Shown: positions 1-51,515 of the stretch, one piece after another
Numbering within the stretch: the first letter of the stretch is position 1
Layout of the letters: each line of letters starts with the position of its first letter
DNA from: a delta proteobacterium ML8_F1
GTDB lineage: Bacteria > Bacillota > Clostridia > Peptostreptococcales > Acidaminobacteraceae
Assembly: GCA_002029975.1 (NCBI GenBank)
Contig: LQBE01000011.1
Span: forward strand, 32,689 to 84,203
DNA: 51,515 bases
Direction: 5' to 3'
Position numbers and translations under genes: made by a program
Notes under the pieces: model-generated
What the model saw: only the letters and a program-made list of their open reading frames with translations
Told to the model about the DNA's origin: nothing
Database searches by the model: none

Positions 1-5
1 TGTCG

Positions 6-52
6 TTTTTTGTCCCGGCCTTCAGCGGTTTTGCCGGGTGTCTTCAACAAAG
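6..52 (-). repeat. Short diverged repeat (copy 1)
   Basis: A 47-base stretch matches positions 8871-8917 without gaps, with 8 mismatches (about 83 %). Read on the minus strand, both copies give similar residues (FVE.-RQ-stop-PGQK) with the TGA in the same place. The second copy lies in what looks like an IS200/IS605-type relic, so this is probably the edge of another relic continuing left of the window. The similarity is seen directly; its identity is inferred. Confidence 0.45.
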
Positions 53-88
53 GCGCCATAGGGGATAATTGTTCCAACTTCTGTTTGT

Positions 89-116
89 TTGTGAAATTTG
101 AAAAAAAGGGTATAAT
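89..116 (+). promoter_or_regulatory. Promoter of the rluA-like operon
   Basis: TTGTGA at 89-94 and TATAAT at 111-116 are separated by 16 bases, a good vegetative (SigA-type) promoter. It lies about 37 bases before the start codon of the pseudouridine synthase and probably also serves the ABC exporter genes that follow closely. Confidence 0.6.
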
Positions 117-152
117 ATGACCAGGTAGTCATATTTTTCAAGGGAGGATTCA

Positions 153-1028
153 ATGAAATATATTGTCAAAGCCCAGGACCAGGGTATGACCCTGGAAGAT
201 CTCTTGAAGGAGCGCCTCCATATTTCCAATCGTCTATACCAGCGCCTTGCCGGACACTCCGGAATCACAGTTGAGGCACAAACTGATTCCGGGAGCGGCC
301 TGGGAATGGGAGACATCATTACAATCCGTTTTGATTACGAAAAAAACACCTATGAGGGTCAGCCGGGCCCCCTGGAAATTGTCTATGAGGATGAGGACCT
401 GCTGGTCATCAATAAGGATCCCTATGTGGTGGTCCATCCCACCCGGAATATTCTCGAGGATACTTTGATAAACCATCTCAGCTATTATCTGTACCAGAAA
501 AAGGATTTCAGCAAGCTGCGGTTTGTTTCCAGGCTTGACAGGGACACCTCCGGGGCGGTCCTGGTAGCCAAAAACCCGTGGATGCACCACCGGCTGAGCA
601 CTTTGATTCCGGGAGAAACCCTGGTGAAGGAGTACACGGCCCTGGTCCATGGAAGCTTCAAGAAGACCAGGGGGCTGATTGACCTGCCCATAGGTCCTCT
701 GGAGGACGGGATTCATCATGGGGTCACAAGCCATGGCAGGGACGCTCGGACAGGCTTTGAAGTCATAGAAGACTTTGGTGAATTCACCCTTCTCCATCTG
801 AGGCTCTATACCGGCAGGACCCACCAGATCAGAGTGCATCTGGCCCATATCGGTCATCCGGTGGTGGGGGACACCCTCTATCAAAAAGCGAGTGGTCTCA
901 TCCAGCGGCAGTTTCTCCACGCCTCAAGGCTTGACTTCGTCCATCCGGTGACGGGAGCGTGGCTCAAACTCGAGGCCCCTCTCAAAGCCGATCTCAAAAG
1001 GGTCCTGGAGACTCTCAAGGGGGAATAG
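153..1028 (+). CDS. RluA-family RNA pseudouridine synthase
   Basis: A 291-residue protein of the RluA/RluD family, which isomerises specific uridines in rRNA or tRNA to pseudouridine. The family motif RLDRDTSG is at residues 127-134, with the catalytic Asp expected at 129. The first ~60 residues resemble a short S4-like RNA-binding region (LEDLLKERLHIS). A further conserved stretch is TGRTHQIRVHLAHIGHPVVGD near the C-terminal third. The ATG start is supported by GGGAGG seven bases upstream. The stop lies 3 bases before the ABC ATPase gene, so the genes are probably co-transcribed, though a functional link is not evident. The RNA target cannot be told from sequence. Confidence 0.92.
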   Translation: MKYIVKAQDQGMTLEDLLKERLHISNRLYQRLAGHSGITVEAQTDSGSGLGMGDIITIRFDYEKNTYEGQPGPLEIVYEDEDLLVINKDPYVVVHPTRNILEDTLINHLSYYLYQKKDFSKLRFVSRLDRDTSGAVLVAKNPWMHHRLSTLIPGETLVKEYTALVHGSFKKTRGLIDLPIGPLEDGIHHGVTSHGRDARTGFEVIEDFGEFTLLHLRLYTGRTHQIRVHLAHIGHPVVGDTLYQKASGLIQRQFLHASRLDFVHPVTGAWLKLEAPLKADLKRVLETLKGE

Positions 1029-1031
1029 ACA

Positions 1032-1736
1032 ATGAAGGACTTTATTGAGGTCAGGAATATCAGCAAGACCTATCAGATGGGTGAAATTACGGTCAACGCC
1101 CTCACGGAGGTCGGCTTTTCTGTGGGAAAGGGAGAATTCGTAGTCATTCTGGGACCGAGCGGCAGCGGCAAAAGCACCCTCCTCAATCTTATCGGAGGCA
1201 TGGACTTTCCGTCCTGCGGTCAGATTTTTGTTGATGCCAGGGAAGTCACTGCCTACAATGAGCAATCATTGACGGATTACCGTCGCCATGACATCGGTTT
1301 TGTCTTCCAGTTCTACAATCTCATGGCAAATCTGACTGCCAGGGAGAATATTGAACTGGCCACCCAGATTACCTTTGAACCCCTGTCGGTGGATGAAGTA
1401 CTCGAGGATGTGGCACTTTCACACAGAAAAGATCATTTTCCCTCCCAGCTTTCCGGGGGAGAACAGCAGCGCGTTGCCATCGCCCGGGCCGTCGCAAAAA
1501 ATCCGAAGGTCCTTTTGTGCGATGAACCGACGGGGGCGCTTGATTATGCGACAGGGGTCACGATTCTGAAGCTACTGAGAAAAATCAACAGAAAATACAA
1601 CAAGACGATTCTAATTATCACCCATAATGCCGCTATCGGCAATATCGGGGACCGGGTAATCAGACTGAGAAGCGGCACCGTCACCCACAACGAAAAGAAT
1701 CCCAACCCGGTAGAGCCTGAAAGGATTGAGTGGTAG
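1032..1736 (+). CDS. ABC transporter ATP-binding protein (MacB/LolD type)
   Basis: A 234-residue ATPase subunit that would power an exporter or mechanotransmission complex at the cytoplasmic membrane. Walker [10 protein letters not shown] is at residues 41-49, the signature LSGGEQQ at 140-146 and Walker B LLCDEP at 161-166 with the catalytic Glu at about 165. A switch His lies in IITHN near residue 198. The FtsX-like permease gene overlaps its 3' end and an adaptor gene follows, the standard arrangement of MacB-type tripartite efflux or peptide exporters in Firmicutes. Substrate unknown. Confidence 0.93.
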
Positions 1737-4081
1737 TGAAAATTCTAAACCGGCGGGTTATCCGGGTTATCAATCAGGAGAAAATCCAGTACCTTGCCGT
1801 TGCGCTGGTGATTGTCATGGGTCTGACCAGCTATATCGGCATGGGGATGGCTGTGGAAAACCTGGACCTCACGGTGCGGGACTACTACAGACTCACTGAT
1901 TTTGCCGACGGGTATATTGACTTTGGAAAAATTTCAAAGAGTCAGCTGGGGGCTGTTGCCAGGGAACCGGGAGTTGAAAAAATCCAGGGACGCATCACCT
2001 GTGACATTCAGCTTGATCTTGACGAGGAACATGTCAAGGTGCGGATGATTACCAACCCCGGGGAGGAGGGGATCAACCGGCTGCACTTTGAGAGGGGGCC
2101 AGAGACTCTTGAGGGGGATGAAGAAATTTTTGTCCTGAGGCAGTTTGCCCAGGCCAGGGGTTATGCGCCCGGGGATGAACTGCCAGTGAGGGTCGCAGGG
2201 AAAACCTATATCATGCGAATCAAGAATATCGTGGATGCCCCGGAATTTGTCTATCTGGTGGAAAGCGAACAGACCCTGCTTCCAGATGCCAGGCGCTACG
2301 GGGTGATTTATGTCACTGAGTCTTTTGCGCAGAGCGCCCTCGGTTTTCAGGGCAGCTATAACCAGGTGCTGCTGCGGGTTGAGGCGGGCCATGAGGAAAA
2401 AGAGGTCCTGGATGGGATGGGTGAGGATTTTAAGAACCTGGGAATCACCGGTCTCACAGAGAAAAAAAACCAGTTGTCCCATCGAATGCTTACTGAGGAA
2501 ATCAACGGGGTCAGGGCGATGATCAATGTGATTCCCACCATTTTTCTAGGTGTCGCCGCCGTGATTCTCAGTTTTTTGATCAACCGGCTGATAAAAAAAG
2601 ACCGGACCATGATTGGGATTTTAAAGGCTATGGGCTACGGCAATGCCGCCATTGTCTGCCACTATGGAAAAATCAGTCTGACCATTGGAATGGTGGGAGG
2701 GGTGCTGGGAATTCTGGCGGGATTCCAGGCCTCCAGCTTTCTGGCCGCACTTTATGTGGAGTCCTTTTTCAACATTCCCATTCTGGTGACGGTATTCTAC
2801 CCGGGTTTCGCCTTCAAGGCCCTTGTTCTGACCCTGATATTCACTCTGATGGCCTCTTTGTGGGCCACCAGGGGAATCCTGCAGATCCATCCGGCGGAGT
2901 CCATGCGTCCCCCGGCGCCGGCTGTCGGAAAAAAAATCCTTCTGGAAAAATGGCATTTCCTCTGGAACCGGCTGGATTTCAATTGGAAAAATGTGATCCG
3001 CAGCGCCATGCGCAGCAAACGCCGGCTGGTGTTCACCATGGTGGGGGTGGCCATGACCTATTCCCTGACTTTGATGCCCTTTAGCATGCTTGACTTGTAT
3101 GATGAGATGTTTGTGGAGCAGTTCGAGGTTTTCCAGACCATGGATTACAGCGTGAATTTCAGTGCAATGGTTTCTGACAAGGGCATCCTCGACCTTGGCA
3201 AGGCCACCGGGGCGGAGGTCATCGAGGGCAAGCTCGAGATTCCCTTCGAAGTGCACCGGGGATCCAGAGAAAGAGTCGTAACCATGGTAGGACTTGAAAA
3301 GGATACGGTCATGTACCATTTTGAAAGTCCTCTCAAAAGTCCCCTTGAACTGCCAGGAGAAGGGGTGCTCATTACAGAAAGCATGCACAACCACTTCGGG
3401 TTTGAAGTAGGGGACAGGATTGATTTGACATCCTTTCTTCCGGGGAAGTCGGATGCTGTGGTAACAGTGAAGGGGATTGTGAAGCAGACTTTGGGCATCA
3501 ATATGTATGCGGATATCGGTTTTATGCAGCGGGAGCTGGCGGCAAAGGGGCTAATCAACGGAGTGTTCATCAACACCGACCGGGAAATCAAGGAGGTTCT
3601 GGATGATTATCCGGGTGTCGCTTCTGTTCAGTCTCTCAAGGATATCAGGGATTCCTTCATGGAATTCATGGACTATACCATTTATTCGATTCTTGTAATG
3701 ACCTTTTTTGCGGCGATTCTGGGTTTTGCCATTATTTACAATGCCAGTCTCATGTCCATTGGAGAACGGTCCCTGGAATTCTCCGCCATGCGGGTAATGG
3801 GATTCACCAAATTTGAAATTTTTCAGCTGATTACCCGGGAAATTTTGATTGTTACTTTTTTCGGTCTCATCATGGGGATTCCCATGGGTTCGGCCATGCT
3901 CTATTCCATTGGCGCCACCTTCAACAATGACTTGTATACCATGACCATGAAGGCGACGCCCATAGCCCATCTCAAGACGGCGGCTCTCACCGGGGTGTTT
4001 ATTGCACTCAGTGTGCTGGCTACCTATGAAAAGATCCACCGGTTGAATTTTATGGATGCCCTGAAAAACAGGATGACTTAG
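1730..4081 (+). CDS. ABC transporter permease, two FtsX-like domains
   Basis: A 783-residue membrane protein starting at GTG within the end of the ATPase gene (AAGGA lies 4 bases upstream; a second in-frame GTG at 1736 is possible). An N-terminal membrane segment (residues ~16-37) is followed by a large extracytoplasmic domain. Next comes a core of three or four membrane helices (about 265-385), then a second N-terminal-like helix (~430), another extracytoplasmic domain and three C-terminal helices (~645-780). This duplicated FtsX/MacB layout is typical of Firmicute long permeases. It would work with the ATPase before it and the adaptor after it. Substrate unknown. Confidence 0.88.
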   Translation: MVVKILNRRVIRVINQEKIQYLAVALVIVMGLTSYIGMGMAVENLDLTVRDYYRLTDFADGYIDFGKISKSQLGAVAREPGVEKIQGRITCDIQLDLDEEHVKVRMITNPGEEGINRLHFERGPETLEGDEEIFVLRQFAQARGYAPGDELPVRVAGKTYIMRIKNIVDAPEFVYLVESEQTLLPDARRYGVIYVTESFAQSALGFQGSYNQVLLRVEAGHEEKEVLDGMGEDFKNLGITGLTEKKNQLSHRMLTEEINGVRAMINVIPTIFLGVAAVILSFLINRLIKKDRTMIGILKAMGYGNAAIVCHYGKISLTIGMVGGVLGILAGFQASSFLAALYVESFFNIPILVTVFYPGFAFKALVLTLIFTLMASLWATRGILQIHPAESMRPPAPAVGKKILLEKWHFLWNRLDFNWKNVIRSAMRSKRRLVFTMVGVAMTYSLTLMPFSMLDLYDEMFVEQFEVFQTMDYSVNFSAMVSDKGILDLGKATGAEVIEGKLEIPFEVHRGSRERVVTMVGLEKDTVMYHFESPLKSPLELPGEGVLITESMHNHFGFEVGDRIDLTSFLPGKSDAVVTVKGIVKQTLGINMYADIGFMQRELAAKGLINGVFINTDREIKEVLDDYPGVASVQSLKDIRDSFMEFMDYTIYSILVMTFFAAILGFAIIYNASLMSIGERSLEFSAMRVMGFTKFEIFQLITREILIVTFFGLIMGIPMGSAMLYSIGATFNNDLYTMTMKATPIAHLKTAALTGVFIALSVLATYEKIHRLNFMDALKNRMT

Positions 4082-4094
4082 GAGGATGATGAGA

Positions 4095-5264
4095 ATGAAG
4101 AGGAAACCATCAAAAAAAGCCCTCGTTACCGCCGGGGTTCTGCTGATAGCGGCAAGTCTGGGAATCGGCTATTTTTTCACAGTGAAGGAGCCTGTGACGG
4201 TGGAGGCTGTGAGGATTGCGCCGGTTGAGGAAATCATCAAGGAGCGGGGGATTCTCAGAAGTGACACCCGGGTAGACCTGTTCAGCCCTGTGACTGGCGA
4301 ACTGCAGCAAGTCGGCATCGGAATCGGCGACAGGGTCGCTGAGGGGGAGCTATTGATGGTCATGGATGATACCCAGGCCCGACTCAGACTCGATGGGCTT
4401 TCCTACGAGGTGATGGCCCTCGAAAGCACCCTGGAACTCAATGGCGCAACGGGTGATGGGGAGGCTGTGGGGATTGCCAGGGAAGACTATCTCAGGGCAA
4501 AAAAAGACTATGAGAATGCGGTGGTTCTCTATGAATCAGGGGCCTTGAGCCGGGGAGAGCGGGATTCCATTGCTCTTTTGTTCAGAGTAGCCGCCATGCA
4601 GTTAGAAGCAGCTAAGGAGATGTCCAGCGCCGAGCATTTCAAGCTCAAATCCCTTCAAACCCAGGTGGAGATTTTGAAAGAGGAACTTTCATCCTATCAG
4701 ATTCGGGCTCCTTTTGAGGGGGTTGTCTCAGAAATCCACGTCAAAAGAGGGCAGCAGATTTTTCCGGGTACAGCCCTCGTGGAAATCTATGAAGAAGCCT
4801 ATTATATTGAAGTGGACCTGCTGGAAGAGGAACTCCTCAGACTCAGCACAAAGACACCAGTGAGAATTCTTGTGGAAGGGACCTGTGTCGAAAGCGCTAT
4901 CAGGAAAATTCATCCGACCATCAAGCCCGCCATGTCTGACATGGGGGTCACCCAGTTGAAAGGGCTTGTCGAAATCGAGGCTTGCCGGGAAAAATCCCTT
5001 CCCGGCAGAGAATACGATGTGGAGTTTGTCCTCAAGGCTGAACCCAGGGCTTTGACCGTGGACAAGCAGGCCCTGGTGAAATTTGACGGCGGGGATTATG
5101 TCTATGAGGTTCTTGGGGGAAAAGCTGTCCTGACTCAGGTGACCCTTGGCATCGAAGGTCGGGACCGGTATGAAATTCTCAGTGGTCTCGAGGAGGGGGA
5201 CCTGGTGATTCTCAATCCCTCACAGGCCCTCCGGGACGGCACAAAGGTTGCCATAGCGGGTTAA
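4095..5264 (+). CDS. Membrane-fusion (HlyD/RND adaptor) protein
   Basis: About 389 residues. The start is placed at the ATG at 4095, nine bases after GGAGG; two earlier ATGs (4086, 4089) touch the ribosome site. A positively charged N-terminus and a membrane anchor (about residues 7-26) precede a lipoyl-like half-motif (ELQQVGIGIGDRVAEGELL), a helical hairpin, the second lipoyl half (IRAPFEGVVSEIHVKRGQQI), and beta-barrel and membrane-proximal domains. This is the adaptor of a MacAB-like exporter. In Gram-positive bacteria these adaptors stabilise the permease and do not contact an outer-membrane channel. Confidence 0.88.
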   Translation: MKRKPSKKALVTAGVLLIAASLGIGYFFTVKEPVTVEAVRIAPVEEIIKERGILRSDTRVDLFSPVTGELQQVGIGIGDRVAEGELLMVMDDTQARLRLDGLSYEVMALESTLELNGATGDGEAVGIAREDYLRAKKDYENAVVLYESGALSRGERDSIALLFRVAAMQLEAAKEMSSAEHFKLKSLQTQVEILKEELSSYQIRAPFEGVVSEIHVKRGQQIFPGTALVEIYEEAYYIEVDLLEEELLRLSTKTPVRILVEGTCVESAIRKIHPTIKPAMSDMGVTQLKGLVEIEACREKSLPGREYDVEFVLKAEPRALTVDKQALVKFDGGDYVYEVLGGKAVLTQVTLGIEGRDRYEILSGLEEGDLVILNPSQALRDGTKVAIAG

Positions 5265-5268
5265 AGAT

Positions 5269-5297
5269 TTGGAAAATCCGACAATTTAGGGTATAAT
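5269..5297 (+). promoter_or_regulatory. Promoter of 6S RNA
   Basis: TTGGAA at 5269-5274 and TATAAT at 5292-5297 with a 17-base spacer. The predicted start at about 5304 coincides with the 5' end of the 6S RNA fold. Confidence 0.7.
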
Positions 5298-5303
5298 GAC
5301 AGT

Positions 5304-5475
5304 AGCCTGAGATGTGCGTTGCTCTATATAATTCAACCACCAGATAGATTGAGGGAGTTCGTGTCCTACTGTGGATGGCAGGCCTTTTACAAAGAGGAAG
5401 TCAGAAGCTCTAGGTAGTACACCCACGTTGTGAGACGTGGTCCAGAATTGTATGGGTGACGGCATCTTGGACCTT
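5304..5475 (+). ncRNA. ssrS: 6S RNA
   Basis: 6S RNA binds the housekeeping RNA polymerase holoenzyme and mimics an open promoter. The closing stem is visible: CC(U)GAGAUG at 5306-5314 pairs with CAUCUUGG at 5463-5470 with a single bulged U. The size (about 170 bases), the GGCATCTTGGACC 3' end, the dedicated promoter and the terminator directly behind all match Firmicute 6S RNAs. The central bubble was not modelled in detail. A covariance search with the Rfam 6S model would settle it. Confidence 0.82.
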
Positions 5476-5498
5476 CATTTTTTAATGGAGGTTTTTTT
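5472..5498 (+). terminator. Intrinsic terminator of 6S RNA
   Basis: CCTTCATT at 5472-5479 pairs with AATGGAGG at 5484-5491 (8 pairs, one G-U), followed by seven T at 5492-5498. It stands only about 15 bases before the MocR gene start. Confidence 0.75.
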
Positions 5499-5512
5499 TA
5501 GGAGGACTTTTG

Positions 5513-6922
5513 ATGTGGCAGATAGAAATAGACCCCCAATATCCGGTTTATCAGAATATTGCGAAGCATATTGAGAAGCTGATTCTGAATGAAGTCCTCA
5601 AACCCCGGGATCCCCTTCCCTCGGTGAGGGCACTTTCCCGGACCCTTGGCGTCAACAAGGATACGGTGGTGAACGCCTATGAGCAACTGAGCAACCGGGG
5701 AACTATTTATAAAATCCCAGGAAAGGGCACCTTTGTCAGAGAATTCAGTGACATCGGAGCCATTGAAGCCTATCCTTCAAAAGCAGCGACCTATCCCTAC
5801 GACTTTACCCGCAGCGTGATTTCAACGGATTATTTTCCAGTGGCAGCCTTCAAGGATTCTTTTGAGAGGGTTTTAGAGCGGGATCGGGGCAATGCCTTTA
5901 CCACTGAGGATTCTCTGGGCCATCTGCCCTTGAGGCAGGTCATCCTCACTCATCTTGAGGCCATGGGGGTTGAGGCTTCCCTGTCCTCAGTGATGATCAT
6001 CTCAGGCGCCCAGCAGGGCATTGATATTGTGTCTAGGAACCTCCTCACTCCCAAGGACCACGTATTCATTGAGAACCCCACTTATCAGGGGGCATCCAGT
6101 TATTTCAAGGCCATGGGCGTCCGGCTGACGGGGATCGGTTACAGGGACCAGGACCTTGATCTTGAGCGACTGGAAACGGAACTGAAATGGTATCGACCCA
6201 GGTTGATGTATACCATGCCGAATTTTCAGAATCCCACGGGGTTTTCCTATTCCGAGACAACCAAACAAAGGCTGGCGGCCCTGGCCGAAGAATATGCCTT
6301 TTACATCATTGAGGATGACTATACCAATGAAATCAATTACGGGAATCCGGTGGTTCCCCTCAAGGCCTATGACACCCATCAGCGGGTGATATACATCAAG
6401 AGCTTCTCAAAGATACTGATTCCAGGCTTTCGGGTTTCCTTCATCGTCATGCCCCCGAATCTGACCAGGGATCTTGAGAGCATCAAAGCCATGACGGACC
6501 TGACCACCTCGGGGATTCTTCAAAGGGCTCTGGCGGATTTCATGGCCGGGGAGGGATATCCCTCCCATATCATAAAAATCCATGCGCTTTTCGCCAAGCG
6601 CATGGATAAAGCCTATGAATTTCTGACGGGTTATCTTCCGGGAGGAATAGAGGTCATCAAGCCCCGGGGGGGAATCAGCTTCTGGATCCGCGTTCCCAAG
6701 GGGATATCGGCATCGAAGCTTTTGTCTGAGGCCCAGAAAGAAGGCGTCACCTTCAGCCTGGGCAGTGATTTCTATCTGCAAGGGACTCCCGGCAAGGCGG
6801 GCTGGATTCGTCTGAGTTTTGGAGGAATCGAGGAGGAGCTGATTGAGGAAGGAATCCGTCTGCTGGGGCGCAGCATGCTCAAATGCATTTACGAAGACAA
6901 AAATAAAATCCTGATTGATTGA
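5513..6922 (+). CDS. MocR-type (GntR/aminotransferase fusion) transcription regulator
   Basis: 469 residues from the ATG at 5513, preceded by AGGAGGA. The first ~75 residues are a GntR winged helix-turn-helix (LPSVRALSRTLGVNKDTVV, then PGKGTFV). The remainder is a fold-type I aminotransferase-like domain with YTMPNFQNPTG, a DDYTNEI stretch and the PLP-binding Lys expected in IKSFSKILIPGFR. MocR proteins sense PLP, amino acids or related effectors and often control neighbouring metabolic genes. No obvious target is adjacent. The gene has almost no leader of its own, because the 6S terminator ends just upstream of its ribosome site. Confidence 0.9.
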   Translation: MWQIEIDPQYPVYQNIAKHIEKLILNEVLKPRDPLPSVRALSRTLGVNKDTVVNAYEQLSNRGTIYKIPGKGTFVREFSDIGAIEAYPSKAATYPYDFTRSVISTDYFPVAAFKDSFERVLERDRGNAFTTEDSLGHLPLRQVILTHLEAMGVEASLSSVMIISGAQQGIDIVSRNLLTPKDHVFIENPTYQGASSYFKAMGVRLTGIGYRDQDLDLERLETELKWYRPRLMYTMPNFQNPTGFSYSETTKQRLAALAEEYAFYIIEDDYTNEINYGNPVVPLKAYDTHQRVIYIKSFSKILIPGFRVSFIVMPPNLTRDLESIKAMTDLTTSGILQRALADFMAGEGYPSHIIKIHALFAKRMDKAYEFLTGYLPGGIEVIKPRGGISFWIRVPKGISASKLLSEAQKEGVTFSLGSDFYLQGTPGKAGWIRLSFGGIEEELIEEGIRLLGRSMLKCIYEDKNKILID

Positions 6923-6924
6923 AA

Positions 6925-6953
6925 AAAGGGCGCTCCCCCAGGGAACGCCCTTT
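6925..6953 (-). terminator. Terminator for the leftward pseudokinase-like gene
   Basis: AAAGGGCG at 6925-6932 pairs with CGCCCTTT at 6946-6953. The U-tract (six T) is on the minus strand, so it mainly ends the leftward gene. The plus-strand side (TTTGCTG) is a poor U-tract, though it also sits right after the MocR stop codon. Confidence 0.7.
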
Positions 6954-6964
6954 GCTGTGTCCTG

Positions 6965-8599
6965 TTATTTGTAGGTGCTGATGCTGATATCGTCAATCCA
7001 GAGAGTCAGATCTCTGCCGCTGACCGACAAGACCAGATCCCTGGAGAGGTAGACATTGTCATTGAAGGATATTTTTTGCCATTCCTCGGTTTTAGGGGTA
7101 TAAAAGCGGTCGATGCTGAAAATCTCCTCGTCGTCGGTGACACCCTTGAGGGTAAAGGACAGCGGGACACTCTCAGAGCCCTTCATCCAGAAGCTGAAAC
7201 CGATATTGCCCGCGAGATTCTGGTTCTCCAGGGTGATGGTCCTGGTCTGGGATCCCTCGAAGACCATGGCAATGGATTTGTCTCCGCTGCGGGATTCTTC
7301 TTGGATGAAGGTCACTCCGTCCTCCATCCCGATGGCGTAGCGGTCCAGGGATTCCTCCCCGCTGCTGGATTCGGCGAGGGGGTCCGTGGAAGTCCTTTCC
7401 TCCAGAATCTCTTCAGAGTAGACCTCGCTCCAGTTGTCGTAGCGGTCCCTGACCTTCAGGTCAATGCGGTAGACGCCCTCTTCATTGAAATAATGGATGT
7501 AGTTTTCCGAACTGGCCGAGTAGATTTTTTTCTCGCCTTCATAGACGGACCAGTCAAAATCTTCAATGCGATTGTCCTCCCCGTAGGCTTCGCTGCGGTT
7601 GGTGAAAACCCAGTTTCCCTCAGTGTCTTTTTGTTTTTCAAAGGAGGCCGTGGGAGGCGGCACATCAGTGATGCGGTTTATCATGGGAATGAAAATGGCA
7701 AAAAGAGCGATAGCCACAGCCAGAAGAACCAGTCCGAGGACCAGTGGATTCGGGCCCTCCTTTTCTTCATCCGGGGGATTCCTGTTGAAGAGGCCAGCCA
7801 GGGCAAAGGGCTTCTTCTCGTCTTCAGTGGGCGTGCCCGGTTCCGGGTAGACGGGAATATTCCGCCCACCGTCTGTCTTGTCACCGGTCGGGGAGGCCTT
7901 TTCCTCAAGGGGGACGATGACGGGGGGCTCGGGATCAGAGTCATCCAGGTAAAAATCGTAGAGATAGATTTTCTTGAAGGATTCGTAGATGGCGGCAAGT
8001 GTGTCAATGGAGTCATCGGTGATCAGATTGTCGAAGAATTCCTTCAGGGTGAGCACCAGGGGAAGATCCTCCGGGGCGGGTTCGAAATCCAGAAGGTGGG
8101 TGGCGAATTCATGAATCCGGGCTTTGATCATTCCAAAGTCCATGGGCATCATGGCCTTGCTTTCATCTATGACAATCAGTTCATTGTGGATGAGATCGTG
8201 GTCCTTGACAAAGAACTGACTGGGACTCGACAGGATATACTGCAGCACAAGGGGCAGCGTATCAAACCGCGAGAGCTTGCTCAGGTAGTCCTGTAGCAGA
8301 TTGATTCTGAATTTTGCAGGGTTCTGGTTGTTCTGCAATGCCTGGGTGACACTCATGCCTTCTTTGTAGTCTATAATGAAGGTAGCGCTGCGGTCGTCTT
8401 CGGTGAAAAAGAGAAGGTGGTCGAGATGGGCCCTTAAATCACTGATGACCTCATGGGTAATCAGATCGGATTTGATGAGTTCATTAATCAGTACCACCTG
8501 GTCAGAGTGCTTTATGGATTCGCCCATGTAAATCTTCTGGTACGCATTTTCCTGAAAGAGATGGGTTGCCGAGAATTCCTGGTTGTAAATATCTTTCAT
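6965..8599 (-). CDS. Membrane protein with kinase-like N-terminus, PKD-like and jelly-roll-like ectodomain
   Basis: 544 residues from the ATG at 8599 (GGAGGG seven bases upstream). Not recognised as a named family. Residues ~1-215 are cytoplasmic and vaguely resemble a degenerate Ser/Thr kinase: the position expected for the VAIK lysine reads VVLIN, and I see no HRD or DFG motif (MDFGM is the only hint). A Pro/Glu-rich linker follows, then one membrane helix at about 285-308 (PLVLGLVLLAVAIALFAIF). After that comes a PKD-like beta domain (~315-395, FDWSVYEGEKK ... YRIDLKVRDRY) and a C-terminal beta-rich region resembling a carbohydrate-binding jelly roll (ending LTLWIDDISIS). It may be a wall- or glycan-sensing receptor; that is inference. 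Confidence 0.6.
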   Translation of the reverse strand: MKDIYNQEFSATHLFQENAYQKIYMGESIKHSDQVVLINELIKSDLITHEVISDLRAHLDHLLFFTEDDRSATFIIDYKEGMSVTQALQNNQNPAKFRINLLQDYLSKLSRFDTLPLVLQYILSSPSQFFVKDHDLIHNELIVIDESKAMMPMDFGMIKARIHEFATHLLDFEPAPEDLPLVLTLKEFFDNLITDDSIDTLAAIYESFKKIYLYDFYLDDSDPEPPVIVPLEEKASPTGDKTDGGRNIPVYPEPGTPTEDEKKPFALAGLFNRNPPDEEKEGPNPLVLGLVLLAVAIALFAIFIPMINRITDVPPPTASFEKQKDTEGNWVFTNRSEAYGEDNRIEDFDWSVYEGEKKIYSASSENYIHYFNEEGVYRIDLKVRDRYDNWSEVYSEEILEERTSTDPLAESSSGEESLDRYAIGMEDGVTFIQEESRSGDKSIAMVFEGSQTRTITLENQNLAGNIGFSFWMKGSESVPLSFTLKGVTDDEEIFSIDRFYTPKTEEWQKISFNDNVYLSRDLVLSVSGRDLTLWIDDISISTYK

Positions 8600-8636
8600 A
8601 AAAAATCCCTCCAAAGGCTGTTCACTGCTCAATAAT

Positions 8637-8665
8637 ATTATATACTATATTGAAGGGACTGTGAA
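8637..8665 (-). promoter_or_regulatory. Promoter of the pseudokinase-like gene
   Basis: On the minus strand, TTCACA (8660-8665) and TATAAT (8637-8642) are separated by 17 bases. The -35 box coincides with the conserved end of the transposon-like relic (GTAGTTCAC), so the insertion may have supplied part of the promoter. Confidence 0.5.
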
Positions 8666-8998
8666 CTACCCCCACTTATAAAAGTGGGGGCTTCGGCATC
8701 AATATCCCTGACGGAAGATGTTTCCCCGGGCTCGAATGGTCTTTGCCGGCACCGACAGGACCACAAAGACAGGGGCAGTTTCAGCGGGTTTTCAGCCGCA
8801 CTTTGAGCTCTGCCCTGGACTATGTCGCATCCGTTCCCGAAATGCCGGGCTTCAAAAGCAAGTCGTTTTCTTTTTTGTCCTGGCGTTCAGGGGATCTGCC
8901 TGATGGCTTCAACAAAGTGTTCACTGAGCAAGGGGTCTACAGCCAGTTTGCCATCCTCTGACACATCATCAAGCCGGGGCTGTGTGTGTTCCTTGAAT
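8661..8998 (-). mobile_element. Relic of an IS200/IS605-type element: tnpB 3' end and omega-RNA-like right end
   Basis: This intergenic stretch contains a perfect 9-bp hairpin (8669-8677 with 8682-8690, CCCCCACTT / AAGTGGGGG) flanked on the minus strand by GGGGGTAGTTCAC. That is a hallmark of right ends of IS200/IS605 elements that carry TnpB. Read leftward, an open stretch from about 8998 (RLDDVSEDGKLAVDPL ...) ends at TGA 8889-8887. About 225 bases then lead to the hairpin, the size expected for an omega-RNA scaffold overlapping the tnpB 3' end. No left end, no tnpA and no intact tnpB are present. A copy of its 8871-8917 part occurs at the window start. The identity is inferred from motif memory and was not searched. 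Confidence 0.5.
8871..8917 (-). repeat. Short diverged repeat (copy 2)
   Basis: 47 bases matching positions 6-52 with 8 mismatches and no gaps. It spans the TGA codon at 8889-8887 that probably ended the tnpB-like frame. Confidence 0.45.
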
Positions 8999-9132
8999 CG
9001 ACAGCGTCAAGTCATCCCGTCCGAAAATCCCGCCAGAGTGGGCCGGGTCGGCTTTGAGGGTGGGGAATTTCCTCTGTTTGTCAAACTGTTTTCAGGCCTT
9101 GTTGTGATAGAATAGGGGAGAGGAGGAGTGTT

Positions 9133-10353
9133 ATGTTTAAATTTGTCCATATCGCCGATGTGCACTTTGATGCACCCTTGAGCGGAAAAAATCCTCAACT
9201 GCGCAAGGAACTCAAGCGCTCCCAGAGGGAAGCCTTCAGTAAAGTGATTGATTTCTCCCTCGCTGAGGAGGTTGACGGCCTCATCATTGCCGGGGATCTT
9301 TTCGACAACGAAAGAATTTCCCTTGAGACTGAAAAATTTCTGATGGAAAGTCTGAACCGCCTCAGGGAAAAGAATATTCACGTGTTCTACGCCCCCGGCA
9401 ATCACGATCCAGTGGTTCAGATGAAAATGAGGTTCGAGGATCACGTGCATATTTTTGACCGGGACATCCCTACGGAATATGTGATCAGGGACAAGAAGGA
9501 CCGGGAATGCCATATCCTGGGCGTGGGTCATATGAATGAAAAGGAGCACAGAAACCTGATCAGGAAGTTTCCCGGAAAAAAAGAAAACCACCCTGTGATT
9601 GGTGTTGCCCATACCATGGTGGAGAGTGTATCGAGTGATCCCCGAAAGGGGAAATATCTCCCCACCACCCTGGAGGACCTCCTGGAAAAGGACTATGACT
9701 ACTGGGCTCTGGGACACATCCATCAGGGGCAGCAGTTCAAGAACCACCCCATCTATTATTCAGGGACGATCCAGGGTCTTGATATTTCTGAAACGGGGAT
9801 GAAGGGAGGCAATCTCATCAAGTTGGGCAAGAACGGACTGGCAGTGGAATTCGTTCCCTTCAACACCCTTTATTTCCAACAGCTCAGCCTCGATATTTCA
9901 GGAGAATACTCCTCAGATTACGATTTTTACAACATCCTGAAGGGGATGATTTCCGAAGAGGTTGAAGGGGTGGAATTTCCCGCTTCAAAAACCCTCTACC
10001 GTGTTGAACTCACAGGAAGAACCAATCAGTGGCGGTATCTGAAAATCCCGGAAAACATTGCCTACATAGAGGCGGAAATGACCCGGGACTTGGGCTTTAA
10101 GAGCCTTGAGTTCAAGCTGTCCAAGGTACTGCCGCAAGTTGATTTCGAGGAACTGCTTGTGGACAACGGTATTCTGAAAGAGGTCATGACCTTGATAGCC
10201 TCGCCGGAAAACGATCCCAAGTTGACCAAAGCCATCAGACAGCTCAAAACCTTTGAGGGTCTGGAAACCCGGGATACCGCAGCAGTCCTCAAAGAAAGGG
10301 AAGAGGACCTGAAGAATCTGATGATGGCATATTTCGCAGGAGGACAATCATGA
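9133..10353 (+). CDS. yhaO: SbcD/YhaO-type metallophosphoesterase (DNA repair exonuclease subunit)
   Basis: 406 residues of the Mre11/SbcD-like calcineurin phosphoesterase family. Metal-binding motifs are present in order: D9-x-H11 (HIADVHFD), GDLFD at 54-58, GNHD at 89-92, then VAHTM and GHIHQG near residue ~195. The C-terminal third lacks recognised motifs. Its stop overlaps the start of the following ATPase gene by four bases (ATGA), so the two are translationally coupled. The pair matches B. subtilis YhaO-YhaN and the wider SbcDC/Mre11-Rad50 class of DNA end-processing nucleases. ATG start with GGAGG upstream. Confidence 0.88.
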   Translation: MFKFVHIADVHFDAPLSGKNPQLRKELKRSQREAFSKVIDFSLAEEVDGLIIAGDLFDNERISLETEKFLMESLNRLREKNIHVFYAPGNHDPVVQMKMRFEDHVHIFDRDIPTEYVIRDKKDRECHILGVGHMNEKEHRNLIRKFPGKKENHPVIGVAHTMVESVSSDPRKGKYLPTTLEDLLEKDYDYWALGHIHQGQQFKNHPIYYSGTIQGLDISETGMKGGNLIKLGKNGLAVEFVPFNTLYFQQLSLDISGEYSSDYDFYNILKGMISEEVEGVEFPASKTLYRVELTGRTNQWRYLKIPENIAYIEAEMTRDLGFKSLEFKLSKVLPQVDFEELLVDNGILKEVMTLIASPENDPKLTKAIRQLKTFEGLETRDTAAVLKEREEDLKNLMMAYFAGGQS

Positions 10354-12866
10354 AAATCAAGGAACTGATTCTGAATGAATATGGCAAATTCAGTACTCAG
10401 AAGATTATTAAACTGTCTGAAAACAGACCCAACCTGATTTACGGGAAGAACGAAGCGGGCAAGACCACCATGGTCAGTGCGCTGACAGAGTTGATTTTCG
10501 GCTTCAATCCCGTCAACCGGGAAAAACACCCTTATCTTCCCTGGGGCGGAGAACGTCTGAACATCACGATGGGTTACATTGACCAGGAGGGGGGACGGTT
10601 CAAGGTACGCAGACTCCTTTCCAACAATGTGAAGTCTACCCTTGAAGAGGGACTCGACATTAAAAATATCGGCAATGACAGCCTGCCCCAGGCGGAACAT
10701 CTGTCAAAAAACATTTACACCAATGTCTACCGGGTCAGTGCGGAGCAGCTGCGTGAGATTGAAACCAGGTCCTTCAGCGAGCTTCAGGACAAGCTCGTTC
10801 TCAACTACGGCAATGCCAATGTTTCTCCCAAGGAAGTGCTTCTGGGTCTGGAGGAGGATATCAAATCCCTCTACAATCCCCGAAGCCGGGCCAACAGGCA
10901 GAGAATCAATGAACTCATGGACCAGATCAACGGGCTCAAGAAAGAAAAACGGGACAAGGAAAGCCTTTACCAGGAAGTCCGGGTCATGGCCGAGGATATT
11001 GAAAGACTTGAAAAGGATATCCAGGGAATCGAACAAGACATCGTTGAAAAACTGCAGCTCAAGAACAAGGTGTCAAAGTATCTCAGTCCCCTGGAACTGA
11101 TAGAAAAAATTGAAAATCTGAAGGAGAATTTCCCGGGCTACGCCGATTATGAATCCCTTGAACCCGCAATTCTGAACCGGTTTGAAACGCTTGAGAGACA
11201 GCTCGGGGATTTTGAAAGGGCCCTGATGGAAGAAAAAGCTGTTATAAAGAATAAAGCGTCGAAAATGGAGGTCTTGACGGAGGAAGAGGCCAGAGCTCTT
11301 GAGCTTGAAGATCAGGTTGAAGCGATAGAGGAGCTTGAAGAGACACTGAGGGTTCAAAAGGACTATTCAAGGCAGATCAATGACAAGCTGCTGGAAAAGA
11401 CTGCGGCTGTGGCGGATTACGCCAATGGACTCTTTGTACAAGTAAAGGATGAAATTCCGGCCTTCAATCTCCAGGAGATCCAAACCCTCTTTTACCGTGC
11501 CAGGGAAATGGAGGAGGTCCAGGAAAAAAACTGGGTCAGCGGGTTCAAGCTGCTGGCTATTGTCGGCCTGCTGGCCTATGGGGTATGGCAGCAGAACTAC
11601 TATGGCCTTGGGGCCCTGGGTGTGGCTTTGATCCTGTTGGCAATGGATTATTTTGACCATCGCAAAAAGCGGCGCAATACCGCCCTTTCAGAGTTGAAGA
11701 ACAAGCTTGAAGAGCTGGGGGTGCAACGGGGCATATCCGAGAATTTCTCCCTGATGAACCTCAAGAATCTTGAGAACCTCAAGGATCTTGAAAAGGCTTT
11801 GGAAACCCTGAGGGGAAACAAGAAATTTCTGGAGACGAAGTTTCTGGAATCCCAGGAGAAACACCGGGAATTCTTTAAAGCTTTTGAGCAGATACGGGAT
11901 GCCAAGGGCTTGAATGCCCTTTTGTCTGAAGCGAAAACCAAAATCAAACTCAATGAACAGCTGCAGGAGGATCTTGACCGAAGACAGCAAACCCTTGAGA
12001 CCCTCAAAGAAAAGCGCCTCAGCGCTGCTAAAGAATTCGAAAGGCTTTCGGAGACCATCATGGGCTACGGCGGGGGATCTCTGGAAAAAGGAAAAAACAA
12101 TATTGAAAATTATTTCAGTACCCGGGAGCGGGTTGGCCACTATGAGCGGGAGCTCAGGGAAAGCCACCACCTGGAGAATCTTGAAAAGGACCTCGGCGGC
12201 ATGGAAAAGGAACTGATTACCGAGGAGTATCTTCATATTCTGGAAAACGATCTTCAGATTCTCGCCCAGGAGAAGCTTGAGAAGGCCAATCGCAATATCC
12301 AGCTCAAGACTGAAATCGACCATGTCATTTCAGGGGACACCCTGGATATCATCGAGGGAAAGCTCCTGGAAACCACGGAAAGCCTGAATCTGCTCACGAA
12401 GGAATACGACAATCTGGTGCTTTTTGAGACAATCCTCAAAAGAGCGGATGAAATATTCAGAGAAAAAAATCAGCCGGATGTCCTCAAGCTGGCCGGTGAA
12501 TACTTTGAGAGGATGACCCAGGGACGCTATAGCCATATCCTGATTGAGGATGACGAGAAAATGTACATCAAGGACCGCTTCGGAGAAGTGATTGGCGCCG
12601 ATGAGGAACTCAGCGCCGGGACTAGAAACCAGCTGTACCTCTCCTTCAGACTGGCTTTGATCCAGTATTTGGACCAGGGAAAGGAGAAACTTCCCCTGAT
12701 TCTTGATGAAGCCTTTTCCAACTGGGACGAAGGGCGGCTTGAGCCCACCCTGGAGTTGATACAGGCCATTGCCAGGGAACGCCAGGTTCTGATTTTTACC
12801 TGTAAAGAGAATAATCTCAGATATTTTGAAGCCTATCTGCCCCAAATAGAACGCACTGTGATTTGA
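10350..12866 (+). CDS. yhaN: YhaN-like SMC/Rad50-type ATPase
   Basis: 838 residues. Walker A is GKNEAGKTT at residues 32-40. Long coiled coils fill about 180-380 and 430-690, interrupted at about 390-430 by a hydrophobic segment (LLAIVGLLAYGVW ... LGVALILLAMDYF) that looks like one or two membrane helices. The C-terminal lobe has a signature-like LSAGTRNQL and Walker B LPLILDEAF. The membrane segment between coils distinguishes YhaN-type proteins from classical SbcC. It should form a complex with the preceding phosphoesterase in DNA end processing. Known for the family: SMC-like ATPase with nuclease partner; the physiological role is poorly defined. Confidence 0.85.
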   Translation: MKIKELILNEYGKFSTQKIIKLSENRPNLIYGKNEAGKTTMVSALTELIFGFNPVNREKHPYLPWGGERLNITMGYIDQEGGRFKVRRLLSNNVKSTLEEGLDIKNIGNDSLPQAEHLSKNIYTNVYRVSAEQLREIETRSFSELQDKLVLNYGNANVSPKEVLLGLEEDIKSLYNPRSRANRQRINELMDQINGLKKEKRDKESLYQEVRVMAEDIERLEKDIQGIEQDIVEKLQLKNKVSKYLSPLELIEKIENLKENFPGYADYESLEPAILNRFETLERQLGDFERALMEEKAVIKNKASKMEVLTEEEARALELEDQVEAIEELEETLRVQKDYSRQINDKLLEKTAAVADYANGLFVQVKDEIPAFNLQEIQTLFYRAREMEEVQEKNWVSGFKLLAIVGLLAYGVWQQNYYGLGALGVALILLAMDYFDHRKKRRNTALSELKNKLEELGVQRGISENFSLMNLKNLENLKDLEKALETLRGNKKFLETKFLESQEKHREFFKAFEQIRDAKGLNALLSEAKTKIKLNEQLQEDLDRRQQTLETLKEKRLSAAKEFERLSETIMGYGGGSLEKGKNNIENYFSTRERVGHYERELRESHHLENLEKDLGGMEKELITEEYLHILENDLQILAQEKLEKANRNIQLKTEIDHVISGDTLDIIEGKLLETTESLNLLTKEYDNLVLFETILKRADEIFREKNQPDVLKLAGEYFERMTQGRYSHILIEDDEKMYIKDRFGEVIGADEELSAGTRNQLYLSFRLALIQYLDQGKEKLPLILDEAFSNWDEGRLEPTLELIQAIARERQVLIFTCKENNLRYFEAYLPQIERTVI

Positions 12867-12880
12867 AGCGATGGGACCCA

Positions 12881-12909
12881 TTGACACGAACTTATGTTCG
12901 TGTTATATT
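12881..12909 (+). promoter_or_regulatory. Promoter with LexA (SOS) operator
   Basis: TTGACA (12881-12886) and TATATT (12904-12909) with a 17-base spacer. The spacer contains CGAACTTATGTTCG (12887-12900), an exact match to the Gram-positive LexA/DinR box pattern CGAAC-N4-GTTCG. It lies in a longer perfect palindrome, ACACGAACTTATGTTCGTGT (12884-12903). LexA bound here would block RNA polymerase. Confidence 0.85.
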
Positions 12910-12926
12910 TTTCCCAGGTGATTATT

Positions 12927-13187
12927 ATGAAGGTAGTGGCTAAACCCATTGAGGTAGTGGCCTGGTTCAATGACAAAGGAGGAATCCGACCGCTGAAGTT
13001 CAGGGTCATGGATGAGGAAGAGCCCCAGGTGGTCAAGGTGGACCGGATGGTTCATACCCACCTGGAGAAGTTTGCGGGCAATCCCATGCATGTTTTCGAC
13101 TGTCAGAGTACCGTTGAGGGTCAGACTAGAATCTATCAATTGAAATACGAAGTGGCCACTGGCCGGTGGATTTTGTTTAAGATCTAG
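12927..13187 (+). CDS. Small LexA-controlled protein, DUF6504-like
   Basis: 86 residues from the ATG at 12927, with AGGTGA five bases upstream and only about 10 bases of leader from the predicted transcription start. The pattern (WFNDKGGIRPLKFRV near the start, YQLKYEVATGRWILFKI at the end) resembles DUF6504. In other bacteria these small proteins sit beside SOS mutagenesis polymerases (ImuB/DinB). The family call is from memory and tentative. The SOS operator directly upstream supports a DNA damage role independently. No polymerase gene is adjacent, so it stands alone or is followed by the unknown gene at 13231. Confidence 0.65.
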   Translation: MKVVAKPIEVVAWFNDKGGIRPLKFRVMDEEEPQVVKVDRMVHTHLEKFAGNPMHVFDCQSTVEGQTRIYQLKYEVATGRWILFKI

Positions 13188-13230
13188 GCCTGGGAGGGTA
13201 TCTATAGACAAAGTGAGGAGGGGGTTCATT

Positions 13231-13710
13231 ATGACAGTCCGCTTTTTCTATGACTTCCGGGAGGATTTGATCAAGGATTTGACAGGCCATTTCAGTAAAG
13301 AGATTGAAGCCTATCGCCACAGCCAGGACCAGTTGCGCCAGATTGACGAGGCCCAGGCACTGATTCAAAAGTATTTTGACCAGTTTTTATCCCAGATGAG
13401 TGAGCTGATGCAGGCCACCCGGGACCAGGTCAGCTTTGATCAGGGTGAAGAGGTCATTGCCAAACTGGCAATCATGAATCATTATTTGAAATTCACCCGC
13501 AAGAATCTCTCCATTGAGGTAAAAATCGGTTACCATGTGCCGGAATTGAACCTTGTGGAGTCCCAGGTGTTGAGTTATATTGTGCCGGGGGACAAACGGG
13601 CCAAAATCAAACGGGTTGGCAAGGTCCATGACGGCAGCCATTTTGATGAAAATGCTTTGAATTATTATATGAGAGAAGCTTTTTCCAAGATTGAATTTTC
13701 CAGGGGTTAG
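13231..13710 (+). CDS. Hypothetical protein
   Basis: 159 residues from the ATG at 13231, preceded by GAGGAGGGGG. No family recognised. It is soluble and acidic-basic mixed, with a helical N-terminal half (EIEAYRHSQDQLRQIDEAQALIQKYFDQF) and a more beta-like C-terminal half (LSIEVKIGYHVPELNLVESQVLSYIVPGDKRAKIKRV). It lies 43 bases after the SOS-regulated small gene with no visible terminator between, so it could share that promoter. Twelve bases separate it from the MBL hydrolase gene, suggesting one operon. Confidence 0.7.
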   Translation: MTVRFFYDFREDLIKDLTGHFSKEIEAYRHSQDQLRQIDEAQALIQKYFDQFLSQMSELMQATRDQVSFDQGEEVIAKLAIMNHYLKFTRKNLSIEVKIGYHVPELNLVESQVLSYIVPGDKRAKIKRVGKVHDGSHFDENALNYYMREAFSKIEFSRG

Positions 13711-13722
13711 GAGGAGGTTTAT

Positions 13723-14403
13723 TTGAAAATTGAATATCTGGGTCATGCCGTGGTCCATATTGAGGACCAGGGGTTCAAGGGGATCATTGACCCTTTTTTA
13801 AAGGGGAATCCGGGGTGTTCCAGGTCTCCGGGGGATTTCAAGGAACTGGACTATATTTTTGTGACCCACGGCCACAGTGACCATATTGGCGACACCCTTG
13901 AGTTGGCAAGGGCCACCTCGGCAAAGGTGGTTGCCAATGCCGAAATTATCGACTACCTCAGAAAGCAGGGTCTTGAGAATCTGCATGCCATGCATATCGG
14001 CGGGAAATTCCAGACGGATTTTGGCTTCATTAAAATGACCCCCGCCCTGCATGGATCAGGAATCAGTCATCAGGGGGAGATGCTCTACGGAGGCAGTCCC
14101 GGCGGTTATCTGTTGAAAGTCCAGGGAAAAAAAATCTACCATGCCGGAGATACGGGACTGACGATGGATATGAAGCTCCTTGAAGAGGAAGCGGTTGACG
14201 TGGCGTTTCTTCCCATCGGAGGCAATTACACCATGGATATCGAGGATGCGGTTCGGGCGGTGTCTTTTATCAGACCCCGGGTGGTGATTCCCATCCATTA
14301 TGACACCTTCGAAGTCATTACAGCAGACCCTGAGGATTTCAAATGCCGGGTCAAAGACGCCGAGGTGGTGGTTCTATCCCCCGGGGCAACCTATGAACTC
14401 TAA
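13723..14403 (+). CDS. MBL-fold metal-dependent hydrolase (UPF0173 type)
   Basis: 226 residues beginning at TTG (AGGAGG eight to nine bases upstream). Metallo-beta-lactamase motifs are HGHSDH (residues ~47-52), the next His in HGSG, the Asp of HAGDTGL and the final His in PIHYDT. Length and motif spacing match the UPF0173 group (B. subtilis YtkL-like), whose substrate is unknown. The glycosyltransferase start overlaps its last codons. Confidence 0.85.
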   Translation: MKIEYLGHAVVHIEDQGFKGIIDPFLKGNPGCSRSPGDFKELDYIFVTHGHSDHIGDTLELARATSAKVVANAEIIDYLRKQGLENLHAMHIGGKFQTDFGFIKMTPALHGSGISHQGEMLYGGSPGGYLLKVQGKKIYHAGDTGLTMDMKLLEEEAVDVAFLPIGGNYTMDIEDAVRAVSFIRPRVVIPIHYDTFEVITADPEDFKCRVKDAEVVVLSPGATYEL

Positions 14404-15382
14404 AGAGAGGGTCGCAGGTTCCGGGGAAAGGATTCATGTTGCCTTGGTGGCAAATGACAGCTATCTGCCCCACGCCGGGGTTGTGATGGCGTCAATTCTT
14501 GAAAATTCAGCAGTCCCGGAGAGATTTGTCTTTTATATCCTGTGTGATCAAACAAGTGAACTGAACCATCACAGACTTGAGGAACTCTCAAGAAAGTATG
14601 CCTGTCAAATCCATAGTCTTGCAGTGAGCAGCAGTGGCTACGGGGACCTTGTCCAGATAGGACATCTGATAACCACCACTTATCTGAAGTTCGCCTTGCC
14701 TCAGAGGCTTCCCCCGGAGGTGGGGAAGGTGATATACATTGATTCGGACATCATTGTGCTCGGTGACCTCAGTGAACTGTGGAATATTGATCTGGGAAGC
14801 AGTGCTCTGGGGGCGGTTGACGACCCCTACTGCAACTACAAGAGACAGGACCTGCAGATTTCAGATGGCTACAGGTATTTCAATTCCGGTTTGATGCTAA
14901 TGAATCTGGAAGTTTTCAGGGAAGAGGCTTTGGGGGAAAAACTCAGGGAGTTTATCCGGGAAAATTCGCAGATTATCGAATTCGCTGACCAGGACGCCTT
15001 CAACGCCCTGCTCTTTGACAGGCGTCTTTCTCTGCCCCTGAAGTGGAATGTGCTGACTTATTTCTATGATGTGGATGAACTTGGACAGTCGGTTCCGGCA
15101 GGTGAACTTCAGCCATACATTGAAGCGGTGCAGGCCCCCGGTGCTGTTCATTTTTGCGGGCCGCGCAAGCCTTGGCACTATCTGAGCAGCCACCCGCAGA
15201 GAGAACTGTATCAAAGGTATCTGGAACTGACCCCGTGGAAGGGGACAAAAGCCGAGGGGAGGCATTTGGGGAGTGTTCTGGCCAGGCCTGTCATCAGCAA
15301 CCAGCGACTCAAGAAAATGGCGCAGGCCGTGATTTCCGAGGCGGGAATCACATCACTGAAGAACTGGCTTAGAATCCCGTAA
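14393..15382 (+). CDS. Family 8 glycosyltransferase (LgtC/GspA-like)
   Basis: About 329 residues if started at the ATG at 14393, which overlaps the end of the MBL gene (translational coupling; no good ribosome site). The GT8 DxD motif is DSD at residues 117-119 (VIYIDSDIIVLGDL), followed by NSGLMLMNL and a C-terminal HFCGPRKPWHY. Members transfer hexoses from UDP-sugars onto surface glycans or glycogenin-like acceptors; the acceptor is unknown. An isolated GT8 gene next to an MBL hydrolase gives no pathway clue. Confidence 0.85.
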   Translation: MNSKERVAGSGERIHVALVANDSYLPHAGVVMASILENSAVPERFVFYILCDQTSELNHHRLEELSRKYACQIHSLAVSSSGYGDLVQIGHLITTTYLKFALPQRLPPEVGKVIYIDSDIIVLGDLSELWNIDLGSSALGAVDDPYCNYKRQDLQISDGYRYFNSGLMLMNLEVFREEALGEKLREFIRENSQIIEFADQDAFNALLFDRRLSLPLKWNVLTYFYDVDELGQSVPAGELQPYIEAVQAPGAVHFCGPRKPWHYLSSHPQRELYQRYLELTPWKGTKAEGRHLGSVLARPVISNQRLKKMAQAVISEAGITSLKNWLRIP

Positions 15383-15397
15383 GTTCACCGAAAGCAA

Positions 15398-15426
15398 TTG
15401 ACAAAGCTTCGAAGGCATGATAATAT
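15398..15426 (+). promoter_or_regulatory. Promoter of infC-rpmI-rplT
   Basis: Consensus TTGACA (15398-15403), 17-base spacer, TAATAT (15421-15426). Confidence 0.85.
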
Positions 15427-15432
15427 CATTCA

Positions 15433-15567
15433 GTAGCATCCATAGAAAAGTAGAGGTCCGCGACTTCTCACCCTATAACGTCGGAGTTCATAGGGTTGAA
15501 TCGATTTTCCTTCGCTGTGAAGGATGAGTTGTGTATTCAGGGAGCGGATTTTTATCCGCTCTTTTTT
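15433..15567 (+). promoter_or_regulatory. Ribosomal protein L20-type leader with attenuator
   Basis: The untranslated leader of the IF3-L35-L20 operon. In Firmicutes it binds L20 and promotes premature termination. Visible helices are CCCTAT/ATAGGG (15471-15476, 15490-15495) and TCCTTC/GAAGGA (15508-15513, 15519-15524). A terminator follows: GAGCGGAT/ATCCGCTC (15542-15549, 15554-15561) then six T. The conserved AGTAGAGGTCCGCGA-like stretch at 15450-15464 also fits. Regulation by L20 is inferred from position and layout. Confidence 0.8.
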
Positions 15568-15591
15568 ATTATGGATCAAGAGGAGGTGTAA

Positions 15592-16107
15592 ATTATTAAA
15601 AAAACAGAGATTAATGAAGAGATCCGGGACAGGGAAGTCCGGTTACTCGACGTTGATGGCAGTCAGTTGGGAGTAGTGAGTGCGAAGGAAGCCTTGAATA
15701 TTGCGACTGACCGCAAACTGGACCTGGTAAAGATTGCCCCCACGGCCAAGCCGCCGGTGTGCAAGATCATGGATTACGGGAAATTCAAATATGAGCAGTC
15801 GAAGAAAGAAAAGGAATCCAAGAAAAAGCAGAAGATGATCCAGGTCAAGGAGATTCGACTCAGTATCAACATCGATTCTCACGATATGATGACCAAGGCG
15901 AACAATGCCATAAAATTCCTCAAGAACGGGGACAAGGTCAAGGTTTCTCTGCGCTTCAAAGGACGACAAATGGGCCATACCGAATTCGGTTATGATGTCA
16001 TCAACAGATTCGCCGAGGTTATCGGGGAAGATGGAAAGATGGAACAACGACCGAGACTTGAAGGTAGAAGTCTTGTTGTGATATTCAATTCAACGCATAA
16101 AGTTTAG
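15592..16107 (+). CDS. infC: Translation initiation factor IF-3
   Basis: Started at an AUU codon (15592, or the next AUU at 15595), giving about 171 residues. An in-frame TAA lies at 15589-15591, and no ATG, GTG or TTG occurs in frame until TTG at 15667. That later start would delete the conserved N-terminal INEEIRDREVRLLD. AGGAGG at 15581-15586 fits either AUU. Rare AUU starts on infC are known and let IF-3 control its own translation. Both IF-3 domains are present (PPVCKIMDYGKFKYEQ linker, then VKVSLRFKGRQMGH). First gene of infC-rpmI-rplT. Confidence 0.95.
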   Translation: MIKKTEINEEIRDREVRLLDVDGSQLGVVSAKEALNIATDRKLDLVKIAPTAKPPVCKIMDYGKFKYEQSKKEKESKKKQKMIQVKEIRLSINIDSHDMMTKANNAIKFLKNGDKVKVSLRFKGRQMGHTEFGYDVINRFAEVIGEDGKMEQRPRLEGRSLVVIFNSTHKV

Positions 16108-16122
16108 AGAGGAGGATATTTC

Positions 16123-16320
16123 ATGCCTAAAATGAAAAGCCATAGTGGAGCTAAAAAAAGAGTTAAACTCACTGGTAAAGGTAAATTAAAGCGATCAAAA
16201 GCTTATACGAGCCATATACTCACTAAAAAGTCTCCCAAGAGAAAAAGAAATCTCCGGAAATCTGGATTGGTATCCGCTGGGGATATGAAACGCGTTAGAA
16301 AGATGCTGCCCTACGATTAA
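16123..16320 (+). CDS. rpmI: 50S ribosomal protein bL35
   Basis: 65 residues, very basic. It starts [21 protein letters not shown] and contains the family's KRNLRK stretch. Usual length and position between infC and rplT. ATG preceded by GGAGG. Confidence 0.97.
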
Positions 16321-16351
16321 TAAAATTTTTTAAGAACAGGAGGTTAGAGTT

Positions 16352-16708
16352 ATGGCCAGAGTCAAAAGAGCTGTCAATGCCAAAAAGAAACACCGAAAGA
16401 TTTTAAAATTAGCAAAAGGCTTCTACGGACAAAAGAGCAAGGTCTTCAAAGCGGCAAATCCCGCTGTGATGCGATCCTTGAGAAGTGCATATTCCGGAAG
16501 AAAACTCAGAAAAAGAGATTTCAGAAAAATGTGGATTGCCCGAATCAATGCAGGGGTGCGGGCCCATGACATGAGTTATTCGAAGTTTATCAACGGTTTG
16601 AAAAAGGCGGATATCACCATTAACCGGAAGATGCTTTCCGAGATGGCAATCCATGATCCGGAGAATTTCAAAACCCTGGTGGACACCGCAAAGGAAGCCC
16701 TTAAATAA
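16352..16708 (+). CDS. rplT: 50S ribosomal protein bL20
   Basis: 118 residues, the normal length. The long basic N-terminal helix ([20 protein letters not shown], then [13 protein letters not shown]) binds 23S rRNA. The globular C-terminal part should recognise the operon leader for feedback repression. AGGAGG precedes the ATG. Confidence 0.97.
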
Positions 16709-16732
16709 GAGTCTTGATGACTCTTTTTTTTT
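16709..16732 (+). terminator. Terminator of infC-rpmI-rplT
   Basis: GAGTC/GACTC hairpin directly after the rplT stop, followed by a run of nine T. Confidence 0.8.
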
Positions 16733-16814
16733 TGCCCGGTGGGGGAAGACTTTCAGTCGGCAGGGCATAGTGGTATAATTGGAGAGAAACAGGCTATCTG
16801 AGGTTGGTGATGTG

Positions 16815-18164
16815 ATGAAAGGCAGTCCCCTTGATGAGAAACCCATGAATCCGGCCCAAATTCTGGTGCTGGGATTTTCGACCATCATTTTTCTGGGAAT
16901 GGTTTTTTTGAATCTGCCCATAGCCACCGCTTCTTTGAAAAGTCCCGGTTTGACGGATGCCCTGTTTACGGCCACTTCGGCGGTATGCGTGACGGGTCTG
17001 GTGGTGGCGGATACAGGAACCTACTGGTCGCCCTTTGGACAGGGGGTCATACTGCTGTTGATTCAGATCGGGGGGATTGGTTTCATGTCCATGGCCACCT
17101 TCTGGGCCCTGCTCATCGGACGGAAAATCGGTCTTAAAAACCGGATGATTATGCAGGAGGCTTTCAACCAGAGTTCTCTTTCGGGAATCGTCCGCTTAGT
17201 GAAGTACGTCCTTATTCTGACCCTGGTGGTTGAAGGCATCGGTGCCTTGCTTCTGAGCGGTTTTTTCATTCCCCTTTATGGGGTGGGCAAGGGCATTCTG
17301 TTTTCAATATTCCACAGTGTGTCCGCCTACTGCAATGCCGGCTTTGACTTGATTGGAGGCTTTAGAAGTTTTACTCCTTTTGTGGGCAGTCCCTACCTCA
17401 ACTTTGTAATTCTGACCCTGCTGATTCTGGGCGGACTGGGGTTTTCCGTCGTTGTAGAACTCCTGGGGCTGCCTAAAAGCCACAGAATCTCCTTTCACAG
17501 CAAAGTGGTGCTGTCGGTCACGGGTCTTCTCCTTGGCCTGGGATTCATAGTCATCCTGGCTCTTGAATACCATAATCCCGCTACTCTGGGAGATTTGAAT
17601 TTCGGACAAAAGATTCTAGCGGCTTTTTTTCAGTCGGCCACCCCCAGAACCGCCGGGTTCAACACCGTGGATACGGGGGGACTCCGGGATGCGACCAAGT
17701 TTTTTGTCATTATGCTGATGTTCATCGGAGGATCGCCGGGATCTACCGCCGGTGGGATCAAGACCACCACCCTGGCCATCATACTTCTCAGTGTCAAAAC
17801 CATTGTCATGGGTCAGCGGGATACGGTGATTTTTAAAAAACGCATCCGGAGTGAAGCCATGAGTCGGGCCTTTGTGATTTTTACGGTGTCCCTGATGCTG
17901 GTGATGCTGATGGTGCTTTTGATTGGTTTAGTCTCCCCTGAACATGAGTTTCTGGATGTCCTGTTTGAAACAGTTTCAGCCTTTGGAACTGTGGGGCTCT
18001 CAGCTGGAATCACACCGGAGTTGTCGACGATTGGCAAACTGCTGGTTGTCTTGACCATGTTTGCCGGCCGGGTGGGGCCCCTGACCCTGGTTGTGGCCCT
18101 GGCCCACCGCAGGAAAAGGATTGAACCCATACGTTTTCCAGAGGATAAAATCAGTGTAGGATAG
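16815..18164 (+). CDS. Trk/Ktr-type potassium uptake membrane subunit
   Basis: About 449 residues from the ATG at 16815. An upstream in-frame TTG at 16779 overlaps a TATAAT box (16774-16779) and is unlikely. There are roughly eight or more membrane helices with the four pore-loop repeats of the TrkH/KtrB family: TSAVCVTGL, SAYCNAGFD, TPRTAGFNT and SAFGTVGLS, each with the selectivity-filter Gly. It imports K+ with the regulatory subunit encoded 11 bases downstream. Length (close to KtrB) and the single-domain partner favour a KtrAB-like system. Confidence 0.93.
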   Translation: MKGSPLDEKPMNPAQILVLGFSTIIFLGMVFLNLPIATASLKSPGLTDALFTATSAVCVTGLVVADTGTYWSPFGQGVILLLIQIGGIGFMSMATFWALLIGRKIGLKNRMIMQEAFNQSSLSGIVRLVKYVLILTLVVEGIGALLLSGFFIPLYGVGKGILFSIFHSVSAYCNAGFDLIGGFRSFTPFVGSPYLNFVILTLLILGGLGFSVVVELLGLPKSHRISFHSKVVLSVTGLLLGLGFIVILALEYHNPATLGDLNFGQKILAAFFQSATPRTAGFNTVDTGGLRDATKFFVIMLMFIGGSPGSTAGGIKTTTLAIILLSVKTIVMGQRDTVIFKKRIRSEAMSRAFVIFTVSLMLVMLMVLLIGLVSPEHEFLDVLFETVSAFGTVGLSAGITPELSTIGKLLVVLTMFAGRVGPLTLVVALAHRRKRIEPIRFPEDKISVG

Positions 18165-18175
18165 GGGATGTTAAA

Positions 18176-18838
18176 ATGAAAAAGCAGTTTGTAATCATCG
18201 GCTGCGGCCGATTCGGCAGCAGTGTGGCCATGAAGCTTTCGGAACTGGGCGGCGAGGTTCTGGTTGTGGACAATAATGAGAATATCGTACAGAGACTCTC
18301 AGAGACGGTCACCTATGCGGTTCAGGCGGATGCCACCGATGAGCACGCCCTCAAATCCCTGGGAATCGGCAATTTTGACGTGGCTGTGGTCACCATCGGA
18401 GGCGATATACAGGCCTCCATCCTGATTACCCTGATGGTAAAGGAGCTTGGGGTCAGGCATATCGTGGCCAAGGCCCAGAATGACCTTCACGCCAAAGTAC
18501 TTTACCGCATTGGTGCCGACCGGGTGGTTTTCCCCGAGAGGGACATGGGGATACGGGTGGCCAAAAATCTGGTGTCAGAAAATCTCATAGACTTTATTGA
18601 TCTTTCTTCGGAGTACAGTATCCTTGAAATCAAAGCGCTGGAGAAATGGGTGGGCAAGAGTCTCAAGGAACTGGACATGCGGGCGGCCTATGGCATCAAT
18701 GTCATTGCTATCAAAAGCGGCCTTGATCTGGATGTTTCCGTTTATCCCGATCAGAAAATTCGCTCCGGGGATGTCTTAGTGGTCATCGGGCACAATGAAG
18801 ACCTTGAAGCCATAGAAACCAGAGATGAAAAGAAATGA
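18176..18838 (+). CDS. Trk/Ktr-type potassium uptake regulatory subunit (RCK)
   Basis: 220 residues. An N-terminal RCK/TrkA-N Rossmann domain has GCGRFG at residues 9-14 and an Asp/Asn nucleotide contact in VVDNNE near 34. The C-terminal TrkA-C domain covers about 140-215. It would form the cytoplasmic gating ring that binds ATP/ADP or NAD(H) and controls the K+ channel encoded upstream. The following gene overlaps its stop by four bases. Confidence 0.93.
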   Translation: MKKQFVIIGCGRFGSSVAMKLSELGGEVLVVDNNENIVQRLSETVTYAVQADATDEHALKSLGIGNFDVAVVTIGGDIQASILITLMVKELGVRHIVAKAQNDLHAKVLYRIGADRVVFPERDMGIRVAKNLVSENLIDFIDLSSEYSILEIKALEKWVGKSLKELDMRAAYGINVIAIKSGLDLDVSVYPDQKIRSGDVLVVIGHNEDLEAIETRDEKK

Positions 18839-19602
18839 AAATGATCCAATCCAGAAGCAATCCCTTTTTCAAGGAACTCAAGGTGCTTGGCAGAAGAAGA
18901 AAAAGAGACCAGTTGGCCCTGTTTGTCGTTGAAGGAGACCGCTTTGTAGGAGAGGCCCTTAAAAATCCAGGTCAGGTGGCGTACCTGGTGGTATCCACTG
19001 CCTATGACGGGGCTGTTGGATTACAGGGTGTGCAGACCATTGTCCTCGATGAACAACTCTTCAGAGAAATTTCAGATACGGTTCATTCCCAGGGGATTCT
19101 GGCAGTGGTTAAAAAATCCCCGGAGGTTCCCTTTGATTTGAAAGAGCCCATTCTTTTTCTAGATGGCCTGCAGGATCCGGGAAACCTGGGGACGATTGTC
19201 CGAAGCGCCATAGCGGCGGGGGTCAGGCAGATTGCCTCGGGGAGGGGGTCGGTGGACATCCACAATCCCAAGGTTGTCAGGGCAAGTGCCGGCGGGATTT
19301 TCCAGGTCAATCACAGGACTATCGACCATGAAGCAGATTTTTTGAAGGAACTGAAGCGTCTGGGATACAGATTATTCGGGGCGACAGCTCAAGCACACCA
19401 GGCCTTTGACGAAGTGGTTTATCCTTCAAAATCCCTTGTCGTCATTGGCAATGAAGGCAGTGGCATCAGTCCCGGGATTCTAGAAGAACTTGATCAAGGC
19501 ATCAGGATTCCCATGGCTTGCGGGACCGAGTCGCTCAATGCCTCCGTGGCGGCGGGAATCATACTCTATGAGGTGGGCAAACAGCTAAAGAAATATTTGT
19601 GA
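18835..19602 (+). CDS. SpoU/TrmH-family RNA 2'-O-methyltransferase
   Basis: 255 residues. The N-terminal substrate-binding domain starts MIQSRSNPFFKELKVL. The SPOUT catalytic domain contains the three motifs: FLDGLQDPGNLGTIVRSA, VVIGNEGSGIS and IPMACGTESLNASVAAGI. This knotted fold uses S-adenosylmethionine to methylate ribose 2'-OH in rRNA (or tRNA). It commonly lies just before pheST in Firmicutes. The target nucleotide cannot be stated. ATGA overlap with the potassium regulator gene. Confidence 0.92.
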   Translation: MKMIQSRSNPFFKELKVLGRRRKRDQLALFVVEGDRFVGEALKNPGQVAYLVVSTAYDGAVGLQGVQTIVLDEQLFREISDTVHSQGILAVVKKSPEVPFDLKEPILFLDGLQDPGNLGTIVRSAIAAGVRQIASGRGSVDIHNPKVVRASAGGIFQVNHRTIDHEADFLKELKRLGYRLFGATAQAHQAFDEVVYPSKSLVVIGNEGSGISPGILEELDQGIRIPMACGTESLNASVAAGIILYEVGKQLKKYL

Positions 19603-19625
19603 TGGGATTTATCTTGTGCTATAAT
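19597..19625 (+). promoter_or_regulatory. Promoter of the pheST T-box transcript
   Basis: TTGTGA (19597-19602), 17-base spacer, TATAAT (19620-19625). The -35 box overlaps the end of the methyltransferase gene. Confidence 0.7.
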
Positions 19626-19631
19626 CATATT

Positions 19632-19886
19632 TGAAATGCGAAGAAAGAGCACAAGTAGCGATTCGATAGGGCTTGATACGAGAGAGGGAAACCCTTGGCT
19701 GGAAGTTTTCCCGGGTCCGGAATCGTGAAATTTCACTCTGGAGCTGTCTTTTTGAAAAGCAATTGAGTAGAGAAGACCGGCGAGGGGCCGTTATCCCCGA
19801 TGCAACGAGTGGTCATGAATGACAATTTGGGTGGTACCGCGGAGAAAATCTTCGTCCCTTTTCCAGGGATGGGGATTTATTTTTTT
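19632..19886 (+). promoter_or_regulatory. T-box riboswitch leader (phenylalanine)
   Basis: Senses uncharged tRNA-Phe and allows read-through into pheST. The invariant T-box GGGTGGTACCGCGG is at about 19829-19842. Stem I shows an AGAGAG element and a TTGGCTGGAA-type distal loop. A likely UUC (Phe) specifier lies at 19732-19734, before the ACTCTGG flank. The terminator is a 13-pair stem (19846-19858 with 19866-19878, several G-U pairs) followed by ATTTTTTT. Confidence 0.92.
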
Positions 19887-19902
19887 AGAGGGGGTTGACC
19901 TT

Positions 19903-20922
19903 ATGGAATCACAATTGAAGGAGATAGTCGCCGCAGCCGAAGCGACCATCGAAGAAGTCACAACCAGCCGGGAACTCGATGATTTCAGAGTGCACTATCT
20001 GGGAAAAAAAGGTGTTCTGAAGGAGCTCATGAAGGGAATGGGGAAGCTTTCGCCCCAGGAACGGCCTCAAATGGGCAAGCTGGGCAATGAAGCGACCCAG
20101 AGGATTGAGGAGCTTATTGCCGCAAGAAAAGTATGGATTAAAAGCCGGGAACTCGATGTGCGTCTGAAACAAGAGGCCGTCGATATCACCATGCCCGGGG
20201 ATGCCTTTGAGAAGGGTCATCTGCATCCCCTCAATCTGGTTCTCAATGAAATCAAAGAGATTTTCATTGGCATGGGTTATAAAATCGCCGAGGGGCCTGA
20301 AGTGGACACGGTCTACAATAATTTTGATGCCTTGAATTCACCTAAAGACCATCCCTCCCGGAGTCTTTCCGATACCTTCTACATCAACGAGGAGCTCCTT
20401 TTGAGGACCCAGACATCCCCGGTGCAGGTCAGAACCATGATGGCAAACGAACCGCCCATCAAGGTGATTTCCCCCGGAAGATGTTTCAGATATGACGAGC
20501 TTGATGCCACCCATTCTCCCATGTTCCATCAGATTGAGGGGCTTGTGGTGGATGAGCAGATTACCATGGCTGACCTGAAGGGGACCCTGGACCTGTTTGC
20601 CAAGCGTCTTTTCGGGGAAAAGACCAGAACAAAGTTCAGACCCCACTATTTTCCCTTTACCGAGCCCAGTGCCGAGGTGGATGTCAGCTGTTTCAAATGC
20701 GGTGGCGAAGGATGTCGCTTCTGTTCCTACAGTGGATGGATTGAGATTCTCGGCTGCGGCATGGTACATCCCCATGTTCTCGAGGAATGTGGCATCGACT
20801 CCGGGAAGTATTCCGGTTTTGCCTTTGGCATGGGACTGGACCGGATTACCATGCTCAAGCATGAGATTGACGATATCCGGCTCTTTTTTGAGAATGATAT
20901 CCGATTCATCAAACAATTTTAG
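19903..20922 (+). CDS. pheS: Phenylalanyl-tRNA synthetase alpha subunit
   Basis: About 339 residues from the ATG at 19903. Upstream in-frame codons lie inside the T-box and cannot be coding. An N-terminal coiled coil binds tRNA. The class II catalytic core has motif 2 (GRCFRYDELDATHSPMFHQIEG) and motif 3 (GFAFGMGLDRITMLKH). It charges tRNA-Phe as an alpha2-beta2 complex with PheT. A CxxC...CxxC cluster (CFKCGGEGCRFC) near residue 265 resembles a small zinc site, seen in some PheS proteins. Confidence 0.97.
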   Translation: MESQLKEIVAAAEATIEEVTTSRELDDFRVHYLGKKGVLKELMKGMGKLSPQERPQMGKLGNEATQRIEELIAARKVWIKSRELDVRLKQEAVDITMPGDAFEKGHLHPLNLVLNEIKEIFIGMGYKIAEGPEVDTVYNNFDALNSPKDHPSRSLSDTFYINEELLLRTQTSPVQVRTMMANEPPIKVISPGRCFRYDELDATHSPMFHQIEGLVVDEQITMADLKGTLDLFAKRLFGEKTRTKFRPHYFPFTEPSAEVDVSCFKCGGEGCRFCSYSGWIEILGCGMVHPHVLEECGIDSGKYSGFAFGMGLDRITMLKHEIDDIRLFFENDIRFIKQF

Positions 20923-20936
20923 GAGGGAGGCAGATC

Positions 20937-23333
20937 ATGAAAGTACCTGTCAAATGGTTGAATGAACATGTTCAAATAGATGATATTCCCATCAAGACCC
21001 TGGAGGAGCGTCTGATTATGTCCGGTTCCAATACCGAGGGCATCCACGATTTTAGCCAGGGCAACACTAATATCGTGGTGGGGAGGGTCCTCACCCAGGT
21101 CAAGCATCCCGATGCGGACAAGCTTTTTGTCCTCAAGGTGGATCTTGGCGATGAGGTGGTTCAAATTGTCACCGGCGCCAGGAATGTCACAGAAGGGGAT
21201 TATGTGCCTGTGGCCAAGGTGGGGGCTTCCCTTGCCAAGGGTTTGCAGATTAAAAAAAGCAAGCTCCGGGGGGAGGTTTCCGAGGGGATGCTGGTTTCCC
21301 TGGATGAATTGGGATTCTCAAGAAGTGTGATTCCCAAAGTCTTTGACGACGGCATCTATATTCTGGAGGGGGAATACCAGCTGGGAACACCGTTCTTTGA
21401 GGCCACAGCTATCGGGGACAGGGTGATTGAATTTGAAATCACCCCCAACCGTGCGGATTGTCTGTGCATCGAAGGCATGGCCAGGGAAACCCAGGCAACC
21501 TTTGGACGCCCTAGGAAAGCCCTTGAAGCTCCTGAGGGTTTTCACAGAGGCCGGGTCAATGAATACATTGAAGTAGAGGTTCTGGACAGGGAACTGTGTC
21601 CCAGATACGCTGGATTTGTCATCAAAAATGCCAATATAGAACCCTCTCCCCAGTGGATGCAGATCCGTTTGATGCTGGCCGGTGTCAGACCCATCAACAA
21701 TATCGTGGATGTGACCAACTATGTGATGCTTGAAACAGGAAACCCCATCCATCCCTTTGACCTGGACCAGGTGGACGAGGGAAAAATAATTGTTCGACGC
21801 GCGCTGCCTGATGAGGAAATCACAACCCTGGATTCTGTGAAGCGGAAACTGAGTCCTTCGGATCTGGTGATTGCCAGTCCTATAAGGGCCATTGGTCTGG
21901 CGGGAATCATGGGAGGGGAGAACACAGAAATCACCCCCGGCACCAGAAATATTTTTGTGGAGGTTGCCGCCTTCAATAAAACAGCCCTGAGGCTGAGTTC
22001 CAAGGCCCTTGGCCTCAGAACCGAGGCTTCTGGAAGATTTGAAAAGGGCATCGACACCGCTCGGGTGTCAAAGGCTATTCAGCGGCTTCTGGAGCTCTAC
22101 CGGGAAATGAATGTCGGAGAGCTGGTCGACGGGGTGGTGGATATCTATCCTGAACCCCTGAAAAATCGTCAAGTGACCCTCACTCGAAGGGAGGTCAAAA
22201 GAATTCTGGGCATTCATCCCACTGTGGAGGAAATGATTCCCATGCTGGAGGGTCTGGAATTCACCCTGCTTGAGAGGGATGACGAATCCCTGAGGGTGGA
22301 GGTCCCGGCCTGTCGACTGGATGTGGTGAAGGAGATAGACCTGGTGGAGGAGATTGCCAGAATCTACGGCTATGACAGGATACCCGCCACCATACCTGGA
22401 GGAACCCTCTACGGAGAGTATTCTTCAAAGCAGAAGATTGAAAACCGGGTCAAAAGCCTGCTGGTGGCCAAGGGCCTGGTTGAAATAGCGACCTATTCCT
22501 TTGTGTCCCCGGCCTCGGTTGAGAAAATTCGCCGGGAGAAGGATCCCACGGTCAGCCAGAGAATCACCCTGGTCAATCCCCTGGGTGAGGAATACAGTGT
22601 CATGAGAACCACCCTGGTGCCGAATCTCCTGGAGGTGCTGGTGAGAAACCACCATTACGGCGCTTCACGGATGATTGCTTTTGAAATGGGGAACACCTTC
22701 ATTCCCAGGTCTCTTCCCGTGGTGGAGCTTCCCGACGAGAGGCTGTCCCTGGTTATGGGCGGCTTTGGAGAAAAGGTGGATTTCTTTACCCTCAAGGGTC
22801 TTGTGGAGCTTCTGTTTGAAGATCTGGGGATTGAAGGGGTGAGGTTTGTGAAGGAGCCCCTGGTCGACACCTATCATCCAGGCCGCTTTGGAGCAATCCG
22901 GATTGGGGATCAGACACTCGGCTATCTTGGCGAATTCCATCCGGAAGTTCTGGAGAATTTTGAAGCCAGTGTCAGAATTACCGGGGTGGAACTTGATTTT
23001 GAAAAGCTGATGAAGGCGGCCAACCTGACAAGAATCTACAATCCGGTATCCCGATTCCCCGCCATTGAAAGGGATATCGCCCTCCTGGTATCAGAATCCG
23101 TGACCAATGAGGAAATAATTGATATAATCAAGGAAAATGGCGGCCGCAATCTAGCCCAGGTGAAACTTTTCGACATTTACAGGGGAGACCAGATTCAGGC
23201 AGGCTACAAGAGTGTGGCCTACAATATGGTTTTCAGAGCGAAGGAGGATACCCTGACCTATGAAGCGGTCCAAAAGCCCTATGACAGAATCCTCGAGGCT
23301 TTAGAGAAGGCTCTCGGAGCCTTGCGTCGTTGA
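20937..23333 (+). CDS. pheT: Phenylalanyl-tRNA synthetase beta subunit
   Basis: 798 residues, the normal full length. In order: an N-terminal tRNA-binding (EMAP-like) domain (VGRVLTQVKHPDADKLFVLKVD), the B3/B4 editing domain, B5, a catalytic-like domain, and the C-terminal FDX-ACB anticodon-binding domain (PVSRFPAIERDIALLV). Coupled to pheS with 14 bases between and a GGAGG site. Confidence 0.97.
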   Translation: MKVPVKWLNEHVQIDDIPIKTLEERLIMSGSNTEGIHDFSQGNTNIVVGRVLTQVKHPDADKLFVLKVDLGDEVVQIVTGARNVTEGDYVPVAKVGASLAKGLQIKKSKLRGEVSEGMLVSLDELGFSRSVIPKVFDDGIYILEGEYQLGTPFFEATAIGDRVIEFEITPNRADCLCIEGMARETQATFGRPRKALEAPEGFHRGRVNEYIEVEVLDRELCPRYAGFVIKNANIEPSPQWMQIRLMLAGVRPINNIVDVTNYVMLETGNPIHPFDLDQVDEGKIIVRRALPDEEITTLDSVKRKLSPSDLVIASPIRAIGLAGIMGGENTEITPGTRNIFVEVAAFNKTALRLSSKALGLRTEASGRFEKGIDTARVSKAIQRLLELYREMNVGELVDGVVDIYPEPLKNRQVTLTRREVKRILGIHPTVEEMIPMLEGLEFTLLERDDESLRVEVPACRLDVVKEIDLVEEIARIYGYDRIPATIPGGTLYGEYSSKQKIENRVKSLLVAKGLVEIATYSFVSPASVEKIRREKDPTVSQRITLVNPLGEEYSVMRTTLVPNLLEVLVRNHHYGASRMIAFEMGNTFIPRSLPVVELPDERLSLVMGGFGEKVDFFTLKGLVELLFEDLGIEGVRFVKEPLVDTYHPGRFGAIRIGDQTLGYLGEFHPEVLENFEASVRITGVELDFEKLMKAANLTRIYNPVSRFPAIERDIALLVSESVTNEEIIDIIKENGGRNLAQVKLFDIYRGDQIQAGYKSVAYNMVFRAKEDTLTYEAVQKPYDRILEALEKALGALRR

Positions 23334-23352
23334 AAACCCAGGAGGGATTGCA

Positions 23353-23973
23353 GTGATACAGAAAAAGCTAAGAATCGTCATCGATGGCAATACCTACATT
23401 GTGAACACAGATGAGGATGAATTCAAGGTCACCAGGACGGCTGAGCTGGTGGACCAGAGAATCCGGTCAATCAGAAAGCAGACCCCCCAGCTTAGCGGGA
23501 TAATGGTTTCAGTGCTTGCTGCCATGCAGATTGCCCACGAGTGCGAGCATCAGAATACTAGGGAGTCTGCTCTGGAAATTGAAGGTCTGAGAGAAACTGT
23601 TTTAGCTCAAAGGGTGGAAATTGACGCCCTTAGAAATCACAGAGAAGCCCTGGAGGAAGAGTTAAAAGCCCTGAAAAGCCAACGGCAGGCTGTCGAAGAA
23701 GAACTGGCGGCTGTGAAGCTTGAAAAAAGCGTGGTTTCAGAGGCCGTGTCAGACTTTAAGCAAGAGGCAACTTCAACCGGGGAGTCCTTTGACGGACAGC
23801 TGGGCTTCGAAGATTACGGAGAAAAGGCTTCTCTGAAGGAAATGGCGGTGTTGCTGGAGGAAGCCAATGAAAAGATTTTCTACCTTCAGCGCCGAATGAC
23901 GGACAAGGAAGAGGCGCTTCAGGCGGCCAAGCTGGAGCTTGAAACCTTCATCAATGAATTTGAAAACCGTTGA
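23353..23973 (+). CDS. zapA: ZapA-like cell division protein with long coiled-coil tail
   Basis: 206 residues, starting at GTG after AGGAGGG. The first ~95 residues match ZapA (KLRIVIDGNTYIVNTDEDE ... VSVLAAMQIAHECEH), the FtsZ-ring-associated protein, which is normally only about 85-110 residues long. Residues ~75-205 are largely heptad-rich coiled coil with an interrupting acidic linker around 130-150. Placement between pheT and mutS2 is typical of Firmicutes. The tail may extend bundling of FtsZ filaments; that is inference. Confidence 0.85.
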   Translation: MIQKKLRIVIDGNTYIVNTDEDEFKVTRTAELVDQRIRSIRKQTPQLSGIMVSVLAAMQIAHECEHQNTRESALEIEGLRETVLAQRVEIDALRNHREALEEELKALKSQRQAVEEELAAVKLEKSVVSEAVSDFKQEATSTGESFDGQLGFEDYGEKASLKEMAVLLEEANEKIFYLQRRMTDKEEALQAAKLELETFINEFENR

Positions 23974-24046
23974 ATCTTTGTGAAACAGGGAGGGTTGTCA
24001 CAGCCATCCCTGTAGAACAAAGGCATTGCATGAAAGGCAGTTGACT

Positions 24047-26404
24047 ATGGACAGAGATTTAAGGGTGCTGGAATTTGACAAGGTTATCGGACACATTGCC
24101 GACAAGACGGCTTCTTCTCTGGGAAGGGAGTTGGTGCAAGGGCTCAGACCCTTTGCTTCCCGGGAGGAAATTCTCTATCATCAGGAATTTCTCTCTGAAA
24201 TGGTGGACGTCCTCATGGAAAAAGGGGATTTTCCCTTTGGTCCGCTGCAGGACCTCAGAGGGGAGATCAGGCGGGCCCAAATTGGTTCCGTGCTTTCGCC
24301 TGGACAGCTACTGGCCGTAGGGGACAGTCTCAGAACCGCCCGACGTGTCCATGGGTTCATCAGGAATTTGCCGGACCCCGAGGAAAAATATCCGAAAATG
24401 ACGGCCAGAGGAGCAGTTTTAAGCCCCTACAAGGACATCGAGGAAGCCATTTCCCATGCCATTCTGGGACCGGATCAGATTGCCGACGATGCCACCCGTG
24501 AATTGCAAGTCATTCGCAGGACCATGGAGAAAAAACAGGCGGCAATTCGCGAAAAGCTTGAATCTTATACCCGGGGGACCCAGTCCTCTAAATATCTTCA
24601 GGAAGCCATTGTCACGATACGCAACGGCCGGTTTGTCATACCAGTGAAGGCCGAGCACAAGGGCAGTGTCAAGGGGATGATTCATGACCAGTCGGCCTCG
24701 GGGGCCACGGTATACATTGAACCCATGGCCATAGTGGAACTCAACAATCAACTCAACCAGCTCAAAAATGAAGAGGCCAGAGAAATCGAACGGATTCTGG
24801 CCCTGCTTACGGAACTCATAGCCGGGGAGGCCTCCGGCATCCTTGTGAATTTTGAAGAGCTGACAGCCTTTGACGCTCTTCTGGCCAAGGGGAGATACAC
24901 CCTGGAGATTTCAGGCATCCAGCCTGCCTGTTCTGAATCGAGGGTTTTGAGGATTGTCAAAGGACGCCATCCCCTGCTGGATCCGGGGACAGTGGTTCCC
25001 CTGGACATTGCCATGGGGGAAACCTATCAGTCGCTGATTATCACAGGGCCCAACACCGGGGGTAAAACCGTCACCCTTAAAACAGTGGGACTTCTGAGTC
25101 TGATGTTCCAGTCGGGGCTTCATGTTCCGGCGAAACACGGCACCCAGTTTCCAATATTCGACAGGGTTTATGCGGATATCGGCGATGAGCAGTCCATTGA
25201 ACAGTCTTTGAGTACCTTCTCCGGGCACATGACCAATATTGTCAAAATCATCAAAAAGGCCACCCGGGATTCCCTGGTGCTCCTGGATGAACTGGGAGCG
25301 GGAACGGATCCCCTGGAGGGGGCGGCTCTGGCGATGGCCCTTCTCAGTCGATTCTACCAACAGGGAGCCATGACCCTGGCGACAACCCATTATTCTGAGT
25401 TGAAGAACTATGCCCTCACCACTGCGGGGTTTGAAAATGCTTCAGTGGAGTTCGATATCACTACCCTGGCGCCTACCTATCGGCTGATTATCGGGATTCC
25501 CGGAAAATCCAATGCCTTTGAGATTTCGAAGAAGCTGGGACTTGAGGAAGCCATTGTGGAGAAGGCGAAGGACTTGCTTGAACATCACAGCATTGAATTC
25601 GAGGAGATTCTAGAGAAAATCAGCAAGAATCTTCAGGAGTCTGAAAAAGAGAGAACCCGTGCCATGGCGCTGAAGATTGAAGCGGAGAAACTGGCGGAAA
25701 AGCTCAACCGCAAAAGTCAAGAACTCGACCAGAGGCGGGAAAAGGTGGTGGGTCAGGCAAAGGAGGAGGCAAAAATCATCCTTGCCAGGGCAAAAAAAGA
25801 GTCGGAGGGAATCATCAAAGAGCTCCGGGGAATCACGATTGCTTCAAAGGAGGACAACCAGCGGATTGAAGCCCTGAGAAGCCGCCTGAGGGATGAGATA
25901 GAGACCACCGCCAGGAGGCTCGGGCCGCAGGAGGATGAATCGGCCCCGCTAAAGACTGTGAAGGTGGGACAGACGGTGAGAATCCTGTCTTTGGAAACCA
26001 CCGGGGAAGTGATTGCACCGGTGGACCGAAAAGGGGAGGTCACAGTCCAGGCAGGGGTGATGACCATGAAGGTTCCCCTGGAGGATTTGAGACAGAGCTT
26101 TGAAAAAGAAAAAAAGGAACAGTCGCTGAAAAGACAGTACACAGCAGCTGCAGCCCTTGATATCCAAAGAGAAATTGATTTGCGGGGCATGAACCTCGAT
26201 GAGGCCCTGATGACGGTTGACAAATACCTGGATGATGCCTATATGGCAAAGCTCAAGGAAATCCAGATTATCCACGGCAAGGGAACCGGAGTCCTCAGGC
26301 AGGGGATCAGGGAATTCCTTAAGGGTCACCGTCATGTCAAGAGTCAAAGGGACGGCAAATACAATGAAGGTGGTATCGGGGTTACGGTGGTGGAGTTGAA
26401 ATGA
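24047..26404 (+). CDS. mutS2: MutS2 (endonuclease/ribosome-collision type)
   Basis: About 785 residues from the ATG at 24047; an earlier in-frame TTG at 24026 is less likely. It has the MutS core without the mismatch-recognition domain: helical clamp and ATPase with Walker A GPNTGGKT, Walker B LVLLDELGAGTDP and LATTHYSELK. A KOW-like region and a C-terminal Smr domain (REIDLRGMNLDEA ... IIHGKGTGVLRQGI) follow. Known roles are suppression of recombination and, in B. subtilis, splitting or cleaving of collided ribosomes. Confidence 0.96.
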   Translation: MDRDLRVLEFDKVIGHIADKTASSLGRELVQGLRPFASREEILYHQEFLSEMVDVLMEKGDFPFGPLQDLRGEIRRAQIGSVLSPGQLLAVGDSLRTARRVHGFIRNLPDPEEKYPKMTARGAVLSPYKDIEEAISHAILGPDQIADDATRELQVIRRTMEKKQAAIREKLESYTRGTQSSKYLQEAIVTIRNGRFVIPVKAEHKGSVKGMIHDQSASGATVYIEPMAIVELNNQLNQLKNEEAREIERILALLTELIAGEASGILVNFEELTAFDALLAKGRYTLEISGIQPACSESRVLRIVKGRHPLLDPGTVVPLDIAMGETYQSLIITGPNTGGKTVTLKTVGLLSLMFQSGLHVPAKHGTQFPIFDRVYADIGDEQSIEQSLSTFSGHMTNIVKIIKKATRDSLVLLDELGAGTDPLEGAALAMALLSRFYQQGAMTLATTHYSELKNYALTTAGFENASVEFDITTLAPTYRLIIGIPGKSNAFEISKKLGLEEAIVEKAKDLLEHHSIEFEEILEKISKNLQESEKERTRAMALKIEAEKLAEKLNRKSQELDQRREKVVGQAKEEAKIILARAKKESEGIIKELRGITIASKEDNQRIEALRSRLRDEIETTARRLGPQEDESAPLKTVKVGQTVRILSLETTGEVIAPVDRKGEVTVQAGVMTMKVPLEDLRQSFEKEKKEQSLKRQYTAAAALDIQREIDLRGMNLDEALMTVDKYLDDAYMAKLKEIQIIHGKGTGVLRQGIREFLKGHRHVKSQRDGKYNEGGIGVTVVELK

Positions 26405-26820
26405 AGTATATTGTCAGCAGTTGCCTTATGGGAATGGATTGCAAATACGATGGAGGGAACAATTTCAACCAGGCTGTGGCGGATTTTCTAAAGGACAAAG
26501 ACTATATCCTGGCCTGTCCTGAGCAGCTTGGAGGCTTGAAAACCCCAAGGGACCCCTCGGAAATTGCAGGCGAAGAGGTGTATACCATCCAGGGAGTCCG
26601 CCTGACGCCGGCTTTTGAGAAGGGGGCTAAAGAGGCCCTCAAACTGGTGGGACTTTTTGGATGCACCCATGGGATACTCAAAGAGAACAGTCCTTCCTGC
26701 GGGGTGCACACCGTCTATGACGGCACGTTTTCCCATAAAAAAATCCCTGGACAGGGTGTTACCGCCAGGGTTTTGCAGGAGGCTGGACTGCCTATCCGCT
26801 CAGAAAAGGATTTCCTTTGA
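26401..26820 (+). CDS. DUF523 family protein
   Basis: 139 residues, overlapping the mutS2 stop by ATGA. Family features are an N-terminal SSCLMGMDCKYDGG with paired cysteines, CPEQLGGLKTPRDPSEI and KENSPSCGVHTVYDGTFS. Function unknown; the conserved cysteines suggest metal or cluster binding. The usual length for stand-alone DUF523. The stop codon lies within the terminator stem shared with the convergent rhomboid gene. Confidence 0.88.
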   Translation: MKYIVSSCLMGMDCKYDGGNNFNQAVADFLKDKDYILACPEQLGGLKTPRDPSEIAGEEVYTIQGVRLTPAFEKGAKEALKLVGLFGCTHGILKENSPSCGVHTVYDGTFSHKKIPGQGVTARVLQEAGLPIRSEKDFL

Positions 26821-26833
26821 AGGAAATCCTTTT
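26804..26833. terminator. Bidirectional terminator between convergent genes
   Basis: A perfect 14-bp inverted repeat (26804-26817 and 26820-26833, AAAAGGATTTCCTT / AAGGAAATCCTTTT). It contains the DUF523 stop codon and touches the rhomboid stop, so two genes end on one hairpin. Confidence 0.75.
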
Positions 26834-27627
26834 CAGTTCACTTCAAAGGCATTGAAAAGATCCTGAAGCGCCTTGCTTTGTGGATTTGTTTCCATCCCCC
26901 GGCTAATGGTGTCATAGGCTTCTTCGTAGGACTGCCGGGTAATCAGATAGAGGGTCTTGGAATAATAGTAATCCTCCGAGTTCCTGTAGTCTGCAATTCT
27001 CAGTCCGAAGGCCAGGGTGAGGAGCAGGATGCCCAGGGTGCCGATGAGCTTTTGATTGATTTTAAAGCTGGGGATTTTTCGGCCAATGAGAAAGCTGATC
27101 AGGATTCCCCCCAGGAGGCCGAAAAGGTGGCCGGCATTATCGATGTTCGGATTGACAAAGCCGTAAAAGATATTGATGGCAATCAAAAAAAGAAAGTCAT
27201 TTCCAAAAAATCTTCTGTAGGTTTCCTTGTTATAGAGGAAAAGAAAAATATGAGCGCCCAGGAGGCCGAATATCCCGCCAGAGGCTCCGGCGGAGACGTA
27301 ATTGTTGGTAATGAAGCTTCCCATGGTGGCCAGAATCCCGGAACCAAAATAGAGAAAAAGGAACTTTTTTTTGCCCAGGAGGGCTTCTATCTGGTTGCCA
27401 ATGATATAGAGGGCAAAGGTATTGAACAGGAGATGGTAAAAGGTTACATGCAAAAACATCGGGGTCACCAAGCGAAAGAGCTCGAGATCCGCGATGCTGA
27501 AATTGGATTTGGCCCCCCACCCGATCAGGGTGTAGGTGGATACCGAAGGGTCCATGCTGAAAATAACGGCAAAGATTGCCACGTTGACAAGGGCCAGGAT
27601 ATTGGCGGCTGTTTTTTTGAATTCCAC
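26833..27627 (-). CDS. Rhomboid-family intramembrane serine protease
   Basis: 264 residues, starting at GTG with a perfect AGGAGGTGA site. Six or so membrane helices. The family motif HVTFYHLLFN is near 60-69, the nucleophile is S116 in GASG, and the catalytic His is 167 in NAGHLFGLLGG. It cleaves membrane-spanning substrates within the bilayer. The C-terminal ~60 residues after the last helix are soluble and helical. A minus-strand TATAAT lies just upstream. Convergent with DUF523; not in an operon. Confidence 0.92.
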   Translation of the reverse strand: MEFKKTAANILALVNVAIFAVIFSMDPSVSTYTLIGWGAKSNFSIADLELFRLVTPMFLHVTFYHLLFNTFALYIIGNQIEALLGKKKFLFLYFGSGILATMGSFITNNYVSAGASGGIFGLLGAHIFLFLYNKETYRRFFGNDFLFLIAINIFYGFVNPNIDNAGHLFGLLGGILISFLIGRKIPSFKINQKLIGTLGILLLTLAFGLRIADYRNSEDYYYSKTLYLITRQSYEEAYDTISRGMETNPQSKALQDLFNAFEVN

Positions 27628-27667
27628 TGTGTCACCTCCTGTTTATTATAATAGTTTTCAGGCCATC

Positions 27668-27920
27668 TTGAAAGTGAAAATTTTATATGATAAACTGACT
27701 AGGAAATTTACAGGTGCCGAGGACGAAAGAAGGTCATGGCCATTCAAGGTTTTTGAAGCGAGTCGGGGAGTGGTGCAAGCCCGGTGGATTCCGGTCCATG
27801 ACGAGAACTTTCCAAGGCGCAGGGGGTCCCTCCCGTATCGGGGCTTGAGTGAGTGAAAACTAAGAAGAGTGGTACCGCGGATTCTGATTCGTCTCTTATG
27901 CCTATAAGGGACATTTTTTG
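27668..27920 (+). promoter_or_regulatory. T-box riboswitch leader of argS
   Basis: The T-box core GAGTGGTACCGCGG is at about 27867-27880, with a stem I distal part AGCGAGTCGGGGAGTGGTGC. The terminator is GTCTCTTAT/ATAAGGGAC (27891-27899 with 27904-27912) plus ATTTTTT. A likely promoter TTGAAA (27668) lies 17 bases before TAAACT. Because argS follows, it should sense uncharged tRNA-Arg; I could not fix the specifier codon by eye (CGA or AGA around 27801-27806 are candidates). Confidence 0.88.
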
Positions 27921-27944
27921 TTAAAAAACAAAGGAGGAACGACA

Positions 27945-29645
27945 ATGGTTGATTTCAAGGGCATAGCGGCTGGAAAAATGAAGGCACTGATTGAAGCAAT
28001 GAATGAAGAGGCAATCTACGACAATTTTGAAATCCCAAAGTATTCCCATATGGGAGATTTGGCCTTTCCCTGTTTCAAGCTGGCTGGAATTTTTAAAAAG
28101 AGTCCGAAGACAATTGCCGGGGAACTTGTGGCGGACCTTGACGGTTCTCCATATTTTGAAAAAATCGAGGCTGAGGGTGGCTATGTCAATTTCACCATTG
28201 ACAAGGGAATCCTTGCCAGGGAGACGCTGGAGGAGATTTTTGACAAAAGGGCGCAATTCGGTTCCTCGGAGGTGGGGAAGAACCAGAAGGTGATTGTTGA
28301 GTTTTCTTCGACAAATATTGCCAAGCCTTTTCATATCGGGCATATCCGCTCGACAATGATTGGCAATTCCCTGTATCGGATTCATCAGTTTTTAGGCTAC
28401 GACACCGTGGGAATCAACCATCTTGGGGATTACGGGACCCAGTTCGGCAAGCTGATTGTGGCCTTCAAACGCTGGGGGTCCAAGGAAGTCGTCGAAAAGG
28501 ACCCCATTCCCGAACTTCTCAAGCTCTATGTCCGCTTCCATGAAGAGGCCGAGAAGCATCCCGAAATGGAGGATGAGGCCAGGATGTGGTTTTTAAAACT
28601 GGAGCAGAAGGATCCAGAGGCTTTTGAACTGTGGCAGTGGATCAAGGAAGAATCCCTCAAGGAGTTCAACCGGGTCTACACCCTCCTGGATGTGCATTTT
28701 GACTCCTATGCCGGAGAGAGCTTCTATTCTGATATGATGCCCGAGGTCCTGGAAAAAATGAGAGCCTCGGGGGTGCTTGTCAAGGACCAGGGGGCGGAGA
28801 TTGTGGACCTTTCCCAATACGATATGCCTCCGGCCCTGGTGACCAAAAAAGACGGCTCGACCCTTTATATCACCCGGGATATCACTGCAGCCATCTACCG
28901 CAAGGAGCACTATGATTTTGCCAAAAATATATATGTCGTGGGATCCCAACAGCAGCTGCATTTCAAGCAGTGGATGAAGATTATCGAGATGATGGGCTAT
29001 GACTGGGCCGGGGACTGTATCCACGTGGAGTTCGGCACGGTAGCCCTTGAAGAGGGCTCCCTTTCCACCCGTCGCGGCAATATTGTATTCTTGGAGGATG
29101 TGCTTAAAAAGGCTGTAGAAAAGACCAGGGAGATTATTGAAACCAAAAACCCGAATCTTGAAAACAAGGATCAGATTGCCAGGGATGTCGGCATTGGCGC
29201 CGTCGTTTTCCAGGAACTGAGCAACAGCCGGATCAAGGACTATACCTTCAGCTGGGACAAGACCCTGAGTTTTGAAGGGGAAACCGGTCCCTACGTCCAG
29301 TACACCCATGCCAGGGCCTGCTCAGTTCTTGCCAAGGCCAGGATTGATGTGGAGCAGCCAGTGGACTACAGTCTGTTGAAGGACGACAGAAGTGCTGAAG
29401 TGATTCGGCTTTTAAGCCAGTTTCCCCAGCGGGTGGCCATGGCGGCAGTGAAGTATGAGCCCTCACTCATCAGTCGCTATGTGGTGGATCTGGCCCAGGA
29501 ATTCAACCGGTTTTATCACGACAATCCCATTCTCAGCGACGACGAGGCCATGACCCGTGCGAGGGTGGCGCTGGTTTGGGGAGTGCGTCAGACCCTCAGC
29601 AACGGCCTGTATCTCGTGGGAGTCAAAGCACCGGAAAAAATGTGA
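27945..29645 (+). CDS. argS: Arginyl-tRNA synthetase
   Basis: 566 residues from the ATG at 27945 (AAAGGAGG upstream). Class I synthetase: the N-terminal Add-1 domain, the HIGH-type motif in KPFHIGHIRSTMIGNS, a central Rossmann domain with STRRGNIVFLEDVL in the KMSKS-loop region (a degenerate KMSK, as usual for ArgRS), then a helical anticodon-binding domain ending GLYLVGVKAPEKM. Expressed under T-box control. Confidence 0.96.
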   Translation: MVDFKGIAAGKMKALIEAMNEEAIYDNFEIPKYSHMGDLAFPCFKLAGIFKKSPKTIAGELVADLDGSPYFEKIEAEGGYVNFTIDKGILARETLEEIFDKRAQFGSSEVGKNQKVIVEFSSTNIAKPFHIGHIRSTMIGNSLYRIHQFLGYDTVGINHLGDYGTQFGKLIVAFKRWGSKEVVEKDPIPELLKLYVRFHEEAEKHPEMEDEARMWFLKLEQKDPEAFELWQWIKEESLKEFNRVYTLLDVHFDSYAGESFYSDMMPEVLEKMRASGVLVKDQGAEIVDLSQYDMPPALVTKKDGSTLYITRDITAAIYRKEHYDFAKNIYVVGSQQQLHFKQWMKIIEMMGYDWAGDCIHVEFGTVALEEGSLSTRRGNIVFLEDVLKKAVEKTREIIETKNPNLENKDQIARDVGIGAVVFQELSNSRIKDYTFSWDKTLSFEGETGPYVQYTHARACSVLAKARIDVEQPVDYSLLKDDRSAEVIRLLSQFPQRVAMAAVKYEPSLISRYVVDLAQEFNRFYHDNPILSDDEAMTRARVALVWGVRQTLSNGLYLVGVKAPEKM

Positions 29646-29654
29646 CCACTTAAA

Positions 29655-29695
29655 AAGGCTTTTCCTGATAGCTGGCAGGAAAAGCCTTCTCTTGT
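29655..29695. terminator. Bidirectional terminator between argS and the convergent unknown gene
   Basis: AAGGCTTTTCCTG at 29655-29667 pairs with CAGGAAAAGCCTT at 29676-29688. Outer CCACTTAAA/TTTAAGTGG arms extend the hairpin and place T-rich sequence on both sides. Confidence 0.8.
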
Positions 29696-29696
29696 T

Positions 29697-30218
29697 TTAA
29701 GTGGTGGTTTTTTCTTCGTATTCAAGATCTTCCTTGAGAACATCGGGTTCTTTCTTGAAGTAGACCCGTTCGGAACCCGCCTTGATTTTTTTGATGATAT
29801 CCAGCAAGAGGTGGATTTCGTTATCCAGAATTTCAAGGTCCTCTTTCTTGATATTGTAGTAAAGGTACAAGTCCTCGAAAAGCCGGACCATTTTTGCAAT
29901 ATTGTAGTCGATTTCTATGAATTTTGAAAAATTGTGGGACCGCATGGCGTTTTTGAACTGTTCAGTATCCACCTTGATGACGTCCACGACTTCTTCCTCT
30001 GACTGGTATTCCCCTACGGGCATGGCATAGGGTTTGATTCTTTCCAGAAAGAAGGAATTATCCTCATTCAGATGATAAATGTAGGTAATGTTGGTGCCTT
30101 CAATATTGAATTTGACCAGGGACATGACCCCCTGGATATCGATGATATGGGCGCCGAGCTTCTTGAGTTCGTCTTTGCAGATTTCGTGTCGGATCAGTCT
30201 CGAGGACATGATGGCCAT
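29697..30218 (-). CDS. Hypothetical protein
   Basis: 173 residues from the ATG at 30218 (GGAGGG six bases upstream). No family recognised. The first ~90 residues look alpha/beta (IIDIQGVMSLVKFNIEG ... ITYIYHLNEDNSFFLERIKPY). The rest is charged and helical, ending in an acidic/lysine tail with a short run of threonines. No signal peptide or membrane segment. Divergent from the radical SAM gene, with a shared ~75-base promoter region holding TATAAT boxes in both directions. Confidence 0.75.
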   Translation of the reverse strand: MAIMSSRLIRHEICKDELKKLGAHIIDIQGVMSLVKFNIEGTNITYIYHLNEDNSFFLERIKPYAMPVGEYQSEEEVVDVIKVDTEQFKNAMRSHNFSKFIEIDYNIAKMVRLFEDLYLYYNIKKEDLEILDNEIHLLLDIIKKIKAGSERVYFKKEPDVLKEDLEYEEKTTT

Positions 30219-30295
30219 AAGTATCCCTCCTGTTCTATTCAAATCAATTATAGCATAAATATGATATAATAATGTAAAAATTGTGGGGGCTCTGA

Positions 30296-32020
30296 ATGAA
30301 AATTCTTCTCATAGGACTCAATACCAAATACATTCACAACAACCTGGCTATAGAAAATATCATGGCCTTCAATCGGGGGATTGAGGGGGCCGAATTCAAG
30401 CGGCTGACCTTTACCATCAATCAGTCGAAGGAGGAGGTCCTAAGAGGGATAGTCCTGGAAAACCCTGATATTGCAGGGTTTTCAGCGTACATCTGGAACA
30501 TTGAAATGATTCTGGACATCGTGGAGAATCTCAAAAAGATTCGACCTGGGGTCCGGGTGGTCATGGGGGGGCCTGAAGTCAGTTATGACCCAGGGTCGCT
30601 GTTGAATCGACATCCGGAAATTGATTATGTCATCTCGGGAGAGGGCGAATACGTCTTCGGAGAGTTAACAAAGAATTTACTTCAAGAGCGCCCTCCCACG
30701 GGGATTGCCGGACTCTATCACCGGGAGGGAGACCGGGTGGTGGGTACGGGCATGGGAAGACAGGTGGCGCTCGGGGATATTCCCACAGTATTCGAGGGCA
30801 AGGACAGGACCACCCATATTGTCTACTACGAGGCCTCAAGGGGCTGTCCCTACAATTGCTCCTACTGCCTGTCCTCAACCACCAGGGGTCTGAGGGTCAA
30901 ACCTCTGACCCAGGTTTTTGAGGATTTGAAAAAATTCATGGCACTCAGGGTCCCCCTGGTCAAATTCATTGACCGGACCTTCAATGCCGACAGCAGGCGC
31001 TCCCTTGAAATTCTCCGGTTCATTCTAGAGAATTCTTCGGGGGAGACCACCTTTCATTTTGAAATTTCCCCCAATGCCCTGACACCTGAGTGGATTGCCG
31101 CCCTCAGGGAGGCGCCCGAGGGCCTTTTCCAGGTGGAAATCGGGATACAGTCGGTTCACATGAAGGTTCTCAAGGCAGTGAACCGGCCCATGGCCTTTGA
31201 ATCCATCGAGGACAACCTGCGCCAGGTGTGTGCCCTTGACAACCTCCATACCCATGTGGATCTCATTGCCGGGCTTCCCTACAGTCGTCTTGAGGATTTT
31301 CTCGAGTCCTTCGACAGGGTCTACTCCCTGGGAGCGGATCATTTTCAGCTGGGTTTTCTCAAGCTGCTCAAGGGTTCCCAGCTCAGGCACCAGGCCCTGG
31401 AACTGGGATACCGCTATGATGCGAAGCCCCCCTACGAGGTGCTTTTGAACCCCTGGCTCTCCTATGAAGAGCTCTTGCTTTTAAAGCACATGGAGCATCT
31501 CATGGAAATCTATGCCAACTCAGGACATTTTACAGTGTCCCTGGAGTTCATCCTGTCCTTTTTCCAGAGACCAAGGGATTTCTTCATTGAATTTTCTGAG
31601 TTCTATGAGAGCCGGGGATATTTTGACTTCAGTCATCAGTTGATCCGCAGGGTTGAAATCCTCTATGAATTTCTCCAGGCGGGGGGCTTTGAAAATCTGG
31701 CAAAGGCCAAGGCCCTGATGAAATTCGATTTTTACAGGAAAAACCGTCAACCCTCGGGAGATTTTTTTCCCAGGGAGGAGGCGCCGGACAAGGGGGCCCT
31801 CCATGAATTGCTCCACGATGCGCAAAGAGTTGCCAGGATTTTTCCGCAGTTTGCAGGAAGGCGCCCCAGGGAAATCCTCAAAGCCATCAAAATCGTCACC
31901 TTTGATTACAATGTTTTTGAAAAACCCTATGTTCCGGGAAGGGTCACCGGTTTTTTTGACTATAAAAACCACGAATTTGGTATCATAGATATAGGAGGCA
32001 ATGATGAACTACATTACTGA
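30296..32020 (+). CDS. B12-binding domain radical SAM protein, DUF4080 type
   Basis: 574 residues. An N-terminal cobalamin-binding-like Rossmann domain (MKILLIGLNTKYIHNNLAIE, then GGPEVSYDP and ISGEGEYVFGEL) precedes the radical SAM core with the cluster-binding Cys at 184, 188 and 191 (RGCPYNCSYC). A C-terminal ~200-residue region matches the DUF4080 layout. The reaction is unknown; these enzymes may carry out methylations or rearrangements using SAM and cobalamin. The next gene overlaps its end, hinting at coupled expression with the membrane protein and NAD kinase. Confidence 0.85.
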   Translation: MKILLIGLNTKYIHNNLAIENIMAFNRGIEGAEFKRLTFTINQSKEEVLRGIVLENPDIAGFSAYIWNIEMILDIVENLKKIRPGVRVVMGGPEVSYDPGSLLNRHPEIDYVISGEGEYVFGELTKNLLQERPPTGIAGLYHREGDRVVGTGMGRQVALGDIPTVFEGKDRTTHIVYYEASRGCPYNCSYCLSSTTRGLRVKPLTQVFEDLKKFMALRVPLVKFIDRTFNADSRRSLEILRFILENSSGETTFHFEISPNALTPEWIAALREAPEGLFQVEIGIQSVHMKVLKAVNRPMAFESIEDNLRQVCALDNLHTHVDLIAGLPYSRLEDFLESFDRVYSLGADHFQLGFLKLLKGSQLRHQALELGYRYDAKPPYEVLLNPWLSYEELLLLKHMEHLMEIYANSGHFTVSLEFILSFFQRPRDFFIEFSEFYESRGYFDFSHQLIRRVEILYEFLQAGGFENLAKAKALMKFDFYRKNRQPSGDFFPREEAPDKGALHELLHDAQRVARIFPQFAGRRPREILKAIKIVTFDYNVFEKPYVPGRVTGFFDYKNHEFGIIDIGGNDELHY

Positions 32021-32690
32021 TGCAATACAACTGGGCAAGACCTCAGTCAAGGAAACCCTGGCTTTAATCAAAAAAGTGCCCCATCTGCTCTGGATTCCCA
32101 TTGTCCATCTGAGCGCCATGCTGCTGGTGATGAGATTCATTCCCTTTATGGGGCTGGGTATGCTCAACAGCCTGCTGACAGGACTGCTGATGGCAGGGAT
32201 TCTTTCAAGCTACTTTTATCTCCTGCATCAGGGGATCTATTACAAACGGCTGAAATGGCGGGACGTGACCCATGGCATCAAGGTGTACGCCCTGGAGATA
32301 TGGATTGCTCTATTGGTACTCAATCTGGTGAACTACGCCATCAATCTTGTGGGCTTCAACCAGATTCCCCTCCCGATAGTCAATCTGATGATCTTTATCC
32401 TTTTCAATCCGCTTCCTGAGGTAATCTATCTCAGCGAGTATGCTTACAATGACTTGTTTTTCTATAATTTTGCCTTCATTAGAAGAAACTGGCTCCCCTG
32501 GTTTTTGCTCAACGGGGTCCTGTGGCTGCTGTTAGCACCGCTGTTGCTGCTGGGGTCGTTTATTCCGGCTATTTTCAATATTCTGATGGTGGTTTACTTG
32601 AGTTTTGCCATGCTCTTCAGGGGATTTTTGTTCAAATCCCTCCATTCAAGCAATTACCGCAAACGACGATTCAACCAATACAACCGATAG
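32004..32690 (+). CDS. Hypothetical multi-pass membrane protein
   Basis: About 228 residues. The start is set at the second of two adjacent ATGs, five bases after GGAGG. Five or six hydrophobic segments (around residues 30-50, 55-75, 95-115, 120-145, 165-185 and 190-210) and a basic C-terminus (NYRKRRFNQYNR). No recognised family. It overlaps the radical SAM gene and sits 12 bases before nadK. Confidence 0.75.
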   Translation: MNYITDAIQLGKTSVKETLALIKKVPHLLWIPIVHLSAMLLVMRFIPFMGLGMLNSLLTGLLMAGILSSYFYLLHQGIYYKRLKWRDVTHGIKVYALEIWIALLVLNLVNYAINLVGFNQIPLPIVNLMIFILFNPLPEVIYLSEYAYNDLFFYNFAFIRRNWLPWFLLNGVLWLLLAPLLLLGSFIPAIFNILMVVYLSFAMLFRGFLFKSLHSSNYRKRRFNQYNR

Positions 32691-32702
32691 GAGGCCTTTG
32701 CC

Positions 32703-33521
32703 ATGCGCCGTGTCTACATCCATGCCAATCGCACTAAAACCAGCATACGGGTCAAAGAGGAACTGATTGATACCTTGAAGACCCATGGATTCATTCCCAC
32801 CCGGGAGAATCCCGAGGTGGTGGTAGTGGTGGGGGGAGATGGTACCATGCTCAGTGCCATCCGGGGCTATGCTACCCTGGCGGTGCCCTTTGTGGGTATC
32901 AATACGGGAACCCTTGGATTTCTGCCTTCCATAGCACCCAAGGACATGAATCTGCTCATTGAAATTCTCAAGGGGGAGGTTCTCAATGTATTTGAATATC
33001 CTTTGCTGGAGGTTCACTCCAGAACCATCCACGGCAAAGAGGTGACAAATTACGCCTTCAATGAGATTCTGATCAAGCATCAGCAGCCGAAGCTCATGGA
33101 GGCCCTGGTCTATTTCAATGACAAGCCCTTCAATTATTTCACAGGGGACGGTTTTATTATCTCCACACCGGCGGGGGCCACGGGCTATGCAATCTGGGCC
33201 GGAGGAGTGGCCATGCATTCCGATCTTGAGGTGTTTCAGATCACTCCCTTGAATCCCAATGACAACCGCATCAACCGACCCATGAAAACTTCAATGATCC
33301 TGCCCCGTCAAACCGTGATTGATTTCAAAATCATCAAAGCCAGGGATCGTGCGGTGATTGTGGCCTGCGACGGCCGCAATGTTTCCGATGATTATATTGC
33401 CAGAATTCATGTCAAGGCTTCAGAACTGAAGGTGAAGGTGCTTCGGCTGGATGACTATGACTACTTTGAGCTTTTCCGACAGAAGATTATCGACAAGAAC
33501 ATCTACCGCTATCTAAAATAA
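32703..33521 (+). CDS. nadK: NAD kinase
   Basis: 272 residues, usual length. The catalytic GGDGTML is at 44-50, with the second conserved patch GDGFIISTPAGATGYAIWAGG. It phosphorylates NAD to NADP. ATG with AGGAGG upstream. Located in a row of same-strand genes (radical SAM, membrane protein, nadK, TPR). Confidence 0.95.
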   Translation: MRRVYIHANRTKTSIRVKEELIDTLKTHGFIPTRENPEVVVVVGGDGTMLSAIRGYATLAVPFVGINTGTLGFLPSIAPKDMNLLIEILKGEVLNVFEYPLLEVHSRTIHGKEVTNYAFNEILIKHQQPKLMEALVYFNDKPFNYFTGDGFIISTPAGATGYAIWAGGVAMHSDLEVFQITPLNPNDNRINRPMKTSMILPRQTVIDFKIIKARDRAVIVACDGRNVSDDYIARIHVKASELKVKVLRLDDYDYFELFRQKIIDKNIYRYLK

Positions 33522-33534
33522 GGAGGGTATTGTG

Positions 33535-34629
33535 ATGCGTTTGGATTTTTTCAAAGAGCATCTGGAATCCCTGGGATTCCTGGAGCTTAAAAAGGATTTA
33601 GCCTACACGGACAATCTTGTCCTGAGAAAGGAAGTGCCCCTGCCTTTCAGACTCGAGGCCATCAAGGGGAAGCTATATGATTCTTTACCGGGTTTCAAGC
33701 AACAGGAACTCATCGAAGGAATCATATTTTTATTGGGCCTGGATCCGGATTTCAAATACAAGGAAGATTATAAAAAAATCCTCCTCGCCCTCGATGAAAA
33801 TATTTTCCCCATTGTAGCCGAGGGCCTTCTGGAGAATCTCGCAGAGGACAACCAGGAACAGACCCTGATACAGCTTGCAGGGATCACCCATTTGGGTTTT
33901 TCTCCTGAGACGCTGTTGATTCAGATTGGCCGGATTGCCCTGGCAATCGATGAAAAAAATCAAATCCCGGAGCTTTCAGAACTGGCAGGAGAAATTTTCG
34001 CCGGACTGATCAGGCAGGAGACGGTCTCCCCCCTGCCCTACTATTATTTGGGTTTTTACTATTACAACAAGGGACTGTACGCCAAAGGGAAAAAAGCCTG
34101 GGAGAAGAGTCTTGAAATGGGACTTCCGGAGGCCTTTGATCTGGAGCTCATCGCTCTGTTTCCGGAGCTCAAGAACAAAATCCAGTATGAAGAGGGATAT
34201 GAACTGATTCTCAAGGGTCGTTACGAGGAGGGCCTTGAGAAACTGCTTCCCCTGAAAGACCTGTACGACAACTGGTGGAACTATCTCTTCTTTGTCGGCC
34301 TCGGCTACCGGATGATGGAGGATTATCCCAGGGCGGTCCACCATTTTGAAAAAGCCCTGGCGCTGAGTCCGGAAAATACTGATATCCTTAACGAACTCGG
34401 TATCTGCCATACCATGGAGGAGTCCTTTGAACAGGCGGCTGAGGTATTCCACCAGGCCATCCTTCTTGATTCCGGAAACCACGAAATCCTCTGCAATATG
34501 GGTATTCTGGAGTTCAGCAAAGGCAATGACGCCCTGGCCATGGAATTTTTGCAAAAGGCATACAGCATGGATCCGACGGATGAAGTCACACTTCAGTGGA
34601 TGGATTACTTGAGAAATTTTAACGATTGA
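33535..34629 (+). CDS. Tetratricopeptide-repeat protein
   Basis: About 364 residues from the ATG at 33535 (a GTG at 33532 is closer to the AGGAGG site). The C-terminal half has TPR units, clearest in the last ~110 residues (YPRAVHHFEKALALSPEN, FEQAAEVFHQAILLDSGN, DALAMEFLQKAYSMDPTD). The N-terminal half is helical and may hold degenerate repeats. No signal peptide, so probably a cytoplasmic scaffold. Partner unknown. Confidence 0.8.
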   Translation: MRLDFFKEHLESLGFLELKKDLAYTDNLVLRKEVPLPFRLEAIKGKLYDSLPGFKQQELIEGIIFLLGLDPDFKYKEDYKKILLALDENIFPIVAEGLLENLAEDNQEQTLIQLAGITHLGFSPETLLIQIGRIALAIDEKNQIPELSELAGEIFAGLIRQETVSPLPYYYLGFYYYNKGLYAKGKKAWEKSLEMGLPEAFDLELIALFPELKNKIQYEEGYELILKGRYEEGLEKLLPLKDLYDNWWNYLFFVGLGYRMMEDYPRAVHHFEKALALSPENTDILNELGICHTMEESFEQAAEVFHQAILLDSGNHEILCNMGILEFSKGNDALAMEFLQKAYSMDPTDEVTLQWMDYLRNFND

Positions 34630-34679
34630 ATTTTTTTTTGAAATGGTTTAAAATAAAAGAGGTTCAACAAATTGTTGAA
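34626..34679 (+). promoter_or_regulatory. Promoter and palindromic operator of ptb-iorAB
   Basis: TTGAAT (34626-34631), 17-base spacer, TAAAAT (34649-34654). Starting at the predicted transcription start is a perfect palindrome, TTCAACAAATTGTTGAA (34663-34679, 8-1-8), the classic position of a repressor operator. The regulator is unknown. Confidence 0.6.
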
Positions 34680-34718
34680 TGACTATCAAAAAATTATAAA
34701 TCGGAAAGGGGGATTTAA

Positions 34719-35627
34719 TTGATTAAAGATTTTGAGGATTTGATGAAGGCTGCCAGGCATCAGAAAAAAATGCGTCTGGCCGTGGCGGCGGCTGAAGATA
34801 TGGATGTCCTTCAGGCGGTGAAGGAGGCCACCCTGGCGGGAATTATCCTCCCGGTACTCGTGGGGGAAAAGGAAAAAATAAAGGCAATAGCCCGGGAGAT
34901 TGATTTTGACATTTCCGAGGTTCCCCTTGTTGAGGGAACGACTCTTGAAGAATCGGCCCGGATTTCAGTTCGCATGGTCCATGACTCAGAAGCGGATTTT
35001 TTAATGAAGGGACTCATCGACACTTCAGTCCTGCTCAAGGCGGTTCTGGACAAGACCTACGGTCTGAGAACCGATTCCCAGCTCAGCCATGTGATGATTT
35101 ACGGTTCTGAAAATTATCACAAGCTCCTCTTTCTGACGGATGGCGGGATGAACATCAGCCCGAATCTCGAGGAAAAGGTCAGGATTGTTTCGAATGCCGT
35201 GGCGATGGCAAAGGCTCTGGGCATCGAAACCGTCAAGGTTGCGGCCCTTGCGGCCAAGGAAAAGGTCAACCCCAAAATGCAGGCGACCGTGGATGCTGCC
35301 GAGCTCCAGACGCTCTGTGAAAAAGGGGAGTTTGGCGAGGGTGTGATTCTTGAAGGGCCCCTGGCTCTGGACCTGGCGATTTCTGAAAAAGCGGCGCAGA
35401 TCAAGAAATTCAAAAGTCGGATTGCCGGAGATGCGGATGTGCTGTTGGTTCCGACCATCGAGATGGGCAATGGGATTGGAAAGACCCTGACCTATCTGGC
35501 TAAAGCGGAGTCTGCCGGAGTGATCATGGGAGCCAAGGCACCCATTGTCCTGGTTTCAAGGGCGGATTCCTACGAAGCAAAGCTGTACTCCATTGCCCTG
35601 GGCAGTGTAGTGGCAGCCAATCTTTAG
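34719..35627 (+). CDS. ptb: Phosphate acyltransferase, phosphate butyryltransferase type
   Basis: 302 residues starting at TTG after AAAGGGGG. It matches the Ptb branch of the phosphate acetyl/butyryltransferase family (DSEADFLMKGLIDTSVLLKAVLD, VLLVPTIEMGNGIGKTLTYLA). The enzyme swaps CoA for phosphate on short acyl-CoAs. In front of iorAB it probably converts arylacetyl-CoA or branched acyl-CoA to acyl-phosphate so that a kinase can make ATP. No kinase gene (buk or ack) is in the window. Substrate assignment is inference. Confidence 0.88.
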   Translation: MIKDFEDLMKAARHQKKMRLAVAAAEDMDVLQAVKEATLAGIILPVLVGEKEKIKAIAREIDFDISEVPLVEGTTLEESARISVRMVHDSEADFLMKGLIDTSVLLKAVLDKTYGLRTDSQLSHVMIYGSENYHKLLFLTDGGMNISPNLEEKVRIVSNAVAMAKALGIETVKVAALAAKEKVNPKMQATVDAAELQTLCEKGEFGEGVILEGPLALDLAISEKAAQIKKFKSRIAGDADVLLVPTIEMGNGIGKTLTYLAKAESAGVIMGAKAPIVLVSRADSYEAKLYSIALGSVVAANL

Positions 35628-35642
35628 AGGAGCGTGATCAGT

Positions 35643-37421
35643 TTGAAGAAATTAATAACGGGGAATGAGGCGGTTGCCAGAGGGGCTTATGAAGCCGGGG
35701 TAACCTATGCATCGGCCTACCCCGGGACGCCCAGTACTGAAATTCTTGAGAATATCGGGCCCTATAAAGAAGAGATTATCGCTGAGTGGGCTCCTAACGA
35801 AAAAGTGGCCTTGGAGTCTGCCTTCGGTGCCTCTTTTGCCGGGGCGAGATCCCTGGCTGCCATGAAACACGTCGGCGTCAATGTGGCTGCTGATGCCCTG
35901 ATGACCATGGGTTATACCGGGGTCAGGGGTGGCTTTGTTCTGGTGAGTGCCGACGATCCCGGCTGCCATTCTTCCCAGAACGAGCAGGACAACCGAATTT
36001 TTGCAAAATTCGCTAAGGTTGCCTGCATCGAGCCCAGTGATTCCCAGGAATCCAAGGACTTTATCAAGGAAGCCTACAAGATCAGCGAGGCTTTTGATGT
36101 GGCGGTTCTTTTTAGAATGACCACCAGGGTCTGTCACTCCAAGGGACTCGTTGCTTTCGAAGAGCGGGAGGAAAGGGAAATCATTCCCTATGAAAAGCAG
36201 ATTCAAAAGTACATTGTCGCACCGGCCCACGCTCAAAGACTCCATCCCATTGTTGAAGACAAGCTCAAAAAACTGGAAGCCTTTTCCAATGAAACCCACC
36301 TCAATGTAGAGGAATGGCATGGTTCTGAGATTGGAATCGTCACCTCAGGTGTGGCATATACCTATGCCAGGGAAGTTTTCAAGGATACGGCAAACTACCT
36401 GAAAATCGGTTTTTCCAATCCGCTGCCCATGGATAAAATCAGGGCTTTTTCTCAAAAAGTCAAGACCCTCTATGTCATAGAAGAATTAGAGCCCTTCATG
36501 GAAGACCAGATGAAAGCCGCAGGCATTGCTTGTATCGGCAAGGAAAAGATTCCACTGACCGGGGAACTCAGCCCCGATGTGATTGAAGAGGCCATTTTCG
36601 GTAAAAAACCGGAATTTCTCAGTATCTCAGAGGAGAAAATCGTACCCAGACCACCGACCCTGTGTGCCGGCTGTCCCCACCGCGGATTCTTCTATGCCCT
36701 TGGGAAAAAGAAAAATGTCGTGGTTACCGGAGATATCGGCTGCTATACCCTGGGCTTTGCAGACCCTCTGAATGCCATTGACTCGGTTCATTGCATGGGA
36801 GCGAGCATCAGTATGGGTCACGGGGCGCAGAAGGCTTTCAAAAAGCACGGCGTGGATAAGAGAATCGTCTCCGTCATCGGTGATTCCACCTTTTTGCATA
36901 CCGGGGTCAATTCCCTGCTCACGGTGGCTTACAATGGGGGAAATACGGTGAATGTCATCCTTGACAACAGGATTACGGCAATGACCGGTCACCAGGAAAA
37001 TCCCGGAACCGGTTTTACCCTCCAGGGGGCACCGGCCAAGGAGGTCAACCTTGAAGAATTGGTGAAAGCCATTGGCATTGAGCACGTCAAGACCATCAAT
37101 CCGCTGAAGCTCAAGGAAGTGGATACGGCCTTAGAAGAAGCCTTTGCCTTTGACGGACCGTCTGTCATCATTACCCGATGGCCCTGCGCCTTGAAACGCT
37201 ATTCCGAGGCGGATATCGAGGAGTTCGGACCTCTCGAGAACCAGTGCCATGTCATAGAGGACAAATGCAAGGGATGCCGCATCTGCACCAAAACCGGCTG
37301 TCCGGCCATCAGCTTCGATAATGACAAGAAAAAAGCCTTTATCGATCCCAACCAATGTGTGGGCTGCATGGTTTGTCTCCAATCCTGTCCCTTCAATGCC
37401 ATAGAAAGGGTGGTGGAATAA
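35643..37421 (+). CDS. iorA: Indolepyruvate:ferredoxin oxidoreductase, alpha subunit
   Basis: About 592 residues from TTG at 35643. A GTG at 35634 is too close to the GAGGAG site. It is the thiamine-diphosphate enzyme that oxidatively decarboxylates arylpyruvates to arylacetyl-CoA, reducing ferredoxin. Domains are an N-terminal pyrimidine-binding half (YPGTPSTEI), a central part with CAGCPHRGFFYAL, a TPP-binding half (GDIGCYTLG, GDSTFLHTGVNSL, NRITAMTGHQ) and a C-terminal 2x[4Fe-4S] ferredoxin domain (CKGCRICTKTGCP, CVGCMVCLQSCP). Works with IorB. Confidence 0.95.
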   Translation: MKKLITGNEAVARGAYEAGVTYASAYPGTPSTEILENIGPYKEEIIAEWAPNEKVALESAFGASFAGARSLAAMKHVGVNVAADALMTMGYTGVRGGFVLVSADDPGCHSSQNEQDNRIFAKFAKVACIEPSDSQESKDFIKEAYKISEAFDVAVLFRMTTRVCHSKGLVAFEEREEREIIPYEKQIQKYIVAPAHAQRLHPIVEDKLKKLEAFSNETHLNVEEWHGSEIGIVTSGVAYTYAREVFKDTANYLKIGFSNPLPMDKIRAFSQKVKTLYVIEELEPFMEDQMKAAGIACIGKEKIPLTGELSPDVIEEAIFGKKPEFLSISEEKIVPRPPTLCAGCPHRGFFYALGKKKNVVVTGDIGCYTLGFADPLNAIDSVHCMGASISMGHGAQKAFKKHGVDKRIVSVIGDSTFLHTGVNSLLTVAYNGGNTVNVILDNRITAMTGHQENPGTGFTLQGAPAKEVNLEELVKAIGIEHVKTINPLKLKEVDTALEEAFAFDGPSVIITRWPCALKRYSEADIEEFGPLENQCHVIEDKCKGCRICTKTGCPAISFDNDKKKAFIDPNQCVGCMVCLQSCPFNAIERVVE

Positions 37422-37422
37422 G

Positions 37423-38004
37423 ATGACGGAAACTAGGAATATTCTGCTCTCAGGAGTAGGGGGCCAGGGCATCATCCTGGCCAGCAAGATTCTTTCCACG
37501 GGGTTGATTAATGCGGGATATGATGTGAAAATGTCAGAGGTCCACGGCATGGCCCAGCGGGGAGGCAGCGTCACCACCCAGGTCAGATACGGTGATAAAG
37601 TGGATTCTCCGATTATCGGAAAGGGTCAGGCGGACATTCTGGTCTCCTTCGAAGTGATGGAGACTGGAAGATGGCTGGAATACCTCAAGCTCAGTGGCCA
37701 GGTCATCATCAATCAGTGGGAAATCGGTTCTGCCCCGATTCTTTCAGGCAAATCCCTCTACCCCAAGGGGGTCATCGAGGAAATTGCTTCAAAGGTCGAG
37801 GAAACCACTGTCATCGACGCGGCTCGTCTGGCCAGGGAAATCGGCAACATCCGAACCATGAACGTGGTGATTGTGGGGGCGCTGATCAAGGCCCTGGGCC
37901 TGGAGGCCCTCGACTGGGAAGAGGTCATTCGGTCCACGGTGAAACCAAAGTTTGTAGACGTCAATATTATTGCACTCAAAGCGGGAATGGATCAGATTCA
38001 ATAG
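37423..38004 (+). CDS. iorB: Indolepyruvate:ferredoxin oxidoreductase, beta subunit
   Basis: 193 residues of the gamma-type POR/KOR subunit family (LLSGVGGQGIILASKIL, HGMAQRGGSVTTQVRYG). It completes the IOR enzyme with IorA. The ATG is two bases after the iorA stop. Followed by a terminator, so ptb-iorA-iorB appears to be a closed operon. Confidence 0.94.
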   Translation: MTETRNILLSGVGGQGIILASKILSTGLINAGYDVKMSEVHGMAQRGGSVTTQVRYGDKVDSPIIGKGQADILVSFEVMETGRWLEYLKLSGQVIINQWEIGSAPILSGKSLYPKGVIEEIASKVEETTVIDAARLAREIGNIRTMNVVIVGALIKALGLEALDWEEVIRSTVKPKFVDVNIIALKAGMDQIQ

Positions 38005-38007
38005 CAA

Positions 38008-38040
38008 AATGCCGGTTCCAGGGGAGCCGGCATTTTTTGA
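38008..38040 (+). terminator. Terminator of ptb-iorAB
   Basis: AAATGCCGG at 38008-38016 pairs with CCGGCATTT at 38027-38035, followed by a T run. Confidence 0.85.
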
Positions 38041-38340
38041 TTGTTTGGCTTTGTCAGACTTCAGGATTGTTTGAGGTAGACCTTCGATTTCTTTATATTC
38101 ATCAACGGCGTCTGAAGTGGCTTCAGTGGAGAGGTTTTACTCTGAGTGGCCTTGAGAAATCTGTCCAGCTTAGTGCAACCTATCCATTGATTTTCCCGAA
38201 TCCGACGCAGTCCCTCGGTTGACATCGACCAAGGGGCAAACTGAATTTTCAGAAGAATCCTGACGGTGCCGGTTCCCGAGGGACTGATTTGAATAAAAAT
38301 GATTGCAAGCGGGAAATAAACACAATGACGATTATTGAAA
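38041..38340. other. 300-base intergenic region without a clear gene
   Basis: The stretch lies between two terminators. On the minus strand one frame stays open for about 90 codons, from ~38336 to a TGA near 38064 (for example QISPSGTGTVRILLKIQ and MSTEGLRRIRENQWIGCTK), but I see no ribosome site and no recognised family. It may be a gene remnant or chance. Confidence 0.3.
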
Positions 38341-38371
38341 AATCCAGAGCAAAATAACTCTGGATTTTTTT
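38339..38371. terminator. Bidirectional terminator upstream of the AIM24-like gene end
   Basis: AATCCAGAG (38341-38349) and CTCTGGATT (38358-38366), with T runs on both strands. Confidence 0.75.
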
Positions 38372-38431
38372 GTTCCGCTGTTTTGAGGTCTCATAGACAA
38401 CACTAGCTTCTGACAGAATCAATTGTTTTTT

Positions 38432-39112
38432 CTAGTCTTTTTTGATTGGGATAAAAGGGATAATCTCCCTGGCGAGGTTCTGGATGGGCATGGTCTGCAA
38501 CCAAACTCTTCCCGGGCCTGTGAGGGTGGCAAGAAAGAGCCCTTCTCCTCCAAAGAGTATATTTTTGAAGCCCTTGACCATTTCGATGGAGTAGTCCACT
38601 GTAGGTTCTATGATGGCGATATGGCCGGTATCCACCTTGAGCCTTTCTCCGGGGGCCAGAACGTGTTCCACCGTTTCGCCGTCGATTTCAAAAAACACCT
38701 GGCCCGGACCGGTAACCTTCTGCAGGATAAAACCCTCTCCGCCGAAGAGGCCGGTGCCGAGTTTTTTTCTGAAATGCATCTCAAGGGTGACACTTCGGTC
38801 GGCTACCAGAAAAGATTTTTTCTGACAGACCAGGCTCTCATTGTTTTTCAATTCCATGGCAATGATATTTCCCGGCATGGAGGTTGGAAAGGCAATGTGA
38901 GCGGTTCCCCTTGCCGTATAGGTGGTCATGAAGAGGGATTCTCCAGAAAGTTTTCTGGTGAGGCCACCAAACAACCCCCCCTCAAGATTGGTGGACATTT
39001 CCACGGTGTCGCTCATCCACCCCATGCCGCCGGATTCTGTAAAAACCGATTCACCCGACTCAAGGGACATCATCACCACGGGCATGGTACTGCCTCTAAT
39101 TTCGTATTTCAT
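38432..39112 (-). CDS. AIM24 / TIGR00266 family protein
   Basis: 226 residues from the ATG at 39112 (AGGAGG upstream). The family has an all-beta, tryptophan-RNA-attenuation-protein-like fold. Typical stretches are MKYEIRGSTMPVVMMSLESGES, GLTRKLSGESLFMTTYTA and LFGGEGLFLATLTGPGRVWLQTM. Bacterial members have no settled function. It stands alone between the iorAB and argG transcripts. Confidence 0.9.
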   Translation of the reverse strand: MKYEIRGSTMPVVMMSLESGESVFTESGGMGWMSDTVEMSTNLEGGLFGGLTRKLSGESLFMTTYTARGTAHIAFPTSMPGNIIAMELKNNESLVCQKKSFLVADRSVTLEMHFRKKLGTGLFGGEGFILQKVTGPGQVFFEIDGETVEHVLAPGERLKVDTGHIAIIEPTVDYSIEMVKGFKNILFGGEGLFLATLTGPGRVWLQTMPIQNLAREIIPFIPIKKD

Positions 39113-39242
39113 TGACACATACCTCCTGTTAATCATTTAACCAGTATGTACCCGCTGAAAAAGAAGGTAAACCATTTGATTTGTGGTGTTCCAGAGCTTT
39201 AGTCAACCTCGAAAAAAAAGTGAATTAGTTTAATTGAAACTC

Positions 39243-39270
39243 TTGCAATACAGGTTGTATTTGGTATAAT
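39243..39270 (+). promoter_or_regulatory. Promoter of argGH-carAB with inverted repeat
   Basis: TTGCAA (39243-39248), 16-base spacer, TATAAT (39265-39270). The spacer holds ATACA-GGT-TGTAT (39248-39260), an inverted repeat built from the same TGTAT/ATACA units as the candidate ArgR boxes at argC and argB, though in everted order. Confidence 0.6.
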
Positions 39271-39303
39271 GCATTTAATAAATATACATTTGGAGGTATA
39301 ATA

Positions 39304-40533
39304 ATGAATAAAAAGGTAGTGCTTGCTTACTCTGGTGGACTGGATACTTCGGTTATTTTAAAATATCTGAAGGAAGAATATAGATACGATGTCATAGCAG
39401 TGTGTGTGGATGTGGGTCAAAAGGACAATTTTGAAGAGGTTGAGAAAAAGGCCTATGCCACAGGTGCTTCAAAGGTCTATATTGAGGATGTCAAAAAGGA
39501 ATTTGTTACAGAGTATCTCTACAAGGCAATCAAATCCGGCGCCATCTACGAGGATGATTATCTTCTGGGCACCTCATTTGCCCGCCCCCTGATAACGGAG
39601 CGTCTGGTGGCCATTGCCCAGAAGGAAGGGGCTGCGGCCATTGCCCATGGCGCGACGGGCAAGGGCAACGACCAGGTGCGTTTTGAATCCAGCATCAAGG
39701 CTCTGGACCCTACCTTGAAAATCATTGCCCCCTGGCGGGAATGGCAGTTGAATTCCCGTGAAGTCCTGGTGGACTACGCCAAGAAACACGGTATTCCGAT
39801 TCCAGTGACAAAAAAGGATATTTATTCACGGGATGAGAATCTCTGGCATATTTCCCACGAGGGGGGGGATCTGGAGGATCCATGGAATGTGTATCCTGAA
39901 GAGGTCCTCAGATGGTCCGTCACCCCTCAGAAGGCGCCCCAGAAGCCGGAGGAACTGACCATCGAATTCGAAGAGGGTATTCCCACGGCAATCAACGGCA
40001 AGACCTATGAACCTGTGGAAATGGTCAGACTTCTGAATGAGCTCGGCGGAAAACACGGGGTCGGCATCATTGACATTGTGGAAAACCGCCTGGTGGGGAT
40101 GAAATCCCGGGGCGTTTACGAAACACCGGCTGGAACGATTCTCTATGAGGCTCACAGGGCCCTGGAGAAATTGACGCTGGACCGATCAACCCTGGCCTTT
40201 AAAAAACAGGTGGCTTTGAAATATGCGGACCTGGTTTACGACGGCCTTTGGCATACCCCTCTGCGTGAAGCACTGGATGCCTTTATAGACAGTACACAAA
40301 CTACAGTAACAGGCAAAGTCAAGGTTCAACTTTATAAAGGAAAGTGTTATACTATTGCGAGTGCCTCCGACTATTCCCTCTATTCAGAGGAATTCGTGAC
40401 CTTTGGTGCGGATGAAGTCTACAATCAAAAGGATGCTGAGGGTTTCATCAATATCTTTACGCTGCCCCTGAAGATCCGGGCAATCATGAAGAGCAAAAAA
40501 AAAATAGAGAATGATGGTGTGAAAGCGATATGA
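39304..40533 (+). CDS. argG: Argininosuccinate synthase
   Basis: 409 residues. The ATP pyrophosphatase P-loop [10 protein letters not shown] is at residues 8-17. Also seen are [12 protein letters not shown] and [20 protein letters not shown]. It condenses citrulline and aspartate with ATP in arginine synthesis. First gene of argG-argH-carA-carB; its stop overlaps the argH start. Confidence 0.97.
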
Positions 40534-41909
40534 AATTATGGAGCGGACGATTCAAAGAGAACACGAGTGAACTGATGGACCGTTTCAACAGTTCACTCAA
40601 AGTGGATGCCAAGCTGTACCGCGAGGACATCGAAGGCAGCCTGATCCACAGTGAGATGCTTAAAAATATTGGCCTTTTGACTAACTGTGAATTTGAACAA
40701 ATTCAGGAGGGTCTTAAGGCCATCCTCTTGAGTATTGAAAAGGGCGAGGTTGTTTTCAAGGAAGAAGACGAAGATATCCATATGGCCATTGAGAGGCTTC
40801 TGAGTGAATCCATCGGGGTGGCGGGCAAAAAGCTTCATACTGCAAGATCCCGCAACGACCAGGTGGCCTTTGACCTGAGACTCTATCTGAAGAAAGAAAT
40901 ATCTGTCACCAGGGACTTGATCCATGATCTGATGGAGGTGCTTTACGAAAGAGCTTTGGAGGAAACCGGGACCATAATGCCTGGTTATACCCATATGCAG
41001 CGGGCACAGCCCATCCGACTGAGTTTTTATCTGCTGGCTTATTTCGAAATGCTCAAAAGGGACTACAAGCGACTGGGCAACGCCTATGAAATAATGGATG
41101 AGCTGCCCCTTGGCGCCGGCGCCCTGGCGGGAACGAGCTATGCCACAGACCGGGAGTTCCTTCGGGAGCGGGCGGGTTTTGAAAGAATCATGGCCAATGC
41201 CATGGATGCCGTGAGTGACCGGGATTATCTCATTGAGAGCGCCTCAGCCCTGTCCATCGGAATGATGCATCTCAGCCGGCTTTCTGAGGAAATCATCACT
41301 TACAGCACCAGGGAATTTGGATTTTTCGAGGTTTCGGAGGCCTTCTCGACGGGATCGAGTATTATGCCACAAAAGAAAAATCCTGATGCCGCGGAATTGA
41401 TCCGGGGGAAGACGGCAAGTGTCTATGGAAGACTGCTGTCCCTGTTGGTGATGATGAAGGGTCTTCCCCTGGCCTACAATAAGGATATGCAGGAGGATAA
41501 AAAACAGATTTTTGAGGCGGTTGATGACTATCAGAATGCTCTTTTGGTGATGACGGGGATGATGGCTTCCATGACCTTCAACAGGGAAAATATGCTGCGG
41601 GCGACAAAGGAAGGCTTTCTCAATGCCACGGACCTCGCCGACCATCTGGTGAAAAAAGGGATGCCCTTCAGGGAAGCCCACGAAGTGGTGGGGCGTCTGG
41701 TCGCCTATGGGGACAGCCGGGGCTGCCCCCTGGAAGAACTGGACAGGGCGGTTTTCGAGGAACTGATTCCCGGGGTGGGGGATGAAATTTTTGAGGTGCT
41801 GAAAATCACAAACTGCGTTGAATCCAAAAAATCCCAGGGATCAACCAATCATGAAGAAGTGAACAAAATGCTCAAGGCGGCAAAAGAATGGCTGGAGGAG
41901 ATAAAGTGA
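40530..41909 (+). CDS. argH: Argininosuccinate lyase
   Basis: 459 residues. Fumarase/aspartase superfamily signature [15 protein letters not shown], with the upstream [10 protein letters not shown] and [12 protein letters not shown]-like ([13 protein letters not shown]) motifs. It splits argininosuccinate to arginine and fumarate. Overlaps argG (ATGA) and carA (GTGA). Confidence 0.97.
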
Positions 41910-43003
41910 AAGGGTATCTGATTCTGAAAGACGGCACCCAGTACTGGGGAGATATTTTCGGTGCGCAAAAGGTCATGGCGGGGGAGGTGGTGTTCAATAC
42001 CAGCATGACGGGCTATCAGGAGATCATGAGTGATCCGAGCTATTACAACCAGATTGTGGTGATGACCTACCCCCTGATTGGCAATTACGGCATCCACCAC
42101 CACATCAATCAATCCAAGGGACCCATTGTCAAGGGTTTTATTGTCCGTGAGTCCAGTGATATCTACACCCACTGGAATGGCATCATGAGTCTCAATGACT
42201 ATCTGAAGGCCAACGACATCATGGGACTTTCAGGAATCGATACCAGAGCGCTTGTGAGGAAAATCAGAGATCAGGGCACCATGAAGGGGATTATTGTTCC
42301 TGAGGATATTTCCAAGGAAGCAGCATTGGATTTGATCGATTCTGCAAAATTCGAGGATTACGTCAAAGCTGTGACGACTCCGATACCCTACGATCTTTGG
42401 CCCCTGGGAGACCCGGTGGCTCAGGTGGCGGTTATGGATTTCGGTATCAAAAGAAATATCATCAGGGCGCTTTTAAAGCGGAACATGAGTCTTAGGATTT
42501 TTCCCGCGGATACTTCATTTGAAGTGATTGAAGCCTTTGCCCCTGATGGTATTTTTATGTCCAATGGTCCGGGAGATCCCGGGGAGATTCCCGGGGTGAT
42601 CCAGGTCGTGGGACAGGTCATTGATGCACAGATCCCTACCTTTGGCATCTGCCTGGGGCATCAGCTCATCGCCCTGAGTCTTGGAGGGGAAACCGTTCCC
42701 ATGAAGTACGGTCACCGGGGGGGCAACCACCCGGTGAAGGATCTCAACCGGGACAAAATTGTCATTACAGCCCAGAATCACGGCTATGTGGTGACCAGGG
42801 AATCCATTGAAAAGCTTCCGGTGGTATTGACCCATGTCAATCTCAATGATCAGACCGTCGAGGGATTCAGGCATCAGAACAAGCCTTTGTTCAGCGTACA
42901 GTACCACCCTGAAGCTTCTCCCGGTCCGGATGATTCAGATTATCTCTTTGATGAATTTCTGGAAATGATACTAAAGAATAAAAAGGAGGCGGCCAAAGGA
43001 TGA
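41906..43003 (+). CDS. carA: Carbamoyl-phosphate synthase small subunit
   Basis: About 365 residues from GTG at 41906, which overlaps the argH stop and has GGAGGAG upstream. An ATG at 41888 lies before the ribosome site. The N-terminal domain (GYLILKDGTQYWGD) is followed by a class I glutaminase with the Cys nucleophile in FGICLGHQL and the His/Glu pair in YHPEASPGP. It supplies ammonia to CarB. Confidence 0.96.
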   Translation: MKGYLILKDGTQYWGDIFGAQKVMAGEVVFNTSMTGYQEIMSDPSYYNQIVVMTYPLIGNYGIHHHINQSKGPIVKGFIVRESSDIYTHWNGIMSLNDYLKANDIMGLSGIDTRALVRKIRDQGTMKGIIVPEDISKEAALDLIDSAKFEDYVKAVTTPIPYDLWPLGDPVAQVAVMDFGIKRNIIRALLKRNMSLRIFPADTSFEVIEAFAPDGIFMSNGPGDPGEIPGVIQVVGQVIDAQIPTFGICLGHQLIALSLGGETVPMKYGHRGGNHPVKDLNRDKIVITAQNHGYVVTRESIEKLPVVLTHVNLNDQTVEGFRHQNKPLFSVQYHPEASPGPDDSDYLFDEFLEMILKNKKEAAKG

Positions 43004-46000
43004 TCAACAAAAAAGTCCTTGTCATCGGATCCGGTCCCATTGTTATCGGTCAGGGAGCCGAATTTGACTATTCGGGGACCCAGGCCTGTCGTGTCCTGAA
43101 GGACGAAGGGTATTCCGTGGTGCTGGTCAATTCCAACCCGGCAACCATCATGACCGACAAAGCCATTGCGGATGTGGTCTATTCAGAGCCTCTGGAGCTG
43201 CCCTTTATAGAGCGGATTATTGAAATCGAAAAGCCCGGGAGTATTCTGGTGGGAATGGGGGGACAGACCGCCCTGAATCTGGGTATCGAGCTTGAGAAGG
43301 CCGGTCTCGTTGCAAAACACAATTTGAAGGTGCTTGGAACCTCTCTGAGAAATGTGGAAATCGGTGAAGACCGCGATCTTTTCAAGGAACTGATGATGAA
43401 AATCAATGAACCGACCATAGAAAGTCATATTGCCAACACCCTTGAAGAGGCCAAGGCTGTGGCTAAGGGTATTGGCTATCCCGTGGTGGTTCGACCGGCC
43501 TACACCCTCGGAGGCTCCGGTGGAGGGATGGCTGACAATGAAGACCAGCTCGTCGAAATTGCTGTGCGGGGCCTTAAATACTCCATGACCCAGCAGGTCC
43601 TCATTGAGAAATCCATCAAGGGGTGGAAGGAAATTGAATATGAGATGATGCGGGATGCCAAGGGCAATGCCATAGCGGTCTGCAATATGGAAAACCTCGA
43701 TCCCGTGGGGATCCACACTGGAGACAGTATCGTCCTGGCCCCTTCCCAGACCCTTAGCGACAAGGAGTATCATATGCTGAGGACGGCTTCAATCAAAATT
43801 GTCAACGCCCTTGACATCATCGGTGGATGCAATGTGCAGCTGGCCTTGAACCAGAGCAGTATGGACTACTATATCATCGAGGTCAACCCCAGGGTTTCCC
43901 GTTCCTCCTCCCTGGCCTCCAAAGCGACGGGGTATCCCATTGCCAAGGTGGCGACAAAAATTGCTCTGGGATATGCCCTGGATGAAATAGAAAATGAAAT
44001 TACTAAAAAAACCTTTGCGTGTTTTGAACCGGCTCTTGATTACTGTGTGGTAAAGATACCCAAATGGCCCTTTGATAAATTTGATTATGCCGACAAGCAT
44101 CTCGGGACTGCCATGAAGGCTACCGGAGAGGTCATGGCCATCGGCAACAATGTCGAGATGGCCCTTCTCAAGGCCGTCCGGTCCCTGGAAATCAATCAGT
44201 ACAATCTGGCCTTCAAGCCCGCAAGGGAAATGCTTTTAGATGAGCTTTTCCAACGCATAACCCTTGGGGACACTGAAAGACTTTTCTATATTGCGGAGCT
44301 TTTCAGAAGACAGGTCAGCCTGGAGAAGGTCAATGCCCTCACCGCCATTGATTCCTTTTATCTGTCAAAAATCAAAAATATCGTGATGATGGAGGAGTCC
44401 ATCCGAAACCGCATTGTGGATTATGTGGACCCTGAGTGGATTCGAACCCTCAAGAAGAAGGGGTTTTCTGATAAGGGGATGGCTGAATTGATGGTGGCCA
44501 CCACGGAAAAAATGGTCCATGATTTTCGAGTGGCCCATGGCATTCTTCCCGCCTACAAGATGGTGGACACCTGCGCTGCGGAATTTGAAGCCGCTTCCCC
44601 TTATTATTACTCCAGCTTTGACTTAGAGGATGAAGTTGTCCAGACCCAGGGCAAAAAAGTTCTGGTGGTCGGGTCCGGCCCCATCCGCATCGGCCAGGGG
44701 GTGGAATTTGATTACTGCAGCGTTCATGGCATCCTTGCCCTCAAGGAAGAAGGCATCGAGGGCATCATCATCAATAATAATCCAGAGACCGTCTCGACGG
44801 ATTTTGATATCTCAGACAAACTATATTTTGAGCCCATTACCACCGAGGATGTGATGAACATCGTCGACAAGGAGGGGATAGACGGTGTGATTCTGCAGTT
44901 TGGCGGCCAGACGGCCATTAAACTGGCGGAGGACCTCAGCGAGAGAGGGGTAACGATTCTGGGGACCTCCTTTGACAGCCTTGACGCTACTGAGGACCGG
45001 GACCGCTTTGATCGGATTCTCAAGGAGCATGGGATTAAAAACCCCAGGGGAGTCGGCGTCCATTCTGTGGCTGAAGGGCTTGCTAAAGCCGGGGAGATTG
45101 GATTTCCCATGCTGGTCAGACCCAGCTATGTCATTGGTGGTTTCGGAATGGAAATCGTCTATCACGAGGCAGAGCTCAGAAGATACCTCGAAGCGGCCTT
45201 CAGACTCAATCCAGAACAATCAGTGCTCATTGATGAGTTCATTCCGGGCATTGAGGTGGAGATTGATGCCATCTGCGACGGGGAGGAGATTTATATTCCC
45301 GGAATCATGGAACATCTGGAAGAGGCCGGAGTCCACTCGGGGGATTCCATTGCCTTTTATCCTTCCTTGAATGTAAAGCCTGAAATGGAGAGGCTTCTCA
45401 TTGAAACCACTAAAAAACTGGCAAAGGCCTTTGATCTTCTGGGAATATTCAATGTACAGTATATTGTCTATGAAGAGGAGCTCTATGTGATTGAGGTGAA
45501 CCCCCGGGCTTCCCGGACGGTGCCCATGATGAGCAAGGTCACGGGAGTCCCCATTATTGAACTGGGGACGAAGGTCATGCTTGGGAAAAAATTGAAGGAC
45601 CTGGGCTACAGTGGCGACATCCATCCCAAAAAAGATTTCTTTGCGGTGAAGAATCCGGTTTTCAGTATGGAAAAACTCACCCAGGCGGAAATTGCCCTGG
45701 GACCTGAAATGAAATCCACCGGTGAGACCATGGCCATCGACTACAGCCTTGACAGAGCTCTTTTCAAGGGTATCATTGCTTCGAACATGAGTGTGCCCAA
45801 GGTGGGCAAGGCCCTGATTTCCATTTCAGACCCCAAAAAGACAGAATCCATCAAAATTCTAGAGTCGATGAAAGCCCTGGGCTTTGAATTCTATTTTACC
45901 GCCGGCACCTACGAATTTGCCAGAAAGAACGGAATTGAAGGACATCTCATCGATGCCAAGGCAGCCCACAGTGCTCTGATTGACCGCAAATTCGATCTGG

Positions 46001-46185
46001 TTTTGAACCTGCCGACCAGGGGGAAGGACCGGGTAAAGGAAGGATTTATTCTTAGAAGGCTCAGTGTAGAACAAAAGGTGCCCTGTCTGACTTCTCTGAG
46101 TACCATGGCCCTGGTCTTGAAGATGATGGCCTGGGGAAATCGGACTGAGGATTTCGTCATGGTGGATATTTGCAAAATAAAATAG
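43000..46185 (+). CDS. carB: Carbamoyl-phosphate synthase large subunit
   Basis: 1061 residues, full length. Two ATP-grasp synthetase halves each begin with a related motif (VLVIGSGPIVIGQGAEFDYS; VLVVGSGPIRIGQGVEFDYC), followed by a C-terminal MGS-like allosteric domain (~930-1061). It makes carbamoyl phosphate for arginine and pyrimidines. Its place after argGH rather than with pyr genes suggests arginine-responsive control. Confidence 0.97.
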   Translation: MINKKVLVIGSGPIVIGQGAEFDYSGTQACRVLKDEGYSVVLVNSNPATIMTDKAIADVVYSEPLELPFIERIIEIEKPGSILVGMGGQTALNLGIELEKAGLVAKHNLKVLGTSLRNVEIGEDRDLFKELMMKINEPTIESHIANTLEEAKAVAKGIGYPVVVRPAYTLGGSGGGMADNEDQLVEIAVRGLKYSMTQQVLIEKSIKGWKEIEYEMMRDAKGNAIAVCNMENLDPVGIHTGDSIVLAPSQTLSDKEYHMLRTASIKIVNALDIIGGCNVQLALNQSSMDYYIIEVNPRVSRSSSLASKATGYPIAKVATKIALGYALDEIENEITKKTFACFEPALDYCVVKIPKWPFDKFDYADKHLGTAMKATGEVMAIGNNVEMALLKAVRSLEINQYNLAFKPAREMLLDELFQRITLGDTERLFYIAELFRRQVSLEKVNALTAIDSFYLSKIKNIVMMEESIRNRIVDYVDPEWIRTLKKKGFSDKGMAELMVATTEKMVHDFRVAHGILPAYKMVDTCAAEFEAASPYYYSSFDLEDEVVQTQGKKVLVVGSGPIRIGQGVEFDYCSVHGILALKEEGIEGIIINNNPETVSTDFDISDKLYFEPITTEDVMNIVDKEGIDGVILQFGGQTAIKLAEDLSERGVTILGTSFDSLDATEDRDRFDRILKEHGIKNPRGVGVHSVAEGLAKAGEIGFPMLVRPSYVIGGFGMEIVYHEAELRRYLEAAFRLNPEQSVLIDEFIPGIEVEIDAICDGEEIYIPGIMEHLEEAGVHSGDSIAFYPSLNVKPEMERLLIETTKKLAKAFDLLGIFNVQYIVYEEELYVIEVNPRASRTVPMMSKVTGVPIIELGTKVMLGKKLKDLGYSGDIHPKKDFFAVKNPVFSMEKLTQAEIALGPEMKSTGETMAIDYSLDRALFKGIIASNMSVPKVGKALISISDPKKTESIKILESMKALGFEFYFTAGTYEFARKNGIEGHLIDAKAAHSALIDRKFDLVLNLPTRGKDRVKEGFILRRLSVEQKVPCLTSLSTMALVLKMMAWGNRTEDFVMVDICKIK

Positions 46186-46238
46186 CAAAATCATACAAAT
46201 GTATGCTGTCAGCACACCAATTTTAAAAGTATTTCATT

Positions 46239-46327
46239 TATAATGATAATAGTTGGAGTTATTAAAACAACAATTCTTGTGGATCTCCAACTCAAAAGAG
46301 AGCCTTTCCCCAAAAGGCTCCCTTTTT
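46239..46327 (+). ncRNA. Possible small RNA or decoupled terminator region after carB
   Basis: TATAAT (46239-46244) is followed by GTTGGAG/CTCCAAC (46252-46258, 46286-46292). A terminator comes next: GAGCCTTT (46300-46307) with AAAGGCTC (46313-46320) and seven T. This could be a ~75-base RNA, but no good -35 box is visible. The second hairpin certainly serves as a terminator for carB. Confidence 0.3.
46300..46327. terminator. Terminator between carB and argJ (convergent)
   Basis: GAGCCTTT / AAAGGCTC hairpin followed by CCTTTTTTT on the plus strand and by CTCTTTTG on the minus strand. Confidence 0.8.
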
Positions 46328-46339
46328 TTGTGCCGGCAA

Positions 46340-47542
46340 TCAGGACCGATAGTCGGCGTTGATTTTCACATAATCGTAGGTCAGATCACAGCCGTAGGCT
46401 TTTGCCTCAGCCTCCCCGTCGCCGAGGGTGATCAGAATATCAATTTCATCTTCAATGAGAATGGTCTTGGCCTTGTCTTCATCAAAGCCAAGAGGGCTGC
46501 CGTCGCGCATCAGATCAATGGATCCTCCCCGACTTTTCAAGGTCAGGTCGACCTTCTGTGGATCAAGATAACCTCCCGAGGCGCCAAGGGCGCTGATGAT
46601 TCGCCCCCAGTTGGCATCGGCTCCGAAGAAGGCGGATTTCACCAGACTGGAGGTGATTACGCCCTTTGCAAGGAGACGGGCGTCGGCTTTGCTTTGGGCG
46701 CCCCTGACCTGGACCTTCAATAATTTGGAAGCCCCCTCCCCATCCTTGGCAATGGACATGGAAAGGTATTCCAGGAGTTCGTAGAGGGCTGCTTTGAATA
46801 GATGATAGTTTGAATCCTCCTGGGTTATTTTGTCGTGGCCTGCCCGGGTGTTGCTCATTACCAGAACCATGTCATTGGTCGAGGTATCCCCGTCGACACT
46901 GATCATGTTGAAGGTGTCCTCCACCACTTCGGAAAGAGCCCTTTGCATCAGGGTATGATCGATATTGGCATCGGTCATGATGAAGCTGAGCATGGTGGCC
47001 ATATTGGGGTGGATCATTCCAGAGCCCTTGGCCATGCCGGTGAGGGTTACCCTGGTGCCGTCAATCAAAAGAGTGACGCTGCCGAATTTGGTGAAGGTGT
47101 CTGTGGTGATGATGCCCTCGGGTACCAGGGCGAGGTTTTCTTCACTGAGACCGGGCACAAGATTTTCGATGCCGGTAATAAGCTTTGCCATGGGCAGGGG
47201 AACGCCGATAACTCCCGTGGAGGAAACCAAAACTTCCTCGGGGAGAATTCCAAGGGCTGTGGCGGCTGCCTGGCAGGTGTCCATAGCGTCCTTGAGACCC
47301 TGGGGACCTGTGGCGGCGTTGGCATTGCCGGAATTCACTACAAGGGCCTTGACGGGTTGATGGATCTTCTCTTTGGTGACAATCACCGGGGCTGCCACGG
47401 TCAGGTTTTTTGTAAAGGCGCCGGCCACGATCATTGGCGTCTCTGAGTAAATCACGGCCAGGTCTTTGTTTTTGAATTTGATGCCACTGTGCAGGGCATT
47501 GCCCTGGATGCCTTTGACGGCAAGTATTTTCTTCTCAATCAT
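46340..47542 (-). CDS. argJ: Bifunctional ornithine acetyltransferase / N-acetylglutamate synthase
   Basis: About 400 residues from the ATG at 47542, which follows the argC stop with AGGAGTG upstream. The autocleavage motif HPNMATMLSF is present (the Thr becomes the nucleophile of the beta chain), as are SGNANAATG and MISVDGDTSTND. It recycles the acetyl group from N-acetylornithine to glutamate, the cyclic arginine route, so separate argA and argE are not needed. Confidence 0.96.
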   Translation of the reverse strand: MIEKKILAVKGIQGNALHSGIKFKNKDLAVIYSETPMIVAGAFTKNLTVAAPVIVTKEKIHQPVKALVVNSGNANAATGPQGLKDAMDTCQAAATALGILPEEVLVSSTGVIGVPLPMAKLITGIENLVPGLSEENLALVPEGIITTDTFTKFGSVTLLIDGTRVTLTGMAKGSGMIHPNMATMLSFIMTDANIDHTLMQRALSEVVEDTFNMISVDGDTSTNDMVLVMSNTRAGHDKITQEDSNYHLFKAALYELLEYLSMSIAKDGEGASKLLKVQVRGAQSKADARLLAKGVITSSLVKSAFFGADANWGRIISALGASGGYLDPQKVDLTLKSRGGSIDLMRDGSPLGFDEDKAKTILIEDEIDILITLGDGEAEAKAYGCDLTYDYVKINADYRS

Positions 47543-47552
47543 TTTTTCACTC

Positions 47553-48590
47553 CTATAAGTAGTAGTAGTCGGTATCGATGCCCAGGGTTTCATCAAACCC
47601 CCACATCAGGTTCATGTTTTGAATGGCCTGGGAGGAGGCCCCCTTCATGAGATTGTCAATGGTACTGAAAAGAATCAGCGTTTTGGACAGGGGGTCGTGG
47701 AAACTGTGAATGAACACCCGGTTGGACCGGTTGACATCCTTTGTGGAGGGGATAAAGGGTGTCAACTCGATAAAGGCTTCATTTCCGTAGTAGGTCTGGT
47801 AGATGGCATTGATTTCTTCCGGGGTGACCCCCTCCCTGAGGGTGGTGTAGATGGTGGAATAAATCCCCCTTGAAGAGGGGACAATATGGGGACTGAACAA
47901 AAACTCCATGGTCTTTCCGGTGGTTTCCCGGATGATTTCCACCACCTCAGGAGAGTGGCGGTGTCTGCCGGTGTTGTAGGCATAGGTATTGTCCTGGACT
48001 TCGCTGAAAAGAAACTGTTCTTTTGCCTTCCTTCCGGCACCGCTGACCCCGGTTTTGGCGTCGACAATCACCCTGGGTTCGAGGACGCCCTGATCCATTA
48101 AGGGGTACAGAGGTAGAATCATGGAGGTTGGGAAGCACCCCGGATTGGCGATATACTGGGCTTTTTTGATTTTCTCTCTGAAAAGCTCCGGCAGACCGTA
48201 GACAAATTCCGGGACTTTTTCTTTGAGGATATGGTCAAAGCCATACCACTCTTCGTAGATTTGCAGATTCTGAATTCTGAAATCACCTGAAAGGTCAATA
48301 ATTTTGAGATGGGGATTGATTGCGATGATTTCTTTGACATAGCTCATGCTGACGCCGTGGGGCAGGGCCAGGAAAATCAGATCCACGCTTTCGAGCCTGG
48401 CTTTGGCCTCCTCGGAATCAATCAGGATGTGGGAGAGTCTGCCGGTTAATTTTTTGTACAAATTCGAGAGGGGTATCCCCGAATGGCTGTTTGAGCTGAT
48501 GAATTCCAAGGAAACCTCGGGGTGTCTTTGCAGCAATGTGATGAGCTGCATCCCGCCGTAACCTGTGGCTCCATAAACGCCAACTTTCAT
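47553..48590 (-). CDS. argC: N-acetyl-gamma-glutamyl-phosphate reductase
   Basis: 345 residues. The N-terminal NADP-binding site is GVYGATGYGGMQLI and the active-site Cys is in IANPGCFPTSMILPL. It reduces N-acetylglutamyl phosphate to the semialdehyde. First gene of the leftward argC-argJ unit, divergent from argB-argD. Confidence 0.97.
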   Translation of the reverse strand: MKVGVYGATGYGGMQLITLLQRHPEVSLEFISSNSHSGIPLSNLYKKLTGRLSHILIDSEEAKARLESVDLIFLALPHGVSMSYVKEIIAINPHLKIIDLSGDFRIQNLQIYEEWYGFDHILKEKVPEFVYGLPELFREKIKKAQYIANPGCFPTSMILPLYPLMDQGVLEPRVIVDAKTGVSGAGRKAKEQFLFSEVQDNTYAYNTGRHRHSPEVVEIIRETTGKTMEFLFSPHIVPSSRGIYSTIYTTLREGVTPEEINAIYQTYYGNEAFIELTPFIPSTKDVNRSNRVFIHSFHDPLSKTLILFSTIDNLMKGASSQAIQNMNLMWGFDETLGIDTDYYYL

Positions 48591-48606
48591 AAAATCACTC
48601 CTTTAG

Positions 48607-48690
48607 TTGTATAATTATACAAATAATTGAGGATAAAATCAAGGTTAATCAGGGATATATATTGCATTAAAAATTTAAAAAGTGTATAAT
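48607..48690. promoter_or_regulatory. Divergent argCJ / argBD promoters with ArgR-like boxes
   Basis: Leftward: TTGATT, 17 bases, TATAAT, where the -10 box is embedded in the perfect palindrome TTGTATAATTATACAA (48607-48622). Rightward: TTGCAT (48662-48667), 17 bases, TATAAT (48685-48690), overlapped by GTGTATAATTATCA, a near copy of the same box. TGTAT-N4-ATACA fits an arginine-repressor site overlapping each -10. ArgR itself is not in the window. Confidence 0.65.
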
Positions 48691-48728
48691 TATCAGAAAT
48701 AACGTGAAAAAGGAGGTGTTCTTAAGGC

Positions 48729-49592
48729 ATGCATAAGAAGACGGAAATGGTCAATCATTTGATTGAATCCCTCCCCTATATCATGAAGTTCAGGGGAAAG
48801 GTATTCGTGTTCAAATACGGGGGAAGCATCATTGAATCCCAGGAGAATAAAGAGGCTTTTGTGGCGGATATCTCCTTGCTTATCCATCTGGGCATGAGGG
48901 TGATTATCGTCCACGGTGGCGGGAAGCATATCAGCAGACGGTTAGAAGAACAAGGTATTGAAACCGTCTTTCATGAAGGTTACAGGGTGACGGAAAAAGC
49001 GGCCATGGACGAGGTGGAGATGATTCTTTCCGGGCATATCAACAATGACCTGACTCTGCTGTTCAATAATTACGGGTCAAAGGCTGTTGGACTCAGCGGC
49101 AAGGATGCCGGGTTGATTCGGGCCAGAAAAAAAATCATCGATTCTGACCAGGAACTTGGCCATGTCGGAGATGTGGAAGCGATCAACGGCGATTTTTTGA
49201 AAATGCTGCTGGACAACCACATTCTGCCCATTATTGCTCCCATCGGCTTTGATGAGGCGGGAAACACCTATAATATCAATGCCGATGATGTAGCCAGTAC
49301 GATAGCCAAAGAAATGGGGGCTGAAAAACTGATCCTACTGAGTGACATCAACGGCATCTACAGGGATATCCACCGGCCTGAGAGTTTTATCAGCAGACTC
49401 AATCTCGCACAGGCCAGGGCTCTGATAGAGACCTCTGCCATTTCGGGGGGAATGATACCCAAGCTGAAATCGGTAATCGCCTCCATTGAGAGCGGGGTCG
49501 GGAGTGTTCACATCATCAACGGTAAAATTACCCACAGTGTGTTGCTGGAAGTATTCACCGATGAAGGCATCGGAACTATGATAGAGGAGTGA
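48729..49592 (+). CDS. argB: Acetylglutamate kinase
   Basis: 287 residues. The amino-acid kinase motifs KYGGSIIE and IIVHGGGKHISRRLE are present, then the NINADDVASTIA and LLSDINGIY stretches. It phosphorylates N-acetylglutamate and is commonly feedback-inhibited by arginine in cyclic pathways. ATG after AAGGAGG. First gene of argB-argD. Confidence 0.96.
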   Translation: MHKKTEMVNHLIESLPYIMKFRGKVFVFKYGGSIIESQENKEAFVADISLLIHLGMRVIIVHGGGKHISRRLEEQGIETVFHEGYRVTEKAAMDEVEMILSGHINNDLTLLFNNYGSKAVGLSGKDAGLIRARKKIIDSDQELGHVGDVEAINGDFLKMLLDNHILPIIAPIGFDEAGNTYNINADDVASTIAKEMGAEKLILLSDINGIYRDIHRPESFISRLNLAQARALIETSAISGGMIPKLKSVIASIESGVGSVHIINGKITHSVLLEVFTDEGIGTMIEE

Positions 49593-49597
49593 TGACA

Positions 49598-50758
49598 ATG
49601 AGCGTCATGCAGACTTATAAACGATTTGATTTGAATTTTGTACAGGGGGAGGGAGTTTACCTCACAGAGAAATCCGGGGAGAAGTATCTGGATTTTGTCG
49701 CCGGAATAGCGGTGAATGCTCTGGGTCATTCCCATCCGGTTATTTTAAAGGCCATCGAGGAGCAATCGAAGAAACTGATTCATATTTCCAATCTATATCA
49801 TGATGACAATCAGATTGCCCTGGCACAGAAGCTGGTATCCCTGGGAGACCATCACAGTGTGTTTTTTACCAACAGCGGGACAGAAGCCATTGAAGGGGCT
49901 CTGAAGGTGGCACGAAAATACGGCAGGGAGCAGGGTAAATCCAAGATTTTATACATGAGTGAATCGTTTCATGGAAGAACCATGGGGGCCCTTGCCGTCA
50001 CGGGACAATCGAAATATCAAGAACCCTTCGCTCCATTGATCGGGGATGTGCAACAGGTGGTGTTCAATGACAAGGAAGACTTCCTTGCCAAAATGGACGA
50101 AGGGGTCTGCGGCGTAATCATTGAACCGGTCCAGGGAGAGGGAGGCATCAATCCTGTGGATCCGGACTTTCTCAATTGTATCAGAGAGGCCTGTGACAAA
50201 CAGGACGCCCTGTTGATTTTTGACGAAGTCCAGGCGGGAATCGGCCGCACAGGCAGTTTTTTTGCCTATCAGGGCTTTGACGTCATTCCGGATGTCATTG
50301 CCATGGCCAAGGGACTTGGAGGCGGGGTTCCCATCGGGGCCCTCATGGTCAATAAAAAGGCCGATGTCCTGACCTTTGGAGACCACGGATGCACCTTCGG
50401 TGGGAATCCGCTGGTAACGGCGGTATCCAATGCCGTGGTGGACACGGTCAGCAATGAGGAATTTCTCAAGGAGGTCAAGGCCAAGGGAGAGTATTTCAAG
50501 GAGAAGCTCCTGCCTCTGGTGGAAGAATACGACTTCATCAAAGGAATCAAAGGCAGGGGTCTGATGATAGGCGTTTCCATTGATACGGAAAAAATGGCTC
50601 CAGGAACCATCGTGGCGGAGGCCATCAAGCACAAACTCCTCATAGTGGGCGCCGGGAAGGATACCCTGAGACTTGTTCCGCCCCTTGTGGTGACTACCGG
50701 GGAAATCGACGAGTTCATGGTGAAATTCAAAAGCACACTGGAGGCCTTGAAGAAATAA
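49598..50758 (+). CDS. argD: Acetylornithine aminotransferase
   Basis: About 386 residues from the ATG at 49598, eight bases after GAGGAG; earlier in-frame GTG/ATG at 49589/49592 overlap that site. Class III PLP aminotransferase: TNSGTEAIEGALKVARK, DEVQAGIGRTG, and the PLP-binding Lys in AMAKGLGGG. It makes N-acetylornithine. Shares the argB transcript. Confidence 0.96.
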   Translation: MSVMQTYKRFDLNFVQGEGVYLTEKSGEKYLDFVAGIAVNALGHSHPVILKAIEEQSKKLIHISNLYHDDNQIALAQKLVSLGDHHSVFFTNSGTEAIEGALKVARKYGREQGKSKILYMSESFHGRTMGALAVTGQSKYQEPFAPLIGDVQQVVFNDKEDFLAKMDEGVCGVIIEPVQGEGGINPVDPDFLNCIREACDKQDALLIFDEVQAGIGRTGSFFAYQGFDVIPDVIAMAKGLGGGVPIGALMVNKKADVLTFGDHGCTFGGNPLVTAVSNAVVDTVSNEEFLKEVKAKGEYFKEKLLPLVEEYDFIKGIKGRGLMIGVSIDTEKMAPGTIVAEAIKHKLLIVGAGKDTLRLVPPLVVTTGEIDEFMVKFKSTLEALKK

Positions 50759-50769
50759 TCCTGCAGGCC

Positions 50770-51042
50770 TGGAATAAAAGTCGCGAGGCCATTCTTTCTC
50801 TAGTGGAAAGGCTGCAAGGAAGCTGCGGATGTGCATCAAAACAATAGAAGAAGCCTAGAATCAGAATTGCGAACTTGAAGAAACCGGGTAATCCACGGTG
50901 TCAGGCATACCAGAGGGTCAATACCCGTCTGGGATACCGGTGAATTGTCAAAAGTGCCGACTCAGTTGTGCCACTGCAAAACGTAGGGTGGTGTGAGGGA
51001 AGGGCTACTCAACTGACGGGTAGCCTTCTACTCTGTTTTTTA
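50770..51042 (+). ncRNA. Structured non-coding RNA, possibly raiA-motif
   Basis: The region between argD and the rRNA promoter has no ORF but clear nested structure. CCAGAGGGT/ACCC-G-TCTGG forms 50910-50932, and ACCG/CGGT lies at 50883-50886 with 50896-50899. A CGAC/GTTG hairpin lies near 50960. The region ends in GGCTACTC/GGGTAGCC (51003-51010, 51018-51025) before TTTTTT at 51036-51041. The start (GGAATAAAAGTCGCGAGGCC), size and GA-rich loops remind me of the clostridial raiA motif. That name is from memory and must be tested with covariance models. Confidence 0.55.
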
Positions 51043-51062
51043 ACAAATTCTTTACTTAAGGC

Positions 51063-51095
51063 TTGACACCCGGTAGTGGAGGATGCTATTATAAT
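51063..51095 (+). promoter_or_regulatory. rRNA operon promoter
   Basis: TTGACA (51063-51068), with TATTAT at 51087-51092 (18-base spacer) merging into TATAAT at 51090-51095. Placed about 75 bases before 16S. Confidence 0.7.
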
Positions 51096-51164
51096 TAAGT
51101 CGCCACACACGGCGGAGAACCTTGAAAACTGAAGTAGTGTAAAGAAAAAGCAAAACATGCAAGC

Positions 51165-51515
<351 letters not shown>

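Follow-up and report, generated by a model that had tools for sequence, protein, structure and literature searches.

A LexA-boxed gene for a small protein remotely related to ImuB-C, set apart from a Y-family polymerase in a clostridial genome

The locus and its LexA-type operator

The window, the whole stretch of 51,515 nucleotides analysed here, contains an 86-codon gene with its own promoter and a predicted LexA operator, preceded by a YhaO/YhaN-like gene pair and followed by two further genes on the same strand. These features, and a polymerase gene elsewhere in the same genome, are as follows.

9133–10353, + strand: YhaO/SbcD-like phosphoesterase, context gene (domain search; the name YhaO is that of the first-pass annotation)
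10350–12866, + strand: YhaN/Rad50-like ATPase, context gene, ending 14 bases before the promoter (domain search)
12881–12909, + strand: sigma-A type promoter TTGACA-17-TATATT, 11/12 consensus matches
12887–12900, + strand: predicted LexA operator (pattern counts; box upstream of most orthologues not behind a polymerase)
12916–12921, + strand: probable ribosome-binding site AGGTGA, read from the sequence
12927–13187, + strand: ImuB-C/DUF6504-like protein, 86 residues, all-beta model (profile comparison, predicted structure, family census)
13231–13710, + strand: conserved 159-residue protein, probably on the transcript of the 86-codon gene (homologue behind the gene in related loci)
13723–14403, + strand: metal-dependent hydrolase with a metallo-beta-lactamase fold (PRK00685 type), probably cotranscribed
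Genome G000, contig C14, 152523–153758, − strand: Y-family polymerase with its own LexA box, a one-mismatch operator-type site upstream

The −35 hexamer TTGACA (12881–12886) and the −10 hexamer TATATT (12904–12909) flank a 17-bp spacer that is occupied by the operator CGAACTTATGTTCG, whose palindrome reaches out to ACACGAAC/GTTCGTGT (12884–12903). A promoter scan of positions 12700–14500 returned six sites against 2.0 expected, and the top score is this promoter. Its exact pattern occurs once in the window, and three times at up to one mismatch against a shuffle mean of 0.26. The perfect operator pattern CGAACN4GTTCG is likewise found once, against 0.00 in 100 shuffles; at up to two mismatches the window holds 8 sites against 14.6 expected, so near-matches there carry no meaning. 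Transcription would start near 12916, giving a leader of about 11 bases. A same-genus relative (L017) keeps the operator arms and both hexamers, with the central four bases changed from TTAT to GAAA. Coordinates, promoter scan and shuffles agree, and confirm that the operator between the two promoter boxes and the 86-codon gene are real as the first-pass annotation described them.

Across the 2.38-Mb genome (2,376,371 bases), the perfect operator pattern occurs only at the 86-codon gene and a reversed control pattern occurs six times, so neither a perfect match nor its uniqueness proves anything alone. At up to one mismatch there are 19 operator-type sites against 107 for the reversed control. 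Fifteen of the 19 were inspected: four lie upstream of SOS-type genes (the 86-codon gene, recA, the Y-family polymerase, and lexA, whose site also serves a LysM gene in divergent orientation), nine fall within long open reading frames (ORFs), one is upstream of another gene (L007) and one has no long ORF (L011). The weight of CGAACTTATGTTCG therefore comes from the one-mismatch sites before lexA, recA and the Y-family polymerase; the operator of the 86-codon gene matches in type those of lexA and recA in the same genome, a feature of a LexA regulon. The gene divergent from lexA (L014:1208-1489) shares one common LexA box with it, and we take it to be a LysM-domain gene resembling YneA, encoded by yneA in Bacillus.

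Remote kinship of the small protein with ImuB-C

The 86-residue protein has no significant match in Pfam, NCBIfam or the solved-structure set; a sequence search of the latter gave one chance-level match (E 9.5), and PHROGs gave a weak one (E 0.025). The first-pass annotation had likened the product to DUF6504. The DUF6504 model itself (PF20114, cut-off 24.2 bits) matches neither the window protein in hmmscan nor anything in its genome, and is absent among the 24 Pfam families matched by any of 49 family members at E ≤ 1. The cut-off thus rules out straightforward Pfam membership, and what stands of the likeness is a remote homology at the profile level. When the 49 members are compared by hhalign with 14 aligned DUF6504 proteins (out of 20 fetched loci), they match over nearly the full length (95.4%, P 1.8e-8). 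A narrower clostridial alignment reaches 94.7% and one led by the Deinococcus deserti protein 95.6%. A reversed profile gives 0.1%, and none of 50 column-shuffled profiles exceeds 4.1%. Scored against the DUF6504 alignment, the window protein obtains 19.8 bits, with 1000 shuffles at or below 8.1. In the opposite direction, the D. deserti protein obtains just 0.9 bits from the clostridial profile, a value reached by 4 of 1000 shuffles, and pairwise BLAST finds no similarity between these two proteins. The comparisons support a DUF6504 kinship that is remote and confined to the profile level.

The predicted structure of the window protein (pLDDT 90.8) consists of seven strands, with no helix reaching four residues. 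A fold search of the PDB with this model returned no match at E ≤ 0.001. Its best VIA-align partner is a cystatin (Z 6.2, rmsd 2.8, 67 residues aligned), at a level that may reflect just a shared arrangement. ImuB-C, for its part, is described as a beta-barrel without close PDB relatives (PMC12926913), and the superfamily as defined in PMC3765255 has a highly conserved C-terminal tryptophan. In the alignment of our 49 members, W81 is invariant.

The link between DUF6504 and ImuB-C is made through D. deserti, where a gene with the DUF6504 annotation is flanked by a Y-family polymerase gene and dnaE, behind lexA. The published operon is named lexA-imuY-imuB-C-dnaE2, and its 80-residue product is a stand-alone ImuB-C (PMC8072749). 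We equated the two by gene order and length, and on this match DUF6504 corresponds to the ImuB-C superfamily. The window protein combines profile homology to this superfamily with 86 mainly beta residues, the conserved W81, a genetic link to mutagenic polymerases and predicted SOS control through LexA boxes, and we regard it as very probably an ImuB-C-type polymerase partner.

Several apparent fusions were set aside. The long ORFs with DUF6504 matches in L220–L223, and a 339-residue ORF in L103, look like out-of-frame extensions. An Azospirillum polymerase taken as a possible ImuB has no ImuB-C domain and is read as not ImuB.

Association with a Y-family polymerase

A search of named genomes from Clostridia and their kin gave thirteen related loci, and 83 of 391 sampled Clostridia genomes contain a family match (71 at 56 bits or more). 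In a sample of 398 genomes from the phylum, the DUF6504 model has matches in 95, and all 95 listed lie outside the window's class. Among 20 DUF6504 loci of the phylum, six have a Y-family-like ORF directly upstream, and in five of these six a LexA-type box with up to one mismatch lies over 1 kb before the match, at the polymerase start; the other 14 have no Y-family-like ORF at threshold within about 1.5 kb. Two further features of the clostridial family were noted. One is a distant branch of about 95 residues (VDVICEHK..G.IIPL.FR) found in one bacterial family (L140, L142-L146, L148 and L150), several members of which have LexA-type boxes with one or two mismatches. The other is a relative (G806) with four copies of the family gene (L268 and L280-L282), the three lower-scoring ones with one-mismatch LexA boxes.

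The position of the gene relative to a polymerase was surveyed from 104 matches in 103 loci (the window, 13 named-genome loci and 89 class-sample loci). Polymerases were located with the genome's own two Y-family proteins, and the 200 bases upstream were scored for boxes. Eighteen matches below 60 bits, the broken L028 and L078, which is truncated by a contig end, were dropped, leaving 84. In 44 of these the family gene follows, on the same strand and within 600 bases, a polymerase closest to the C14 type, which bears out the link to SOS polymerases drawn earlier from DUF6504 elsewhere. None of these 44 genes has its own LexA box at up to two mismatches, versus 33 of the remaining 40 (27 at up to one mismatch), a contrast with a Fisher p of 1.6e-12 that ignores relatedness. 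Four control patterns (the reversed one and three other palindromes) give 0–1 loci per group at up to one mismatch and 0–5 at up to two. The seven of the 40 without a nearby box all show a site of up to one mismatch 231–685 bases upstream. A polymerase lies on the other side of the gene in six of the 40, downstream on the same strand in L026, L121 and L123 and convergent in L074, L120 and L122. In 38 of the 44 loci a box of up to two mismatches is found near the start of the polymerase, and that in L091 looks fortuitous; of the other six, three start at a contig end and three are long extended ORFs outside the scan coverage. A background count over other ORFs (50 of 442 at up to one mismatch, 65 at up to two) was set aside because it includes the polymerases themselves and overlapping ORFs. 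The LexA control proposed at the outset is thus also predicted for the family, since most orthologues not behind a polymerase retain a box upstream.

When the two arrangements are mapped onto a tree of the 84 proteins, 15 changes are required (14–16 in bootstraps), at least five of which are forced by well-supported branches, in a tree with few columns and several long branches. Arrangement differs within five supported, independent pairs; on average the box follows in the same direction in 3.7 of the five, and in none is it opposite. A sign test on these pairs is not significant (best p 0.0625), so they are too few to correct for relatedness and the operator contrast stays uncorrected.

The window's own genome contains the expected counterpart. 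The first-pass annotation advised a search for polymerase homologues elsewhere in the genome, and the C14 polymerase, of the type found ahead of the family gene in the 44 loci, has its own LexA box. This protein ends in GGVSEEDYLMMSSIL, behind a motif resembling the start of the genome's own RecA; in the longer end ...RALDRQIDTLRLRYGKDIIQRSVFLHKKVKPLIGGVSEEDYLMMSSIL, the first part resembles by eye the RecA start ALDSVISQIERQFGKGSIMR. A RecA-like motif in such polymerases has been described (PMC6511836). The earlier suggestion that the small protein acts independently of its neighbours is not supported, as the genome carries this polymerase of the partner type with its LexA box, and the genes around the small gene recur in relatives. 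The small protein looks instead like a partner supplied from another locus.

These polymerases have a common C-terminal tail, …GG…DYPMMSSIL. A profile of the last 120 polymerase residues (19 rows, 18 from family loci and one from the C14 polymerase) was run over the same 391 Clostridia genomes, of which 245 matched; the counts cover the 133 genomes listed. Among these 133, tail and family (at the strict score) occur together in 65, the tail alone in one (G372), the family alone in two (G011 and G160) and neither in 65. Four family genomes fall outside the listed matches, with weaker polymerase matches in G098, G285 and G328 and none in G003. Among the matches listed, and with a profile drawn almost entirely from family loci, the tail is nearly confined to genomes with the family. 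By a cruder reading rule, the tail is present in 17 of 21 polymerases (20 chosen plus the genome's own) from genomes with the gene elsewhere; L214, among the four without it, comes from a genome whose family matches are all weak. In 20 polymerases picked from genomes lacking a strict match, the same rule finds a single tail, which is clearly different. In polymerases from loci with the gene it finds 38 tails among 53 and misses several evident ones. Very weak relatives of the small protein (L189:1642-1974 and L193:1566-1811) lie directly behind two of the 20 polymerases from genomes scored as lacking the family, and absence of the family may accordingly be overcounted.

The conserved tail is a candidate docking site for the small protein. 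YqjH homologues not linked to YolD are described as having generally variable or missing tails (PMC6511836), and on the accessible text of that study a conserved tail that tracks ImuB-C is apparently undescribed. In the published YqjW-YqjX model, the tail makes no contact to the small subunit (PMC12926913, accessible text).

Proposed role, alternatives and relation to known systems

We consider it likely that the 86-codon gene encodes a stand-alone ImuB-C-type accessory subunit under LexA control, which joins the C14 polymerase for lesion bypass. LexA would occlude the promoter of the gene until, upon DNA damage, RecA filaments trigger LexA cleavage. The small protein would then be made together with RecA and the C14 polymerase, and would join the latter, most likely through the conserved C-terminal tail beside the RecA-like motif. 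There it could position or license the polymerase for lesion bypass with RecA, as UmuD' does with UmuC. The operators, homology, co-occurrence and neighbourhoods are observed in the sequences; LexA binding, induction, complex formation and an effect on mutagenesis are what we infer from them.

The neighbouring genes bear on two other readings. They were surveyed in relatives (39 matches in 61 genomes), of which 33 loci, including the window, were examined; the other six were not refetched or are fragments, and four of the 33 repeat L017, L021, L024 and L027. In 13 of the 33, a same-strand YhaN-like gene precedes the family gene, so the repair context seen in the YhaO/YhaN pair recurs; in nine, counting the window, the ImuB-C-like gene is followed by the metal-dependent hydrolase. 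This association could mean that the protein is not a polymerase subunit at all, and serves as a damage-recognition or DNA-binding factor guiding several repair enzymes (the polymerase, the YhaO/YhaN nuclease and the hydrolase). Such a role was proposed for ImuB-C in PMC3765255, which also places ImuB-C genes beside Ku, ligase and photolyase genes. However, the recurrent class-wide partner is the polymerase that precedes the gene in more than half of the loci surveyed, the family tracks the polymerase tail, and among the loci examined YhaN-like neighbours are confined to the window's own bacterial family; we judge the repair-guide role improbable.

Downstream, a homologue of the 159-residue gene follows in eight of the 33 loci, including the window, and the conserved order supports a predicted shared transcript with the 86-codon gene, which the first-pass annotation had allowed for the gene at 13231. 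The gaps at 13188–13230 and 13711–13722 contain no terminator-like site; the three such sites in the region (1.9 expected) are the operator palindrome and two weak ones inside the end of the 86-codon gene. For the 159-residue protein, Pfam gives nothing above its cut-off and NCBIfam nothing at all, and its predicted model is of low confidence (pLDDT 40). The hydrolase is a candidate SOS gene. A similar hydrolase gene adjoins a polymerase in L191 and L192, the former under the PRK00685 cut-off. With its order kept in relatives, the putative SOS operon of ImuB-C-like protein, 159-residue protein and hydrolase might form a separate repair or signalling module whose polymerase link is ancestral only. 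We hold this to be less probable still, because the genome retains the tailed, LexA-boxed polymerase, and a polymerase lies convergent within 1 kb of the family gene in five loci of the same bacterial family (L259, L260, L262, L263 and L265). The last arrangement suggests an origin of the separate locus in a polymerase-linked one.

A YolD/UmuD-type manager protein, which would occupy the same gene-order place as a small SOS gene with a Y-family polymerase and has a precedent in the separate LexA-sited yolD and uvrX homologues of S. aureus (PMC6511836), is very hard to reconcile with the data, as the YolD model (PF08863) matches neither the window protein nor anything in its genome, and YolD and strict-score family matches share one of 391 genomes against 7.6 expected. 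YolD is present in 5 of the 12 genomes with weak family matches only. In L148 (3812-4276), a weak family member is preceded in frame by a sequence that resembles a YolD N terminus; its 59 residues gave no Pfam match.

An ImuB-C-type subunit for the C14 polymerase, the reading we prefer, belongs to a known kind. Stand-alone ImuB-C proteins (DUF6504, PF20114), such as GSU0042 of Geobacter sulfurreducens and Deide_1p01890 of D. deserti (PMC3765255, PMC8072749), share with the window protein a length of about 80 residues, an all-beta fold, a tryptophan near the C terminus and a link to Y-family polymerases and LexA. Unlike them, the window protein is too divergent for the Pfam model, its gene is separate from the polymerase with its own LexA box, and its family goes with a clostridial polymerase without an evident DnaE2. 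The genome's two alpha-subunit genes (ORFs of 1150 and 1419 residues) are read from their lengths as DnaE1 and PolC, so no DnaE2 is evident.

The closest precedent is the coupling of ImuB-C to clostridial YqjH-like polymerases, reported with a proposed joint action of polymerase, RecA and ImuB-C (Timinskas and Venclovas 2019, PMC6511836). This is apparently the same association in the same bacterial class; the coupling, in the accessible text, is one of gene neighbourhood without separate LexA-boxed copies or a conserved tail. UmuD'/UmuC (Pol V) and YolD/UvrX likewise pair a small SOS subunit with a Y-family polymerase bearing a RecA-like motif and a tail (PMC6511836). ImuB-C is reported to lack the SH3 barrel of UmuD' and YqjX (PMC12926913); the window protein has no sequence match to YolD, and its family and YolD occur mostly in different genomes. 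The association of polymerase and ImuB-C is thus in essence already predicted. What appears new is the genomic arrangement, an ImuB-C-type gene apart from its polymerase with its own LexA box: in the accessible text of studies on ImuB-C and Clostridia we found neither such separate copies nor the conserved tail described.

A wider reading, which we put forward tentatively as somewhat less likely than not to hold in full, is that a whole SOS polymerase branch in Clostridia is run by a Pfam-invisible ImuB-C family that docks beside the RecA-like motif, on the ...GG...DYPMMSSIL tail. Polymerase and partner gene would have been repeatedly split, each split copy keeping or gaining its own LexA operator, and in the window's bacterial family the split copy would head an SOS operon, with the 159-residue protein and the hydrolase, beside YhaO/YhaN. 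If so, lesion bypass and end processing would be induced as one module. On the narrower and likelier reading, the family is a two-gene version of ImuB-C plus polymerase, found at the 56-bit threshold in 71 of the 391 sampled Clostridia genomes. With the short polymerase tail named as the likely contact, the role of ImuB-C would become testable through one small gene or about 15 residues.
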